From: Candidatus Finniella inopinata
GTDB lineage: Bacteria; Pseudomonadota; Alphaproteobacteria; Paracaedibacterales; CAITNM01
DNA length: 64,000 nt
NCBI GenBank assembly: GCA_943322985.2
Contig: CALPGA020000006.1
Span: 1 to 64,000 of the forward strand
Reading direction: 5' to 3'
The notes beneath the pieces were generated by a model. That model was not told the origin of the DNA and made no database searches. It worked only from the letters and a program-made list of their open reading frames with translations. Each line of letters begins with the position of its first letter. Position 1 is the stretch's first letter. Shown in pieces: positions 1 through 64,000 of this stretch. Both the position numbers and the translations under genes were made by a program.

Positions 1-38
1 ACGACAAGAAGTGCTTAAAAATTAAGCAGTCATATAAA

Positions 39-539
39 TTAGTACTGATCTATCTGCCTAAAATCTGAACAATTCCCTCTCAAAGTCTCCGCGTATCCTT
101 CAAATAAACCAAAATACTTATCTAGTCTGAAATTTTGCAGAGGGTTCTGTTGTGTCATTTGATATACCTCTATCAATTTAATTACTGTTTTCCAAGGAAT
201 AGATTTATCAACACCACAATCAGATATTATGCTTTGTAATGTATTGCTTGCTTCAATTAATGCTGTTGCTTTCTTTTGCAAAAATTGCGACTGCACCGTG
301 AAATGCTCAACCACGTCAACACTACTGGCAAGCAAAGCCTTGATTTGAGATAACTCAAAACCAAAGAATTTTAATGCCAAAATCTGCTGGAGTTTCAATA
401 AATCCGCTTCAGAGTACAGGCGATAGCCATTATCCAGACGCAAGCTAGGCTTCAAAAGATTGAGTTTGTCGTAGTAGTGCAACGTTTGCACCGACACTTT
501 TGTAAGTTTGCTTAGGTCTTTTACGTACCAATGGGTCAT
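39..539 (-). CDS. MerR-family transcriptional regulator
   Basis: N-terminal MerR HTH (VKDLSKLTKVSVQTLHYYDKLNLLKPSLRLDNGYRLYSEADLLKLQQI). Confidence 0.85.
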   Translation of the reverse strand: MTHWYVKDLSKLTKVSVQTLHYYDKLNLLKPSLRLDNGYRLYSEADLLKLQQILALKFFGFELSQIKALLASSVDVVEHFTVQSQFLQKKATALIEASNTLQSIISDCGVDKSIPWKTVIKLIEVYQMTQQNPLQNFRLDKYFGLFEGYAETLRGNCSDFRQIDQY

Positions 540-613
540 CGAACTGCCTCCTTAATTTTTAAGATAAGGTATATAGCAACTATAGGCTCAAGAGGTTTTT
601 TTTTGAAAAATTT

Positions 614-1282
614 TTAGGCAGAGATGTTCCCATCAACCAGGCGGATTTCGATTCGCTCTATTGACTTGCCAGGGTGTGTTCTTTTTAACGTTACAAACCC
701 TACTTCTCCTGTTGATTTCACATGGGTACCGCCACAAGGAACCTGGGCAAATCCATCAATTTTCCAAAAACGCCGCTGAGTAGCGACATCAGTAAAGCCA
801 GTTTCAATGAGAAGATCGGCATTAATGATGGCATTGTATTTTTCAAGGATGATATCAAAAATGCCGGAAATATTCGTATCCGTGATAAAATCAATACGCG
901 CTTTTGATTCAGCAATATGCGCACCAACTTTTTCGAATTTGAACTGTTGGGTAACGATTTCAAGCACTAGTTCGGCGGCAAAATGCAAGCGCATTAGTCT
1001 GTAACGGCGATCCCAATCAATTTTCATAACAACATGATCACTCGGTGAAAGTCCGTGGTCGTCTGGCAATGTATAGAGAATTAAATTGTCTTCTATTTTT
1101 GAATCAAGAATGGGCATACCGTTAACCAGGGCGTTGTCGCTTTCTTGACCGCCAGAAAAAGAAAAAGCAATGGTATCAGTAAATATCACTTGGTTGCCTG
1201 AAACCGAAACCACTGCGGTTTCTATACTGTTCTGATAAGGATTTTCCCAAAAAACTTTTTGCATTTTCAAGACAGCGTCCAA
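614..1282 (-). CDS. AlaX-like alanyl-tRNA editing protein (start may be internal Met at 1264)
   Basis: FSGGQ..D motif and C-terminal CGGTHVKSTGEVG typical of AlaRS editing domain. Confidence 0.8.
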   Translation of the reverse strand: MDAVLKMQKVFWENPYQNSIETAVVSVSGNQVIFTDTIAFSFSGGQESDNALVNGMPILDSKIEDNLILYTLPDDHGLSPSDHVVMKIDWDRRYRLMRLHFAAELVLEIVTQQFKFEKVGAHIAESKARIDFITDTNISGIFDIILEKYNAIINADLLIETGFTDVATQRRFWKIDGFAQVPCGGTHVKSTGEVGFVTLKRTHPGKSIERIEIRLVDGNISA

Positions 1283-2352
1283 TGAAACGTCACTCGTGAC
1301 TGAACACTGGTTAAAAGTTCGTTAGAAATAATTTGCGAACCTTCAATAATATCTTCTATGGGCAGTCCTTCGCCCCACAGAATAACCGGGTCCCCAACTT
1401 TAGCATCAGGACAAGAACGTAAGTCAATAGCCGCCATATCCATAGAAATACGCCCAACCAAATGGCACTTTTTCCCGTTCACCAAAACTGGAGTATGAGG
1501 CGGCAATGACCGTAGATAACCATCTCCATAGCCAATGGCAATTACCCCAACATTCATGGGCTCATCACATTGGTACGTTCCGCCATAACCTACAAATGAA
1601 CTACTTGGGCGTTTACGCACCGAAATCAAACGAGTTTGCAACGTCATGACCGGCTTTAAATTAAAGTCACTAGCATTTTTGTTTTTAATAGGAGAAACAC
1701 CATACAGGCAAATCCCCGGACGAATAACATCATAATGGCTTTGTGGATAAGCAAATATTGCAGCTGAGTTTGCAAGGCTTTTTGGACCTTCCCAGCTTTT
1801 TGCTAATTCAGCAAATGCGTGAAGCTGAATGTCATTTAAGGGGTGATTAACATCATCAGCACAACCCATGTGAGACATAAGCCCTATCGGTTGTTTAATA
1901 GATGGACAATCCTTTAATACACGTAACGCGTGAGGCACATCGCCTACAGCAAAACCAAGACGTCCCATGCCTGTATCAACCTTTAACCAGGTTACAAGGG
2001 GTCGCGGTAAGCTTAAGCCTTTTAGCCATTCTAATTGGATAGTATCGTGAAAAACTACATGAAACTGTTGGCATGCTGCGATAAGTAATTCATCGGGCTC
2101 AAAAACCCCTTCCATAAGGGTAATTGGGCATTTGACACCAATTTTTCTAAGGGCAAGCGCTTCTTCGATTGAAGCCACACCTAAATTATCAACATGACGT
2201 TCTAGCCGTGTTGCGGTAGAGCGAATTCCATGCCCAAAAGCATTGGCTTTCACCATGGCAATTAATGGTTTAGAAGGTGCTGCGGCTTTAATTTGCGCCA
2301 AATTATGCAGCAAATTTTCAGATGATAAAACAGCTATTGCCCCACGGCTCAT
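1267..2352 (-). CDS. alr: Alanine racemase
   Basis: PLP motif AMVKANAFGHG, GYGDGYLRSLP, VGRISMDM. Confidence 0.93.
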   Translation of the reverse strand: MSRGAIAVLSSENLLHNLAQIKAAAPSKPLIAMVKANAFGHGIRSTATRLERHVDNLGVASIEEALALRKIGVKCPITLMEGVFEPDELLIAACQQFHVVFHDTIQLEWLKGLSLPRPLVTWLKVDTGMGRLGFAVGDVPHALRVLKDCPSIKQPIGLMSHMGCADDVNHPLNDIQLHAFAELAKSWEGPKSLANSAAIFAYPQSHYDVIRPGICLYGVSPIKNKNASDFNLKPVMTLQTRLISVRKRPSSSFVGYGGTYQCDEPMNVGVIAIGYGDGYLRSLPPHTPVLVNGKKCHLVGRISMDMAAIDLRSCPDAKVGDPVILWGEGLPIEDIIEGSQIISNELLTSVQSRVTFHWTLS

Positions 2353-2441
2353 AATAAAATTCTAATTTTGAAGCTACAGGTTTAATATAGGAAACCTTGA
2401 AGACGAATACTACTGTCGTCATTCAAGGCTTACTAAATTAT

Positions 2442-3392
2442 TTAGTGCGGACAAGAACAAATTGGGCCTTGTGGTGTGTTAACCATTTGTCCTGTCATTT
2501 GGCCAGCTGCCTGAACACCACTCATTGGACTTCCTGCAGCTGCAGGTAAGATACCTTGTTGATAAGGCATTTGGCTGTTTATTGCTGGGTCTGGATATAC
2601 ACCTTGTGGTTGTGGGCATCCATAATACTGATTAACTGGATATTGTGGTAGTTGACCATACATTTGAGGTGCTGCACTTGCTTGTCCATAGGCAGGTGGA
2701 GGAGTCATGCCATATGGCATTTGTCCATAAGCTTGTGGCATACCATATGGTGATGGTACTTGACCTGGCATTTGCGGAGCATTTGGTCCATAAGCAGCGG
2801 CTTGGCCTGGAATTTGTGGAGAACATACTGGATCAGCTTTGTCTGCTGCTACCTTGTCAGCGACCACTTTATTAGCAGCCACGTCGATAGACTCATCATC
2901 TTCTACTGGCACTGCTTTTTTAATTTTCTTAACAGGAGTTTTCTTTTTAACAGGAGCTTTCTTTTTAACGGGGGCTTTCTTTTTACCCATCATTCTACTG
3001 AACATCGATGGTTTTTTAGCTTTATCCTTCTTAGCTTTAAGCTCTTTTTGAACAGCATTATCCACCTTAATAGATAATTGGCACTCACTAGCAAAAGCTT
3101 TCTTAAAATCTGCATCGTTTTTACACACAGAAGCCATAGATTTTGCAACATCTGCATGACTTCTTTTTAGCTTAGCTGCATCTTTGCCAATACATTTTCT
3201 TAGCGTATCAACTTTTTTGTGAAACTTAGTGCCTCCGATTCCAGCGTTTGGTAATTCTTTTTCAATTTCACCAACAAGAGAAGGCTTACAGCCAGAAACA
3301 GCATTTGACATTGCTTTAAAGGGATTGCTGAGTGCGTATGCACTATTCAAGCCTAGCAAAACTAAAATTGCGTATTGTAAAATTTTTCTCAT
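2442..3392 (-). CDS. Exported low-complexity protein, Lys/Pro repeats and Gly/Pro/Gln/Tyr/Met-rich C-terminus (start chosen at MRKILQ)
   Basis: Signal peptide MRKILQYAILVLLGLNSAYA; KKKAPVKKKAPVKKKTPVKK; PQMPGQ/YGMPQAYGQ repeats. Confidence 0.7.
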   Translation of the reverse strand: MRKILQYAILVLLGLNSAYALSNPFKAMSNAVSGCKPSLVGEIEKELPNAGIGGTKFHKKVDTLRKCIGKDAAKLKRSHADVAKSMASVCKNDADFKKAFASECQLSIKVDNAVQKELKAKKDKAKKPSMFSRMMGKKKAPVKKKAPVKKKTPVKKIKKAVPVEDDESIDVAANKVVADKVAADKADPVCSPQIPGQAAAYGPNAPQMPGQVPSPYGMPQAYGQMPYGMTPPPAYGQASAAPQMYGQLPQYPVNQYYGCPQPQGVYPDPAINSQMPYQQGILPAAAGSPMSGVQAAGQMTGQMVNTPQGPICSCPH

Positions 3393-3504
3393 AAACATAC
3401 CGATATGTATAATCATGGTTTTACAGTAGCAAGTATTAGTTAACATTTTATTAAATTAAAATATAAAAATATGTATAAAAGTGATCATTTGAATTATTAA
3501 ACAT

Positions 3505-3536
3505 AAAAAAAAGGCCCGGATAACCGAGCCTTTTTT
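3505..3536 (-). terminator. Rho-independent terminator downstream of rpsI
   Basis: aaaaaaaaggcccggataaccgagcctttttt hairpin flanked by A and T tracts. Confidence 0.8.
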
Positions 3537-3555
3537 ATTAAGCATAAAAGACTTA

Positions 3556-4068
3556 TTAACGCTTACTGAACTGGAATCTACGACGAGCTTTCGCTTGACC
3601 ATATTTCTTACGTTCAACAACACGGCTGTCACGAGTCAAGAATCCACCTTGCTTTAACAAGCTGCGTAATTCAGGCTCAAAATTAACCAAAGCCTTGCTA
3701 ATGCCATGACGCACAGCACCAGCTTGACCTGATAATCCACCACCAACAACAGTACACCATACATCATATTGTGCATTGCGATTTACGCTGTTAAAAGGTT
3801 GGCCGATAAGCATTTGTAAAACTGGACGAGCAAAGTACTTAGCACCTTCACGACCGTTCACTAGTAATTTACCATGACCTGGTTTAATCCAAACACGAGC
3901 AACAGCGTTTTTACGCTTACCAGTTGCATAGGCACGCCCTTGAGCATCTACCTTTTTTTCGTATTTAATAACATCAGGAGCATCTGAAGCAACAGCGGCA
4001 ACGCCTGGTGCAACAGTACCGGAAACTGCTGACTTTAGGTCTTCAAGACCAACTTTATTTGTAGTCAT
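3556..4068 (-). CDS. rpsI: 30S ribosomal protein S9
   Basis: [17 protein letters not shown] ... C-terminal [17 protein letters not shown]. Confidence 0.97.
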
Positions 4069-4071
4069 CGG

Positions 4072-4536
4072 TTAACTCCTTTTATTCTTGGAATTCATCG
4101 CAGCAACATCCAAAACAATAGGTTGTTGCGCTTCATGAGGGTGAGTAGGTCCTGCAAATACTTTTAAATTGCGCATGATTTGACGACCCAAAGGACCGCG
4201 CGGAACCATACGTTCAACGGCTTTAATAAGTACACGCTCTGGGTGTTTACTAGCCAAAATTTGTCCCATTGTGCGTTCTTTAATACCGCCAGCATAACCT
4301 GTGTGCCAGTAAAATATTTTGTCTTCTAATTTATTTCCTGTGAAATGCACTTTTTCTGCATTGATAACTACGATGTTATCTCCACAATCTACATGTGGTG
4401 TAAATGATGGCTTATGCTTACCGCGCAAATGATTTGCAAGTATGCATGCCAAGCGGCCCACTACTAAATCAGTAGCGTCAACCAGAAGCCATTGCTTCTT
4501 TACATCCTCTGGACGAATTGATTGAGTCGTTTTCAT
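4072..4536 (-). CDS. rplM: 50S ribosomal protein L13
   Basis: [46 protein letters not shown]. Confidence 0.97.
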
Positions 4537-4674
4537 GACTTTTTTCCATTAATTAACATGTATCTTTTATAGCCAAACTTTAAATTAGTTGCAACAAAAA
4601 AGGTGAATGTGGCGGGAAATATAGCGTTTTTGATTATGGTATTATAGTACCGCAAATTTTATTCTTCTGAAAAA

Positions 4675-4706
4675 AAAGTGCAACACCGTGTTTGTGCTGC
4701 ACTTCA
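4675..4706 (-). terminator. Terminator of the first DcaP-like porin gene
   Basis: - strand AAGTGCAGCAC..GTGTTGCACTTTTTTTT hairpin plus T-tract. Confidence 0.7.
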
Positions 4707-4723
4707 GATAGTACAACTAGTTT

Positions 4724-6286
4724 TTAGAACTTGTAGCTTACGCCGAATTGCAAACGTTGACCAAGGCCTCGGTAGCCAAGGGTAGATTTGCGTTTCAACA
4801 CATAATATTCCAATCCAAATTGTAGATTTTCTTCTGGAGAATATATGGTGTTGATCAAGAACTTGTCAAAAATTTTATCAAGACCAGGCTCATACCATTT
4901 AGTGATGTTGCGTTCATTAGATAGTTTTTGAGTATCTAAGGTGAATCTAGCAACTCCAATATTTGTATTCCACTGGGCATTCCAATAATGTGCATATCCT
5001 ACCAAAAGCATCTGCATTTTAATTTGTTTATAAGTACGTTGGCCATCTGGCAAAGTGGGGTCAAATAGTGATGATCTACCATTTGCTTCTAGAAGATACC
5101 AGCCAATACCACGCCCTGCAGCCACACCAAAAATAAAGTGGCTTTTGCCGTAGGTTATAGCTTTCACAGCTATGTTTGTGCCCCAACCGGTGCCTTTATA
5201 TGTTCTTCCGTCTACTGTACCAATAACATTATCACCACTGACGGCGTTGTTTTTGATCTGTAAATCACGGTTTACTACGCTGATGGCGAACAAACTACCA
5301 TTATCAAAGTCATATTTTAACTTCAAAATTAAATCGGGACGTGTTGGTTTTGAAAGATTGCTCGCTGAATCTTGTGCGTTATACGTGTAATTTTTTTGAG
5401 GAGCAGCTCCTGGAGCATTATTGTAGGTTACATAATCTACGCGTCCATGTTCAGCTGCTGCTGTTACTGCCAATTTTCCAAACTTATGAGTGTATCTAAC
5501 TAATGCGTGCCTTGCGTCCCCGCCTACAAGACCATTTAGATCAATTTCTGGTATGTACGCTTCTGTTGTGTGGAAGGTGGTGGTTGTGTGTCCTGCTTCC
5601 AATCCACCATACCCAAGAACTGCATGACGCAGTCTGAATGTATAAGTAGTAGAAACCTGCGAAGTTGCGCTTGCTGGAGGGAAGTTATCACCAAATTGAG
5701 TTGAACCAAAAAAATCTCCTTCTACAAGAGCCGTAACATCATTTCCTGATTTGTTTTTAACAAGCATATCTAGACGTATTTTGCTCTGCTTGGCATGCAA
5801 GTAGAAATGCTCCTTCCATTTTGTTGGTACGTTAGGCAAGTTTGCATTGCGCATCTGCAAAGCATAAGGCATACGACTGATGTTAGTTTGCTCACCTGTA
5901 TGTGCCTTAGCATCACGAATTACATCTAACTTAACTAAACCGCCTATTTTTACAGCTGCTGTTGTACCTGGAATTGCAATGTATCCTTTATCAAATACAG
6001 GTGCATTTTCCCCTTGATTCGTAGCTGCAGAAGACTGGGTGGTAGCTGGATGTTGCTCTTTGATCTGTTTATTTTCTGATTGAATTTCTTTAACTTGGCT
6101 ATTTTGCTCTTTAACCTGACGAACTATAGTTTCCAATTGCTTTTTCAAAGCATCAATTTTTTTTTGTAGTGCTTCTACTTCACTTTTAGTAGTTGAAACA
6201 GTTTGAACATCAGGCACGTTCGCGGCACATAAAACAGCTGAAGAAAGGCCCAGCATTAACGTTATTAATGTTGATTTAATCATCAT
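4724..6286 (-). CDS. DcaP-like outer-membrane porin with N-terminal coiled coil
   Basis: Signal peptide, coiled coil EVEALQKKIDALKKQLETI, GYIAIPGTTAAVKIGGLVKLDVIRDAK, C-terminal YKF barrel end; paralogue of next ORF. Confidence 0.8.
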   Translation of the reverse strand: MMIKSTLITLMLGLSSAVLCAANVPDVQTVSTTKSEVEALQKKIDALKKQLETIVRQVKEQNSQVKEIQSENKQIKEQHPATTQSSAATNQGENAPVFDKGYIAIPGTTAAVKIGGLVKLDVIRDAKAHTGEQTNISRMPYALQMRNANLPNVPTKWKEHFYLHAKQSKIRLDMLVKNKSGNDVTALVEGDFFGSTQFGDNFPPASATSQVSTTYTFRLRHAVLGYGGLEAGHTTTTFHTTEAYIPEIDLNGLVGGDARHALVRYTHKFGKLAVTAAAEHGRVDYVTYNNAPGAAPQKNYTYNAQDSASNLSKPTRPDLILKLKYDFDNGSLFAISVVNRDLQIKNNAVSGDNVIGTVDGRTYKGTGWGTNIAVKAITYGKSHFIFGVAAGRGIGWYLLEANGRSSLFDPTLPDGQRTYKQIKMQMLLVGYAHYWNAQWNTNIGVARFTLDTQKLSNERNITKWYEPGLDKIFDKFLINTIYSPEENLQFGLEYYVLKRKSTLGYRGLGQRLQFGVSYKF

Positions 6287-6379
6287 ACCCCTAGTGTTTA
6301 TTAAGTTAACTCTTACTATAATTGTTGTAATTAATGATAAAAAAGTAAATAGATTTAGTTAAATTTTTATTAATAATTT

Positions 6380-6412
6380 AAAAAGTGCAACACCGCACTG
6401 GTGCTGCACTCT
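6380..6412 (-). terminator. Terminator of the second DcaP-like porin gene
   Basis: Hairpin gtgcaacacc..ggtgctgcac, near-copy of the one at 4675-4706. Confidence 0.6.
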
Positions 6413-6431
6413 GCTTAGTACATTTTAGTTC

Positions 6432-7982
6432 TTAGAACTTGTAGCTTGCGCCGAATTGCAAACGTTGACCTAGACCTCGGTAACCAAGGGTAGATTTACG
6501 TTGTAATACATAGTATTCCAAGCCGAATTGTAGATTTTCTTCTGGAGAATACATGGTGTTAACCAAGTATTTGTTGAATGCTTTATCCAAGCCTGGCTCA
6601 TACCATCCCGTAACCCCACGAGCTTTAGCCAATCTTTGCGTTCTGAAATCAATTCGAGCAGCACCAAAGTTAGTTTGCCATTGCTGGTTCCAAACGTGTG
6701 AATAACCGGCCCAGTACATGTGCATAGTAATTGACTTATAACGTTGACCTTCTGCTGCGGTGGGATCAAACAATGCTGATCTTCCTTGGCCTTCTAAAAT
6801 ATACCAACCAATACCCTGGCCGGTGGTTATACCGGTAGTAAAGAAGCTTTTGCCGAAAGTCATAATTTTAGCAGCTAGATTCATGCCCCATGCATTAGTT
6901 GAGTAATTTCTACCATCAACTGTTGCTTGGTTATTACCATTGATACGAACGTTATTTTTTAACTGCAAATCACGATTCAAAAAGCTTAACCCAACTGTGC
7001 TACCATTCTCAAAATTATACTTGGCTCTCAAGATAAAATCTGGTCGAGCTTGCTTTGAAAGGTTTCCTGGAGAATCTTGGTTATTATATGCATAGTTTGG
7101 AGTTGTAGCTGATCCACCATTTACTGTAGGCGTAGGTGTAAATGTGGCATAGTCAGCACGACCATGCTCAGCTGCAGCAGTAAGTGCAAAATTACCAAGC
7201 TTTTGAGTGTAACGAATTAATGCATGTCTTGCATAACCGTCGGTTAAACCATTTAAATCAACCGAAGGCAGTTGTGATTCGGTAATTTGGAAAGTCGATG
7301 TCGTATGACCTGCTTCTAATCCGCCATAACCAATCACCGCATGGCGCAACCTAAGAGTGTAGGTGTTAGAGGATTGTCCTGCTGATGGACCATTGGGGAA
7401 ACCGTCTCCCCACTGCGGAGCGCCAAAGAAATCTGCTTCTACAAATGTTTTAACGTCATTTCCTGATTTATTTTTAACAAGAGACTCAACACGAAACCTG
7501 CTCTGCTTTGCATGTAAATAAGAATGGCCTTTCCACTTCATTGGCACGTTTGGCAAATTTGCATTGCGCATCTGCAATGCATATGGCATACGACTTACGT
7601 TTGTTTGCTCTCCTGTATACGCCTTGGCATCGCGTATCATGTCTAATTTAACCATTCCATTAATTTTCACCGCAGCGGTCGTGCCTGGTATAGCAATATA
7701 ACCTTTTTCAAATACAGGAGTATTATCTTTTGGCTCTGGACTTGCAGCAGTGATAGCAGCAGCTGGTCGGTGCTCCTTGATCTGTTTATTCTCTGATTTG
7801 ATTTCTTTAACCTGATTGCTTTGTTCATTCACTTGCTTTGCAATGGTTTCCAATTGCTTTTGCAAAACTTCAATTTGCTTTTGCAATGCTTCAACTTCAT
7901 TTTTTGGGGAAGGAGCATCTGCTGAAAATAAAGATACTGAGGACATTCCCAGCATTAACATTAGTAATCTTGATTTATTCAT
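6432..7982 (-). CDS. DcaP-like outer-membrane porin, tandem paralogue (start chosen at MNKSRLL)
   Basis: Near-identical C-terminus YSPEENLQFGLEYYVLQRKSTLGYRGLGQRLQFGASYKF and same domain layout as 4724-6286. Confidence 0.8.
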   Translation of the reverse strand: MNKSRLLMLMLGMSSVSLFSADAPSPKNEVEALQKQIEVLQKQLETIAKQVNEQSNQVKEIKSENKQIKEHRPAAAITAASPEPKDNTPVFEKGYIAIPGTTAAVKINGMVKLDMIRDAKAYTGEQTNVSRMPYALQMRNANLPNVPMKWKGHSYLHAKQSRFRVESLVKNKSGNDVKTFVEADFFGAPQWGDGFPNGPSAGQSSNTYTLRLRHAVIGYGGLEAGHTTSTFQITESQLPSVDLNGLTDGYARHALIRYTQKLGNFALTAAAEHGRADYATFTPTPTVNGGSATTPNYAYNNQDSPGNLSKQARPDFILRAKYNFENGSTVGLSFLNRDLQLKNNVRINGNNQATVDGRNYSTNAWGMNLAAKIMTFGKSFFTTGITTGQGIGWYILEGQGRSALFDPTAAEGQRYKSITMHMYWAGYSHVWNQQWQTNFGAARIDFRTQRLAKARGVTGWYEPGLDKAFNKYLVNTMYSPEENLQFGLEYYVLQRKSTLGYRGLGQRLQFGASYKF

Positions 7983-8217
7983 ACTTGTTCCATAATTAGC
8001 CACTGCTAATAGTGTGGAAGACAAAACATAAAATTGTAAATACTTTTAATTAAAAATTTATATACATGTCAGAACTGTGACATAAATTCCCAATTGCTTT
8101 TATATTTTTTCTTTGTCACACTTTTCCAGTCGCACGTTTTTTGTGTTTTCTTGCAAATTTTGCGTTCCTTAAATTTTTAGATTATTCTTTAACAAATCAA
8201 GTATTACCTTATGTCTT

Positions 8218-8763
8218 ATGGACGAATCGACCGATAAAAATCCAATTGAAGATCCAAAACGCAGAGATTTTTTAAAACTAACCGCTACATCAGTGGGGGT
8301 TGTGGGTGTTTGCGCTGCTGCGTGGCCATTTATAAATAGTATGAACCCCGCTGCTGATGTTATGGCAGTTGCCAGTATTGAAGTTGATATTTCAAAACTT
8401 GAACCTGGACAAAGCCTAACCACTATGTGGCGAGGAAAACCCGTTTTTATTAGGCACCGCACATTAGAAGAAATTAAAGCCGCGCAAGATACGCCATTAA
8501 GCACGTTACCTGACAAACAAACAGACCAAGATCGCTTTGGGAAAAACCCAGAATGGCTTGTGGTAATTGGTATTTGCACACATTTGGGGTGCGTTCCCAC
8601 AGAGCGTAAAAATATGGCACCAGCAGAAGGTGGCTGGCTATGTGCCTGTCACGGTTCACGCTACGATACTTCTGGTCGCATTATTGAGGGGCCAGCGCCA
8701 CGAAACCTTGATATACCAAACTATGAATTCTTAAATAACAACACTGTTTTAAAAATCGGATAG
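8218..8763 (+). CDS. petA: Ubiquinol-cytochrome c reductase Rieske iron-sulfur subunit
   Basis: Tat-like [17 protein letters not shown] and CACHGSRYD cluster motifs. Confidence 0.97.
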
Positions 8764-8768
8764 CGCTC

Positions 8769-9935
8769 ATGAAAATACTAGAATGGATTGATCACCGCTT
8801 ACCTGTTGTGACGTTTTTCCGTAAAGAACTAAAAGATTACCCAACCCCTAAAAATTTAAACTACATGTGGAATTTTGGGTCGCTGTCCGGAATTACCCTA
8901 GTGATTATGATTTTAAGCGGTGTTTTCCTTGCCATGAATTATGTTCCTCATGTGGACATGGCTTTTGACAGTGTTGAGCGGATTATGCGCGAAGTAAACG
9001 GGGGCTGGCTGATTCGCTATATTCATATGAACGGCGCATCTATGTTTTTCATTGTGGTCTATTTACATATGTTGCGCGGGCTTTATTACGGATCATACAA
9101 AAACCCTCGCGAATTATTATGGATTTTAGGAGTAGTGATTTTGCTACTGATGATGGCAACTGCTTTCATGGGATATGTATTACCATGGGGACAAATGAGC
9201 TTTTGGGGAGCCACGGTTATTACCAATTTATTTTCGGCTTTTCCAGGTGGGGAAAGCATTGTGCAATGGCTATGGGGCGGTTTTTCGGTAGATAACCCAA
9301 CATTGAACAGATTTTTTGCCCTTCACTATTTGCTACCATTCATGATTATAGGCGTGGTGATGCTGCACATGGTAAGTTTACATCGGTTTGGATCAAACAA
9401 CCCAACCGGGCTTGATGCCAAGAAAAAAGATAAAATCCCTTTTCACCCTTTCTACACCATAAAAGACCTATTCGGTCTTGGTGTGTATTTATGTATATAC
9501 GCATTTATTGTTTTTTTTATGCCCAACTTTTTTGGGGAACCTGATAATTACATACAAGCAAACCCATTGGTGACTCCGCCGCACATTGTGCCCGAATGGT
9601 ATTTCTTGCCATTTTATGCAATTTTGCGCTCAATCCCTAGCAAGCTTGGCGGAGTGTTAGCAATGTTTGGCGCAGTTTTCACCTTAATGGTGCTGCCATG
9701 GCTTGACCGTCATCCGGTGCGCAGTGCACGGTATCGCCCTATATTTTCAAAACTATTTTGGGTGTTAGTAATAAACATTATTACTTTGGGTTGGATTGGC
9801 GCCAAGCCACCAGAAGGTGCGTATTTATGGATTGGAAGAGCAGCTACTGCCTATTACTTTATTCATTTCTGGGTGTTTTGTCCTCTGCTGGACCGCTTTG
9901 AAACAGCCAAAAGCGTACCTGAGGAAATAGTATGA
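8769..9935 (+). CDS. petB: Cytochrome b of bc1 complex
   Basis: [41 protein letters not shown]. Confidence 0.97.
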
Positions 9936-10687
9936 TTTTGTTTCATATAGCTTCTGTTGCTGCAATTCTGATAACTATAACCACCCTCAGTGCAGAACAT
10001 GCCCCTATTCCACCAAAGCAAAATTGGAGCTTTGCGTCACCAACAGGAACCTTTGACCGCGCAGCACTACAACGTGGATTTCAAGTCTACAAACAAGTTT
10101 GTTCAGCATGCCATGGCATTAAATACATTTCATTTCGGCACCTTGCAGCACTGGGACTGACTGAAGCTGAAATTAAGGTGTTGGCATCCCAATATCAAAT
10201 TAAGGATGGCCCAAATGATGCTGGCGATATGTTCGAACGCCCAGGCAGGCCGTCTGACTATTTTCCCAACCCTTATGCAAATAATAAGCAAGCCAGGGCT
10301 GCCAATAATGGGTCATTACCACCGGACCTCTCATTAATTATTAAAGCAAGGGAACACGCAGCAAATTATGTGTATGCGCTTTTAACAGGATTTAAAGAAA
10401 ACCCTAACTTTAAATTAAGTCCGGGGCAATATTATAATGAGTATTTTCCAGGCCATGCTATTTCAATGGCACCACCACTTAGCGAAGGGTTGGTGACTTA
10501 TAATGACGGCACCAATGCGACGGTTGACCAAATGGCCCATGATGTAACGACATTTTTGGCATGGGCAAGTGAGCCGGAAATGGAGCAACGCAAGCGCTTA
10601 GGCTTAAAGGTTATTCTATATTTACTGGTTATGACTGGGTTGTTTTATGCAACAATGCGCCGCATTTGGAAGGGCGTTAGGAAATAA
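9932..10687 (+). CDS. petC: Cytochrome c1
   Basis: [20 protein letters not shown]-terminal TM anchor; overlaps petB by 4 nt. Confidence 0.95.
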
Positions 10688-11126
10688 AACTAGATAGCCA
10701 CCGATACCACCAGGGCCAACCACTTACTACATCGGTTTGAGGTTTGGCAGCTGCACCTAAAGAAATCACTGTCGTTTCCTCCCTCTTGTAATAAGGCGTA
10801 GGCACACGATTGGCTATTTTTTGTGAGGCAGATTCAGCCGCTTGAGCTGACAAAATACCGCCATTATTTGCTCTACTTGAAGAAAGCTCTTCTAACAGAG
10901 CTTTAAAAGATGCTGAGTTACGAACTTCTGCTCCTATAAAAATTGAAGCAATTTCACCATCTTCTCCATTGTCTCGTAATATTGGAGTGTTCGTGGGAGC
11001 ACTATACGTAGTAGGAGGAGTTATTTCGCCTAGATCAACTGTGTCAACATTGAGCACTAAGTCACCCGCACAAACTTTCATAAAGAACGCAGCGATAAAC
11101 ATTAAAAATTTCTGAGAAGAATTCAT
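10677..11126 (-). CDS. Hypothetical exported protein
   Basis: 149-aa ORF with signal peptide-like N-terminus; convergent overlap with petC 3' end. Confidence 0.5.
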   Translation of the reverse strand: MNSSQKFLMFIAAFFMKVCAGDLVLNVDTVDLGEITPPTTYSAPTNTPILRDNGEDGEIASIFIGAEVRNSASFKALLEELSSSRANNGGILSAQAAESASQKIANRVPTPYYKREETTVISLGAAAKPQTDVVSGWPWWYRWLSSFIS

Positions 11127-11255
11127 TCAAAATCTCCATTAATGAAAAATAAAAGAATATATATTTATTATAAAGTTACTTTCTTAACAAAGAATTAAAA
11201 TACAGCATTGAGTATTATTAACCTGTTATTAAACCCCCTGCCTTATGCTTGACTT

Positions 11256-13124
11256 ATGCAGCGATCACACATTGACACTCTTCCTATTATTGCCACCTTA
11301 GGTGTGGTATATGGGGATATTGGCACAAGCCCTTTGTACGCCATAAAGGAGTGCTTTAGCGGTGCGCACATTGCTTTAAATGAAGCAAATATTTTGGGTG
11401 TGCTTTCCCTTATTTTTTGGGTGCTAATGTTGGTAGTAACCATTAAATATGTAATGCTCATTTTGCGTGCTCACAACCATGGAGAAGGCGGCATTTTGGC
11501 GTTGTTGGCATTGATTAGCCACCGACGTTTAAAATTCGTTTCTTCACATACAATGATTGCCCTGGGGTTAATAGGAGCTGCCTTATTCTGGGGAGACACC
11601 TTAATAACCCCAGCCATTTCTGTGCTTAGCGCACTAGAAGGCCTAACCGTAGCCGCTCCTAAATTTAGCACTTATATTGTGCCAGCAGCTGTTGCTGTAA
11701 TTATTTCCTTATTTATGCTGCAAGCAAAAGGAACTGAGCGTATTGGCAGTCTTTTTGGTCCAGTTATGCTGGTGTGGTTTATAATTATTGGCGTGCTGGG
11801 TGGCGTTCAAATTTGGCAAACCCCTAGTATTTTAAAGGCTATTAATCCATGGTATGGATTTCAACTTGCCTGCAGTCACCCTTATCAAATATTGCCCCTG
11901 CTAGGATTTGTAGTGTTGTGTGTGACTGGTGCTGAAGCATTGTATGCCGATATGGGGCATTTTGGGGCAAGAGCCATTCGTTTTTCCTGGCTTAGCCTAG
12001 TCGGCCCCTGCTTAGTATCAAACTATTTTGGCCAAGGCGCCGCATTGCTGCGTCACCCCGAAGCAATAAGCAATCCGTTTTTTTACCTGGTACCAGAACC
12101 GCACATGCTGCACATGGTAGGCCTTGCAACCATTGCTTCTATTATTGCATCGCAATCTGTAATTTCCGGATTGTTTTCACTATGTGGCCAGGCCATTCAA
12201 CTTGATTATTTGCCAAGAATGCGCATTATTCACACATCAGCTCAGCACGTTGGGCGCATTTACATACCTGCTATCAATTGGCTACTCATGACATGCGTGG
12301 TAGCAGTGGTGTTAATATTTAGAAACTCCAATCACTTAGCAACAGCTTATGGATTATCAGTCAGCGGCGTTATGGTTATGACCAGCTTGCTTGCTATGGT
12401 TGCAATGCTGCGCGTTTTCCGATGGAAATTATGGGCAGTACTACTAATTTTTGGCCCACTACTTTTGATTGACAGCACCTTTTTGGTAGCAAATTCCTTG
12501 AAACTCACTCACGGAGCTTGGGTGCCCATTGCTTTTGGGGGGCTGGTATGGAGTGTTATGCATGTGTGGCATAGGCAGCGTAAACATATGGCTGATAAAA
12601 CAAGAACGCTTTCCCTAAGCTTTGGTCAATTTTTTGGGCAGTATAATTTACAAACCACCAATAGGGTTCCGGGCACGGCGGTATTTTTATCAAAAGACAT
12701 TGATCATATTCCGCTTTCTTTAATTAAGCACTTGGAACACACGAACTGCTTGTCGGATCGAGTGATTATTTTAACTATTCAAAACCACACGATTCCCCGA
12801 ATTCCAAGTTCTGAGCGTATTTTTTGGCAAAGTTTCTCAAATGGGTTTGTGCAAGTGGTGGCGCATTACGGATTTATGCAAAGCCCAAGAATCTCCAACA
12901 TATTAAAGCACGCTCAGGCCAAGGGACTAAATTTTGACATGAATCAAAGCACCTTCTTTTTATTGCATGTCGTACCTATATTAGGAAAGCACCTGAAAGG
13001 TTTACGCGGTTTAGGTGCCAGACTGTTTCGGTATTTATTGCGCAACACAACAAGTGCTGGGCATTTCTTTGAAATACCCCACCAACGTGTTATGGAACTT
13101 GGCGTACAGATAATGATTCATTAA
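11256..13124 (+). CDS. kup: KUP-family potassium uptake protein
   Basis: LGVVYGDIGTSPLYAIKECF, ALFWGDTLITPAISVLSALEGL, TGAEALYADMGHFG. Confidence 0.97.
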   Translation: MQRSHIDTLPIIATLGVVYGDIGTSPLYAIKECFSGAHIALNEANILGVLSLIFWVLMLVVTIKYVMLILRAHNHGEGGILALLALISHRRLKFVSSHTMIALGLIGAALFWGDTLITPAISVLSALEGLTVAAPKFSTYIVPAAVAVIISLFMLQAKGTERIGSLFGPVMLVWFIIIGVLGGVQIWQTPSILKAINPWYGFQLACSHPYQILPLLGFVVLCVTGAEALYADMGHFGARAIRFSWLSLVGPCLVSNYFGQGAALLRHPEAISNPFFYLVPEPHMLHMVGLATIASIIASQSVISGLFSLCGQAIQLDYLPRMRIIHTSAQHVGRIYIPAINWLLMTCVVAVVLIFRNSNHLATAYGLSVSGVMVMTSLLAMVAMLRVFRWKLWAVLLIFGPLLLIDSTFLVANSLKLTHGAWVPIAFGGLVWSVMHVWHRQRKHMADKTRTLSLSFGQFFGQYNLQTTNRVPGTAVFLSKDIDHIPLSLIKHLEHTNCLSDRVIILTIQNHTIPRIPSSERIFWQSFSNGFVQVVAHYGFMQSPRISNILKHAQAKGLNFDMNQSTFFLLHVVPILGKHLKGLRGLGARLFRYLLRNTTSAGHFFEIPHQRVMELGVQIMIH

Positions 13125-13161
13125 TAACCGCGCCACATAAAAGTTCCTTAAAAATTCCTTT

Positions 13162-13190
13162 TGACAAATGGAACACAAAGACTTAGTATT
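13162..13190 (+). promoter_or_regulatory. Sigma-70 type promoter for rpmJ
   Basis: TTGACA - 17 nt - TAGTAT directly upstream of rpmJ. Confidence 0.7.
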
Positions 13191-13216
13191 CTTACCATGC
13201 AGATAGGTGAAAAATT

Positions 13217-13342
13217 ATGAAAATAGCAAACTCTTTAAAAACTCTTAGAAGTCGTGACAAAGACTGCAAACTAGTGCGTCGCAAGGGTCGCATGTATGTT
13301 ATCAATAAGAAAAAACCACGTTATAAAGCACGCCAAGGTTAA
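13217..13342 (+). CDS. rpmJ: 50S ribosomal protein L36 (absent from ORF track because 41 aa)
   Basis: Translates as [41 protein letters not shown]. Confidence 0.93.
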
Positions 13343-13353
13343 GTTCTAAGATC

Positions 13354-14367
13354 ATGGTTCAGGAAACCGACGTTGTAATTATAGGCGCCGGTCCTGTCGG
13401 CTTGTTCGCTATCTTTGAATGCGGCATGGCCAAATTAAAAACTCATATTATTGATGCTTTTGAAAAAATTGGCGGCCAATGCTCTGCGTTGTACCCTGAA
13501 AAACCAATTTATGACATTGCTGCACATCCATCGATCGCTGCAGCTGACCTTATTGACCAGCTTGAAAAACAAGCGGCGCCGTTTAACCCTACCTATCATT
13601 TAAACCAACAGGTAACACATATTGCACCGTTAAATGAGTGCGGTTCAGATTGGTTAGTTCGCACATCTTCTGGAACAGAAATAAAAACAAAAAGCATTAT
13701 CATAGCGGCAGGCGTTGGTGCTTTTGGCCCAAACCGCCCTCCTCTTGACCATCTAGATATCTACGAAAAAAATAGCGTTCATTACGCTGTGCGCAGTAAA
13801 GACACATATAAAGACAAACACGTAGTTATTGCTGGCGGTGGTGATTCCGCCGTTGACTGGGCATTGATTTTAAAAGATATTGCCGCTTCTGTTAAAGTTG
13901 TGCACCGTCGTGCAAAATTTCGCGCTGCCCCTGATAGCGAAGAAAAGCTAAACATTGCAGCACGTAATGGAGAAGTTGAACTTGTTACCCCATACCAGCT
14001 CAGCGGGCTTCAGGGAGAAAATGGTAAGTTAAGCGCCGTAGAAGTTGAAAACCTTGATGGTTCAAAAAAACTATTACAAGCCGATTACTTGCTTCCATTT
14101 TTTGGACTTTCCATGAATTTGGGCCCTATTGCCGAATGGGGGCTGAATTTAGAAAAAAATCACATTACGGTTGATCAAGCCACAAGCGCTACAAGCCGAA
14201 AAGGTATTTACGCTATTGGGGATATTGCAACATACCCCCACAAACTAAAATTAATTTTAACTGGGTTCGCTGAAGCTGCTCAGGCAGCGCACGCTATACG
14301 CTTGCACTTATTCCCAGATGAAATTATTCATTTTGAATATTCCACCACAAAAGGTGTTGGTTTTTAA
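13354..14367 (+). CDS. Thioredoxin reductase-like ferredoxin/flavodoxin-NADP reductase
   Basis: VVIIGAGPVGLFAIFECGM FAD motif, VIAGGGDSAVDWAL NADP motif, GIYAIGDIATYPHKLKLI. Confidence 0.88.
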   Translation: MVQETDVVIIGAGPVGLFAIFECGMAKLKTHIIDAFEKIGGQCSALYPEKPIYDIAAHPSIAAADLIDQLEKQAAPFNPTYHLNQQVTHIAPLNECGSDWLVRTSSGTEIKTKSIIIAAGVGAFGPNRPPLDHLDIYEKNSVHYAVRSKDTYKDKHVVIAGGGDSAVDWALILKDIAASVKVVHRRAKFRAAPDSEEKLNIAARNGEVELVTPYQLSGLQGENGKLSAVEVENLDGSKKLLQADYLLPFFGLSMNLGPIAEWGLNLEKNHITVDQATSATSRKGIYAIGDIATYPHKLKLILTGFAEAAQAAHAIRLHLFPDEIIHFEYSTTKGVGF

Positions 14368-14384
14368 ATTTTTGCTGTTTGTTC

Positions 14385-14415
14385 TTGACTACCCCCCGCA
14401 AAGGTATGCTATAAA
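14385..14415 (+). promoter_or_regulatory. Candidate promoter of rpmB
   Basis: TTGACT - 19 nt - TATAAA upstream of rpmB. Confidence 0.45.
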
Positions 14416-14443
14416 TAGGCAAAATTGTTTAAGGAAAAAATAA

Positions 14444-14734
14444 ATGGCGCGTCGTTGTGCATTAACTGGAAAAGGTGTGTTGTTTGGTCATAATGTGAGC
14501 CACGCAAACAATAAATCAAATCGTCGTTTTTTGCCTAATTTGCAAAACGTATCTTTTTTAAGTGAAGTTCTTGGCAGAACCATTAGCCTTAGACTTTCAA
14601 CTCGCGCGATTCGCACTGTTGAATTCCATGGCGGTTTAGATGCTTATCTTTCTTCAACACCAAATCGCAATTTAACAGCTGAAATACTGCCTTTGAAAAA
14701 AGTTATCGTAAAACAGCTTAATGCTAAAAAATAA
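14444..14734 (+). CDS. rpmB: 50S ribosomal protein L28
   Basis: MARRCALTGKGVLFGHNVSHANNKSNRRFLPNLQ. Confidence 0.97.
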   Translation: MARRCALTGKGVLFGHNVSHANNKSNRRFLPNLQNVSFLSEVLGRTISLRLSTRAIRTVEFHGGLDAYLSSTPNRNLTAEILPLKKVIVKQLNAKK

Positions 14735-14757
14735 AACGTTTTAGTTTTTCAAAAATT

Positions 14758-14785
14758 TTGGGCGTGTTTTACACGCCTTTATTTT
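14758..14785 (+). terminator. Terminator of rpmB
   Basis: gggcgtgttttacacgcctttattttt. Confidence 0.8.
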
Positions 14786-14809
14786 TACCTTCGTAATTTC
14801 GGCAGTGCT

Positions 14810-15544
14810 ATGGAATGCTCTTCAATAAAGACTTTGCAATCTCGCATAGATCAACTACAGCCAGGTGATTGGTTTGTTGTCGATATAGATGACACTATAA
14901 TCACTCCACAAGCGATGATGTTTCGGCCTGCTTCTTCTTTTTGCACATTCATTGATGATATAAAAAAAGACCCTATTCATAACATGGCGGAAATTTTATC
15001 TACCTGGCGCTTAAACCGCAAAACAATGCTTGTTGAGCAAGAATGGCCAGAAATTCTTGATACCCTTCAAAAAAAGGGCGTGATTGTGATTGCCCTAACC
15101 CAAATGCACACAGGGAAGCTTGGAAAAATTCCTTCCATGGAACATTGGCGAGCTAGTGAACTAAAAAAGACGGGCATAACGTTTACTCCATTTTCAACGG
15201 ATACCGTAGAAATACTTATTGATACAGATCAACCAGCAACGCTTTTTCAAGGAATTCTTTTTACCGGTGCCCATCCCAAAGCAGATGTATTGAGCAGTTT
15301 CATAAAAAAATACGGCACTCCATCCAAAATACTATTTTTTGATGACCGCTTGTATCAAGTAAAGGCGTTGGAAGAATTATGCACCGAAATGCAGATTCCT
15401 TATGAAGGCTATCATTACTTGGCAGCCCACCAATTGCCCTACTCAGCTTCAGAAAACCATGGCGCCATTCAAACGCAATTAATTTTAGAAGGACAGTGGC
15501 TTGAAGACGCTGACGTTCAGCAGAAGCAGGTAAGCCATGGATAG
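14810..15544 (+). CDS. DUF2608-like HAD-superfamily protein
   Basis: WFVVDIDDTIITPQAMMFRPASSF and ILFFDDRLYQVKALEE HAD-like motifs. Confidence 0.7.
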   Translation: MECSSIKTLQSRIDQLQPGDWFVVDIDDTIITPQAMMFRPASSFCTFIDDIKKDPIHNMAEILSTWRLNRKTMLVEQEWPEILDTLQKKGVIVIALTQMHTGKLGKIPSMEHWRASELKKTGITFTPFSTDTVEILIDTDQPATLFQGILFTGAHPKADVLSSFIKKYGTPSKILFFDDRLYQVKALEELCTEMQIPYEGYHYLAAHQLPYSASENHGAIQTQLILEGQWLEDADVQQKQVSHG

Positions 15545-16283
15545 TTTATTCATCAACCTTATTAATGCACTAGAGCTGCTTTCACCAGAAGTATTATTAG
15601 CGCTAGGCTTTTTCACATGCATTGCTTTTATTTTATTGGCATTTCGATTCTTCGGTGCACTTGGTTTGGTGTGCTACAGTGTACTAGCTGTCACTATTGC
15701 AAACATGCAAGTTTTAAAATTAGGTGCTTTTTCTTATATTGATGAGCCTGTTGCTCTTGGTACGGTTATGTTTACAACGCTTTTTACCACAAGCGACTTA
15801 ATAACGGAGCATTACGGCGCTGACCTTGCTAAAAAAACTATTTACCTTACTTTCCTGATGCAGATTTTTGTCATACTTAGCATGGTGCTTGTGATTGCGC
15901 ACCCTGAGGCTGGAAATAACAAAACCTCCATTCAGGTAGCATTAGAAGCATTATTTACACCATCCTTAAGGCTTTTGATTGCAAGCTTGATTGCCTTTAT
16001 TATTTCTCAGCATATTGATATTTGTATATTTTCTGCTTTAAAAAAACGTCATGGCAAACACTTGTTATGGCTACGTGCAAACGCATCGACGTTGATTTCT
16101 GGTTTATTTGATACTTTTGTTTTCAGCTTTCTTGCTTGGATTATTTTTGCACCAACGCCATTGTCAATGACCACCGTGTTAATTGGGTTCATTGCTGCTT
16201 CCCAAGCTTTAAGAGCATTTATTTCGATATTTTCAACTCCACTCTTATATATAAGCTATCGGCTAAAACCTCATGACCTTTAA
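15537..16283 (+). CDS. yhhQ: Queuosine precursor transporter (YhhQ/VUT family)
   Basis: Multi-TM protein with TTSDLITEHYGADLAKKTIYLTFL and SGLFDTFVFSFLAW; adjacent to tgt. Confidence 0.85.
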   Translation: MDSLFINLINALELLSPEVLLALGFFTCIAFILLAFRFFGALGLVCYSVLAVTIANMQVLKLGAFSYIDEPVALGTVMFTTLFTTSDLITEHYGADLAKKTIYLTFLMQIFVILSMVLVIAHPEAGNNKTSIQVALEALFTPSLRLLIASLIAFIISQHIDICIFSALKKRHGKHLLWLRANASTLISGLFDTFVFSFLAWIIFAPTPLSMTTVLIGFIAASQALRAFISIFSTPLLYISYRLKPHDL

Positions 16284-17475
16284 TTTCACTATTGAAAAAT
16301 CTACCGAACAAGGGCGTTTAGGCACACTTGTAACTCCACACGGAGAAGTAAAAACTCCTGCTTTTATTTTTTGCGCAACTAAGGCGGCTATGAAAGCGGT
16401 AACGCCTGTACAAATGTGCAGCGCTAACACACAAATTATTTTATCGAATACGTATCATTTAATGCTGCAGCCAGGTGGAGAAACCGTTAAAAAACTGGGC
16501 GGCTTACAAAAAATGACCGGGTGGAATGGTCCTATGTTAACCGATTCCGGCGGGTTTCAAATTTTCAGCCTTGGCCATGGATCAGTTGCTTCTGAAATTA
16601 AGGGAAGCAGATCAAACCACCGCCCAAAAACCTTACTAAGCATTACTGAACAAGGCGCAACTTTTAAATCGTACATTGATGGGCGCACGTATTTTTTAAC
16701 GCCAGAAGAATCTATTTGCGTGCAACGCAACCTTGGCGCCGACCTGATTGTGGTTCTGGATGAATGCACCCCCTTTCATGTTGATAAAAACTACACGCAA
16801 GAATCAATGCGCATGAGCCACCGTTGGGCCTTACGTTCTTTAAACGAATGGCAAAAGCACGATGATGGTTCACAAAAGCTTTATGGCATTATTCAGGGTG
16901 GTGTTTATCCTCAGCTTCGACAAGAAAGCTGCGAGTTTATAAACGACCATGATTTTTTCGGCATTGCTGTGGGCGGATGCCTTGGCGCTAGCAAGGATCA
17001 AATGCATGATGTGGTTGGTTTTACCATGGAAATGGTACGAAAAGACCGCCCTGTTCACCTTTTAGGCATTGGCGGCATTTCCGACATATTTGCAGGTGTT
17101 GCCCAAGGGATTGATACATTTGATTGCGTGCACCCAACGCGACTTGCCCGCCATGGTGGCGCATTGGTTAAACCATGCAATAATCCAAGCCCTACTCGTG
17201 AACACATTAATTTACGCAATAGTATGTACATTAATGATGATCAACCAATTGAGCCAGATTGCGGATGCGAAACCTGCCAATGGGCTAGCAAAGGCTACCT
17301 TCATCATCTATTGAAGGCCCAGGAAATGGTGGCGTGTTCTTTAGTTTCTATTCATAATATTTATTTTATGAATCAGTTAATGCAAGCAATTCGTGATGCG
17401 CTAGCAGATGACACAATAGATAGTTGCAAAAAAGAATGGTCCTTGAGTAGTGGCAGGACAAATTCTAGTTCATAA
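16273..17475 (+). CDS. tgt: Queuine tRNA-ribosyltransferase
   Basis: LTDSGGFQIFSLG, GVAQGIDTFDCVHPTRLARHGGAL, CGCETC zinc site. Confidence 0.97.
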   Translation: MTFNFTIEKSTEQGRLGTLVTPHGEVKTPAFIFCATKAAMKAVTPVQMCSANTQIILSNTYHLMLQPGGETVKKLGGLQKMTGWNGPMLTDSGGFQIFSLGHGSVASEIKGSRSNHRPKTLLSITEQGATFKSYIDGRTYFLTPEESICVQRNLGADLIVVLDECTPFHVDKNYTQESMRMSHRWALRSLNEWQKHDDGSQKLYGIIQGGVYPQLRQESCEFINDHDFFGIAVGGCLGASKDQMHDVVGFTMEMVRKDRPVHLLGIGGISDIFAGVAQGIDTFDCVHPTRLARHGGALVKPCNNPSPTREHINLRNSMYINDDQPIEPDCGCETCQWASKGYLHHLLKAQEMVACSLVSIHNIYFMNQLMQAIRDALADDTIDSCKKEWSLSSGRTNSSS

Positions 17476-17482
17476 ATTAAGT

Positions 17483-17519
17483 ATGGATTGCCGCGCTGCG
17501 CTCGCAATGACGGTCAGAG
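17483..17519. repeat. Palindromic interspersed repeat (TGGATTGCCGCGCTGCGCTCGCAATGACGG)
   Basis: Self-complementary core; related copies at 17557, 17671, 18031, 19966. Confidence 0.75.
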
Positions 17520-17556
17520 CAAACGAATAACGGTCAGAGTCATATGATACTTAAGC

Positions 17557-17586
17557 GTGGATTACCACGCTACGCTCGCAATGATG
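17557..17586. repeat. Diverged copy of the same palindromic repeat
   Basis: gtggattaccacgctacgctcgcaatgatg. Confidence 0.65.
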
Positions 17587-17670
17587 TTCAAGGAAAGCAT
17601 GGCCCGCACTCGCAATCACGGTTGCGGCGATCTTGTGCAAAATAGCGTCTATATCAAACACCTTATATAA

Positions 17671-17709
17671 TCGTCTTTGCGAGCCTTTGCAAAAGGCGCG
17701 GCAATCCAC
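17671..17709. repeat. Inverted copy of the same palindromic repeat
   Basis: tcgtctttgcgagcctttgcaaaaggcgcggcaatccac. Confidence 0.65.
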
Positions 17710-17711
17710 AC

Positions 17712-17999
17712 TTAGTAAAGCTCTTGGTACAAATCTTTCCATGTCGGATTAATTGTATTAATTAATGAAATTTTCTTTATACGCGATCCTGCTTTAATCT
17801 GCTTCTCGCGTAAAATAGCTTCTTCCTTTGTTGCGTGCTGTTCGTAATAAACTAAAATTTTGCAATCATACATTTTTGTAAATCCAGCAACTTCACCATT
17901 TTTATGCTGATGCACACGCTGCACTAAGTGTGAGGTCACTCCAACATATAAAGTCCCATGCCTTTTGCTGGCCATAATATATACAGCAGGATTTTTCAT
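17712..17999 (-). CDS. GIY-YIG nuclease domain protein
   Basis: VYIMASKRHGTLYVGVTSHLVQRVHQHKNGEVAGFTKMYDCKILVYYE. Confidence 0.88.
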   Translation of the reverse strand: MKNPAVYIMASKRHGTLYVGVTSHLVQRVHQHKNGEVAGFTKMYDCKILVYYEQHATKEEAILREKQIKAGSRIKKISLINTINPTWKDLYQELY

Positions 18000-18030
18000 A
18001 TATCTAAAATATTTTCTACAGATGTTTAAG

Positions 18031-18062
18031 TATGGATTGCCGCGCTAACGCTTGCAATAACG
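18031..18062. repeat. Palindromic interspersed repeat copy
   Basis: tatggattgccgcgctaacgcttgcaataacg. Confidence 0.65.
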
Positions 18063-18084
18063 ATTAACTATCCCCCCGCTCCTG

Positions 18085-18128
18085 TTAACCAAAGTTAATA
18101 TCATTAAAAATTTGTTAATTTTCGTTAA
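18085..18128. promoter_or_regulatory. Phased TTAA array upstream of ctrA, candidate CtrA autoregulatory sites
   Basis: TTAA at 18085, 18095, 18104, 18115, 18125; includes TTAA-N7-TTAA at 18104-18118. Confidence 0.5.
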
Positions 18129-18210
18129 CAACACACACAAATAAAAAACTCGTTAAAACATAAAATTTTTGATAATATTTAGATATCAAGCAATACAAGT
18201 GAGTATCATA

Positions 18211-18969
18211 ATGCGCATTCTACTTATTGAAGATGATTCAGCAACCGCAAAAAGTCTTACGAACACACTAAAATCAGAAGGCTTTGTAGTTGATTGCACC
18301 GACCTGGGTGAAGATGGACTTGAAATTGGAAAAATCTATGAATACGATTTAATTGTTCTTGACCTCATGCTACCAGACATGGACGGATTTGAATTATTAA
18401 GAAAACTTCGTGCTTCGCAAATTAAAACTCCGGTACTTGTATTGTCAGGCTTAAGTGATACGGAAGATAAAGTAAAAGGTTTTGGCTTTGGGGCCGATGA
18501 CTATTTAACCAAGCCATTTAGCAAAAATGAACTGCTTGCACGCATTCATGCAATTGTGCGCAGGTCACGCGGCCATAGCGATTCAGTAATTCGAGCAGGG
18601 AAGTTGGTTGTGAATTTGCAAAACCGTACTGCATGCGTAGATAAAAACACTATTAACTTAACTGGTAAAGAATACGCCATTTTGGAATTGCTAGCATTGC
18701 GCAAGGGCACAACCCTTACCAAAGAAATGTTTTTGAACCACCTGTACGGTGGTATGGATGAACCCGAATTAAAAATTATTGATGTGTTCATTTGCAAACT
18801 TCGACGCAAGCTTGCCGAAGCGCTTGGACATGATAATATTATTGAAACAGTGTGGGGGCGTGGCTATGTACTGCGTGATCCAGAAATGGATAGTATTTAC
18901 GCATCACCCGAAAAGGCAATACAGGCAAAGGCTTCAAGCCTTTCTGAACACCCTCTTCCAAGCATCTAG
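18211..18969 (+). CDS. ctrA: Cell-cycle response regulator CtrA (start chosen at MRILLIEDD)
   Basis: [75 protein letters not shown]. Confidence 0.93.
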
Positions 18970-19106
18970 GCAACATGCTGATGCAATATTACCACGCAAC
19001 AATAAATCACTCTTGCAATTTGTTGATAATGGTGGAGCGAAAAACCTAATACATATATATTAGCCTCAATAGGTTAACTATTTAATTTTTTTTAGGAGAT
19101 ATTATT

Positions 19107-19832
19107 ATGAAGAAATTCGCAATGGCAGCAGTTGCTGCTTTGTCACTAAGCACAGCTTCTGCTGAATCTTGTGCGTCATCATTCAGCGGTTTTTACGCTG
19201 GTGCGCAACTTGGTGTGAACAGCACAACTGGCACATTAACAACTGATAATTTGAAAGCTGGAACTGTAGCTCGTGGTGCCGGTGACTTCGAAACAACAAC
19301 AGGTAAAAAATCTTTCCTAGGCGGCATTTTTGCTGGTTATGGAATGGGTGTTGGTTCATGTGCATATGTTGGCGCTGAATTTTACGGAAACTTCGGTAAC
19401 ACAAGCAACACACTTATTGACACATCAGGAAGCAATGCTGCAGACAGAAACTTCACTGTAAAAGCTAAAAACACACTAGCTTTTGGTGCTAAAGTTCGCC
19501 TAGGTTACACTGTTTCACAACAAGCAATGGTTTTCGTTGGTCTTGGTCTTGAATATGCTAAATGGGCATTAACTGCAGAAAATCTTGGCGCAGCTCAAAC
19601 AGTAGAAAAAACAACAAAAGGAGAAACTGGAAAAGTACATTTTGCTCCTTCAGTTGGCATGGACATGTTCCTAAGCAAGAACTTGTTTGTACGTGGTGAA
19701 TATACTTATGTTCTAGCTGCTAAAGGAAAAGTATCTCCATTACAAGGTACAGCTGCTGCTAAGACAACAGCGACAATGAAAGTAAACTTGAGCCAACAGC
19801 GTTTTGCTTTGGGTCTAGGTTACAAGTTCTAG
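19107..19832 (+). CDS. Outer-membrane beta-barrel protein
   Basis: Signal peptide, FSGFYAGAQLGVN, terminal ...FALGLGYKF. Confidence 0.8.
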   Translation: MKKFAMAAVAALSLSTASAESCASSFSGFYAGAQLGVNSTTGTLTTDNLKAGTVARGAGDFETTTGKKSFLGGIFAGYGMGVGSCAYVGAEFYGNFGNTSNTLIDTSGSNAADRNFTVKAKNTLAFGAKVRLGYTVSQQAMVFVGLGLEYAKWALTAENLGAAQTVEKTTKGETGKVHFAPSVGMDMFLSKNLFVRGEYTYVLAAKGKVSPLQGTAAAKTTATMKVNLSQQRFALGLGYKF

Positions 19833-19850
19833 TCTTGACTAAAGTACTTA

Positions 19851-19878
19851 AAACCCGCCTTTATGGCGGGTTTTTTTA
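19851..19878 (+). terminator. Terminator of OMP gene
   Basis: aaacccgcctttatggcgggttttttt. Confidence 0.85.
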
Positions 19879-19903
19879 TGGGTGTTAGTTGTGGGGAATA
19901 CAT

Positions 19904-20045
19904 CGTCACCCTGAGCCCTCGTCAGAGGGCGTGAGGGTCCAGTTTATGATATCGATTTATTACACTGGATTATCACGTCGCTTCGCTCCTCATAATGACG
20001 GAGTGGGTGGCGTCACCCTGCCCTTGAAAAAGGCGTGATGATCTA
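19904..20045. repeat. Cluster of palindromic repeats (two GTCACCCTG-type, one GGATTATCACG..CATAATGACGG type)
   Basis: cgtcaccctgagccctcgtcagagggcgtgagggt, ggattatcacgtcgcttcgctcctcataatgacgg, cgtcaccctgcccttgaaaaaggcgtgatgatct. Confidence 0.6.
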
Positions 20046-20049
20046 ATTC

Positions 20050-20898
20050 TTAAAGCAGCTTCCTCAATCGCTCCACCGTACTATTCGAAGCAGTCACCAA
20101 CGGTAAGCGTACTTCCCCAGAACATTTTTCAACTATTTCCATAGCAGCCTTTACCGGCATAGGGTTAGGTTCAGCCACCATGGCGTAGTGCAACGGCATT
20201 AATTCATTATTCAATGCATGAAATTTATCCATAGCCTTATTTTCCCAGGCCTGCACAAATGCTACCATTTTTTCAGGAAGCACATTGGCAGTAATTGAAA
20301 TCAACCCGTCACCACCTTGGGCCAAATACCCTGCAGCGTAAGGATCGTCACCACTTAGCAAACAAACGTGCTTGCTGGCACCGCTACGCATAAGCGCGGC
20401 CCGGCTAGTTTCTGTTGTAGAATCTTTAATTCCAACAACACGTTTTAATTCAAATAATTTCAATGCGGTTTCAACAGAAATTTCTGTAACGGTTCGGCCA
20501 GGATTGTTATAAAGCAAAATTGGTAGATTAGTAGCATCGTGAATGGCTTTGAAATGCTGATAGAGACCTTCTTGAGTCGTTTTACAATAGTAAGGCGCCA
20601 CAACCAATAGCGCATTTGCACCTAGCCGTTTAGCCTGCTGCGCTTGCTCAATAACCGCCCATGTAGACGGTGCTCCACATCCAACAATAATAGGTAATGT
20701 TGATTCTTTTACAGCGGTATGAATAAGCGTTTCGCGCTCGGCATTGGTTAGCAACGCCCCCTCGCCTGTTGAGCCACCCACAACGATTGCAGTCGTTCCA
20801 GCACTTCCATGCCAACGAATCAGATTGACAAAGGCGTGGCTATCCAGGCTATTCTTTTTCCATGGAGTCACTAACGCGACGATTGATCCTTTAAACAT
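20050..20898 (-). CDS. dapA: 4-hydroxy-tetrahydrodipicolinate synthase
   Basis: GSIVALVTPW, GSTGEGALLTNAER, PILLYNNPGRT, GIKDSTTE. Confidence 0.96.
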   Translation of the reverse strand: MFKGSIVALVTPWKKNSLDSHAFVNLIRWHGSAGTTAIVVGGSTGEGALLTNAERETLIHTAVKESTLPIIVGCGAPSTWAVIEQAQQAKRLGANALLVVAPYYCKTTQEGLYQHFKAIHDATNLPILLYNNPGRTVTEISVETALKLFELKRVVGIKDSTTETSRAALMRSGASKHVCLLSGDDPYAAGYLAQGGDGLISITANVLPEKMVAFVQAWENKAMDKFHALNNELMPLHYAMVAEPNPMPVKAAMEIVEKCSGEVRLPLVTASNSTVERLRKLL

Positions 20899-22855
20899 GA
20901 TTAAATCCTTTTTTTTATCTGGTTACACCCTAGCCTATAGGCTTTTATTAGCCAATATCTTCTGCACACTACTATTTGCAAAGGACCCTGTATATATGAA
21001 CATGACCCCTTTTGAAGCGGCCAAGGCATGGCACAATTATCAGGATTCAAACGTTGTAGAAACATTTAGACAATATCGAAAATTTATTCATGCATTTGCT
21101 GGAAAATTCCCCCTAGACTTCATTAGAAAGCGTGCAGAAGAAGCAGCTTATCACAGGGTTGATTCACAACAAAAAGTTATAAAGTATTTTGAATTTAACC
21201 CCGTACTAACATCCAAAGGATTAATTGCCTACGTAAAAGCACTATTAGAAACTAATCACCATGATCGCATTAGCGAAATTGTACAAAAATACTGGCTAGA
21301 ATTAGACTTTAGCAAAACTGAAATGGATGAGCTTATCCAGATTGCAAAGCCGTTCTTAAAAAAAGCAGATTTCAATAGCAAACTTGATGCCCTGCTTTCA
21401 CAAGAAAAACACGAACACGTTCAGCACTTTTTACGATATGTAGACATTGCGGCTAAAAAAATCGCACAGCTTCGCTTGAATATTCAAAAAAATAATTCAG
21501 CTACAAAAAAAACCGTAGCTACAGCGCTGGCAAGTTATAAGAAAAATCCAGATGTTTTGCTTGATGTGGTTCGTTGGTATAGGAAAGCATATAAAACAGA
21601 TGAAGCCATTGCGCTTTTAGGATCACTTGACCCCAAAGCTGAAAAAGAATCCCCCTTAACCTGGTGGAATGAACGACACATTTTAGCACGCCGAATGACA
21701 GAGGAAGGAAATTGGAACGGAGCCTACAAGATTGTGCTTGGTCATAAACTTAAAAAAGGAGAAGCCTTTGCCAATGCGGAATGGCTGCTAGGCTGGATAG
21801 AACTTACAAAAATAAATAAAAAAGATAAAGCTGTTAATCGCTTTATTGACCTTCACGGATGCGTAAACATGCCTGTTAGTAAAGCTCGTATGGCATTTTG
21901 GGCAGCTGAAGCACTTACTTCCACAAACGAAAATGATCGAGCCAAAGAATTTTACAAAAAAGCATCAGTTTTGCCAGGAACATTTTATGGTCAAATTGCG
22001 TTGTCGCGGTTAAAAGCTATGGGGGAAGAAAATCATGCCCTAGACCTTGAAAAACATAAAATGGTTTCAGAAGAAGCAGAAGAAACTTTCAATAATCGCT
22101 TTATTGTAAAGTGCTTAAAAGCCTATGGTGAACACCTTCCCGTTGATTTGCAATTAACTTTGTTAAGTTTTGCAGGCAGCCAATTAACAGTACCTGGGGA
22201 ACAAATATTAATCACTAAATTTGCTCATGAATTAGGTGGAACTTATCTTGCTGTGTTTGTTGCAAAAAAAGCCCAGTACCTTGGAACCGTCATTACCAAA
22301 TTTGGCTACCCTATGCTTGATGAGCGATTACGCAAAGATATTTTTGCAAAGCTTCCCCCACTTATTCAGTGCTTTGCCCATGGAATTATCCGACAAGAAA
22401 GCAACTTTAGTGAATCTGCAGTCAGCACGGCAAAAGCAAAAGGCCTAATGCAGCTTATGGATGGCACTGCCAATGAAATGCGCAAACTAGCGCCTCGTTA
22501 TGGTTTAAATCGTGTATCTGGTGGAGTTCACGACAGACGAGTTAACGTAACCCTGGGAACCACTCATTTGCTTGAGCATTTGGATAAATATAATGGACAT
22601 CTTGTTCTAGCCCTTGCTGCATACAATGCAGGGTATTCTAACGCTAATAAATGGATAAAAATGTTTGGCGACCCCAGAGAAACAGGTGACTGGATCAATT
22701 GGATAGAAAGCATTCCATTTGGAGAAACCCGAAATTATGTAAACCGTGTTCTTGAGAATGCAGCTGTATATGCTGCCTTACTTTTACCCAATGAAGATTT
22801 TGAGATGAGTCATTGGGTAACAAGCCCCGTACCTTATGTTAAGCACAAAAGGTAA
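20897..22855 (+). CDS. slt: Soluble lytic murein transglycosylase (start chosen at MIKSFFLSGY)
   Basis: C-terminal GIIRQESNFSESAVSTAKAKGLMQLM ... LALAAYNAGYSNANKWI; alpha-helical N-terminal region. Confidence 0.85.
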   Translation: MIKSFFLSGYTLAYRLLLANIFCTLLFAKDPVYMNMTPFEAAKAWHNYQDSNVVETFRQYRKFIHAFAGKFPLDFIRKRAEEAAYHRVDSQQKVIKYFEFNPVLTSKGLIAYVKALLETNHHDRISEIVQKYWLELDFSKTEMDELIQIAKPFLKKADFNSKLDALLSQEKHEHVQHFLRYVDIAAKKIAQLRLNIQKNNSATKKTVATALASYKKNPDVLLDVVRWYRKAYKTDEAIALLGSLDPKAEKESPLTWWNERHILARRMTEEGNWNGAYKIVLGHKLKKGEAFANAEWLLGWIELTKINKKDKAVNRFIDLHGCVNMPVSKARMAFWAAEALTSTNENDRAKEFYKKASVLPGTFYGQIALSRLKAMGEENHALDLEKHKMVSEEAEETFNNRFIVKCLKAYGEHLPVDLQLTLLSFAGSQLTVPGEQILITKFAHELGGTYLAVFVAKKAQYLGTVITKFGYPMLDERLRKDIFAKLPPLIQCFAHGIIRQESNFSESAVSTAKAKGLMQLMDGTANEMRKLAPRYGLNRVSGGVHDRRVNVTLGTTHLLEHLDKYNGHLVLALAAYNAGYSNANKWIKMFGDPRETGDWINWIESIPFGETRNYVNRVLENAAVYAALLLPNEDFEMSHWVTSPVPYVKHKR

Positions 22856-22980
22856 ATTTAGAGTTGTTGCATTTATGCCATAAAAGCATATGAGCACCTG
22901 AAAAATAAAAATTATCGCTTAATTATACAGGGTTATTTCTGCTATAATTTTAACTTATACAGGCCAAAAATAGGGTTGCC

Positions 22981-23457
22981 ATGGAAAAGAAAATACCAAT
23001 GACACAACAGGGATATATCGCCCTTGAGCAAGAATTAACGCATCTGAAGAATATAGAAAGACCTGCTGTTATTAAAGCTATTGCAGATGCACGTGAACAT
23101 GGCGATCTTTCTGAAAATGCTGAATATCATGCAGCACGAGAACGACAAGGCTTTATTGAAGGTAGAATATCTGAATTAGAAGATAAAGTAACGCGTGCAG
23201 ATGTTATTGAGCCTTCAAAAATTACAGGTGATCAAGTTAAATTTGGCGCAACCGTAACATTGCATGACGATGATAGCGATGAGATCGTAACATACCAAAT
23301 TGTTGGCAGTGACGAATCAGACATAAAAAAAGGTTTGTTATCTATTACATCTCCTTTAGCGCGTGCGCTTATTGGAAAAACTGTAAATACTTCTGTTGAA
23401 GTGGTGACTCCAAACGGCGGCAAAGGCTACGATATTAAGAAAATTCAATACATCTAA
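22981..23457 (+). CDS. greA: Transcription elongation factor GreA
   Basis: PMTQQGYIALEQELTHLK, AREHGDLSENAEYHAARERQGFIEGRI. Confidence 0.97.
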   Translation: MEKKIPMTQQGYIALEQELTHLKNIERPAVIKAIADAREHGDLSENAEYHAARERQGFIEGRISELEDKVTRADVIEPSKITGDQVKFGATVTLHDDDSDEIVTYQIVGSDESDIKKGLLSITSPLARALIGKTVNTSVEVVTPNGGKGYDIKKIQYI

Positions 23458-23460
23458 TAA

Positions 23461-23487
23461 ATGAGAGGGTTATTCCTCTCATTTTCT
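23461..23487 (+). terminator. Terminator of greA
   Basis: atgagagggttattcctctcattttctt. Confidence 0.7.
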
Positions 23488-23577
23488 TTCATTCTGACAT
23501 TCCAACTTCCACAACAATTTTAATAATTCTTCAGTTGTGTTAGTCTCTGACTTAACCAAGTAAAATGTATAGATTTC

Positions 23578-24306
23578 ATGCAAACTAGTTTAAAAGTCCA
23601 ACTTTATGTTGATGGGGCAGATTTAAGAGTCATTGAAAAAATGGCACAGTTTGATTGGATTAAAGGATTCACCACAAACCCAAGTCTTATGCGCAAATCT
23701 GGCACAACAAATTACAGAGAATTCGCTCTTAAAAGCTTGCAGTTAATTGGCACCAAACCAATTTCATTTGAAATATTTGCAGATGATCATCAAGGCATGC
23801 TTGACCAAGGACTTGAAATTGCTTCTTGGGGGGGAAATGTTTATGTAAAAATCCCTGTCACAAACACCAAGGGTGAATCGACAGCGAAAGTCATTAAAGA
23901 GCTTTCCCAAAAAGGCGTGAAATTAAATGTCACTGCTATTTTTACGGTTGAACAAGTTAAAGATGTTATGGAGAATTTGCAAAATAATGTTCCGTCAATT
24001 GTATCAGTATTTGCTGGCAGAATTGCCGATACTGGTATTGACCCAATGCCTATTATGAAGCAATCAAAAGAGCTTACAAAAAAGTGTGCAGGTTGCGAAT
24101 TGTTATGGGCAAGTCCACGAGAAGTGTTAAATGTATTTCAAGCTGATGAAGTTGGCTGCGATATTATTACAGCCACCCCTGATATTTTAAATAAACTAAG
24201 TTTAAGTGGAAAAAACTTAACCGAATTCAGTTTAGAAACTGTACAAATTTTTTACGATGACGCAATAGCTGCTGGGTTTGAAATTATTACTAAAAATATC
24301 CATTAA
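23578..24306 (+). CDS. Transaldolase / fructose-6-phosphate aldolase family protein
   Basis: WIKGFTTNPSLMRKSG, VYVKIPVTNTKGE, VSVFAGRIADTGIDP, LLWASPREVLN. Confidence 0.88.
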   Translation: MQTSLKVQLYVDGADLRVIEKMAQFDWIKGFTTNPSLMRKSGTTNYREFALKSLQLIGTKPISFEIFADDHQGMLDQGLEIASWGGNVYVKIPVTNTKGESTAKVIKELSQKGVKLNVTAIFTVEQVKDVMENLQNNVPSIVSVFAGRIADTGIDPMPIMKQSKELTKKCAGCELLWASPREVLNVFQADEVGCDIITATPDILNKLSLSGKNLTEFSLETVQIFYDDAIAAGFEIITKNIH

Positions 24307-24413
24307 CCCCACTTTAACCACTTTTTCAGTATTCTGATCCCACCCATAATAAGGGTGGGCTATCACTAACAATGAATAAATATTGCCATCAATTCAAATA
24401 TAGTGCGTTCAAA

Positions 24414-25583
24414 TTACTTAGTAAACGCTTGCTTCAGCTGATCCACCAAGTCTGTGCGCTCCCAGGAAAATCCACCGTCTTCTTGTGGAGAACGCCCAAA
24501 GTGCCCATAAGAAGCTGTGCGTAAATAGATAGGACTATTTAAATTTAAGCGTTCACGAATAGCTTGTGGGCGCAAATCAACATTTTTTAATGTCCACTCC
24601 AAAATTGCCTGATCATCTACTTTTCCTGTGCGGTGCGTCGTAAGGTATAATGACAATGGCTTCGCCAGACCAATGGAGTAAGCAACCTGGCATGTGCAAC
24701 GATCTGCCAAACCAGATGCCACGATATTTTTCGCCAAATAACGCATCATGTATGCACCGGATCTGTCAACTTTTGTTGGGTCTTTTCCTGAAAAAGCCCC
24801 GCCCCCATGTGGTGCAGCACCACCGTATGTGTCCACAATAATTTTTCTTCCGGTAAGACCCGTATCACCGTCAGGACCACCAATGACAAATCGCCCTGTA
24901 GGATTAATTAAAATATCTTCTTTGGCTGGCATCCATCCTTTTGGTAAGCTATTTTCTAAAATTGGAAACACAATTTCTCGAACTTTTTCTAAAGAAACAT
25001 CCGCAGCATGTTGAGTTGATAACAACACTTTATGCGCACGAATTGGCTTACCATCACTATACAAAAGCGTTACTTGAGATTTTGCATCTGGGCCTAATAC
25101 ATCTGAGAATTCTTCAACTCTGGCTTTATGCAAATTTTGCAAAATTCGGTGGGAATAATACAAAGTAGCAGGCATAAAAGATTCTGTTTCATTGCATGCG
25201 TAACCAAACATAATTCCTTGATCACCTGCACCCTCATCTTTATTAGCCGTCGCATCCACACCCACAGCAATATCAGCCGATTGTCCATGCAAAAAATTAG
25301 AAATTTGAAGGTGCTCATGATGAAACCCTTCTTGTTCATAACCAATTTCACAAACAAGTTCACGAATCGCATTTTCAATTTCATCATCTGAAATTACTGC
25401 TGTTGAACGATACTCACCAGCAATAATCACACGATTTGTTGTTGCTAGCGTTTCAATTGCAAGACGAGATTCAGGATCTTGCTCAAGATACATATCAACA
25501 ATTAGGTCAGAAATTTGATCGCAGACTTTATCTGGATGCCCCGCTGAAACCGATTCACTTGTAAACAAATATTGTTGTGCCAT
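24414..25583 (-). CDS. metK: S-adenosylmethionine synthetase
   Basis: [54 protein letters not shown]. Confidence 0.97.
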
Positions 25584-25637
25584 GGCGTTACTCTTTAAAT
25601 TTCGTTAGATTAAAGAAAATATTATTTTTAAACATTA

Positions 25638-26408
25638 ATGCTTGTTGATAGCCATTGTCACTTAAATTTTCCAGAATTCAAACAAGATTTAGATCTTGTT
25701 ATTAAAAATGCGAATGATCAAGGCATTAAATACATGCTGACTGTCAATACTCGCCTATCAGAAAGCCTTGATATACAGAGCATTGCCGAAGCTAACTCTA
25801 ATATTTTTTGTAGTGTTGGGGTTCATCCTCACGATAGCAAAGATTATAACGATTCCAGCCTTATAGAAAAACTTAAAAACCACGCAAAACACCCAAAAGT
25901 AGTGGCTTTAGGTGAAACAGGGCTGGACTATTACTACAATAATAGCGACGAAAAAGCGCAAATCGATTGCTTTAATATGCATTTAGATACAGGCATCGAG
26001 TTAGGTCTGCCTGTAATTATTCATACTCGTGATGCGGATACTGATACAATTTCATGCCTTGATGAGCATCCTAATGCAAAAGGAGTTTTTCATTGCTTTA
26101 GCGGGTCAACTGAATTTGCTAAACAAGGCCTTGATCGTGGTCTGTACATATCATTCTCAGGAATTATCACATTTAAAAAAGCCGAAGAGCTACGTGAAGC
26201 AGTAAAATTTGTCCCCCTTGATAGAATTTTAGTAGAAACAGATTCTCCTTTTTTAGCGCCTATTCCCCATCGAGGACGTCGCAATGAACCAGCATTCACG
26301 CTTTTTGTAGCAAAATTAGTTGCTGAGCTAAAAGATATCTCACTTGAAGAGGTAGCTGAAGCTACAACAAAAAATTTCTTCACGCTTTTTGATAAAGCAA
26401 CGCCGTAA
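25638..26408 (+). CDS. tatD: TatD-family DNase
   Basis: MLVDSHCHLNFPEF, ALGETGLDYYY, VFHCFSGS, LVETDSPFLAP. Confidence 0.93.
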   Translation: MLVDSHCHLNFPEFKQDLDLVIKNANDQGIKYMLTVNTRLSESLDIQSIAEANSNIFCSVGVHPHDSKDYNDSSLIEKLKNHAKHPKVVALGETGLDYYYNNSDEKAQIDCFNMHLDTGIELGLPVIIHTRDADTDTISCLDEHPNAKGVFHCFSGSTEFAKQGLDRGLYISFSGIITFKKAEELREAVKFVPLDRILVETDSPFLAPIPHRGRRNEPAFTLFVAKLVAELKDISLEEVAEATTKNFFTLFDKATP

Positions 26409-28577
26409 ATGTATAGTGCTGTTGCAAAGGTTTTTTTTAAATTAGCAATATGCTTGGTTATCGCAGGAGCAATTGCAACAGGAACAATTTGTAGCATTTA
26501 CTGGCACTTAAAACCGGGGCTTCCAAATTCTGATTTTTTAAACGATTATCGAGCCCCAGAAGTTACACATGTGTACGATCGACACTTTCGACCTATTCAT
26601 GAATTTGCACCTGTTCACCGAATAAATTTAAAAATTGAAGACATTCCCAAAAAAGTAATTGCTGCATTTTTGGTAGCTGAAGACAAAAACTTTTACTACC
26701 ATCCAGGCATTGACCCTATGCGTATTGCACGCGCTGTGCTTCAAAATTTTTCTCAAAAAAAATCACAGCAAACTTTAGTAGGTGCTTCCACAATTACGCA
26801 GCAAGTAGCTAAAAATTTTTTAGTAGGTAATGAAAAGAGCTTTTTGCGAAAATTTCGAGAAGCTTTTGCCACCCTTTCAATAGAACGTCAACTCAGTAAA
26901 GATAGAATTTTAGAGCTTTATTTAAATCAAATTTATTTAGGAAATGGGGCTTATGGGCTTCAAGCAGCCGCTTTGAATTATTTCAATAAAAGCATGGAAA
27001 ACCTTACAATTTCAGAAGCATGCTTGCTTGCTGCCTTACCAAAAGCACCAGCACAACTATCTAAAAATACACAAAAGCTTAAAGCCAGACGAGATGCCAT
27101 TATTCAAGCGCTTTCTGAACAAAATTATATTTCCAAGCAAGAGGCGTCATCAGCGCTTGAACAATCAATTGAATTTCATCAGGAAAAAAGCTCTCCCTCA
27201 GACTATGGGTATTACATTACTCCATTGCGTGAAGTGCTTGTTGAGGAAATGCCCAAACTCAATATCACTTCTGGGTTAGAAATTTTTAGCTGTATGGATG
27301 CGCGATTTCAACAAGCTGCTCAAAAAGCATTAAGAGATGGCTTGCTAAAATACGACTTAACACAAAAAATTTTCTACAAACCAATTGCCAAATTGGGTGA
27401 TAAATATTCAATTGAAGACCTCAATCAAATAGCAGTTCCTGATTGCCCTGAAAATTATCAAAAATCCATCGTGGATTTTAGCAGTGAAAAACCCTTTATA
27501 CAGCTACAAAACAAACAATCTCTACCTTTAGATACCACTAGCTGGTCACTTGAAACCTCCTTAACAAAAGGGGATGTCGTATTGGTTGAAGTTAAAAATG
27601 GTAAAGCACATTTACGACAAATTCCCGAGGTATCTGGAGCAGTTGTCGTTATGGAAGCGCGGACAGGACAAGTATTAGCGTTAGTGGGCGGCTGGAGCCA
27701 TACAATGTCTCCATTTAATTGCGCCACACAAGCAACTCGACAACCAGGATCTAGCTTTAAACCCTTTGTTTACCTAGCAGCACTAGAACAAGGTATCAGC
27801 CCTAATGATATTATTAACGACAAATCAATCACCATGCTGCTCAATAATGGAAGAGAAATTTATAAACCCAAAAATATAGACAAAAAAACACATGGCTTTG
27901 TAACTGTAAAAAATAGCTTGGCCTATTCCCACAATTTGTCTTCCATTCAGCTTGGGTTAGACACAGGAATTGAACATATTCAAGACATTGCAGAACTATT
28001 TGAAGTATATAATAATGCGTCAAAACACCCTTCTATGATTTTAGGCTCTAAAGAAACGACGTTATTAAAACTTACAAATGCCTACGCTATGATTTTTAAT
28101 GGCGGCTATCATTTAAAACCAAAATTTTACAATGCCTACGCCCAAAGAAAAATTTCATCTATAAATAAAAATTCCAATTTTTGCTGCTTCGAAAGACAAC
28201 AGTCTCTTATGACAGTCCCCATAAGCACTATAACTAGCTATCAGCGTCTTGCCTCACCTTCAGCTATTTTTGGGCTGCTTGAAATGTTGCGTGCTGTCAT
28301 CACTCACGGCACAGGAAAGTCTCTCTTGCCAATTGAACGTGAGTTCAGCGTTAAAATTCGTGGAAAAACAGGCACAACAAACAGCAATCGCGATGCATGG
28401 TTCATAGGAAGCGTCAGCATTCCAGGAACAATTTATCAAGATGATAATCCACTTGTAATTGGCGTTTTCGTTGGTTTTTTAAATCCTAAAAATCTTGGAG
28501 ATGGAAAAGGAGGAGCGTTAGTAGCATTACCAATATTTGGTAACTTTATAAAAAATATTGTTTCTGATACGCTGTAA
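26409..28577 (+). CDS. mrcA: Class A penicillin-binding protein (PBP1A-like)
   Basis: AEDKNFYYHPGIDP, GASTITQQVAKNFLVG, RQPGSSFKPFVYLAALE, KTGTTNSNRDAWFIG. Confidence 0.92.
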   Translation: MYSAVAKVFFKLAICLVIAGAIATGTICSIYWHLKPGLPNSDFLNDYRAPEVTHVYDRHFRPIHEFAPVHRINLKIEDIPKKVIAAFLVAEDKNFYYHPGIDPMRIARAVLQNFSQKKSQQTLVGASTITQQVAKNFLVGNEKSFLRKFREAFATLSIERQLSKDRILELYLNQIYLGNGAYGLQAAALNYFNKSMENLTISEACLLAALPKAPAQLSKNTQKLKARRDAIIQALSEQNYISKQEASSALEQSIEFHQEKSSPSDYGYYITPLREVLVEEMPKLNITSGLEIFSCMDARFQQAAQKALRDGLLKYDLTQKIFYKPIAKLGDKYSIEDLNQIAVPDCPENYQKSIVDFSSEKPFIQLQNKQSLPLDTTSWSLETSLTKGDVVLVEVKNGKAHLRQIPEVSGAVVVMEARTGQVLALVGGWSHTMSPFNCATQATRQPGSSFKPFVYLAALEQGISPNDIINDKSITMLLNNGREIYKPKNIDKKTHGFVTVKNSLAYSHNLSSIQLGLDTGIEHIQDIAELFEVYNNASKHPSMILGSKETTLLKLTNAYAMIFNGGYHLKPKFYNAYAQRKISSINKNSNFCCFERQQSLMTVPISTITSYQRLASPSAIFGLLEMLRAVITHGTGKSLLPIEREFSVKIRGKTGTTNSNRDAWFIGSVSIPGTIYQDDNPLVIGVFVGFLNPKNLGDGKGGALVALPIFGNFIKNIVSDTL

Positions 28578-28616
28578 AAGTATATAAATTTTAGCCCCAA
28601 GGAGCTTGAGTAGAGT

Positions 28617-29945
28617 TTGTCGCAGTCTTTTGTTACGCACACCGAAGAAATTCCAAGCAGCATATTAAATAAAGTCGCTGGTGGCGGTCGTACATATTCG
28701 TACTGGCGGCGCAGGATCATGCTATCTATTATGATTGGCTATGCAGCTTTTTATTTGGTGCGCCAAAATTTCACGATGGCAATTCCTTATCTACAGTCTG
28801 AGCTTGGGTATTCAAAAGCAGAAATCGGCATAATTATCTCTACGGGCGCTATACTGTATGGCCTTGGAAAAGGCCTATCTGGCTTATTGGGCGATCGAAG
28901 CAATGCTCGTTACTTTATGAGTGCAGGATTATTAGGATCAGCAATAGTTACTTTTTTTCTTGGATTCAGCTCAACATGGTTGGTCTTGCTTGCTTTATAC
29001 GCTCTTAATAATTGCTTTCAATCAATGGGGTGGCCACCTTGCGCAAGACTTTTAACCCATTGGTTTAGCCCTAGAGAAATTGGCACAAAGTGGGCGCTTT
29101 GGAATACATCTCAACAAATTGGTGGTGCCAGCGTTTTGATAATCTCCCCTTATATTATGGCTGCATATGGATGGAGATACGTCTTCTTTGTGCCTGCTGT
29201 GCTTTGCGTAGGTTTTGCTTTTTTCTTGCTCAACCGCCTACGTGATACTCCTGAATCTTTAGGACTACCACCTATTGAAGCTCACCATGGGCTTGTTGAG
29301 GCGCATGAAGTTGATGACAGCAAATTATCAACCAAAGAAATTTTCTTTCAAGTAACTAGAAACAAACTTGTATGGTATATGTGTGGCGCAAACTTTTTTG
29401 TCTATATTGTACGCATGTTTATGTTCAACTGGGCCCCTACTTTTCTAAGTGAATTTAAGGGTAGCAGCCTTAAACTAGCGGGTTGGCAAGCAGCCATGTT
29501 TGATATTACCGGCATGTTTGGTGGTCTTATCGCTGGGTATTTGTCAGACAAAGTATTTGAAGGCAGACGCGGACGTGTTGGCCTTTTATATATGCTTGTT
29601 TTAACCGTAAGTATTGTATTTTTATGGCAATCTCCTGTTAATCAAAAATGGCAACATTTTCTAAGCATGATGCTTATTGGATTTTTGGTCACAGGCCCCC
29701 AAATTTTAGTTGGTGTCGCAGCTTCTGATTTCGCTTCTAAAAAGGCCGCAGGAGCTGCTTCTGGTTTAACAGGCACTGTTGGATATCTTGGTGCAGCAGT
29801 TACAGGAGTAGGTGTTGGCCTTATCGTTGATAACTCAGGTTGGGATGCTGCATTCGCTTCTATTGCAGTTTGTGCATTACTTAGTGCTTTTTTCTTTGCA
29901 CTAACCTGGAATCACCGTGCTAAGGTTCTGGACAAGCAAAATTAA
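28617..29945 (+). CDS. MFS organophosphate:phosphate antiporter family (GlpT/UhpC-like); TTG start
   Basis: AAFYLVRQNFTMAIPYLQSELGYSKAEIG, QSMGWPPCARLLTHWFSPREIGTKWALWNTSQQIGGA. Confidence 0.85.
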   Translation: MSQSFVTHTEEIPSSILNKVAGGGRTYSYWRRRIMLSIMIGYAAFYLVRQNFTMAIPYLQSELGYSKAEIGIIISTGAILYGLGKGLSGLLGDRSNARYFMSAGLLGSAIVTFFLGFSSTWLVLLALYALNNCFQSMGWPPCARLLTHWFSPREIGTKWALWNTSQQIGGASVLIISPYIMAAYGWRYVFFVPAVLCVGFAFFLLNRLRDTPESLGLPPIEAHHGLVEAHEVDDSKLSTKEIFFQVTRNKLVWYMCGANFFVYIVRMFMFNWAPTFLSEFKGSSLKLAGWQAAMFDITGMFGGLIAGYLSDKVFEGRRGRVGLLYMLVLTVSIVFLWQSPVNQKWQHFLSMMLIGFLVTGPQILVGVAASDFASKKAAGAASGLTGTVGYLGAAVTGVGVGLIVDNSGWDAAFASIAVCALLSAFFFALTWNHRAKVLDKQN

Positions 29946-30008
29946 CATATCATTTCTCATGTTTCTTCATTTTCGTACAATTAAGGAAAAGTCTGGCATC
30001 TAAATCAT

Positions 30009-30074
30009 ATGTGGCAAGCAACTGTTTATACGCTTTTTCCAGATATGCTCCCTGGGTCAACAAGTAAACAATAA
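30009..30074 (+). pseudogene. Duplicated 5' fragment of trmD (MWQATVYTLFPDMLPGSTSKQ*)
   Basis: 30009-30056 matches 34360-34407 at 45/48 nt; first ~16 codons of trmD then stop. Confidence 0.85.
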
Positions 30075-30122
30075 GTTATTTAGAAGCTGCCAGCCACAAT
30101 CTAATTCACAGAGTATTTTTAT

Positions 30123-30569
30123 TTAGAATTTCTTTTTTTTTGCTAATTTTCCTCGGACTGTCACATTTAGATTTATAAAATCTTCAAACGTTGCGCAAGA
30201 AAAAGACAACATAGATAGATTTAACAAAAAGAAGTTACTAATCAGTGCGATTAGATATATATTTTTTTTCAGTAGATTGTAACTCTTTTTATAACACTCA
30301 TTTTTAAAAGAGCTTTGAGTCATGAATGTTTTGTAATAATCTATATTTTCAGTCTCTTTTTCTAATAAGACTTTGTCAGAGTCAGATTTATTGAGATGCT
30401 TTTTGACATATTCACCAATCCCTTCTGGATCACAATCAGATACTTCAATCACAACAGAAGCGGTAAATTTTGAAGAAATGGTATTTACTTTAGAAAAATC
30501 TGAGATTGGATTGTTATCGAGAAAAATATAGCTTTCTGAATTTTTAACAAAAAATTCTTTTTCCTCCAT
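30123..30569 (-). CDS. Orphan membrane protein with one C-terminal TM segment
   Basis: 148-aa ORF; hydrophobic NIYLIALISNFFLLNLSMLSFSCATF. Confidence 0.5.
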   Translation of the reverse strand: MEEKEFFVKNSESYIFLDNNPISDFSKVNTISSKFTASVVIEVSDCDPEGIGEYVKKHLNKSDSDKVLLEKETENIDYYKTFMTQSSFKNECYKKSYNLLKKNIYLIALISNFFLLNLSMLSFSCATFEDFINLNVTVRGKLAKKKKF

Positions 30570-30657
30570 TTGCCCTCCAATTACTAGCGAACTAAAAAGT
30601 CCTTTGATCGCTACTAAAATAGAAGTTATAAGAAAAAATTCTATCCTTCAAAATGCA

Positions 30658-30676
30658 CTAAGGAAAAATCCCTTAG
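30658..30676. promoter_or_regulatory. Candidate operator palindrome CTAAGGAAAAATCCCTTAG
   Basis: 6-bp inverted arms; 16/19 nt shared with 34211-34229 at equivalent distance upstream of another island gene. Confidence 0.5.
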
Positions 30677-33469
30677 CTAAGCATCAAAAAAGTTAAAGGA
30701 AGGGAAAATGGAAGCCCTATTGGTGATGCACTTCACATCAAATAGGTTGAGTATTGTCATCATTCCAGAATCACTAGGGAAATATTGACGAACCGTCTTT
30801 TCAAACATTGATTCATAGCTTTTCAAAATAAAAGAGTTGAAATTCCCTTGATACTTATAGTTGTTTATAAGACTTTTAATAACGATATAATTTCTTGGAT
30901 GCCGATTCTTATTCAAAATTGCAAAAGCATCTTTTAGGAAATATTCAGCGATTTTGTAATTACCCATTAGTGAGTTGATTCGCCCTATATAGTTTTTGCA
31001 AAACCCCACTTGTACAGAATTTTCACCAGCTAATTTTGTGTATGTTTTTAGCATCCTATCTAAAATGCTGAGCGCTTTCGAATATTCGTGCAAATTTATA
31101 TAAACCCGCACTAATCTTTCTAATGCCCACGATACAGATATATGATCTTTTTCACCATTTTCAATAAAAATATCTGCGTACTCTTTAACGACAGCTTCAG
31201 CAGTAAGCCAATCACCTGTGATACTAGCACTTGTTAAAGCTTTGTATATCAACGCCCATCCCATTTCACGATTCTGAGGTGTGTAGTACTTTTTGTATAC
31301 TTCGACCCCTTTGTCAATTAACTGTTTTGATTGATTTAAGTCCCATAAGTAATAATACAAAATACCAAGGTTCAAATTAACCCAAGCTACTTCAATTTCA
31401 TTTTTCCCAGGGTATTTACTATGGATATCCAAACTTTTCTCAAGCAAAATTTTTGCTTTCTTGTAATCACCAATGCGCCGGTAAAAACGTCCCATATTCG
31501 CAAAAACCCAAGCAGTTTTGGGATGCTCTGATCCATAGTGCTCTTGATAAATTTCTAAGCTTTTTTGCAAATAATGTTCAGTTTTATGATAATCACCTAA
31601 TCGTCTATAAAAATTGCCTAAATGCACTAAAATCCATACGCACTGCACAGGATTTTCTTTTTGGTAGTATTTTTGATACTTATCTAAGCTTTCCTCAAAA
31701 AATTTACGTTGTCTTTCAACATCAGACTTACTTAAAACACCCAATTGCCCTAGAACCCATGCCACTTTTGGATGAGCATTGGGATAGTGTTTTTTGTAAA
31801 CAACCAAACTATTTTCTAATAAAATTTTTGATTGACTCTGATTTACTTGCTTGATTATATCAATATTTGCAATTTTTACATTCAAATTTGCAAGGGCAAT
31901 TTTGTTTAAAATATTATCGTGACTAACTAAAACTAAAAGATGCGGCAGTAAGAGTTGTAGAGACTGCAAATCTTGTTCTACAAGAAGTTTATCAGCATAT
32001 TTTTCGATGCTCTCTGTTATATTTTCCACTTTGTTTTGTTGCTTCATAGTTTTTAAAATTTGCAAGAAATAAGAACGTACAACTGTTTGTGTGGCACTAT
32101 GTAAACTAATGGTTTTTCCACAACAACTGAGTAAAAAATGCTTTTGCAAAGCATGTAAGAACTTATCAACAGTGACAGGATTTTTATAAAAATCTAAAAT
32201 TTCTCGTGGAATATTTTTTGCATCAATCACACTCAGTAAAAGTAGTAAATCAAAAAAATCTTGATCTTCTGCTAACAAGTTTTTCACTGATAACCCAATA
32301 ATATTAAAACGAGTCTTCGTGTAATTCCCCACGTCCTTTAAAATGTCCGTTTGAGCCTCGCTAAATTGCATACTATTTTCCTGCATTCGGCTTAAGTATT
32401 CTTGAGAAGAAATCGACACTGTTTTTAAGTAATGTGCAGCTGTGGAAATGTCCAAGGGATATGGCGGCAAACTATCAAGAAAATGCTGTTCTTCTTTTGA
32501 TACATCTCCTTGAAGAGATAGAATTTTGCTATACAATTGTATCTTTTCCTTATGATCAAGCTCTGAAACTTCTATCACTGCTCCAGACATATTATTTACC
32601 GAATCACAAGTTGTTAAAATAATCTTACCCTTTCCCCAGATAGTTGAATCGTGGGGTAAATAACCTTGAATATTTTTAGTATCAGTAACGTTATCAAATA
32701 TTAAAAGCCAATCAGGATTGAGTGATAATTTTTCCTTAAGCATCTGTAATAATGTTGATTCATATTGTGGTGTGTTACGAATTTTTTGCAGGCTTTGATA
32801 CCCTGACGTGTCCCTTTCCTTGTGAAGTATTGCAATCAGAAGTTTTTCAAAAGAAATAAGAATACTTTCTTTACTACTTGCGCAAATTTCCCAAATTAAC
32901 CCTTCGTGATATTTCTTTGCGTAACTACGAGCTATAATCGTTTTTCCTGCACCTGCAACTCCTTTTAAAGCAATTATTTTAATACCATCGTGACTTTTTG
33001 AAAACTGATGTTTAATTTCCTTCAGTAAATTTTGACGTTCTAAAAACGCCAGTTTATTAGGCAAAAGCAGATCATCTTTTATAGTTGATTTTTCATGAAA
33101 AAATAAAAATTTCATTAAGAAAACACATACTAAAACACTCGCAAAAGCTGCAAACCACACAAAATTTATAGAAGATTTTTTTGAAGAATTTTGATGTATT
33201 AATTCATTGGACTGAATAATTGGTGAAAAATCTTTCCCAAGAATTTTTGTGTAATGTTGCTGCACTGATTGCAACATATTAGCTTCAACAATTTGGTCTA
33301 TTAAATGCTCTCGTGAAGTGCAATTCGTCTTAAGCATAAGATTTCTAATATGCGTTTCCACAGTTTTAGGAGAGATTTTTAATAAAGATGCCGTTTTTTT
33401 TACACCACGCCCATTTAAAAGGCAGGAAACAACATCTAGTTCTCGTGCGGTTAACAAACTTAGAGACAT
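30677..33469 (-). CDS. LuxR-type HTH - TM - NB-ARC-like STAND ATPase - TPR protein (start chosen at MSLSLLTAREL)
   Basis: LTARELDVVSCLLNGRGVKKTASLLKISPKTVETHIRNLM (LuxR HTH); INFVWFAAFASVLVCVFLMKFLFF (TM); ALKGVAGAGKTIIARSYAKKY (Walker A); WLLIFDNVTD (Walker B); repeated ~42-aa TPRs. Confidence 0.85.
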   Translation of the reverse strand: MSLSLLTARELDVVSCLLNGRGVKKTASLLKISPKTVETHIRNLMLKTNCTSREHLIDQIVEANMLQSVQQHYTKILGKDFSPIIQSNELIHQNSSKKSSINFVWFAAFASVLVCVFLMKFLFFHEKSTIKDDLLLPNKLAFLERQNLLKEIKHQFSKSHDGIKIIALKGVAGAGKTIIARSYAKKYHEGLIWEICASSKESILISFEKLLIAILHKERDTSGYQSLQKIRNTPQYESTLLQMLKEKLSLNPDWLLIFDNVTDTKNIQGYLPHDSTIWGKGKIILTTCDSVNNMSGAVIEVSELDHKEKIQLYSKILSLQGDVSKEEQHFLDSLPPYPLDISTAAHYLKTVSISSQEYLSRMQENSMQFSEAQTDILKDVGNYTKTRFNIIGLSVKNLLAEDQDFFDLLLLLSVIDAKNIPREILDFYKNPVTVDKFLHALQKHFLLSCCGKTISLHSATQTVVRSYFLQILKTMKQQNKVENITESIEKYADKLLVEQDLQSLQLLLPHLLVLVSHDNILNKIALANLNVKIANIDIIKQVNQSQSKILLENSLVVYKKHYPNAHPKVAWVLGQLGVLSKSDVERQRKFFEESLDKYQKYYQKENPVQCVWILVHLGNFYRRLGDYHKTEHYLQKSLEIYQEHYGSEHPKTAWVFANMGRFYRRIGDYKKAKILLEKSLDIHSKYPGKNEIEVAWVNLNLGILYYYLWDLNQSKQLIDKGVEVYKKYYTPQNREMGWALIYKALTSASITGDWLTAEAVVKEYADIFIENGEKDHISVSWALERLVRVYINLHEYSKALSILDRMLKTYTKLAGENSVQVGFCKNYIGRINSLMGNYKIAEYFLKDAFAILNKNRHPRNYIVIKSLINNYKYQGNFNSFILKSYESMFEKTVRQYFPSDSGMMTILNLFDVKCITNRASIFPSFNFFDA

Positions 33470-33586
33470 AAATACCAATTTATTTTTAAGATGTAGATTG
33501 CTTACAAAATGCGCCCCACATATAAGCACAATTAAGCCATTCGTAGCAAGAGAAGATGAACACCACTGCGATATAATTAGTCTCAG

Positions 33587-33662
33587 GGTATTGGTTTTTA
33601 TTTTAGGTCTGACACCCAACCTTCACAATTAAAGTGTCAGGCCTAAAATAAAAACTAATACC
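33587..33662. repeat. 29-bp inverted repeat / hairpin with 18-nt loop
   Basis: GGTATTGGTTTTTATTTTAGGTCTGACAC (33587-33615) vs GTGTCAGGCCTAAAATAAAAACTAATACC (33634-33662). Confidence 0.9.
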
Positions 33663-33714
33663 TAACCAAACTGTCTCACATACCTAAAAAAGATAATTAA
33701 GCAATCTTATTTTT

Positions 33715-33738
33715 TATTAGTTTTTATTTTTAGGATCT
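33715..33738. repeat. Third, partial copy of the inverted-repeat arm
   Basis: TATTAGTTTTTATTTTTAGGATCT resembles TATTGGTTTTTATTTTAGGTCT. Confidence 0.5.
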
Positions 33739-34119
33739 ATTTATTATTTTTTTCATTAAACCTTGAAATTTTATTTGATCGAAATATCCTAAACTTAATG
33801 CCTCACTATCGATAGTGGCCAAATATATTTCTTGATTTTGGTGTTTAACAATCATCTTTACGATGTTGCCTTCGTTACTTTTAGTAGGGTCAACGCTCAA
33901 AAACCCAGACCATCCCTTTACTGGTTTTTCACGATTATTCTTAAGAGGCGTTATTTTGAACGCTTTAGTTTCATAACAATTAAGTATTTCAATTTTGTGA
34001 TTTTGAACTGTCTGACACGCGCCCCTTTTTAATGCCTGGCACTTATCTTCATTGGATATACTATAGCCTTTAACACATGTTAATAGCATGGCTATTGTTA
34101 TTAATTTCGCTTTTTTCAT
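33730..34119 (-). CDS. Orphan small exported protein
   Basis: Signal peptide MKKAKLITIAMLLTCVKGYS; 129 aa. Confidence 0.5.
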   Translation of the reverse strand: MKKAKLITIAMLLTCVKGYSISNEDKCQALKRGACQTVQNHKIEILNCYETKAFKITPLKNNREKPVKGWSGFLSVDPTKSNEGNIVKMIVKHQNQEIYLATIDSEALSLGYFDQIKFQGLMKKIINRS

Positions 34120-34210
34120 ATTATGTTTTCCTTTTTAAATTTAATGCGAATGCGTTTGCACAGTCCTTATTTAAAAGGTTAAAAAAATAAAACATAGCGA
34201 GAAAAATACC

Positions 34211-34229
34211 CTAAGGGAAAATCCCTGAA
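34211..34229. promoter_or_regulatory. Candidate operator palindrome CTAAGGGAAAATCCCTGAA
   Basis: AGGGA-AAA-TCCCT inverted repeat; matches 30658-30676 at 16/19. Confidence 0.5.
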
Positions 34230-34359
34230 TAGTTTTTGCGTTTCTAGTTAATGATGAAAGTGAGAGCGTTTTTATAACATGGTGTTTGTGTAGAAAGTAT
34301 GTTAAATCTCAGTCGTTATACATTTTTAACTAATCCGTCCAAAAGAAGTCTTACGTCTA

Positions 34360-35082
34360 ATGTGGCAAGCAACTGTTTATACTCTTTTTCCAGATATGTT
34401 TCCTGGGCCATTAGGGCAGTCTATTGCCGGTAAATCTATGCAACAAGGAATTTGGAAGTTAAACGCGGTCAATATTCGTGACTTTGCATTGGATAAACAT
34501 AAGACCGTAGATGATACCAGTTATGGAGGCGGCACAGGCATGGTAATGCGCCCTGACGTAATTCATTCGGCACTTTCTGCGCACGCACAGCCCGGCACAA
34601 AGCTTATTTATGCATCCCCTAAGGGTAAGCCGCTTACACAATCCATGATTCGTTCGTGGCTAGCTGATTACCCAAATGGAATTGGCATACTATGCGGACG
34701 TTATGAAGGCGTTGATCAACGCGTGCTTAATCAATGGCATGAAACTCATGGCCTTGAAGATATAAGCATTGGAGATTATGTATTGTCTGGAGGAGAGCTT
34801 GCAGCACTTGCTATGCTTGATGCTTGCGTCCGACTTCTACCCGGCGTTTTAGAAAAACCAGACGCCACAACTATTGAAAGTTTTGAACTGGACTTACTAG
34901 AATACCCGCAGTATACTAAACCCCAAATTTGGAATAATACGGTCGTGCCGGATGTGCTGCTTTCTGGCGACCATAAGTCTATTGCCGCATGGCGCTTAAA
35001 AGAAGCAGAAACAATAACACAAAGCCGTCGACCTGATCTCTGGCAACGATATAAAGCCAATCAAAAGCCGGTTAAAAAATAA
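34360..35082 (+). CDS. trmD: tRNA (guanine-N1)-methyltransferase
   Basis: TLFPDMFPGPLGQSIAGKSMQQG, DDTSYGGGTGMVM, LCGRYEGVDQRV, SIGDYVLSGGELAALAMLDAC. Confidence 0.97.
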   Translation: MWQATVYTLFPDMFPGPLGQSIAGKSMQQGIWKLNAVNIRDFALDKHKTVDDTSYGGGTGMVMRPDVIHSALSAHAQPGTKLIYASPKGKPLTQSMIRSWLADYPNGIGILCGRYEGVDQRVLNQWHETHGLEDISIGDYVLSGGELAALAMLDACVRLLPGVLEKPDATTIESFELDLLEYPQYTKPQIWNNTVVPDVLLSGDHKSIAAWRLKEAETITQSRRPDLWQRYKANQKPVKK

Positions 35083-35094
35083 AAGGAAGTGTTC

Positions 35095-35526
35095 ATGAAT
35101 ATTATTCAACAAGTTGAAAAAGCCCAATTAGAAAGACTATCAATTGACAAAGTAATTCCTGACTTTCGTACAGGCGATTCTTTACGCGTGCTAGTAAAAG
35201 TTATTGAAGGTGAGCGTCAGCGTCACCAGCCTTTTGAAGGTGTAGTTATTGGCCGCAAAAATAGCGGTGTAAAATCTACTTTTAGAGTTCGTAAAATTTC
35301 TTATGGTGAAGGTGTTGAGCGCGTTTTCTCACTTTATTCACCAAACATTAAAATTGAAGTTACTCGTCGTGGCGATGTTCGTCGCGCTAAGCTGTACTAT
35401 TTGCGTGATCGTCGCGGCAAAAGCGCACGTATCGCAGAACGTGCATACCGCGCTGAACCAAAAATTGCAGCAGCACCTGTTGCGACTGCTGCTCCAGTTG
35501 AAGCAAAAGCTCCTGAAGCAGAATAA
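35095..35526 (+). CDS. rplS: 50S ribosomal protein L19 (start chosen at MNIIQQ)
   Basis: [58 protein letters not shown]. Confidence 0.96.
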
Positions 35527-35546
35527 AAAGGTCGAAGATATTAAAA

Positions 35547-35575
35547 TAAAACCCAGCCTTGTGCTGGGTTTTTTC
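35547..35575 (+). terminator. Terminator of rplS
   Basis: aaaacccagccttgtgctgggtttttt. Confidence 0.85.
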
Positions 35576-35690
35576 GTAGTTGAATAATTACCACAATCAG
35601 GAAAAATCAACTAAATCAAGTTTTAATTACAAACTCACATAATAATATTTGTGCTATACATTACCGGTTATAAAATTTATAGGAATTATC

Positions 35691-36353
35691 ATGAAAAAAA
35701 TAATTTTCACTGCTGTTATCGGCAGCTTATTAGCTACGGCACAAGCTGCAGCTCCTTCTTCATTTTCTGCTGGACTTGGCGTAAGCACGCTTGGTATTGG
35801 CGCGAATGTAGGATACAAAATCAACAACTCCTTCAAAGTTCGTGGTGTTACGAATTACTTTAAATTTAATAAATCAGTAAAAGATGGGGACATTACACTA
35901 AAAGGTAAACTGCGTCTTTTCACTATTGGACTTCTTGGCGACTGGCACTTTTTGCAAAATGGATTACGCTTAACTGGTGGTTTAGTATATAACGGCAACC
36001 AACTAAATATCACAGCTACACCAAGCAATAGCCACAGCTATAATGGCGTAACTTATACTCCTCAACAAATTGGAACAGTAAAAGGAAATATTAAATTTCG
36101 CCCTATAGCTCCGTACTTAGGACTTGGATTTGATAGTGGACACGAAAGCGCTTCTGGATTTAGCTTTAATGCAGATGCTGGTGTGCTATTCCAAGGTAAT
36201 GCTCGCGGAAAAATCAAGAGCATTTCTGGTACACTTGCAAATAATGCCACAGCAATTGAAAACGTAAAAAATGACGCTGTAAAAGCAATTAATAAAAAGA
36301 GCTTAATAAAGTACTACCCCGTAATTTCTTTGGGCGTAAGCTACAAGTTCTAG
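35691..36353 (+). CDS. Outer-membrane beta-barrel protein (start chosen at MKKIIFTAV)
   Basis: Signal peptide MKKIIFTAVIGSLLATAQA; C-terminal ISLGVSYKF. Confidence 0.75.
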   Translation: MKKIIFTAVIGSLLATAQAAAPSSFSAGLGVSTLGIGANVGYKINNSFKVRGVTNYFKFNKSVKDGDITLKGKLRLFTIGLLGDWHFLQNGLRLTGGLVYNGNQLNITATPSNSHSYNGVTYTPQQIGTVKGNIKFRPIAPYLGLGFDSGHESASGFSFNADAGVLFQGNARGKIKSISGTLANNATAIENVKNDAVKAINKKSLIKYYPVISLGVSYKF

Positions 36354-36361
36354 TAACACAA

Positions 36362-36391
36362 TAGTCCTCTTGCAATAAATGCAAGGGGACT
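36362..36391. terminator. Hairpin between convergent OMP and murB genes
   Basis: tagtcctcttgcaataaatgcaaggggacta, 12-bp stem with one G.U. Confidence 0.5.
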
Positions 36392-36394
36392 ATA

Positions 36395-37321
36395 CTACGC
36401 AGCTCTACCAATTCTGATAATTTCCCACTCAAGCTCTTGTTCAGAAATTTGTCTGACTTTTTGACGAACCAATTCACCTAATCGTTCTAGCTCATCAGCC
36501 GTAGCACCGCCTGTGTTTAGCATGAAATTACAGTGCTTGTCTGACATTTTAGCAGCACCAATTTCCATACCACGGCACCCTGCTTTATCAATTAATTCCC
36601 AGGCTTTTACGTGATCAGGATTTTTAAAAGTACTGCCGCCAGTGCGCCCCTTAGTAGGTTGGCTTTCTTCGCGTAATTGTAAATACTGTTGGATATTCTG
36701 TTGAATGTTCACAGCATCGCCTTCAGTTACTTTAAAGGCTGCTCGAACAATCACGCAGCCTATTGGCAATACTGATTTTCTATAGCTCATATTTAATTCA
36801 TGGGGAAAAAGCTTATGAAGCATTCCCTGATCATCAACTATTTCAACCCAGGAAAGAACATCTTTCACTTCAAATTCGTAGCACCCTGCATTCATGGCAA
36901 CTGCGCCGCCTATGGCACCTGGAATTGTTACCAAAAACTCAACACCGCTCATGCCATGTTGCATTGCAAACATAGCGACGGTTCTATCTAATGCTGCTGC
37001 ACCTACAACCAATTCATTGTCTTGGACAGTAATTTCTGAGAAACCTCTGCCCAGTTTAATGACGACACCTTCATAACCACCATCACGAACCAACACATTT
37101 GAACCAGCCCCAAGTAAAAAACATGGTAAGTCAGATGGTTTGTTTTTTAAAAAATATTGTAGATCAGAAACATTTTCAGGTTTATATAATACCTCAGCCG
37201 GGCCACCAACCTGAAACCAAGTTAAGCCAGATAAAAGCGTCCCAAAGCTGTAACGCCCACGCACAGCAGGCAAAACAGCTTGAAAATTCAGACCAACGTT
37301 TTTTTTTGCAACAGTAACCAT
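36395..37321 (-). CDS. murB: UDP-N-acetylenolpyruvoylglucosamine reductase
   Basis: TWFQVGGPAEVLYKP, GAGSNVLVRDGGYEGVVIKLG, IPGAIGGAVAMNAGCY, GGSTFKNPDHVKAWELIDKAGCRG. Confidence 0.95.
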   Translation of the reverse strand: MVTVAKKNVGLNFQAVLPAVRGRYSFGTLLSGLTWFQVGGPAEVLYKPENVSDLQYFLKNKPSDLPCFLLGAGSNVLVRDGGYEGVVIKLGRGFSEITVQDNELVVGAAALDRTVAMFAMQHGMSGVEFLVTIPGAIGGAVAMNAGCYEFEVKDVLSWVEIVDDQGMLHKLFPHELNMSYRKSVLPIGCVIVRAAFKVTEGDAVNIQQNIQQYLQLREESQPTKGRTGGSTFKNPDHVKAWELIDKAGCRGMEIGAAKMSDKHCNFMLNTGGATADELERLGELVRQKVRQISEQELEWEIIRIGRAA

Positions 37322-37366
37322 TGATTAATATTTCTACGTTATTGTTAAATTAACCCGAAAGGGACT

Positions 37367-37406
37367 CGGCTCAAAACGGCGTGTTCCCCTCGCACTTTTT
37401 GAGCCG
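37367..37406. repeat. Inverted repeat CGGCTCAAAA-N20-TTTTGAGCCG between murB and murC
   Basis: Perfect 10-bp arms. Confidence 0.7.
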
Positions 37407-37410
37407 CTTG

Positions 37411-38892
37411 TTATAAAATGTTCTCATTTACCGCTTTTAAAGCGAGTTGAAAAGTTTGTTCTAAGTCATGCACTAAATCAACTGCCCAAGTGGTAATGCT
37501 TCCAGCACCCATACAAAGAATCATATCTCCCGGCTCTAAAAAGGGCGTTAGCAAACCAGCCAAAGAAGATGGATACTCAAAATAACGAACCAATATACCT
37601 TTTTCAGCAATACTATTCGCCAAATCTTCACCCGTAACACCATTTGGTGTTTCACCAGCTGTATATACTGGAGCAACCAAAACTTGCTCACAACCATCAA
37701 AGCAATTAACAAAGTCTTCAAATAAGTCTTTTAATCGTGAATAACGGTGTGGCTGTACGACTGCATATATTTTTCCTTTAGCAGCTTGCTTAGCCGAAGA
37801 AATAACTGCACGAATTTCAGCTGGGTGATGAGCATAATCATCAATAATTCTTACACCATGCACACTTCCAACTTGTGTAAATCGTCGCTTTATCCCCTTA
37901 AAGGTCTTAAAGGCATGACGTAAAACTGCATCAGAAATGCCTAGCTCTTGAGCGATGGCTACAACTGCTAACGCGTTTTGAACATTATGTTTGCCCATCA
38001 TTGGTAAATATATATCTTTTAAAATAGCAGGGAGCGCCGTAACATTTTCGCCCACATAATTTTCCAGTTCACGTTGCTTTTCTAAGTAATCAGGTTTGAT
38101 TACGACATCAAAAACAACACCATCGAAATTAAACTTAACATTTTGCGCTGAAACATCCGCATTTTCATTAAAACCGTAAGTCACAATGCGACGGTCTGCA
38201 ATTTCTTCTGCAAGTTTTTGAACTGTTGGGTGATCAACACACAATACGCCTAATCCATAAAATGGAACATTTCTTACAAAGTGACGGAAAGCTGCATACA
38301 AAGATTCAAAATCTCCATAGTGCTCCATATGTTCTGGATCAATGTTGGTAACCACAGCAATGGTTGCCGGAAGTCTAGTAAAGCTACCGTCGGATTCATC
38401 AGCTTCTACAACAGCCCAATTGCTTTTACCTAAACGTGCGTTGGTATTATATTCGTTAATAATGCCACCATTTACAATCGTAGGGTCCATACCTGCTGCA
38501 TCAATCAACCATGCCAACAAAGATGTGGTAGTGGTCTTACCATGAGTCCCGCCGACGGCCAATGACAAACGACCACGCATAATTTCCGCCAGCATTTCTG
38601 AACGATGCATAACAGGAATACGCAAACGACGCGCCTCAAGAAGTTCGATATTGTCAGGCCTAACAGCTGTTGAAATAACGACAGCCTGTACCTTGGATAA
38701 ATTTTGAATATCATGACCTATAAATACAGGTATTCCCAAAGACTGAAGTCTTTTTGTGTTATAGCTTTCAGCTATATCAGCGCCTTGAACTTTGAAACCA
38801 CTTTGGTGAAGCACTTCGGCAATGCCGCTCATACCAATACCACCAATTCCAATAAAATGAAGTGCGCGTGTTTGACCAGGTAAAATATTCAT
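37411..38892 (-). CDS. murC: UDP-N-acetylmuramate-L-alanine ligase
   Basis: HFIGIGGIGMSGIAEVL, VGGTHGKTTTTSLLAWL, DDYAHHPAEI. Confidence 0.97.
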   Translation of the reverse strand: MNILPGQTRALHFIGIGGIGMSGIAEVLHQSGFKVQGADIAESYNTKRLQSLGIPVFIGHDIQNLSKVQAVVISTAVRPDNIELLEARRLRIPVMHRSEMLAEIMRGRLSLAVGGTHGKTTTTSLLAWLIDAAGMDPTIVNGGIINEYNTNARLGKSNWAVVEADESDGSFTRLPATIAVVTNIDPEHMEHYGDFESLYAAFRHFVRNVPFYGLGVLCVDHPTVQKLAEEIADRRIVTYGFNENADVSAQNVKFNFDGVVFDVVIKPDYLEKQRELENYVGENVTALPAILKDIYLPMMGKHNVQNALAVVAIAQELGISDAVLRHAFKTFKGIKRRFTQVGSVHGVRIIDDYAHHPAEIRAVISSAKQAAKGKIYAVVQPHRYSRLKDLFEDFVNCFDGCEQVLVAPVYTAGETPNGVTGEDLANSIAEKGILVRYFEYPSSLAGLLTPFLEPGDMILCMGAGSITTWAVDLVHDLEQTFQLALKAVNENIL

Positions 38893-38921
38893 TTAATTAT
38901 TATGCAGAAAAAGGTTACTTC

Positions 38922-39980
38922 TTATAGATAGCTATCCTGTGAGAAACTTTCAACCCAATCGCTTAAATCTTCTGCTGCATCAGGTTTTGCTAAGTGGTGA
39001 ATAGCCTCACTCATTGCCGCTAAAATTTTTCTATGTTTCATTGCGTTTTCAATAAGTTGTGCTAAAGCTGTCGGGGTTAACTCGGATTCATTTATCACCC
39101 AAGCACCACCTGCGTTTACTATTTGACGAGCATTTTCACCTTGATCATTATCTTTAGAAATAGCCAAGGGAACAAAAATTGCAGGAACTCCAAGGCAAGT
39201 TAATTCAGCAATAGTAGAAGCACCAGCACGACAAATTGCTAAATCAGCATTGCGTAATCTACTTGGCATATCACTAAAAAAACTTTCCAGAGTTGAGCTT
39301 ATTTTTAGTCGATCATAAATATTTTTAACATCGCTTAATTGTTCATGACGACATTGCTGCGTAACCATAAGTTGTTCCTGTAAAGATTCCGGCAACAATT
39401 CAAGCGCTTTTGGAATAACATCTGAAAATAGCTTTGCTCCCTGGCTACCACCAACAACACAAATATGAAATTTTTCATGAGTATCTGCTCTGGGCGTGGT
39501 CATTGCCATGCGTACAAGTTTTCGCACAGGGTTACCAGTCCAAATCGCTGAGTTTGGCGCACCAAGCGTAGGTGAAAAACTTATCGCCAAGCCTTTAGCA
39601 AAACGTTGCAAAAGTTTATTTGCCCGACCAAGTACGGCATTTTGTTCGTGTAACAGTGTTTTTTTCAGTAGTAACTGAGCGGCAATCATACCAGGGAAAG
39701 AAGGGTATCCGCCAAAACCAACAGCAATTGTGACGTGATTTTTTTTTATAAACCAAAGGGCTTTAAAAATTCCTTTAAGCATAGTGAATAGGTATATAAA
39801 AATATTATCACGTCGTACATTCAATACTTCTATAGCGTCAAAATATTCATAGTTCACAAAATTCATCGCTCTAGAATCGGTCAGAAGCGCTAATTTATAG
39901 CCGCGCTTTTTTAAAGCTGAGGCTAATCCTTCAGCAGGAAATACATGACCACCTGTTCCACCAGCACACAAAACAATCAC
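38922..39980 (-). CDS. murG: UDP-GlcNAc transferase MurG
   Basis: LCAGGTGGHVFPAEGLASALKKRG, LLHEQNAVLGRANKLL, GGSQGAKLFSDVIP. Confidence 0.95.
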   Translation of the reverse strand: MIVLCAGGTGGHVFPAEGLASALKKRGYKLALLTDSRAMNFVNYEYFDAIEVLNVRRDNIFIYLFTMLKGIFKALWFIKKNHVTIAVGFGGYPSFPGMIAAQLLLKKTLLHEQNAVLGRANKLLQRFAKGLAISFSPTLGAPNSAIWTGNPVRKLVRMAMTTPRADTHEKFHICVVGGSQGAKLFSDVIPKALELLPESLQEQLMVTQQCRHEQLSDVKNIYDRLKISSTLESFFSDMPSRLRNADLAICRAGASTIAELTCLGVPAIFVPLAISKDNDQGENARQIVNAGGAWVINESELTPTALAQLIENAMKHRKILAAMSEAIHHLAKPDAAEDLSDWVESFSQDSYL

Positions 39981-41629
39981 GGAAGCTCCTTCATTAATTC
40001 TATTGCTGCCATACGAGCAGCGTCGTTCACATCATTTCCGGAAAGCATGCGCGCTATTTCACTAACGCGCTCATTTTCAGCTAAAACTTGAACGGTTGTA
40101 GCTGTCGTTGTTTGTTCTTGTCGTTTCTCTACAATCAAATGATGTTCCGCTTGTGAAGCCACCTGAGCCGAATGAGTAATTGCCATGACCTGACCACATT
40201 TGCCTAAGCGACGCAAACGTCTGCCAATTGCTAATGCCACTGAACCGCTAACACCATGATCAATTTCATCAAAAATTAACGTTGATAAGTTGTGTTGATT
40301 TGCAGTCGCCACCTTTAATGCCAACATCAGCCTTGCCATTTCTCCACCAGATGCAGTTTTGTGCAACGGCGTGAAAAACTGACCTGGGTTCATACACACT
40401 TCAAAAACAACCTGTTCCACCCCATGAGCACTCCAGTGTGCTTCTGACAAAGGAACAAAATTAGTACGAAAACGAGCATGAGGTAAGAATAAATCTGGTA
40501 GTTCTTTATGCACATTATTCTCTAGCGCACTAGCTGCTTGAGTTCGATGCTTTGATAAAATTTGAGCGGCATCAATATATTCTTGCCTAGCTTTGCTCAA
40601 TTGTTTTTGTAACTGAGTACGTTCATATTCAGGGTCATCAAGTGCCTGTTGCTGACCCTGCAAATTTTGCAAAACGTTATACAAATCATCGCCAGCAATA
40701 TTATATTTTTTAGCTACAGAGTGCAATTCGCTATAACGTTGATCATATGCTTGCAGTTCTTTTGCATGGGCTTGATGCTGATCAAGCAAATCTCGTAGTG
40801 CTTGTTGCGTTTCTTTAACTTCAATGTAAGCGCGGTCTAAACTCTTAGCAGCTTCTTCTAAGGCTTCTAGTCCAGGTTGACTAGACCTTGTTAAGGTTTG
40901 CTGATGTTGCGCTATTTCGCTAGCCAAATCTTTAGGAAATGTTAGGCCAGTCAAACAAGAAGCTACCGTGTCTGCAATTTTTGCAAACCCAACAATTGCT
41001 TCGCGTTTTTGCAAAAGCAATGTTTCTTCGCCTTCAACAGGCGATAGATTTTTTAAATCTTCCAGCTGCATTTTCAAAAATGCTTTTTGACTTTGATTAG
41101 TAGAAATGCTTTCCTCAAAAGCTTTTAAATTAAAAAGAGCCGCCTGAAGATGCTCATGCGCTGCTTCAACAGTATTTCTAATTTTCAAGTCAATTGCTTG
41201 ATCCAAAAGAACACGTTGACGACTTAATTCAAACAAATGATCTTGTTGCCCATGAATATTAATGAGCTGATCACCTAAAATTTTTAACGTTTGTGCCGTG
41301 ACAGATTCGTCGTTAATAAAAGCTTTAGAGCGCCCATTTGTTTGCAAAACTCTACGCAAAGCAATAACATCACGCTTAGGTAAACCTTGTTCTTCAAAAA
41401 AACTATCAAAGTAGGAATCATATTCAAATTCAGCAAAAACAGAAGCTTGCTCAACATTTTTTCGAATAAGAGTTTGTTCTCCACGTTGGCCCAAAACCAA
41501 GCACAAAGCGTCGAGAAGAATAGATTTTCCAGCGCCTGTTTCACCAGTAAGGACACAGAATCCAGATTCGAAAGATAGATCTAACGCTTCAATCAGCACT
41601 ACATTGCGTATACTGAGTGTCTGTAACAT
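39977..41629 (-). CDS. recN: DNA repair protein RecN
   Basis: VLTGETGAGKSILLDALCLVLGQRG, INIHGQQDHLFEL, TASGGEMARLMLALKV, IFDEIDHGVSG. Confidence 0.95.
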   Translation of the reverse strand: MLQTLSIRNVVLIEALDLSFESGFCVLTGETGAGKSILLDALCLVLGQRGEQTLIRKNVEQASVFAEFEYDSYFDSFFEEQGLPKRDVIALRRVLQTNGRSKAFINDESVTAQTLKILGDQLINIHGQQDHLFELSRQRVLLDQAIDLKIRNTVEAAHEHLQAALFNLKAFEESISTNQSQKAFLKMQLEDLKNLSPVEGEETLLLQKREAIVGFAKIADTVASCLTGLTFPKDLASEIAQHQQTLTRSSQPGLEALEEAAKSLDRAYIEVKETQQALRDLLDQHQAHAKELQAYDQRYSELHSVAKKYNIAGDDLYNVLQNLQGQQQALDDPEYERTQLQKQLSKARQEYIDAAQILSKHRTQAASALENNVHKELPDLFLPHARFRTNFVPLSEAHWSAHGVEQVVFEVCMNPGQFFTPLHKTASGGEMARLMLALKVATANQHNLSTLIFDEIDHGVSGSVALAIGRRLRRLGKCGQVMAITHSAQVASQAEHHLIVEKRQEQTTTATTVQVLAENERVSEIARMLSGNDVNDAARMAAIELMKELP

Positions 41630-41632
41630 GCG

Positions 41633-42373
41633 TTAGCGTTTAACCCCTTGCATAGCTTCATAAGCTAGGGAATACCAATCAGAATCACTATAGTTGTGCC
41701 CAAGAACTGCAGCAGAAGCTTGCGCCTCGTCATACAAACCAATCGCTAGATAAGAAATAACCAAACGATAAAGAGCTTCTGGAACGTGCGCTGATTTTTC
41801 ATATTCTTTAACCACTAATTTTAAGCGATTAACAGCAGCCAAATGTGCTTCTTTTTGTTGATAATATCTAGCAACCTCGACCTCTTTTGCAGCCAAATGA
41901 TCACGAATCAAGTCAATTTTTAATCTACCGTCTTTGGCATATTTAGAATCGGGAAAACGATTGATCAATTTCTGGAACGCATCAGCACTTTCTTTTGCTG
42001 GCGTTTGGTCACGCTCAACAATGGGAATCTGCTCATAAGAAATCAAACCTAACATGTACATTGCATATGGAACGTATTCATGGCCAGGATGGAGCTGGAT
42101 AAATGTTTCGAATGACTCTTCCGCGTCTTCATATTTCTTAGCCAAATAATATGCATACCCTGCCATAACTTGCGCATTCAGCGACCAGTCTGAATACGGA
42201 TGCTGCCGTTCAACTTCAGCATATGCTAAGCCAGCTTCTTTATGTTTTTTAGCTTCCATGCGATCAACAGCCATTAAATACAGCTGTTCAACTGACATTT
42301 CATCAAATTTTTCACTATCATCTGCACAAGATGCAAGAAATAGAGCAAGTAGCCCAGAGAGGAGTCGTTTCAC
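41633..42373 (-). CDS. bamD: Outer membrane assembly lipoprotein BamD
   Basis: Lipobox LFLASCAD; VERQHPYSDWSLNAQVMAGYAYYLAKKYEDAEESFETFIQLHPGHEYVPYAMYMLGL. Confidence 0.92.
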   Translation of the reverse strand: MKRLLSGLLALFLASCADDSEKFDEMSVEQLYLMAVDRMEAKKHKEAGLAYAEVERQHPYSDWSLNAQVMAGYAYYLAKKYEDAEESFETFIQLHPGHEYVPYAMYMLGLISYEQIPIVERDQTPAKESADAFQKLINRFPDSKYAKDGRLKIDLIRDHLAAKEVEVARYYQQKEAHLAAVNRLKLVVKEYEKSAHVPEALYRLVISYLAIGLYDEAQASAAVLGHNYSDSDWYSLAYEAMQGVKR

Positions 42374-42615
42374 AATGTAATATTGCTTTTATTTTCTGAT
42401 ACGATAGCACAAGGAAAACATGTTTCCTAGAGATGTGTGCAACCAAAAATTTAGAAAAAATTTCTGTGTTTATATTGAATTAATACTCTGATAGTATTTT
42501 TAATTGTTATATGCTTATCTTACTTGTAGAGTGGCGCTTGTCATAAGCACTTGGTCTTGCTACAGTGCGGTGCTAAATAGAATAAATTTATTAAAATTTA
42601 AAGACAGAGGTTTCC

Positions 42616-45021
42616 TTGGCACAAAGTGTCGTAATTGTAGAGTCGCCCTCAAAAGCGAAGACTATAAACAAGTACTTAGGTAGTGACTACAAAGTTATTG
42701 CTAGCTATGGTCATGTGCGCGATTTGCCATCAAAAAATGGATCAGTAAATCCAAATGACAATTTTTCCATGATTTGGGAACTTGATGAACAAGGAAAGAA
42801 ACGCATTAAAGACATTGTTGGTTTAGCAAAGGGCGCTAAAAATTTATTTCTCGCAACCGACCCGGATCGCGAAGGAGAAGCCATTTCTTGGCATATTCAA
42901 CAAGTTCTAGAAGAAATGAAAGCAACCACAGGCATGAACGTGCAACGGATTGTTTTTAACGAAATCACAAAACGTGCTGTCCAAGAATCGCTGAAATCAC
43001 CAAGAGCTGTTAATAAAGAACTTGTAGACGCGTACCTGGCACGTCGCGCACTTGATTATCTTGTAGGCTTTACTTTATCTCCTATTTTATGGAGAAAACT
43101 TCCAGGGGCTCGTTCTGCAGGGCGTGTGCAATCGGTTGCTTTACGCTTGATCGTTGAACGAGAGCAAGAAATAGATGCTTTCAAAACCCAAGAGTATTGG
43201 TCAGTTGAAACCCAGTGCATGAACAGCGCAAGCGTTAACTTTTTAGCAAAATTGAATTTTCTTAACGGCAAAAAATTAGATAAGTTTTCTTTACCTAACG
43301 AAGAATCAGCTAAAGCAGCAGCTGACATTATTGAAAAATCAACATTCACTGTTGGTGATATCGAAAAGAAGCAGGTACGTCGTAACCCTGCAGCACCATT
43401 TACAACGTCAACATTACAGCAAGAAGCATCAAGAAAGCTTGGATTCAGCCCAAAAAAGACAATGCAACTTGCGCAGCGCCTTTATGAAGGTGTTGAAATA
43501 GATGGTGAAACTACTGGTTTAGTAACCTACATGCGTACCGATAGCGTCAATCTTTCAAATGATGCTTTAACATTAGCAAGAGAATTTATTGAAAAAGATT
43601 TTGGTAAGCAATATTTGCCAGATGCACCGCGTCTTTATAAAAGTAAAGCAAAGAATGCACAGGAAGCGCATGAAGCGATTCGCCCAACGGATGTAGTTCG
43701 CACCCCAAAATCAATAGCTGCACATCTTGATGAAGCACAATTGAAGCTTTATGAACTTATTTGGAAGCGTACTGTTGCAAGCCAAATGGAAAACGCTCTG
43801 TTTGACCAAGTTGGAGTAGATATTGTTTCACATGATAAACACACAATTTTACGTGCAACTGGCTCTACTCTTGTTTTTGATGGCTTCTTAAAGCTTTATC
43901 AAGAAGGTAAAGACCAAGAGAATCAAGAAAATAAAGATGAAAAAGCCTCTGATGATGACGACCGTATACTGCCTCCTTTAACCGTGGGCGAAGCCGTAAG
44001 CATTAATTCAGTAACACCAGAGCAACATTTTACACAGCCTCCACCACGCTATACTGAAGCAAGTCTTGTTAAAAAGCTTGAAGAATTAGGAATCGGACGC
44101 CCCTCAACATATGTTTCATTAATCCAAACACTGCAAGACCGTGATTATGTTCGCATTGAAAAACGTCAATTTCATCCAGACCAGCGCGGGAGATTGGTAA
44201 CATCGTTCTTAAGCCATTATTTCCCCAAATACGTTCAATATGATTTCACAGCTGATCTTGAAGAGCAGTTAGATGATATTTCAGGTGGACGTCGTGGCTG
44301 GATTGATGTGATGAACGCTTTTTGGGTACCATTTCATGACACAGTAAAATTGGCAGAGCCCTTAAAAATAAGCCAAGTTTTAGACGACGTGCAAAAAGAC
44401 CTTGAGTCTTCACTGTTTGATATGACAAAGGAAAACCCAAAAGCTTGCCCAACATGTAGCGAAGGTCAACTTTCATTAAAACTTAGTAAATTTGGCCCTT
44501 TCCTTGGTTGCAACCGTTACCCTGATTGCAAATATACAAAGTCACTTAACGGAACTGCTAACTCCGAAGAAGGGTTACAAGAAGCCAATGATGTTATTGT
44601 ACTTGGTCAAGACCCAAACCTTGGAGTTGATATCACCGTTCGCAAAGGCCCTTATGGACCTTATTTGCAATGGGAAGAAAAAGATGTCAAAAAACCAAAA
44701 CGTGTAAGTATTCCTCCTGGATTTGATCCTTACACAATTCCTTTAGAGCAAGCGCTAAAATTGGCAGCGATGCCTTCGCCTATTGGAAAGCACCCTGAAA
44801 CCCAGGAAGATATTCTTGTAGGCATTGGCCGCTTTGGTCCTTATTTAAAATACGACGGTGCGTTTACTTCAATTCCTAAGGCTTACAATTTCATGGAAGT
44901 TACATTGGAAGAAGCGTTAGCTATTTTGGAAAAGAAACGCAATGCCCCACCAAGAGCTGGATTTAAACCAAAAGCTAAACCTGCGCCAAAAGCAAAAGCA
45001 GCAGCAAAAAAGAAAAGCTAA
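42616..45021 (+). CDS. topA: DNA topoisomerase I; TTG start
   Basis: VVIVESPSKAKTINKYLG, ATDPDREGEAISWH, GLVTYMRTDS, CPTCSEGQLSLK zinc ribbon. Confidence 0.97.
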   Translation: MAQSVVIVESPSKAKTINKYLGSDYKVIASYGHVRDLPSKNGSVNPNDNFSMIWELDEQGKKRIKDIVGLAKGAKNLFLATDPDREGEAISWHIQQVLEEMKATTGMNVQRIVFNEITKRAVQESLKSPRAVNKELVDAYLARRALDYLVGFTLSPILWRKLPGARSAGRVQSVALRLIVEREQEIDAFKTQEYWSVETQCMNSASVNFLAKLNFLNGKKLDKFSLPNEESAKAAADIIEKSTFTVGDIEKKQVRRNPAAPFTTSTLQQEASRKLGFSPKKTMQLAQRLYEGVEIDGETTGLVTYMRTDSVNLSNDALTLAREFIEKDFGKQYLPDAPRLYKSKAKNAQEAHEAIRPTDVVRTPKSIAAHLDEAQLKLYELIWKRTVASQMENALFDQVGVDIVSHDKHTILRATGSTLVFDGFLKLYQEGKDQENQENKDEKASDDDDRILPPLTVGEAVSINSVTPEQHFTQPPPRYTEASLVKKLEELGIGRPSTYVSLIQTLQDRDYVRIEKRQFHPDQRGRLVTSFLSHYFPKYVQYDFTADLEEQLDDISGGRRGWIDVMNAFWVPFHDTVKLAEPLKISQVLDDVQKDLESSLFDMTKENPKACPTCSEGQLSLKLSKFGPFLGCNRYPDCKYTKSLNGTANSEEGLQEANDVIVLGQDPNLGVDITVRKGPYGPYLQWEEKDVKKPKRVSIPPGFDPYTIPLEQALKLAAMPSPIGKHPETQEDILVGIGRFGPYLKYDGAFTSIPKAYNFMEVTLEEALAILEKKRNAPPRAGFKPKAKPAPKAKAAAKKKS

Positions 45022-45045
45022 GAACATATAGTTCATAGCTTTTCT
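45011..45045. terminator. Hairpin between convergent topA and serC overlapping the topA stop codon
   Basis: AGAAAAGCT aa GAAC atata GTTC at AGCTTTTCT. Confidence 0.5.
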
Positions 45046-45052
45046 GCTCTAA

Positions 45053-46144
45053 TCAAGAAGAAAAATTTTCCATAAAAGTTTTGGTGAAATGCATCAAATC
45101 ACTTTTTTCCATGGTGGCACCACACCACACCCGAAAACTGGGCTTTGAATGCGCATGGTTTACAATATCAAACAATAAACCTTTATCAGCTAAAGGCTGT
45201 GCAAACGCTCGGTATTCGTCAAAGCTTGTAAATTTATCTGCATAAAAACAAACTGACCCACCTTTAGCCTGCGCATCAGGTGCAGCCATAGGAGATAAAC
45301 CTGGCGTGTTAACTACCCAGTCATAAAGGAATGAAACATTATCTGCTGCTTTTTTGTATAAACCACTAGCACCACCCAGGCTATCAACCCAATCAAGCGC
45401 ACACTCAATATCTGCTAGCGATAACATTGAAGGGGTGTTTAATGTTAGCCCATCAAAAACACCGTAATTAACCTTGTCACCAATCCACAAACTCATAATC
45501 CTTGGGATAGGCCAGCTAGGCACATAAGTTTCTAATTGACGTAATGCACGAGGGCTAAGAGCCAACATGCCATGAGCAGCCTCTCCGCCTAAGCCTTTCT
45601 GCCATGAAAAAGCCACAACATCAAACTGAGAAAATGGCATTTCAAAGCAAAATGCCGCTGCCGTTGCATCAACGATAACTAAGCCCTTGCGATCTTGCTT
45701 AATCCAATCAGTGTTTGAATATGCTACTCCTGTAGTTGTGGCACTTATCGCCATAACTAAATCACGATCAGGATTATGATGCAAAGCAGGAAGCGTGCCA
45801 TATTCTGCTTCAATAACATTTACATCAATTTTAAGCTGGTGCTTAATATCGTAAGCCCATATCTTGCTAAACACATCCATCACATGCACATCTACACCAC
45901 GGCTGCCAAGTAAGCACCACATAGCCATTTCAATAGCACCTGTTGCCGAAGCTGGCACAATCGCAAGTTTATAGTCTTCTGGAATATTTAAGAGCTTTTT
46001 TTGACGCTCGATAATAGATTTTAGATGCGTTTTCGCAATGTCACTTCGATGAGATCTATTTAAAAATGGACGGTTCAATTTTTCTAAAGACCAGCCCGAA
46101 TATTTCACGCATGGTCCCGAGCTAAAGTATGGCCGCATTATCAA
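45053..46144 (-). CDS. serC: Phosphoserine aminotransferase
   Basis: YFSSGPCVKYSGWSLEKL, RSHRSDIAKTHLKSIIERQK, VVAFSWQKGLGGEAAHGMLALSPRA. Confidence 0.9.
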   Translation of the reverse strand: MIMRPYFSSGPCVKYSGWSLEKLNRPFLNRSHRSDIAKTHLKSIIERQKKLLNIPEDYKLAIVPASATGAIEMAMWCLLGSRGVDVHVMDVFSKIWAYDIKHQLKIDVNVIEAEYGTLPALHHNPDRDLVMAISATTTGVAYSNTDWIKQDRKGLVIVDATAAAFCFEMPFSQFDVVAFSWQKGLGGEAAHGMLALSPRALRQLETYVPSWPIPRIMSLWIGDKVNYGVFDGLTLNTPSMLSLADIECALDWVDSLGGASGLYKKAADNVSFLYDWVVNTPGLSPMAAPDAQAKGGSVCFYADKFTSFDEYRAFAQPLADKGLLFDIVNHAHSKPSFRVWCGATMEKSDLMHFTKTFMENFSS

Positions 46145-47364
46145 TCCTTTTGAAAAAGATACCGTAGTGTCTGTCCCATTCTACTTAAAAAGAAAGATCT
46201 TGGAACGTCCTTTTTTACAACCAGGGGAATAATCACTGGTTCATTCCAATCAGGGTGAGTAACCGTAACTTCACCTACTTGATCACCTGCTTTAATGGGC
46301 GCTTCTAAAGAACTTTGATATTTAATCACTGCTTTAACCTGGTCAATTCTATTACGATGCATTGTCAGAGTATGTTTTCCTGGCTCTACTTCTATCATTT
46401 CTTGAGAACTATAACGAACTGGCAATTCAATAATAGGTTTATTTGCTGGCATAATTGTGTAATTAGCGAAAGTCCCAAAACCCCATTGCAATAATCTATA
46501 TGCTTCGTCTGCACGTTGTTTCATTGATCGTAAGCCTGCCACCACTAAAAATAATCTACGGCCGTTTTGCACAGCTGACGCGACCATGCCATATCCGGGG
46601 CTCTCTGCATGACCAGTTTTTACACCATCACAACCAATGTTTTTTTGCAGCAAAACATTTCTATTAGGCTGCGTAATGCCACGATATGTAAAATTTAATT
46701 CCTTATATATACCATACCATTTAGGAAAATCATCAAGTGTACGCTTGCTCATAATAAATAAGTCACGCGCTGTGGTTTTATGACCTTCTTCAGGCAAACC
46801 ACTTGCATTTTTAAATTCAGTCTGAGCACAGCCCATTTCTTTTGCAACATGCGTCATATCCGCAGAAAATGCAGATTGAGTACCACTCAAGAATTCAGCT
46901 AAGGCAATAGCAGCATCATTTCCTGACACAACAATCAGGCCTTTCAATAAATCTTCCACTGGAACTTGATCACCAACTTCTAGGAACATATCACTGCCCT
47001 CCATTTTGCGAGCATTACTTGAAATAGTAACAAGTGAAGTTGGTTTTATACGATTTTCATTTAGGGCTTTCATAACCATATAGGCCGTCATAATTTTGGT
47101 CATTGAAGCTGGTTCAAGCTGTTCAGAAGCATTTTTTTCAAGTAGAACCTTACCAGTTTCATAATCAACTAAAAGTGCATGAGTAGAATCAACCTCAATT
47201 CCATAAGGCGCCAAAATATTATCTTTTGGCTCATCTTTTTTTGATTTCTCTTGAGGTTTCTTTGGTTTTACATTTTTAATAATCGTTGGCTTTTTAGTCT
47301 TTGCTTCCGCTTCATACACTGAACAACTAATCAAAATAATCAATAAGAACCTAAGAAATAACAT
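46141..47364 (-). CDS. dacA: D-alanyl-D-alanine carboxypeptidase (PBP5/6-like)
   Basis: LEPASMTKIMTAYMV (SxxK), SGNDAAIALAEFLSG, DGVKTGHAESPGYGMVASA (KTG). Confidence 0.93.
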   Translation of the reverse strand: MLFLRFLLIILISCSVYEAEAKTKKPTIIKNVKPKKPQEKSKKDEPKDNILAPYGIEVDSTHALLVDYETGKVLLEKNASEQLEPASMTKIMTAYMVMKALNENRIKPTSLVTISSNARKMEGSDMFLEVGDQVPVEDLLKGLIVVSGNDAAIALAEFLSGTQSAFSADMTHVAKEMGCAQTEFKNASGLPEEGHKTTARDLFIMSKRTLDDFPKWYGIYKELNFTYRGITQPNRNVLLQKNIGCDGVKTGHAESPGYGMVASAVQNGRRLFLVVAGLRSMKQRADEAYRLLQWGFGTFANYTIMPANKPIIELPVRYSSQEMIEVEPGKHTLTMHRNRIDQVKAVIKYQSSLEAPIKAGDQVGEVTVTHPDWNEPVIIPLVVKKDVPRSFFLSRMGQTLRYLFQKD

Positions 47365-47365
47365 G

Positions 47366-48328
47366 CTAATCCTTTATCATAATTGCTTGCGCATACCCTT
47401 TATCTCGGGCCTGCTTTAAAATTTGTTGAGATAGTTGATTGTCAAAAGGCCCAACTTTTACGTTATAAAGCATTTGACCGCTTGGATGAAGAGCAGATTG
47501 CACCGATGCATTCCATGTTTTTGGAAGAGCAGCGGCAACATTTTGCGCATTTGCTTTTTGCACGTAGGCCTCACCTAAATTAACGTAGGTATTAAATTTT
47601 CCAATGCCTTTTGCAGCTGCTGGATTTTTTGCAATAGACTGCTTTGCAGGAGCAACAGACTCAAGAATATCGTCTAAAGATGTTGATTGATCAGGTGTCA
47701 CTTGTTTTTGAGGTGTTTTAGCAGGCGCAGGTTTAGTGGCAGGCGTTGGCCCTTCTGTTACTGTAGCATTATGCCTGCCTGCGATTTCATCCTGGTAAAC
47801 TTCCTGCCAGGTTCTGCCGTCCCTCATTTTACCACTTTTATTACCGTTCTTCGCCAAATAATCAGACAGCATTCGACTTTCACCAGGAACACTTTGTACC
47901 CTTACAGTAACCAACCCCTTACTATAACTTCCTAAAGCTTTTGCAGCCCCTACGCTTAAGTCAATGATGCGTCCTTCATAAACAAATGGTCCTCTATCAT
48001 CTACAACCAAGTTAATAGATTTCCCATTTTGTAGGTTAGTGACTTTTACAACTGTAGGAAGTGGCAATGTACGGTGCGCAGCTGAAATGCCGTGCATGTT
48101 GAATTTTTCGCCATAGGGTTTTGGCTTTCCATGGAAACCTGGCCCATACCATGACGCAAGACCTGTTTGGTCATATTCATAAAATTTCTGAGGGTGGTGC
48201 CATTCGCCACGACAATAATAGCTGTTAGTCGAACCCTTACCTATGCCACCAATTGGCGTACGTGGCCCCGAAGGGCCACCACCAGCACATCCGACTAATA
48301 ATAAAAATACAATGATTACGCAGTGCAA
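47366..48328 (-). CDS. rlpA: RlpA-like septal lytic transglycosylase lipoprotein with C-terminal SPOR-like domain
   Basis: Lipobox LLVGCAGG; GLASWYGPGFHGKPKPYGEKFNMHGISAAHRTLPLPTVVKVTNLQNGKSINLVVDDRGPF. Confidence 0.93.
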   Translation of the reverse strand: MHCVIIVFLLLVGCAGGGPSGPRTPIGGIGKGSTNSYYCRGEWHHPQKFYEYDQTGLASWYGPGFHGKPKPYGEKFNMHGISAAHRTLPLPTVVKVTNLQNGKSINLVVDDRGPFVYEGRIIDLSVGAAKALGSYSKGLVTVRVQSVPGESRMLSDYLAKNGNKSGKMRDGRTWQEVYQDEIAGRHNATVTEGPTPATKPAPAKTPQKQVTPDQSTSLDDILESVAPAKQSIAKNPAAAKGIGKFNTYVNLGEAYVQKANAQNVAAALPKTWNASVQSALHPSGQMLYNVKVGPFDNQLSQQILKQARDKGYAQAIMIKD

Positions 48329-48412
48329 AAAAATACAACAAGATCAAGATAAGTACTTATTTATACTCGTTTTCATTTGATTATAACAAGGGATAAATAC
48401 GTATGCCCTTAT

Positions 48413-49183
48413 TTATCCAATCAATGGCAAGAATGTTTTATGTAATAATTCATTAGCACACAAAACTGAATCCACATAAATATCCATTGGCTGGCCATCC
48501 ATATTAGTAATCACACCGCCAGCTTCACGTATCATCAGAACGCCAGCTGCCATATCCCATGGCTTTAAACCTTGCAAAAAGCAGACATCAAAACGACCAC
48601 TTGCCACATACGCTAAATCGAGTGCACCTGCACCTGTATAACGAATACCTGAAATTTTTCCATCAATTTCTTTGACAACCGGATGATCATAATCACAACA
48701 CACTAGTAAAGATTCTAAATCTCGACGACTTGAAACTCTCAATCGTTTTTGGTTACAAAATGCACCCTTGCCTTTTTCAGCCCAAAATAATTCATCCAAA
48801 ATTGGCTGATAAGTCACGCCGGCAATAATTTCACCGTCAAATTCTAACGCAACAGTTATGGCAAAATGAGGGTTACTATGCAAAAAGTTTGTTGTACCGT
48901 CTAGCGGGTCAATAATCCAACGATGTCTTGGATCTCTGCCCTTAATTTCTCCAGCTTCTTCACATAAAAAACAAAAATCAGGACGCGCTTTTCGTAATTC
49001 ATCAATAAGAATTTGCTCTGAACGTTTGTCAGCAGAGCTTACAAAATCACCAATTGATTTTCGTGTAATTTGCAAATGACTTAGTTCACCGAAATCACGC
49101 ACAAGACCACGAGCTGCTTTGTAAACAGCCGCAGACATAACATTAATTAAGGCAGATTTTGGTGTTTGAAAGGTTCTGGTCAT
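48413..49183 (-). CDS. suhB: Inositol monophosphatase family protein
   Basis: FLCEEAGEIKGRDPRHRWIIDPLDGTTNFLHSNPHFAITVAL, KPWDMAAGVLMIREAGG. Confidence 0.92.
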   Translation of the reverse strand: MTRTFQTPKSALINVMSAAVYKAARGLVRDFGELSHLQITRKSIGDFVSSADKRSEQILIDELRKARPDFCFLCEEAGEIKGRDPRHRWIIDPLDGTTNFLHSNPHFAITVALEFDGEIIAGVTYQPILDELFWAEKGKGAFCNQKRLRVSSRRDLESLLVCCDYDHPVVKEIDGKISGIRYTGAGALDLAYVASGRFDVCFLQGLKPWDMAAGVLMIREAGGVITNMDGQPMDIYVDSVLCANELLHKTFLPLIG

Positions 49184-49185
49184 TA

Positions 49186-49752
49186 CTAGTCTTTCGCACG
49201 CTCTACATATGTTCCATCAGCTGTGCGCACAACAACTCTAGTGCCCGATTCAATATGAGGCGGCACCATAATACGAACACCATTCTCGAGCATTGCAGGC
49301 TTAAACGATGAAGTAGCTGTTTGACCTTTAACAACAGGATCTGCCTCTGTAATAGCTAATACAACTGTGTCAGGTAATCTTGCAGAAATAGGGGTTCCTT
49401 CGTGCATACATAATTCTACAATCATATTATCTTGCAAATATGCAGCAGCATCCCCTACGAATTTTTTAGAAACATTTATCTGATCAAAGTTTGTTTGGTC
49501 CATAAATACTAAGTCATCCCCATCAGCATACAAATACTGAAATGGTATTTGGTCAAGGTGCACACGCTCAACTGACTCTGCAGAGCGGAATCGTTCATTG
49601 AGTTTTGTACCATCGGTAAGGCACTTTAATTCAACCTGCATGTAGGCTCCGCCTTTTCCTGGCTGAGTATGCTCAGTTTTTACAGCAGTCCATAGCTTAC
49701 CTTGATATTCAATAATATTGCCTGGACGAATTTCATTTCCTGATATTTTCAT
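49186..49752 (-). CDS. efp: Elongation factor P (start chosen at MKISGNEI)
   Basis: [43 protein letters not shown]. Confidence 0.96.
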
Positions 49753-49793
49753 AATCGCTCTGATGCTCCTTAGATACTGCATTATAGTAGGTA

Positions 49794-49830
49794 TAAAAAA
49801 ACCCGCAACCAAATTGCTGCGGGTTTTTTA
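49794..49830 (-). terminator. Terminator of pal
   Basis: aaaaaaacccgcaaccaaattgctgcgggtttttt. Confidence 0.8.
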
Positions 49831-49844
49831 GGAAGGAAGCGATA

Positions 49845-50297
49845 TTAGTTAATAACTGTGATCGCAACGCGGTTTTGAGCATGAGCTAGCTCAGTATCAG
49901 AAACAACTTCCAATTTCTCTTTTCCGTAAGAAATTGTTTTTAAGCGGCTCTTATCAATACCAAGTTTTACAAGTTGCTTCTCAGCTTCATTTGCACGACG
50001 TGCACCTAGAGCTAAGTTATACTCACGTGTTCCACGTGCATCGCACTTACCTTCAACAGTTGCTGTAGTTGAAGAGTAAACTTTCAACCAACCAGCTTGT
50101 GCTTCAAGGTCTTTCTTAGCTTCAGCTGAAAGAGTTGAGCTGTCGAAATTAAAGAATGCGCGATCTTTAACAGTTTGTTTGAAATGACCAGGTGTGCCTG
50201 GAGTAGCTGCTGCGTTCGCATCTACTTGGCATGTGTCTGAACATTCACAACCAATTAGTAATAGCGCAAGCGCTACTGAAGACAATACTTTTTTCAT
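49845..50297 (-). CDS. pal: Peptidoglycan-associated lipoprotein (start chosen at MKKVLSS)
   Basis: Lipobox LLIGCECS; FFNFDSSTLSAEAKKDLEAQ..., GKCDARGTREYNLALGARRANEAEKQL. Confidence 0.95.
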   Translation of the reverse strand: MKKVLSSVALALLLIGCECSDTCQVDANAAATPGTPGHFKQTVKDRAFFNFDSSTLSAEAKKDLEAQAGWLKVYSSTTATVEGKCDARGTREYNLALGARRANEAEKQLVKLGIDKSRLKTISYGKEKLEVVSDTELAHAQNRVAITVIN

Positions 50298-50443
50298 TGG
50301 ATAATCCTTCCCAAGAAATTTATTTAAATTAAACCAATTCAAACGTATCAAATCTTTAATAAAACACCAAGTGAACTACAACTCCACAAAATATAATCTG
50401 ACGGCGTGTAGATCTTTTGCAACACTATTGGAAATAACCAAAA

Positions 50444-51808
50444 TTAATTTTGACTTTGATCCATAATATTTTTTAATTCTTCAAATGACTCAGATTGATT
50501 TGCAAATTCTGCTGGTTTTTGCTGTAAGAAAGGTTCTAATTTTTCATTTATTTGAATTGCCCTATCAACCGCGGAATCTGTGCCTACTCGGTAAGCCCCC
50601 AGACGAATAAGGTCAACCATGTCGTGGTACATACTTAAATTTTTTCTAGCTTCTATCACTGCCTGCTGTTCTGACTCGCTATGACACATAGGTACAGTAC
50701 GTGAAATGCTTCGCAAAACGTTAACTGCAGGATAATGGCCGCGCGTTGCTAAATTCCTATCAAGCACAATGTGACCATCTAAAATACCCCTTACTGCATC
50801 TGATATCGGCTCATTGTGGTCATCACCATCAACCAACACAGTGAAAAATCCTGTAATATAGCCTGTTTTTCCCTCTGCATTTTCAATACCTGGCCCTGCT
50901 CGTTCAAGCAATTTTGGTAATTCTGCAAAAACACTAGGAGTATATCCTTTTGTTGTGGGTGGCTCATGAGCAGCCAATCCAATTTCTCGCTGAGACATTG
51001 CAAACCTGGTAACACTATCCATAACGCACACAACACTAAGACCTAAATCTCGATAATATTCAGCAAGACGCAAAGTCAAATGCGCTGCTTCTCTACGCAT
51101 TAAAGCTGTTTCATCAGATGTGGCAACAACTAAAATAGTGCGTTTAAGCCCTTCTTCTCCTAATGTGTCTTCAATGAATTCGCGAACCTCACGGCCTCGC
51201 TCACCTATCAATCCCACTACGCAAATATCGCAGTTAGCAAATTTTACAAGCATTGATAATAAAACTGATTTGCCAACACCTGATCCTGCAAAGATTCCTA
51301 ATCGCTGCCCTTTGCAACACGTTAAAAACGTATCAAGCACACGAACTCCCAGCTCAATTGGATCTTTTACTTTTGCACGACTGTGAGCCGGAATAGGTGA
51401 TCCGTGAAGGTTATAAGCAAGAGCACCGTGAGGCAACACGCCCTTACCATCAATTGGTTCTGCCAAACCATTAATAACTCTACCTTGCCAATTCAAACTA
51501 GGGTAAATAGTCGTTCCATGTGCTAGAAACGTTACCTTGCACTTAGGGTGCAACCCCTTCATGTCTTGAAATGCCATCACTTGAGCAAGATCTTGGTTGA
51601 AACCAATAACCTCTCCAAGCACGACGGGATTATTTTGAGGATGAAGCAAACAACGGGTTCCAATGTGAACCTTTTGCGAATTAATGCGCACAACTGCGCT
51701 TAACCCTTCTAAACGCTCAACAAACCCATACAGCTCAAATTCTTCAATATTCTGAATTTGCCCAATAAGTTCATCAACCTGGTCTGTTATTGAATTACGC
51801 AATGACAA
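50444..51808 (-). CDS. fliI: Flagellum-specific ATPase FliI (F1-like T3S ATPase)
   Basis: LGIFAGSGVGKSVLL, GLIGERGREVREF, PPTTKGYTPSVFAELPKLLERAGPG, GHIVLDRNLATRGHYPAVNVLRSISR. Confidence 0.92.
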   Translation of the reverse strand: MSLRNSITDQVDELIGQIQNIEEFELYGFVERLEGLSAVVRINSQKVHIGTRCLLHPQNNPVVLGEVIGFNQDLAQVMAFQDMKGLHPKCKVTFLAHGTTIYPSLNWQGRVINGLAEPIDGKGVLPHGALAYNLHGSPIPAHSRAKVKDPIELGVRVLDTFLTCCKGQRLGIFAGSGVGKSVLLSMLVKFANCDICVVGLIGERGREVREFIEDTLGEEGLKRTILVVATSDETALMRREAAHLTLRLAEYYRDLGLSVVCVMDSVTRFAMSQREIGLAAHEPPTTKGYTPSVFAELPKLLERAGPGIENAEGKTGYITGFFTVLVDGDDHNEPISDAVRGILDGHIVLDRNLATRGHYPAVNVLRSISRTVPMCHSESEQQAVIEARKNLSMYHDMVDLIRLGAYRVGTDSAVDRAIQINEKLEPFLQQKPAEFANQSESFEELKNIMDQSQN

Positions 51809-51925
51809 TCAATACTAATGCCTACAGCTATAGTGTTCGTAAATTAACAGGTGAAAGCAAGTTTTTTCTTGAAAAATAAAAAGCAATATAGTATGTAAAA
51901 GAAGTAATTTTAAAAGGAACACAAT

Positions 51926-52969
51926 ATGAATACCCTATTTTTATTTCTATTAACGTTTACGTTTCACGCTCTTAACGGAGCAGAAGAGAAAGAGACAAAG
52001 ACAGCAGAACTCAGAGCTGAATATGTTCATGGCGCAACTTTAATTGTTGGTTGCGTACGTGGACCTGGAAGAGTTCAAGGTTCTATCGCTGCAATTGTTA
52101 GGCAAAAAGCTGCAGATTTTTCCCACAGAGAAAGTTTTCCTGGAGAAAACGTAATCAGCGTTGATAGGGGGTCTTGCCGGACTAAACAGGATCATATAGA
52201 AGGAAATTGGTTAACACTTCCTTTTGGTCACAATTCTCAAAAGTGTGTAATGTTTGAATGGCTACCATCTTGTTACCCAGAAGAATCTTACACACCTCTT
52301 TTACTTCGTAGTATTCAGAGAGCTTATGAAGTTTTAGCACCAGGTGCAGAACTTATCATTGATCACATGCCATATGTGATTAGCCTTCCCGATGATTGCA
52401 ATGAAGCACTACAAAAAATACGATTAGAAGGAACGGTAACTCCTATTGATATAATGAGAAACATCCCTAAACCACGTGAAGACAGGTATCATGGAATCAT
52501 TTCTCAGCTATGGCAACAATATGACCCATTCACTATAAGCAGAAGCTATCGTGAAAGATTAGATATTTTTAATATTTTACGCAGCGAACAACGAAAGACA
52601 TCGGGAGAACAACGCACAGTACCAAACATCCAAGACCGGCAAACAAACATTACTGCCGTTGCTAATTCTATAGAAAAATTAGTTGAAATTTTCGAACGAG
52701 ACAGTTCTTGGGTGGTTTCAAATTTAGTTTCAGAAATGAAAGAAGAAAAAACTCCAATGTTACTTGATATGTTCGAATGGATATATGGCATGTATTCACG
52801 TGGCCCTGCTATGTTAGAAGCTTTGCGAACTATGGGTTTTGAAGTGGCTGCTGATGCTGTGCAGTACCATGAAGTTAATCCATACAATGGGCGCCTTCAT
52901 GCTTGGATTATTAAGGCACGCAAACCAGCTACAATCACTGAAGCTGCAGAAGAAAAAGAAGGCATTTAG
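51926..52969 (+). CDS. Exported protein with Rossmann methyltransferase-like core
   Basis: Signal peptide MNTLFLFLLTFTFHALNG; TLIVGCVRGPGRVQG, SIQRAYEVLAPGAELIIDH resemble class I MTase motifs. Confidence 0.5.
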   Translation: MNTLFLFLLTFTFHALNGAEEKETKTAELRAEYVHGATLIVGCVRGPGRVQGSIAAIVRQKAADFSHRESFPGENVISVDRGSCRTKQDHIEGNWLTLPFGHNSQKCVMFEWLPSCYPEESYTPLLLRSIQRAYEVLAPGAELIIDHMPYVISLPDDCNEALQKIRLEGTVTPIDIMRNIPKPREDRYHGIISQLWQQYDPFTISRSYRERLDIFNILRSEQRKTSGEQRTVPNIQDRQTNITAVANSIEKLVEIFERDSSWVVSNLVSEMKEEKTPMLLDMFEWIYGMYSRGPAMLEALRTMGFEVAADAVQYHEVNPYNGRLHAWIIKARKPATITEAAEEKEGI

Positions 52970-52990
52970 AAAAAATTACCTAAAAAAAAT

Positions 52991-53016
52991 GCCACGGGGG
53001 CAACCTCGTGGTTTTT
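52991..53016 (+). terminator. Terminator
   Basis: ccacgggggcaacctcgtggtttttt. Confidence 0.75.
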
Positions 53017-53023
53017 TAAATTT

Positions 53024-54163
53024 CTACCAAAGAAACTTACTCACTACCGCTGCTGCAACATCGCTAGAATACGTGCCAGAAACCCTTAAAGCGTTGATAG
53101 CTTCTTTATATTTTTGGCGCATTTGTTTTTGATATTTACTATCGGCTAAAATAGCATCTAATTTTTTGCTCAAAAATGCTGCATTACATTGGTTTTGCAA
53201 ATACTCAGGCACTACCATTGCGCTGTTCAAAATGTTTACAAGACTTGCGTATTTCGTTTTAACCAAGCATTTTGCTATCCAATAGGTGAGTCTTGAAACT
53301 TTATAGGCAATAACCTGCGGGACACCTGCATAGGCGAGTTCTAAACTCACTGTGCCACTAGCAGCAATGGCTATGCTACTTTGCATAAAAGCCTGCCATT
53401 TTTTTTCAACAGTGGTGACAATTTTCACCGGAAAACCACAATCTTTTATCAATGCTTCAATTAATGGCACCAAGTGCGGTAAAGTTGGAAGAACCACTTC
53501 AATGCGCCTATTCAATGGAAGTTTCGCTATAGCTTCTAAAAATATTTTCAATAGTTTTTGAATTTCACTTTTGCGACTACCGGGCAGCACACAAATTAAA
53601 GTAGCTTCTCGGCTTACCCCTATTGATTCACGAAAATGCGTATCATCTGGCAACACCACTTCAGTAACAGGGTGCCCCACAAAGGTTGATGGCAAACCAT
53701 GACAGGTAAAATATGGCGGCTCAAAAGGAAGCAAACAAAGTAAATGATCTACTGCCACTTTTTTTGCAAGCTTTTCAGCGCGTCCTGGCTTCCAAGCCCA
53801 AACTGACGGTGCCACATAATGCACCACGGGAATATTTAACTGCTTTGCATATTTAGCAATTCTAAAACAAAAACCTGGTGAATCAATTGTAACTAAAACA
53901 TCTGGCCTGAAAACCCTGATGGCTTCCTTAGTTTGTTTAATACGTTTAAAAATATTAAATAAATGAGGCAGCAGTTCAAATAGGCCATAAAGTGACAAGT
54001 CAGCCATTGGGAATAAACTCTCTAATCCTTGAGCTTGCATGTGCTGTCCGCCAATACCAGCTATTTCAATATTCGAGTTTTGTTGTTTAAGTGACTGCAA
54101 CAACTGTCCACCCAAAAAATCACCAGAAGCCTCACCCGCAATAATGAAGATGCGCTTAGTCAT
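53024..54163 (-). CDS. lpxB: Lipid-A-disaccharide synthase
   Basis: IIAGEASGDFLGGQLL, GIGGQHMQAQGLESLFPMADLSLYGLFELLPH, IDSPGFCFRIAKYAKQLNIPVVHYVAPSVWAWKPGRAEKLA. Confidence 0.96.
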   Translation of the reverse strand: MTKRIFIIAGEASGDFLGGQLLQSLKQQNSNIEIAGIGGQHMQAQGLESLFPMADLSLYGLFELLPHLFNIFKRIKQTKEAIRVFRPDVLVTIDSPGFCFRIAKYAKQLNIPVVHYVAPSVWAWKPGRAEKLAKKVAVDHLLCLLPFEPPYFTCHGLPSTFVGHPVTEVVLPDDTHFRESIGVSREATLICVLPGSRKSEIQKLLKIFLEAIAKLPLNRRIEVVLPTLPHLVPLIEALIKDCGFPVKIVTTVEKKWQAFMQSSIAIAASGTVSLELAYAGVPQVIAYKVSRLTYWIAKCLVKTKYASLVNILNSAMVVPEYLQNQCNAAFLSKKLDAILADSKYQKQMRQKYKEAINALRVSGTYSSDVAAAVVSKFLW

Positions 54164-54166
54164 TTT

Positions 54167-55081
54167 CTAAAACATGTCCTTGGGATTAAAGCTCATGGTC
54201 AAATTTTTCCACTGATCATGCTTACCCTTAGGTAATGGTAGCGGATTACACTTTGGATCAAGCACAGCACGCTGAGCACTTTCTGCCGCAATGTTGTAAT
54301 ACGGGTCACTAGCCATACGACGCTTGTCAACAATATTGGCCTTTATAACGGTACCATCAGCATTTAATTCCATATCAATATCAACAATCAAATCTTTGGC
54401 ACCCTTAGCGCCAGCAGGAACAGACCAACATGGACGAATTTTTGCACGAACCGCATCTATTTCTGATGCCGTCACAACTGGTGCAAGCTCATCAACATCG
54501 GCACCATCATCGCTCATTAAATCATCGATTGCATCAGCATCATCTTTAACTACACCACTTAAAATATCATCCATGCTTTTTTTACGAGCTTTGGCTTTTT
54601 TATCTTTAGCATCTTCTTTTGTGCCTTTAGGCTTTGGCTTAGTTAAATCAACTTCAGCTTTTTTAGGCGTTTTTTTATCTGGTTTTTTAACTTCTTCTTT
54701 TTTCTTTTCTTCTTTTTTAGGTTTGTCTTTATCCTTCTTCAAAGAAACCGTTTCTTCTTTTGGTTTTTCCTTATCCTTTGGTTTCTCTGTCTCTTTGGGC
54801 TTTTCTTCTTTTTTTGGCTTTTCGGGTTCTTTAGGTTTTTCAGGCTCTGGCGTAACTTGCTTTTTTATTTCTTCCTTGGGCCCCTCTTCTTTTGCTACTT
54901 CATCTGGCGCTGGAGCAACAGCACGTTTTGGAGCTGCTGATTTGTCACCAATAGCAACAAAATCAATCAGCATTGTTCGTGACGGTTCCATTTTTTGAAA
55001 AAATGCAAAACGCATATCTGAATAGATAACAACTAAAATAAAAAGATGAAAAAGTAGAGAATAAAGGACTGCTTTACGCAT
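54167..55081 (-). CDS. tolA: TolA-like protein with Lys/Glu/Pro-rich linker
   Basis: N-terminal TM, long EKPKEPEKPKKEEKPK linker, C-terminal IRPCWSVPAGAKGAKDLIVDIDMELNADGTV; adjacent to tolQR. Confidence 0.85.
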   Translation of the reverse strand: MRKAVLYSLLFHLFILVVIYSDMRFAFFQKMEPSRTMLIDFVAIGDKSAAPKRAVAPAPDEVAKEEGPKEEIKKQVTPEPEKPKEPEKPKKEEKPKETEKPKDKEKPKEETVSLKKDKDKPKKEEKKKEEVKKPDKKTPKKAEVDLTKPKPKGTKEDAKDKKAKARKKSMDDILSGVVKDDADAIDDLMSDDGADVDELAPVVTASEIDAVRAKIRPCWSVPAGAKGAKDLIVDIDMELNADGTVIKANIVDKRRMASDPYYNIAAESAQRAVLDPKCNPLPLPKGKHDQWKNLTMSFNPKDMF

Positions 55082-55084
55082 GAA

Positions 55085-55528
55085 TTACCGCGCTGATGAT
55101 GGCAGCTCTGCAATCAGCGAAACTTTTTGAAAGCCAGCTGCTGCAATTGCTCCCATAACTTCCATCACTTTACCGTAAGCAATTTTTTGATCACCCCTTA
55201 CGTAAATTTTCGCCTCTGGATTGTTATTCGTTATAGCTTTCAATCTATCAATCATAGCTGACATAGGCACCAGTGCTTCTTGGATATATGTTTCGCCTTT
55301 TGCGTTAACGCTTACCACTAATGGTTCAATGCTATCATTCATTTGTGCAGCTTGAGTTTTTGGCAAATCAACTGGCACACCCACTGTTAACATAGGTGCC
55401 GTCACCATGAAAATAATCAACAAAACCAACATCACATCCACCAACGGTGTAATGTTGATTGTTGAGTTAAAACCTGTGCTTCGTCTGCGTCCAGAACGTC
55501 TATTTAAAGGGCTTAATTGACCTGCCAT
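55085..55528 (-). CDS. tolR: TolR/ExbD biopolymer transport protein
   Basis: INITPLVDVMLVLLIIFMVTAPML, IYVRGDQKIAYGKVMEVM. Confidence 0.94.
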   Translation of the reverse strand: MAGQLSPLNRRSGRRRSTGFNSTINITPLVDVMLVLLIIFMVTAPMLTVGVPVDLPKTQAAQMNDSIEPLVVSVNAKGETYIQEALVPMSAMIDRLKAITNNNPEAKIYVRGDQKIAYGKVMEVMGAIAAAGFQKVSLIAELPSSAR

Positions 55529-56313
55529 TAGCTTTCTTCCAATTGACGAGAAATAATCGAACTAAATTCACTTACAAACGCATCGAGACGATTGGCATAT
55601 CTATTTAGATCGCTAGACAATTTATTGTACGCAATTGCCGCTGGAATAGCTGCAATCAAGCCAATAGCTGTGGCAAATAGAGCTTCAGAAATACCCGGCG
55701 CTACTACTGCAAGGTTAGTGTTTTGCATGGTCGCAATGTTTTCAAAGGCATTCATAATACCCAAAACTGTACCAAACAAACCAATAATAACTGCGTTCGC
55801 ACCAAGAGAGGCCAAAAATCCCATGTGCCGTTCCAATTGATCCATCTCACGACCAATCGTAACGTGCATAACACGCTCAATTCGTTGTTCTAAAGTTCCA
55901 CGCATACCTGCAGCTTTTGTGTAACCTTTTGAAATTGAACGACGCCATTCACGCATTGCCGCGCAAAAAACTGCCGACATTGGATCTGTATAACGATTTT
56001 GCAATCGATTAAACAACTCATCTAAAGGCCCACCTGACCAAAAAGCTTCTTCAAATTGATCAGCCAAGCCGCTCAAACGGTGCATTCGAATAACCTTATG
56101 AAAAATAATTGTCCAAGACCAAACTGAAGCAACTATAAGGCCAGCCATCACTAATTTAATAATGATGTCAGCGCCCCAGAATAAATCCCACATTGACAAG
56201 TGTTTTGCCACCTGAGGTCCAGCTTGCACCATTGTTTGCATTACAACATCGCTTGCAGATGGAATACTTGGCATAACAGCAGTTGCTGCCGTTGTTGCAG
56301 ATTGCGCGTCCAT
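55528..56313 (-). CDS. tolQ: TolQ/ExbB proton channel
   Basis: LASLGANAVIIGLFGTVLGIMNAFENI, VAPGISEALFATAIGLIAAIPAAIAYNKL. Confidence 0.94.
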   Translation of the reverse strand: MDAQSATTAATAVMPSIPSASDVVMQTMVQAGPQVAKHLSMWDLFWGADIIIKLVMAGLIVASVWSWTIIFHKVIRMHRLSGLADQFEEAFWSGGPLDELFNRLQNRYTDPMSAVFCAAMREWRRSISKGYTKAAGMRGTLEQRIERVMHVTIGREMDQLERHMGFLASLGANAVIIGLFGTVLGIMNAFENIATMQNTNLAVVAPGISEALFATAIGLIAAIPAAIAYNKLSSDLNRYANRLDAFVSEFSSIISRQLEES

Positions 56314-56325
56314 AAATCCCTCTAA

Positions 56326-56838
56326 CTAGTGCGCTGAGTTATCAGGAATAACACGTGAACGAGCTTGTTGCCCACCAACACCTTTGTTATTCAACACAAC
56401 TATAACACGTTGTCCTACTGACATTTTTGGATCGGCTCCTTGAGCAACAGTCTGCACACCACCATTATCTAACTGCACAGTATATTCATAACCTTCTTGG
56501 TTAGTTAACGCTTGCTCAGCAAAATGTCCAGCTACACCACCCAGCAATCCACCGGCAACTGATGTAAATGGCCCACCATTACTTACAACATAACCTGTAG
56601 TACCACCTGCTATTGCGCCAATGCCTGCACCAATACCTGGCTTGTTAGCATCTGTTGCTACAAGATTAACTACACGAATAGAAATAATTGACCCTCGCAA
56701 ACTAGCGCTATTAGCGCCAACGTCGGCCATGGAATAATCACTACCACCCAATTTTGGGGCACAGCCAGTCATAAACAAAGGTAATGTCGCTAAAACTAGT
56801 AAAAAAACTTTCTTCATTTTCATTTTCATCAAATTCAA
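56326..56838 (-). CDS. SlyB-like glycine-zipper outer-membrane lipoprotein
   Basis: Lipobox FMTGCAPK; GIGAGIGAIAGGTTGYVVSNG glycine zipper. Confidence 0.8.
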   Translation of the reverse strand: MNLMKMKMKKVFLLVLATLPLFMTGCAPKLGGSDYSMADVGANSASLRGSIISIRVVNLVATDANKPGIGAGIGAIAGGTTGYVVSNGGPFTSVAGGLLGGVAGHFAEQALTNQEGYEYTVQLDNGGVQTVAQGADPKMSVGQRVIVVLNNKGVGGQQARSRVIPDNSAH

Positions 56839-57059
56839 AAAAATTATATTAATGCCAAATCATAAAACTTTTCATGAGCTTTGACCAGATGCTCTAAAAG
56901 CCAATACATCTTCATCAAGGCAACTATTTAGATAAACATTTTTGGTGTATCTTTTTCGCATCTCGCAATTTTTTTAATATTTTGAACTAAAATTTAATCT
57001 TTTATTAACCATAATAAATCATTATGTTTCTTACATAGTAATCTTTAATTTGCAGTTTC

Positions 57060-58391
57060 ATGAATTTTTTATTATTTATTTTGTTTTCTTGCATTACAAT
57101 TTCTAACACATTTGCTAGTGCCAGCCCGAGCACAGATGTTCGCACAGATGCTCGCTATGCTTCTCCTCCTCGGACAACACCCAGAGCATTCAATACACCA
57201 GAAAGAATTGCAATAGGTAATGCAACAAAGCCATCTCCCGATCGAGCAAGTAGAAACCCTATGCCGATGGCAGGTGCTATATTAATTACAGCAAGCACAA
57301 TTGATAATAATCTACTTGGAGCACCGAAACATCTAGTTGAAGAGCTTGTGTTAACTCAACGCCGCCCCTTTGTTATAATATGCCCCTTTCAAAGAAGTGC
57401 AGGAATGAGTCACGTTATTCTAACGCCAACGCATTCTTCAGACTACAGAAGCCTTGTTGATATCAATGCCGCTTATCATGCAAGCATTGAAGAAGATGAA
57501 GAGCCATTCCTTAGCAGAAATTATGGAACACAAGCTGAGTTTGACAGCAAAATCACGCATTTGCACAATATGTACCGCACACTTGGCGAAGATTATTTAC
57601 AACCATTATTTTACAAAGAACCAAAAGAAGAAGCCGAAGATGATCCTGATTTTAAATCTTCAATGACGTTTTCAATTTTAGGAATAGTGAACGAATCAGG
57701 AAGAGAAAGATTAAATGTCGTTGGCGATGTTTGGCTTAGCCATTTTGAAGATCTAGATGTAGTTTGCTTGAAAGGCACATCTGAAAGAAGCACTATGGTT
57801 GGATTACAGTACCAAAGCACAGGCATTGGGCAAGCAGCTGTAGGGCTTTTTAATACATTTCTTGTTCCTAATTGGATGGGCAAAGAAGTTCGACTGATTG
57901 AACCTGATTCTGAAGTTCCATCGACCTCAGAGCATTGCTTTGATGGAATTTTGGCTTATGTTGAGCCTGCAAATTTCAAATCAATTGGCAATAATTTTAG
58001 AAGTCGTAATTTTCTAGTCGGAGCAATAAACATGGGAGGGACAAAACCAATGCTTATATTCCGAGCTCCAACATTTGTTTGCACTCCTGAGCATTTAGCA
58101 ACAGACGCTGTAAAACAATATGAACGGGGAGGAACTATGTCTGCTGCTAAAGTAAACCTTTTCAAGCTATGGGGATTAGTCAAGAGCTTATACCCAAGCA
58201 GCGAAGCTTTACTTAAAGGAACATGGGCAAGAGATGACTTGACTCATTATGCACCAAGTACAGAATACTCCGAAGCACTAGCAGAATCTATTAAGATAAT
58301 AAAAGATTTTAATGGATTTTCAGCTGAATACTCTGAGATGGAAATTGCTGGTTCCCCTCATTTTCCGAGGCAACCTAGCACTTCATTTTAG
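57060..58391 (+). CDS. Hypothetical exported protein, possible GNAT-like region
   Basis: Signal peptide MNFLLFILFSCITISNTFAS; VGLQYQSTGIGQAAVGLFNTFL resembles GNAT motif A weakly. Confidence 0.5.
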   Translation: MNFLLFILFSCITISNTFASASPSTDVRTDARYASPPRTTPRAFNTPERIAIGNATKPSPDRASRNPMPMAGAILITASTIDNNLLGAPKHLVEELVLTQRRPFVIICPFQRSAGMSHVILTPTHSSDYRSLVDINAAYHASIEEDEEPFLSRNYGTQAEFDSKITHLHNMYRTLGEDYLQPLFYKEPKEEAEDDPDFKSSMTFSILGIVNESGRERLNVVGDVWLSHFEDLDVVCLKGTSERSTMVGLQYQSTGIGQAAVGLFNTFLVPNWMGKEVRLIEPDSEVPSTSEHCFDGILAYVEPANFKSIGNNFRSRNFLVGAINMGGTKPMLIFRAPTFVCTPEHLATDAVKQYERGGTMSAAKVNLFKLWGLVKSLYPSSEALLKGTWARDDLTHYAPSTEYSEALAESIKIIKDFNGFSAEYSEMEIAGSPHFPRQPSTSF

Positions 58392-58479
58392 AACCTGGCC
58401 TTGGAATGAAAATATCAACTTCCATTCCTGCTAAAAATTCAATAAAAGCAACCGCTATGAATAGCACTTCAGAAACTCT

Positions 58480-59775
58480 TTAATTTGAAACGATTTCTTT
58501 CTTAACTGGCACAAATGCAATATAAACAATCACAACAACGCCTAAGATGTAGCAATAATACACTTGCCCTGCAATTATCAACGGAGACACACCTGACAAA
58601 GTGCTTGCCAATAAAATTTGCGCCCCATAAGGAATAATTCCTTGAAACACACATGAAAAAATATCAAGCCATGCAGCGGTATAATGATTAGGAATTTTGT
58701 ATCGGTGCGCAATGGTTTTTGCAATTTCACCGCTAAAAATAATAGCAACACAGTTATTGGCAATCAGAATATCAAAAATTGAGACTAATCCACCAATCAC
58801 AAATTGCGCTGAACGTTTACTTAAATGATGAGCTTTGCCAATAAAATCAGCTACATACCGCATCGTTCCCATCTCTTTTAACATGCCTGCAAGCCCGCCT
58901 ACAAAAAGCGACAACAAGAAAATATCCTGCATGCTCTCAAAGCCTTTAGCGATATCTTTAGCAAAGCTAATTACGCTATATGAATGGTGAAAAAATCCAA
59001 TCAATCCCGCCACAATTAAGCCTGATATTAAAACCTGAAACACGTTCATGCCAGCGAATGCCAATAAAACTAATACCACATAAGGAATCACTAGAACCAA
59101 ATCATAATCTTTCACAATGGCATCTGCAGCCGGCGTGTGAATAAGCCACAAAATGATAAGCATAATAACGGCTGCAATACAGGCAACGATTGAGTTCAAA
59201 ATTAATTTTTTTCTAAAATCTGCCCCCTGAGAAAGCACTGCAGCAATAGTGGTATCCCCCACTGGTGACAAGCTATCACCAAACATTGCGCCACCCACAA
59301 CCGTTGCAATTCCTAAATCAATAGGTAAAACCCCAAGATTTGCAATACCTACTGCTATTGGCCCCATGGTAGCAATAGTACCCATAGATGTACCAATGGC
59401 TGTTGAAATAAAAGCGGCGGTTAAAAATAAACCTATTAATACAAAATGCGTGGGGATAAGTGAAAGAACCACGTTAACAGTCGCATCAACACAACCAATT
59501 GATTTGGTTACAACGTTAAAAGCACCAGCCAGCAAAAATATTAGGCACATGGTAACAATATCGCGATGTCGTAGCCCATCTAAAAAGCTGTGTAATCGCT
59601 CTTGCATTGGCCCCTTTAGTAAAAAGAACGCAAGCAAAATAGCAGGAAGAATCGCAACCGTTGGAGCAATTTGATAAAAAGCCTGATCAACCCCTTGCCA
59701 TGTAAGTAAAAGACCGCTTCCTACGAACAAAAGAAGAAATAAGAATATCGGCGAAAATAAAATCAAGAAACGCAT
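58480..59775 (-). CDS. nhaC: NhaC-like Na+/H+ antiporter family protein
   Basis: Multi-TM; FISTAIGTSMGTIATMGPIAVGIA, GGAMFGDSLSPVGDTTIAA. Confidence 0.85.
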   Translation of the reverse strand: MRFLILFSPIFLFLLLFVGSGLLLTWQGVDQAFYQIAPTVAILPAILLAFFLLKGPMQERLHSFLDGLRHRDIVTMCLIFLLAGAFNVVTKSIGCVDATVNVVLSLIPTHFVLIGLFLTAAFISTAIGTSMGTIATMGPIAVGIANLGVLPIDLGIATVVGGAMFGDSLSPVGDTTIAAVLSQGADFRKKLILNSIVACIAAVIMLIILWLIHTPAADAIVKDYDLVLVIPYVVLVLLAFAGMNVFQVLISGLIVAGLIGFFHHSYSVISFAKDIAKGFESMQDIFLLSLFVGGLAGMLKEMGTMRYVADFIGKAHHLSKRSAQFVIGGLVSIFDILIANNCVAIIFSGEIAKTIAHRYKIPNHYTAAWLDIFSCVFQGIIPYGAQILLASTLSGVSPLIIAGQVYYCYILGVVVIVYIAFVPVKKEIVSN

Positions 59776-59992
59776 GCAATCCTCATGGTTATTAAATTTC
59801 TATAGGCACCAAGCAAATATCACATACGTTACGAAATTACAAAAATCTGCCTAATGCTTTGTAATCTATCATTTTTTAATGATAAAGATAACCATCCAAA
59901 AATTTGCCCAATAAAATTTGCCTTGAAAAAAACCTGAAAAATCGCTAGTAATAACTAAATATATTTAAAAATCAGATGTTTTAGGAGTTATC

Positions 59993-60598
59993 ATGGCACA
60001 AGCCATTGCATTGAAAGCTGAAGAGCGCCAAGGAACCGGAACCGGTGTTGCACGTGCATTACGTCGCGAAGGAAAAATTCCTGGAATTATTTATGGCGGC
60101 AAAAATGAGCCACAACCTATAGCAGTTGATTTAAAAGCTGTTAACGCAGAAATTCAAAAACCTGGCTTCTTTAGTCGCGTTTATTCTGTTGAAATTGATA
60201 AGACTAAAGTTCAAGTGATTGCTCGTGATATTCAATTTCACCCAGTAACTGATGTTGCTTTGCATGTTGATTTTCAGCGCGTTGACAAAGATTCAAAAAT
60301 TAACGTGTCCGTTCCTGTAGAGTATATTAACGAAGATAAAGCTCCTGGCTTAAAAGTTGGCGGTATGCTGAACGTTATTATTCACAATCTAGAAATCACT
60401 TGCCCAGCTGATTCAATTCCAGAAAAAATTTCAATAGACTTAGCTGGAATGAACATTAACCAAAGCTTACATCTTGATGCTGTTGCATTGCCAAAAGGCG
60501 CTAAAGCAGCACATCCTACTCGTGACTATACTTTGGTGACAATTGTTCCTCCTGCTGGAGAAGAAAAAGAAAAAACTGAAGAAACTCCTGCTGCTTAA
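59993..60598 (+). CDS. rplY: 50S ribosomal protein L25/Ctc
   Basis: KAEERQGTGTGVARALRREGKIPGIIYGGKNEPQPIAVD, ARDIQFHPVTDVALHVDFQRV. Confidence 0.96.
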   Translation: MAQAIALKAEERQGTGTGVARALRREGKIPGIIYGGKNEPQPIAVDLKAVNAEIQKPGFFSRVYSVEIDKTKVQVIARDIQFHPVTDVALHVDFQRVDKDSKINVSVPVEYINEDKAPGLKVGGMLNVIIHNLEITCPADSIPEKISIDLAGMNINQSLHLDAVALPKGAKAAHPTRDYTLVTIVPPAGEEKEKTEETPAA

Positions 60599-60610
60599 AG
60601 AGGGTTTATA

Positions 60611-61168
60611 ATGTTGTTATGTGTTGGCCTGGGTAATCCGGGCCAACAGTATTTAATGACAAGGCACAATATTGGTTTTATGGCTATCGATGCCATAGGC
60701 TGTTCATACGACTTTCCTTCTTTCAAAAAAAAATTCCAAGGCGAATACAGCGAACGTAAAATTAACGATATTGCTGTAGGCTTACTAAAACCACAGACAT
60801 TTATGAATTTATCAGGCGCGTCAGTGCAATCTGCTATGGCTTTTTATAAATTAAAACCTGAACACGTTATTGTCATCCATGACGACCTTGATTTAGTTCC
60901 AGGGCAAATTAAAGTAAAACTTGGTGGAGGCGCCGGCGGGCACAACGGCCTTAAAAGCATTGACCAATCAATTGGCAATAATTACTGGAGGTTAAGACTG
61001 GGCATAGGTCACCCTGGAGATAGGCACTTGGTAACCCCTCATGTACTTTCAGCATTTCCATCAACAGACCACGAATGGTTAACCACGCTTCTGCAAGCAC
61101 TAGCCGAACAATTTACACATTTAGTTTCTGAAAAACCCGATGTTTGGGTAAAGCGTTTCACTCCATGA
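60611..61168 (+). CDS. pth: Peptidyl-tRNA hydrolase
   Basis: LCVGLGNPGQQYLMTRHNIGFMAID, LLKPQTFMNLSGASVQSAMAFYK, GGGAGGHNGLKSIDQSIG. Confidence 0.96.
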   Translation: MLLCVGLGNPGQQYLMTRHNIGFMAIDAIGCSYDFPSFKKKFQGEYSERKINDIAVGLLKPQTFMNLSGASVQSAMAFYKLKPEHVIVIHDDLDLVPGQIKVKLGGGAGGHNGLKSIDQSIGNNYWRLRLGIGHPGDRHLVTPHVLSAFPSTDHEWLTTLLQALAEQFTHLVSEKPDVWVKRFTP

Positions 61169-62307
61169 AAACAATTGAATTTATTATTGGAAGTTTAGAA
61201 GTTGGCGGAGCAGAACGTCATTTAAGCCAAGTTTTACCTGCGCTTAAAAATATGGGTTTTTTAATAAAAGTCCATGTTTTGTCAGACAAAGCACCTTTAA
61301 AGCCTATATTTGATAATGCATGCATTGAAGTTTATTTAGGGCCAAATCTTGATTGGGTGCCACTTACCTTCTTACGAAGGCCAATAAGCCTTTTCATTTC
61401 TCTTACTAGATTAATATTAAATTTTTTAAAAAATCGTAAAGCAATCAGGCATGTTTTTCTACCTGAAGCCTATTTATTAACAGCAGTTGCTGCACGTCTC
61501 ACATTTTTTTCAGGCCCTCTGATCATGAGTCGTCGCAGCTTAAATGATTATCAGCAGCGACGTCCTATTTTAGGCACGCTTGAACGTTTAATGCATCGAT
61601 TCACGACTGCTGCTTTGGGAAACAGTAAAGCCGTCGTGCAACAGCTTTATGGAGAAGGTTTCACTCTCAGCAACACTAGCCTTATTTATAATGGCATTGA
61701 TCTTTGGCCATTTCAAAATTTGCTTACAAAACAAGGGCTACGCGATAGCTTAAACATAAACCAAGATGCTCTGGTATTCATTATTGTTGCCAATCTTATT
61801 CCTTATAAGGGACACCTTGATTTACTAAATGCTTTGGGAAAAATTCATTCGCAACTACCAAAATCATGGAAACTACTTTGTGTTGGAAATGACAATGGAA
61901 TTTTAAGTCAATTAAAAGAACACTCTCAAATGTTAGGCATTAACAACCACGTAGAGTTTCTGGGCAAAAGATCAGACACTCCACAATTACTAGCAGCTGC
62001 TGACATAGGCATTTTGTGCTCCCATGAAGAAGGATTTTCAAATGCCATTTTAGAAGGAATGGCAGCAGGCTTACCTATGGTTGTAACCAACGTAGGCGGC
62101 AATGCAGAAGCTGTAGAAGACATGCAAACCGGCCTAGTAGTAAAAGCACAAGATCCTGAGTCGTTAGGCAGCGCATTATTATCAATGGCGCTTGCTCCTG
62201 AACTGCGAACTCGTTTTGGTCAAGCAGGCAAAGAACGAATCGCACAGCATTTTACATTGCAGCAATGCACTCAAAACTATGCTGATTTTTATGAATCACT
62301 GCTTTAA
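61165..62307 (+). CDS. Glycosyltransferase family 4-like (start chosen at MKTIEF)
   Basis: GGAERHLSQVLPAL; EGFSNAILEGMAAGLPMVVTNVGGNAEAVED; start overlaps pth stop (ATGA). Confidence 0.9.
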   Translation: MKTIEFIIGSLEVGGAERHLSQVLPALKNMGFLIKVHVLSDKAPLKPIFDNACIEVYLGPNLDWVPLTFLRRPISLFISLTRLILNFLKNRKAIRHVFLPEAYLLTAVAARLTFFSGPLIMSRRSLNDYQQRRPILGTLERLMHRFTTAALGNSKAVVQQLYGEGFTLSNTSLIYNGIDLWPFQNLLTKQGLRDSLNINQDALVFIIVANLIPYKGHLDLLNALGKIHSQLPKSWKLLCVGNDNGILSQLKEHSQMLGINNHVEFLGKRSDTPQLLAAADIGILCSHEEGFSNAILEGMAAGLPMVVTNVGGNAEAVEDMQTGLVVKAQDPESLGSALLSMALAPELRTRFGQAGKERIAQHFTLQQCTQNYADFYESLL

Positions 62308-62357
62308 TGAAACCTTCTTTATTGAAGACTTTTTTGAAAATACCAATGTTTTGTTCT

Positions 62358-62499
62358 TCATACTTTTTTAATTTTTTTCAGATCTTCTTTGTTGAATTCT
62401 GACTTTTCATAAGTTTTTTTATGTTTTTCAAACAGCTGCTTACGGTCATGTGAACTGGGGTATGTAGACAAAAAATTAAAGAGAAAGTATTTTTTTGTA
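62358..62499 (-). pseudogene. C-terminal remnant of an M48-family metallopeptidase
   Basis: - strand frame reads YFLFNFLSTYPSSHDRKQLFEKHKKTYEKSEFNKEDLKKIKKV*; FLSTxPSxxxR is an M48 C-terminal signature. Confidence 0.5.
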
Positions 62500-62617
62500 C
62501 AATTAAATTAATGACAAAAACAAACTTACTCGAGTTGCGTAAAAAATTCCTTTTCTTTCTCTCATTCATTTGAGTTTAAATCTTCTATCTTTGACAAAAT
62601 TATTGGGAGTGAACCGA

Positions 62618-63043
62618 ATGAAAGAACAAACCACTTGCGTAGTAATTGCTGATGGCGCACGCGCCAAATTTCTAACAAAAAGTAACCGAAATTTAACACC
62701 AATATTAGCTACTCGTCACTCAATCGATGATATTACTATCCATCAAGATAAAGGTGCATCTACACCAGGCAGAGTAAGTAAAGGCATTGTAACAAAAGGA
62801 ACGCATAGTTACCCTACTCATTCTGATTGGTATCACTTTAAAAAAGAGGCATTTGCTGTCGAAATAGCAACCATTCTTGATAACACCGTCAAAAATTACG
62901 ACAAATTAATTTTAATTGCTGCACCGGCAGTGTTGGGATGTTTGCGACAACATTTATCACCCAATGTTTTTTCTAAAGTAGTGAAGGAAATAGATAAAGA
63001 TCTTACGAAAATTCCACTGAAAAAAGTGATTAATTATGTTTAA
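62618..63043 (+). CDS. Host attachment protein-like (PF10116-like) (start chosen at MKEQTT)
   Basis: TCVVIADGARAKFLTKSNRNLTPI ... FAVEIATILDNTVKNYDKLILIAAPAVLGCLRQHL. Confidence 0.75.
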   Translation: MKEQTTCVVIADGARAKFLTKSNRNLTPILATRHSIDDITIHQDKGASTPGRVSKGIVTKGTHSYPTHSDWYHFKKEAFAVEIATILDNTVKNYDKLILIAAPAVLGCLRQHLSPNVFSKVVKEIDKDLTKIPLKKVINYV

Positions 63044-63146
63044 ATTCCTTTTCATTAATAAAAAAGGGATACCAACTTAAAAAATATAGGATGTTTAAAT
63101 GCCGATTTATTCAAGGAATAACTGCTTTTATACAAAAAAATTCTTT

Positions 63147-63177
63147 TTCTTAAAAAAAGTCGCGCTTTTTTTAAGAA
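63147..63177. repeat. Perfect 13-bp inverted repeat, TCGCG loop
   Basis: TTCTTAAAAAAAG-TCGCG-CTTTTTTTAAGAA. Confidence 0.85.
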
Positions 63178-63231
63178 ATTGATTTATAGTGAGAAGTAGT
63201 TAAAACTTTTATTTTAAAATTTGAGGATATC

Positions 63232-63471
63232 ATGCAAAAAAGTTTATTTCTTTTAACTCTAGCTGCTATAAGCGTTGCGTTTGTTGCTTGCGAAAAGAAA
63301 GATGAACATAAAGCACCAGTAGAAGCTACTAAAGAAGTTGCTCCTGCGGGTCATACTGATGCACACGCAGCTCCTGCTGCTGATGCACACGCAGCAGCTC
63401 CAGCGGCTGATGCACACGCGGCTGCTCCTGCAGCTGACGCAACTGCTCCTGCAGCAACTCCTGCAAAATAA
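63232..63471 (+). CDS. Small lipoprotein with ADAHAAAPA repeats
   Basis: Lipobox-like VAFVACEK; repeated ADAHAAAPA units. Confidence 0.65.
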   Translation: MQKSLFLLTLAAISVAFVACEKKDEHKAPVEATKEVAPAGHTDAHAAPAADAHAAAPAADAHAAAPAADATAPAATPAK

Positions 63472-63654
63472 GACTCAAACGCCTTCTTTAATTTCAGAAT
63501 TTTGAACATTAACGAAGGCGTTTCCTTAAGCTTAGCTCTTCCTTTAAAACACCCCCATCTGAATTAATAGAAAATCTATTTTTGAATTATTAAACATTTA
63601 TTAACTAGTTTTTTGTTATTTTATTAGTAAGCCATACAAATATGAGAATTTTTC

Positions 63655-64000
63655 ATGCGCGGCTTAGTAATACTATTAATAACATTTACGTTAATCAAAA
63701 ATCTTATCGCAAAAGATCTTTCTGAAGGAATTTCAGGATCTGACATTCCTCAAATGCGCACAGGATTTTCCTTACAAACAAGCAATACAGAGAATTTCAA
63801 TGCTGCATGCAGACGCTTAGTTATAGCTAGATTTTCAGAAAATATTCGCAATGTTAATCCAGATGATGCTGAAAAAATTCTCAACACTATTCAAACTATA
63901 ATTCCTGCTTCTGATTTTGCTGCAATTAGTGGAGAAAGTGCAGGCAGTCTTCTAACTCAGATACAACATGCTGCCATTCAAGAAATTAAACCTAAACTCT
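63655..64000 (+). CDS. Hypothetical exported protein, truncated by window end
   Basis: Open frame MRGLVILLITFTLIKNLIAKDLSEGISGSDIPQMRTGF... to window end. Confidence 0.5.
   Translation, partial: MRGLVILLITFTLIKNLIAKDLSEGISGSDIPQMRTGFSLQTSNTENFNAACRRLVIARFSENIRNVNPDDAEKILNTIQTIIPASDFAAISGESAGSLLTQIQHAAIQEIKPKL

What the first reader, a model, noticed from the sequence alone, without database searches (positions are those of the whole stretch)
30009..34407. Genomic island inserted at the 5' end of trmD, bounded by a trmD-start direct repeat
The first 48 nt of trmD occur twice: intact at 34360-34407 and as a decayed copy at 30009-30056 (45/48 identical, encoding MWQATVYTLFPDMLPG then a stop). 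Weak similarity extends ~17 nt upstream of both ATGs (aagtct..c.tctaa). The ~4.35 kb between them holds only accessory genes: a LuxR-STAND-TPR regulator and two orphan small ORFs. The simplest reading is a duplication or recombination event that inserted a cassette while restoring trmD. No integrase is present, so the mechanism is open.
Basis: partly seen in the sequence, partly recalled or inferred. Interest (0 to 1): 0.72.

Follow-up and report, generated by a model that had tools for sequence, protein, structure and literature searches.

The report
Exchangeable gene cassette beside trmD
In a group of protist-associated freshwater bacteria, the slot just before the tRNA-methylation gene trmD holds an optional cassette (a sensor-regulator and two small genes) bounded by a worn duplicate of the trmD start; relatives show that the cassette comes and goes by ordinary DNA recombination, without an integrase of its own.

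Summary
The repeat is real: 30009-30059 and 34360-34410, 47/51 identical. The cassette between them is optional. A sister genome (pbpC-MFS about 99% identical) and three other congeners have the MFS gene 34-93 nt from trmD; three or four congeners, the window's included, carry the cassette.

The repeat is not a 48-nt insertion-site duplication but the worn rest of a longer one. The ancestral order is pbpC-MFS-A2M (bacterial alpha-2-macroglobulin)-trmD. Both cassette ends carry the A2M 3' tail plus the trmD start (~150-190 nt), and in relatives the left copy runs into a fragment of the MFS gene. So two occupants of the MFS-trmD slot (A2M, cassette) were probably joined in tandem. The window lineage then lost A2M, leaving a 14-codon remnant.

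Spread by homologous recombination is well supported: 155 nt of decayed left-end DNA is identical to a relative whose flanking genes have dS >1.4, and the STAND-trmD-rplS block is far less diverged than its left flank. No version encodes a known recombinase.

The cargo looks like one module: a LuxR-TM-NB-ARC-TPR regulator plus two genes sharing a palindrome found exactly twice in each carrier genome and nowhere else in the genus. Verdict: an integrase-free recombination hotspot, a known kind.

The parts
26409..28577 (+). PBP1A/PbpC-family penicillin-binding protein, conserved left flank
   Evidence: NCBIfam PBP_1a_fam and PbpC; syntenic in relatives
28617..29945 (+). MFS transporter (organophosphate:phosphate antiporter-like), left border of the slot; TTG start as listed, a later start is possible
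   Evidence: Pfam MFS_1, NCBIfam, present in all 11 congeners
29959..30003 (+). 14-codon remnant of the deleted A2M gene (start fused in frame to tail), shared with G002
   Evidence: sequence of G000/G002 against A2M starts and tails of relatives
30009..30059 (+). left copy of the trmD 5' end, out of use
30060..30130 (+). decayed stretch homologous by position to the MFS-gene fragment of G005/G007 left ends (not recognisable as MFS on its own here)
30123..30569 (-). 148-aa ORF, no known family; broken in G005 and G007
30657..30673 (.). palindromic motif 1 (candidate operator), 88 nt from the 148-aa start
30677..33469 (-). 930-aa LuxR HTH - hydrophobic helix - NB-ARC - TPR regulator (ATG start at 33469; a TTG start would give 980 aa)
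33587..33662 (.). long hairpin between the 129-aa gene and the regulator
33730..34119 (-). 129-aa secreted-type protein, fast evolving
34210..34226 (.). palindromic motif 2 (candidate operator), 91 nt from the 129-aa start
34250..34359 (+). decayed A2M 3' tail, upstream part of the right repeat copy
   Evidence: (155 nt incl. trmD start, 69%, E 1e-12 to the G007 left side)
34360..35082 (+). trmD, intact; its first 51 nt are the right repeat copy
35089..35526 (+). rplS-like gene (assigned from sequence and its place after trmD; not searched against a library), conserved right flank
   Evidence: syntenic in relatives

Best explanation
The MFS-trmD junction is a slot for exchangeable DNA in this Finniella-like genus (Holosporales). 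Its occupants are an A2M gene, a STAND-regulator cassette, both in tandem, or nothing. The trmD-start repeat is the remnant of the join that put the A2M allele and the cassette allele side by side: A2M tail + trmD 5' end, followed by a truncated MFS 3' piece, then the cassette, then a second A2M tail + trmD. The window's genome lacks A2M (deleted) and keeps the cassette. The cassette has no recombination gene. It moves, and is lost, by RecA-type homologous recombination in the shared flanks (A2M tail/trmD start, trmD-rplS, MFS) or between the two repeat copies, which restores an intact trmD in either case. Shown: occupancy variation, repeat composition, the MFS fragment in G005, sharp identity breakpoints, the low-divergence block. 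Inferred: the order of events, RecA as the agent, the DNA uptake route.
For: MFS-trmD empty junction in G002 (60 nt), G009, G001, G003. MFS-A2M-trmD in G004 and G006; A2M plus left trmD fragment in G008; A2M plus cassette in G005 and G007. Cassette right ends match A2M tail + trmD start of left sides over about 145-194 nt (66-77%, E 1e-9 to 2e-26). MFS-gene sequence (nt 1147 on) follows the left trmD fragment in G005 (score 33 against a maximum of 23 in 200 shuffles) and more weakly in G007 (best score 28). G000-G008 left ends: 155 nt without substitution starting at GGCATCTAA, divergent left of it, although MFS, pbpC, tatD and a fourth flank gene have dS 1.4-1.8. G000-G005 synonymous differences: STAND 0.25, trmD 0.21, rplS 0.17 against 0.41-0.73 in flank genes from 14.8 to 30 kb. 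One kilobase of STAND 97-100% identical per 200 nt, the rest 82-90%. G002's junction is left leader + right trmD, with no mismatch to G000 in 29400-30008 apart from a 6-nt indel. The same process is proposed for integrase-less hotspots (PMC5635113).
Against: All genomes are draft MAGs; G007 and G008 are broken at the cassette, and G008's cassette is seen only for its first ~150 nt. The MFS fragment is short and not recognisable in G000/G008. Low divergence of trmD-rplS to G005 is also seen in island-free G002, so that block need not have travelled with the cassette. No formal recombination test was run. An element that has lost its integrase would leave partly similar traces.
Confidence: 0.72

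Rival explanations
1. Remnant of a site-specific integrative element that entered the 5' end of trmD and brought a replacement trmD start; its integrase gene has since been lost.
For: Repeat of a gene's 5' end at both sides of accessory genes and an intact downstream gene look like such elements. G010 has a tRNA-Gln 3' fragment directly before trmD, so other elements may use the slot.
Against: No recombinase in the G000 or G005 cassette. The repeat spans the end of A2M as well as trmD and continues into MFS sequence at the left in G005/G007, which an attachment core does not predict.
Confidence: 0.13
2. Plain intrachromosomal tandem duplication (MFS 3' end to trmD 5' end), whose second A2M copy decayed in place and was later invaded by the STAND genes; vertical inheritance afterwards.
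For: Order of the pieces fits a tandem duplication; all carriers have the same arrangement of cassette genes.
Against: Does not explain the near-identical 155 nt shared by G000 and G008 or the divergence steps; some horizontal exchange is needed in addition.
Confidence: 0.12
3. MAG assembly or binning artefact.
For: All genomes are MAGs and two are broken at the cassette.
Against: Same structure in several separately assembled genomes, with sequence divergence between them; G005's locus lies within a 211-kb contig.
Confidence: 0.03

Closest known systems
[quoted passage not shown] 2017, PMC5635113)
   Same: Accessory genes at one core-gene junction, variable occupancy among relatives, no mobility genes, signs of recombination in flanks and cargo.
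   Different: The history is partly legible at base level: two occupants joined in tandem, leaving a repeat of an essential gene's start inside the slot. Seen across species of a protist-associated genus rather than strains of one species.
Integrative elements at gene 5' ends (e.g. SXT-type ICEs in prfC; from general knowledge)
   Same: 5' end of a housekeeping gene repeated at the far side of an accessory block; gene left intact.
   Different: No recombinase; the repeat spans two genes and continues into a third.
LuxR-STAND-TPR regulators (MalT/LAL-like, NB-ARC type)
   Same: GerE HTH, NB-ARC with P-loop, TPR array.
   Different: HTH at the N-terminus, not the C-terminus as in MalT; hydrophobic helix between HTH and NB-ARC, also in paralogues and in a 50%-identical relative in another family of the order.
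Bacterial alpha-2-macroglobulin genes linked to pbpC (YfhM type; linkage from general knowledge)
   Same: A2M domains and a PBP1A/PbpC-family gene close by.
   Different: An MFS gene lies between them; A2M detected in 5 of 11 congeners, always in this slot.

Membership tests
Integrase-less recombination hotspot | Variable gene content at a fixed core-gene junction among close relatives | tested here: met
   Empty, A2M, A2M + cassette, cassette only, other
Integrase-less recombination hotspot | No recombinase or transposase in the variable segment | tested here: met
   Pfam, NCBIfam and PADLOC on the island ORFs; the G005 cassette has the same ORFs. G008 and G010 segments are incomplete.
Integrase-less recombination hotspot | Recombination signal in flanking core genes | tested here: met
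   Synonymous-divergence steps and identity breakpoints; no formal recombination test was run
Site-specific integrative element | Encodes or shows remnants of an integrase | tested here: not met
Site-specific integrative element | Short attachment core duplicated at both ends, without further duplicated host sequence | tested here: not met
   A2M tail at both ends, MFS fragment at the left in G005/G007
Site-specific integrative element | Excised circle | not testable with these tools
   needs PCR or reads
LuxR-STAND regulator | GerE HTH plus NB-ARC/STAND plus TPR | tested here: met
   GerE, NB-ARC, TPR_12 and TPR_10 above their cut-offs
LuxR-STAND regulator | Binds DNA at a defined operator | not testable with these tools
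   Candidate palindrome twice per carrier genome, none elsewhere in the genus; binding not tested

The most novel reading that the evidence does not exclude
The duplicated start of an essential gene acts as a built-in recombination handle: a cassette without an integrase can be lost cleanly, or received by any relative, because every crossover in the handle rebuilds a working trmD. The cassette is a self-contained sensor module whose membrane-linked LuxR-STAND protein switches only the two genes it travels with.
Probability: 0.2. Interest if true: 0.58.

Novelty: new member of a known kind. Interest (0 to 1): 0.4.

Why it matters
It shows, at base resolution, how accessory cassettes can settle and be exchanged beside an essential gene in reduced, host-associated bacteria without mobile-element machinery. 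It is a caution that a repeated gene start beside an island need not be an attachment site. It also points to a small testable regulatory unit (STAND regulator, two candidate operators, one fast-evolving secreted-type protein).

Tried and rejected
Insertion-site duplication by an integrase: rejected as the main reading because of the A2M and MFS sequence at the ends. Assembly artefact: rejected, separately assembled genomes share the structure. Defence island: PADLOC gave only a generic TPR hit. Rfam: only miRNA-model hits to the hairpin, far below gathering scores, taken as chance. Structure of the 129-aa protein: model pLDDT 76.5, no PDB match with E below 0.05. Conservation of the whole module in a distant relative: G025 has a 50%-identical STAND but neither small ORF nor the palindrome in the 16 kb read. 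Hairpin as a dispersed repeat: no other full copy in the genome. The one paper found with trmD, genomic island and integration site is about tmRNA-SmpB and was not read further. Promoter/terminator scan near background. A last literature query was malformed and not repeated.

Full report
WHAT IS THERE. Between the copies lie, all on the minus strand, a 148-aa ORF, a 930-aa LuxR-HTH/NB-ARC/TPR protein and a 129-aa ORF with a signal-peptide-like start. The full trmD is intact (NCBIfam trmD equivalog). The ten congeners searched are draft assemblies. Two cassette carriers correspond to named MAG records: an uncultured alphaproteobacterium (G005) and 'Candidatus Finniella inopinata' (G007); Finniella belongs to Paracaedibacteraceae, Holosporales, whose described members live in protists (PMC11909080).

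THE SLOT IN RELATIVES. In G002 (pbpC and MFS about 99% identical at protein level) the MFS gene ends 60 nt before trmD with nothing in between; G009, G001 and G003 are also empty (93, 34 and 79 nt). In G004 and G006 a ~1710-aa bacterial alpha-2-macroglobulin (A2M; bMG3, MG2, BRD, bMG10 domains in the G006 protein) sits between MFS and trmD, its stop a few nt from the trmD ATG. G005 and G007 carry A2M (a stop interrupts it in G005), then a worn trmD start, then the same cassette, then trmD; G007 is split over two contigs. G008 carries A2M and the worn trmD start, after which its contig ends. A2M was detected in 5 of 11 congeners, always here. The window genome and G002 share a 14-codon A2M remnant (29959-30003), so A2M was deleted in or before their common ancestor, or the deletion was exchanged between them.

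WHAT THE REPEAT IS. The right copy is preceded by decayed A2M 3' tail. In G005, G007 and, more worn, G000, cassette right ends match A2M tail + trmD start of the left sides over about 145-194 nt at 66-77% identity (E 1e-9 to 2e-26). In G000 the left A2M tail is cut to about 27 nt by the A2M deletion, which is why only weak upstream similarity was seen. In G005 the left trmD fragment is followed by MFS-gene sequence (MFS nt 1147 onward; alignment score 33 against a maximum of 23 in 200 shuffles). G007 shows it more weakly (best score 28, against a shuffle maximum of 23). In G000 and G008 the same stretch aligns by position with G005/G007 but is too decayed to be recognised as MFS by itself. The duplication thus ran from about MFS codon 383 to about trmD codon 17-21: the mark of a tandem join of two slot alleles (or of a tandem duplication later invaded), not of a 48-nt target duplication.

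HOW IT MOVES. (i) G000 and G008 share 155 nt with no substitution (one poly-T indel) from GGCATCTAA through the trmD fragment into non-coding decay, with a sharp drop in identity left of that point, while MFS, pbpC, tatD and a fourth flank gene have dS 1.4-1.8. Unconstrained DNA would not be expected to stay identical over that time, so this end was probably exchanged recently. (ii) Between G000 and G005 the share of synonymous sites that differ is 0.25 in STAND, 0.21 in trmD and 0.17 in rplS, but 0.41-0.73 in left-flank genes from 14.8 to 30 kb; about one kilobase of STAND (30601-31600) is 97-100% identical, the rest 82-90%. (iii) Between G000 and G002, pbpC and MFS differ at 0.4-1% of synonymous sites against 6-23% further left, with no mismatch in the last 600 nt before the cassette. 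The region is a mosaic of exchanges. G002's junction is left leader + right trmD, the product expected from recombination between the repeats, but a gain of the cassette by G000 from a G008-like donor explains the data as well; island-free G002 shares the low trmD-rplS divergence to G005, which leans towards loss. Direction is not resolved. No mobility gene was found in the cassette. Exchange by double recombination at flanking core genes is the process proposed for integrase-less hotspots (PMC5635113).

THE CARGO AS A MODULE (inferred). The pattern CYTAAGGRAAAATCCCT with up to one mismatch occurs twice in each of G000, G005 and G007, at the two small ORFs of the cassette, and nowhere in the other eight congeners. 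The sites are palindromic (CTAAGG-N7-CCTTAG; AGGGATTTTCCCT), 88 and 91 nt from the two start codons in G000, and remain in G005 and G007 although the 148-aa ORF is broken there. The cassettes share ancestry, so conservation alone is weak evidence; the pairing of two sites with two genes is the point. STAND is under purifying selection (dN/dS 0.14, G000-G005) while the 129-aa protein evolves fast (0.5-0.6). STAND has a hydrophobic helix between HTH and NB-ARC, seen also in paralogues and, by eye, in a 50%-identical relative in another family of the order. A strong hairpin (z -6.4) between the 129-aa gene and STAND is nearly unchanged in G005 and largely so in G007.

VERDICT. It is a well-documented example of a known kind, with a legible history and a small regulatory module worth a bench test.

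Noticed in passing
30657-30673 and 34210-34226: Palindromic motif before both small cassette ORFs, two per carrier genome and none elsewhere in the genus: candidate operator of the LuxR-STAND protein.
   Followed up: partly
30677-33469 (residues ~99-117): Hydrophobic helix between the DNA-binding HTH and NB-ARC, also in paralogues: a single membrane crossing would put an ATP-type domain outside the cytoplasm, so the topology is puzzling.
   Followed up: partly
33587-33662: Long hairpin (29-nt arms, z -6.4) nearly identical in G005 and largely so in G007; terminator or leader element.
   Followed up: partly
33730-34119: Fast-evolving secreted-type 129-aa protein, no family or fold match.
   Followed up: partly
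L035:295-345 (G010:C78): 3' part (~50 nt) of tRNA-Gln directly before trmD in G010, with a small ORF upstream that looks like a ribbon-helix-helix protein by eye: a different insertion in the same slot; no complete tRNA-Gln match in that 89% complete MAG.
   Followed up: partly
L105:799-11344 (G025:C29): 50%-identical STAND regulator beside a 1254-aa secreted-type ORF, a possible cysteine protease and two resolvase-like genes (all by eye): possibly mobile context in another family.
   Followed up: no
L060:4987-20000 (G004:C131): Three NB-ARC-TPR-type genes in one 20-kb stretch; relatives of this protein are common across the order (26 of 42 genomes).
   Followed up: no
window 13-25 kb versus 26.2-30.0 kb: G000-G002 synonymous divergence drops from about 0.06-0.23 to 0.01 or less in pbpC-MFS: a recent exchange tract that ends at the cassette.
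   Followed up: partly
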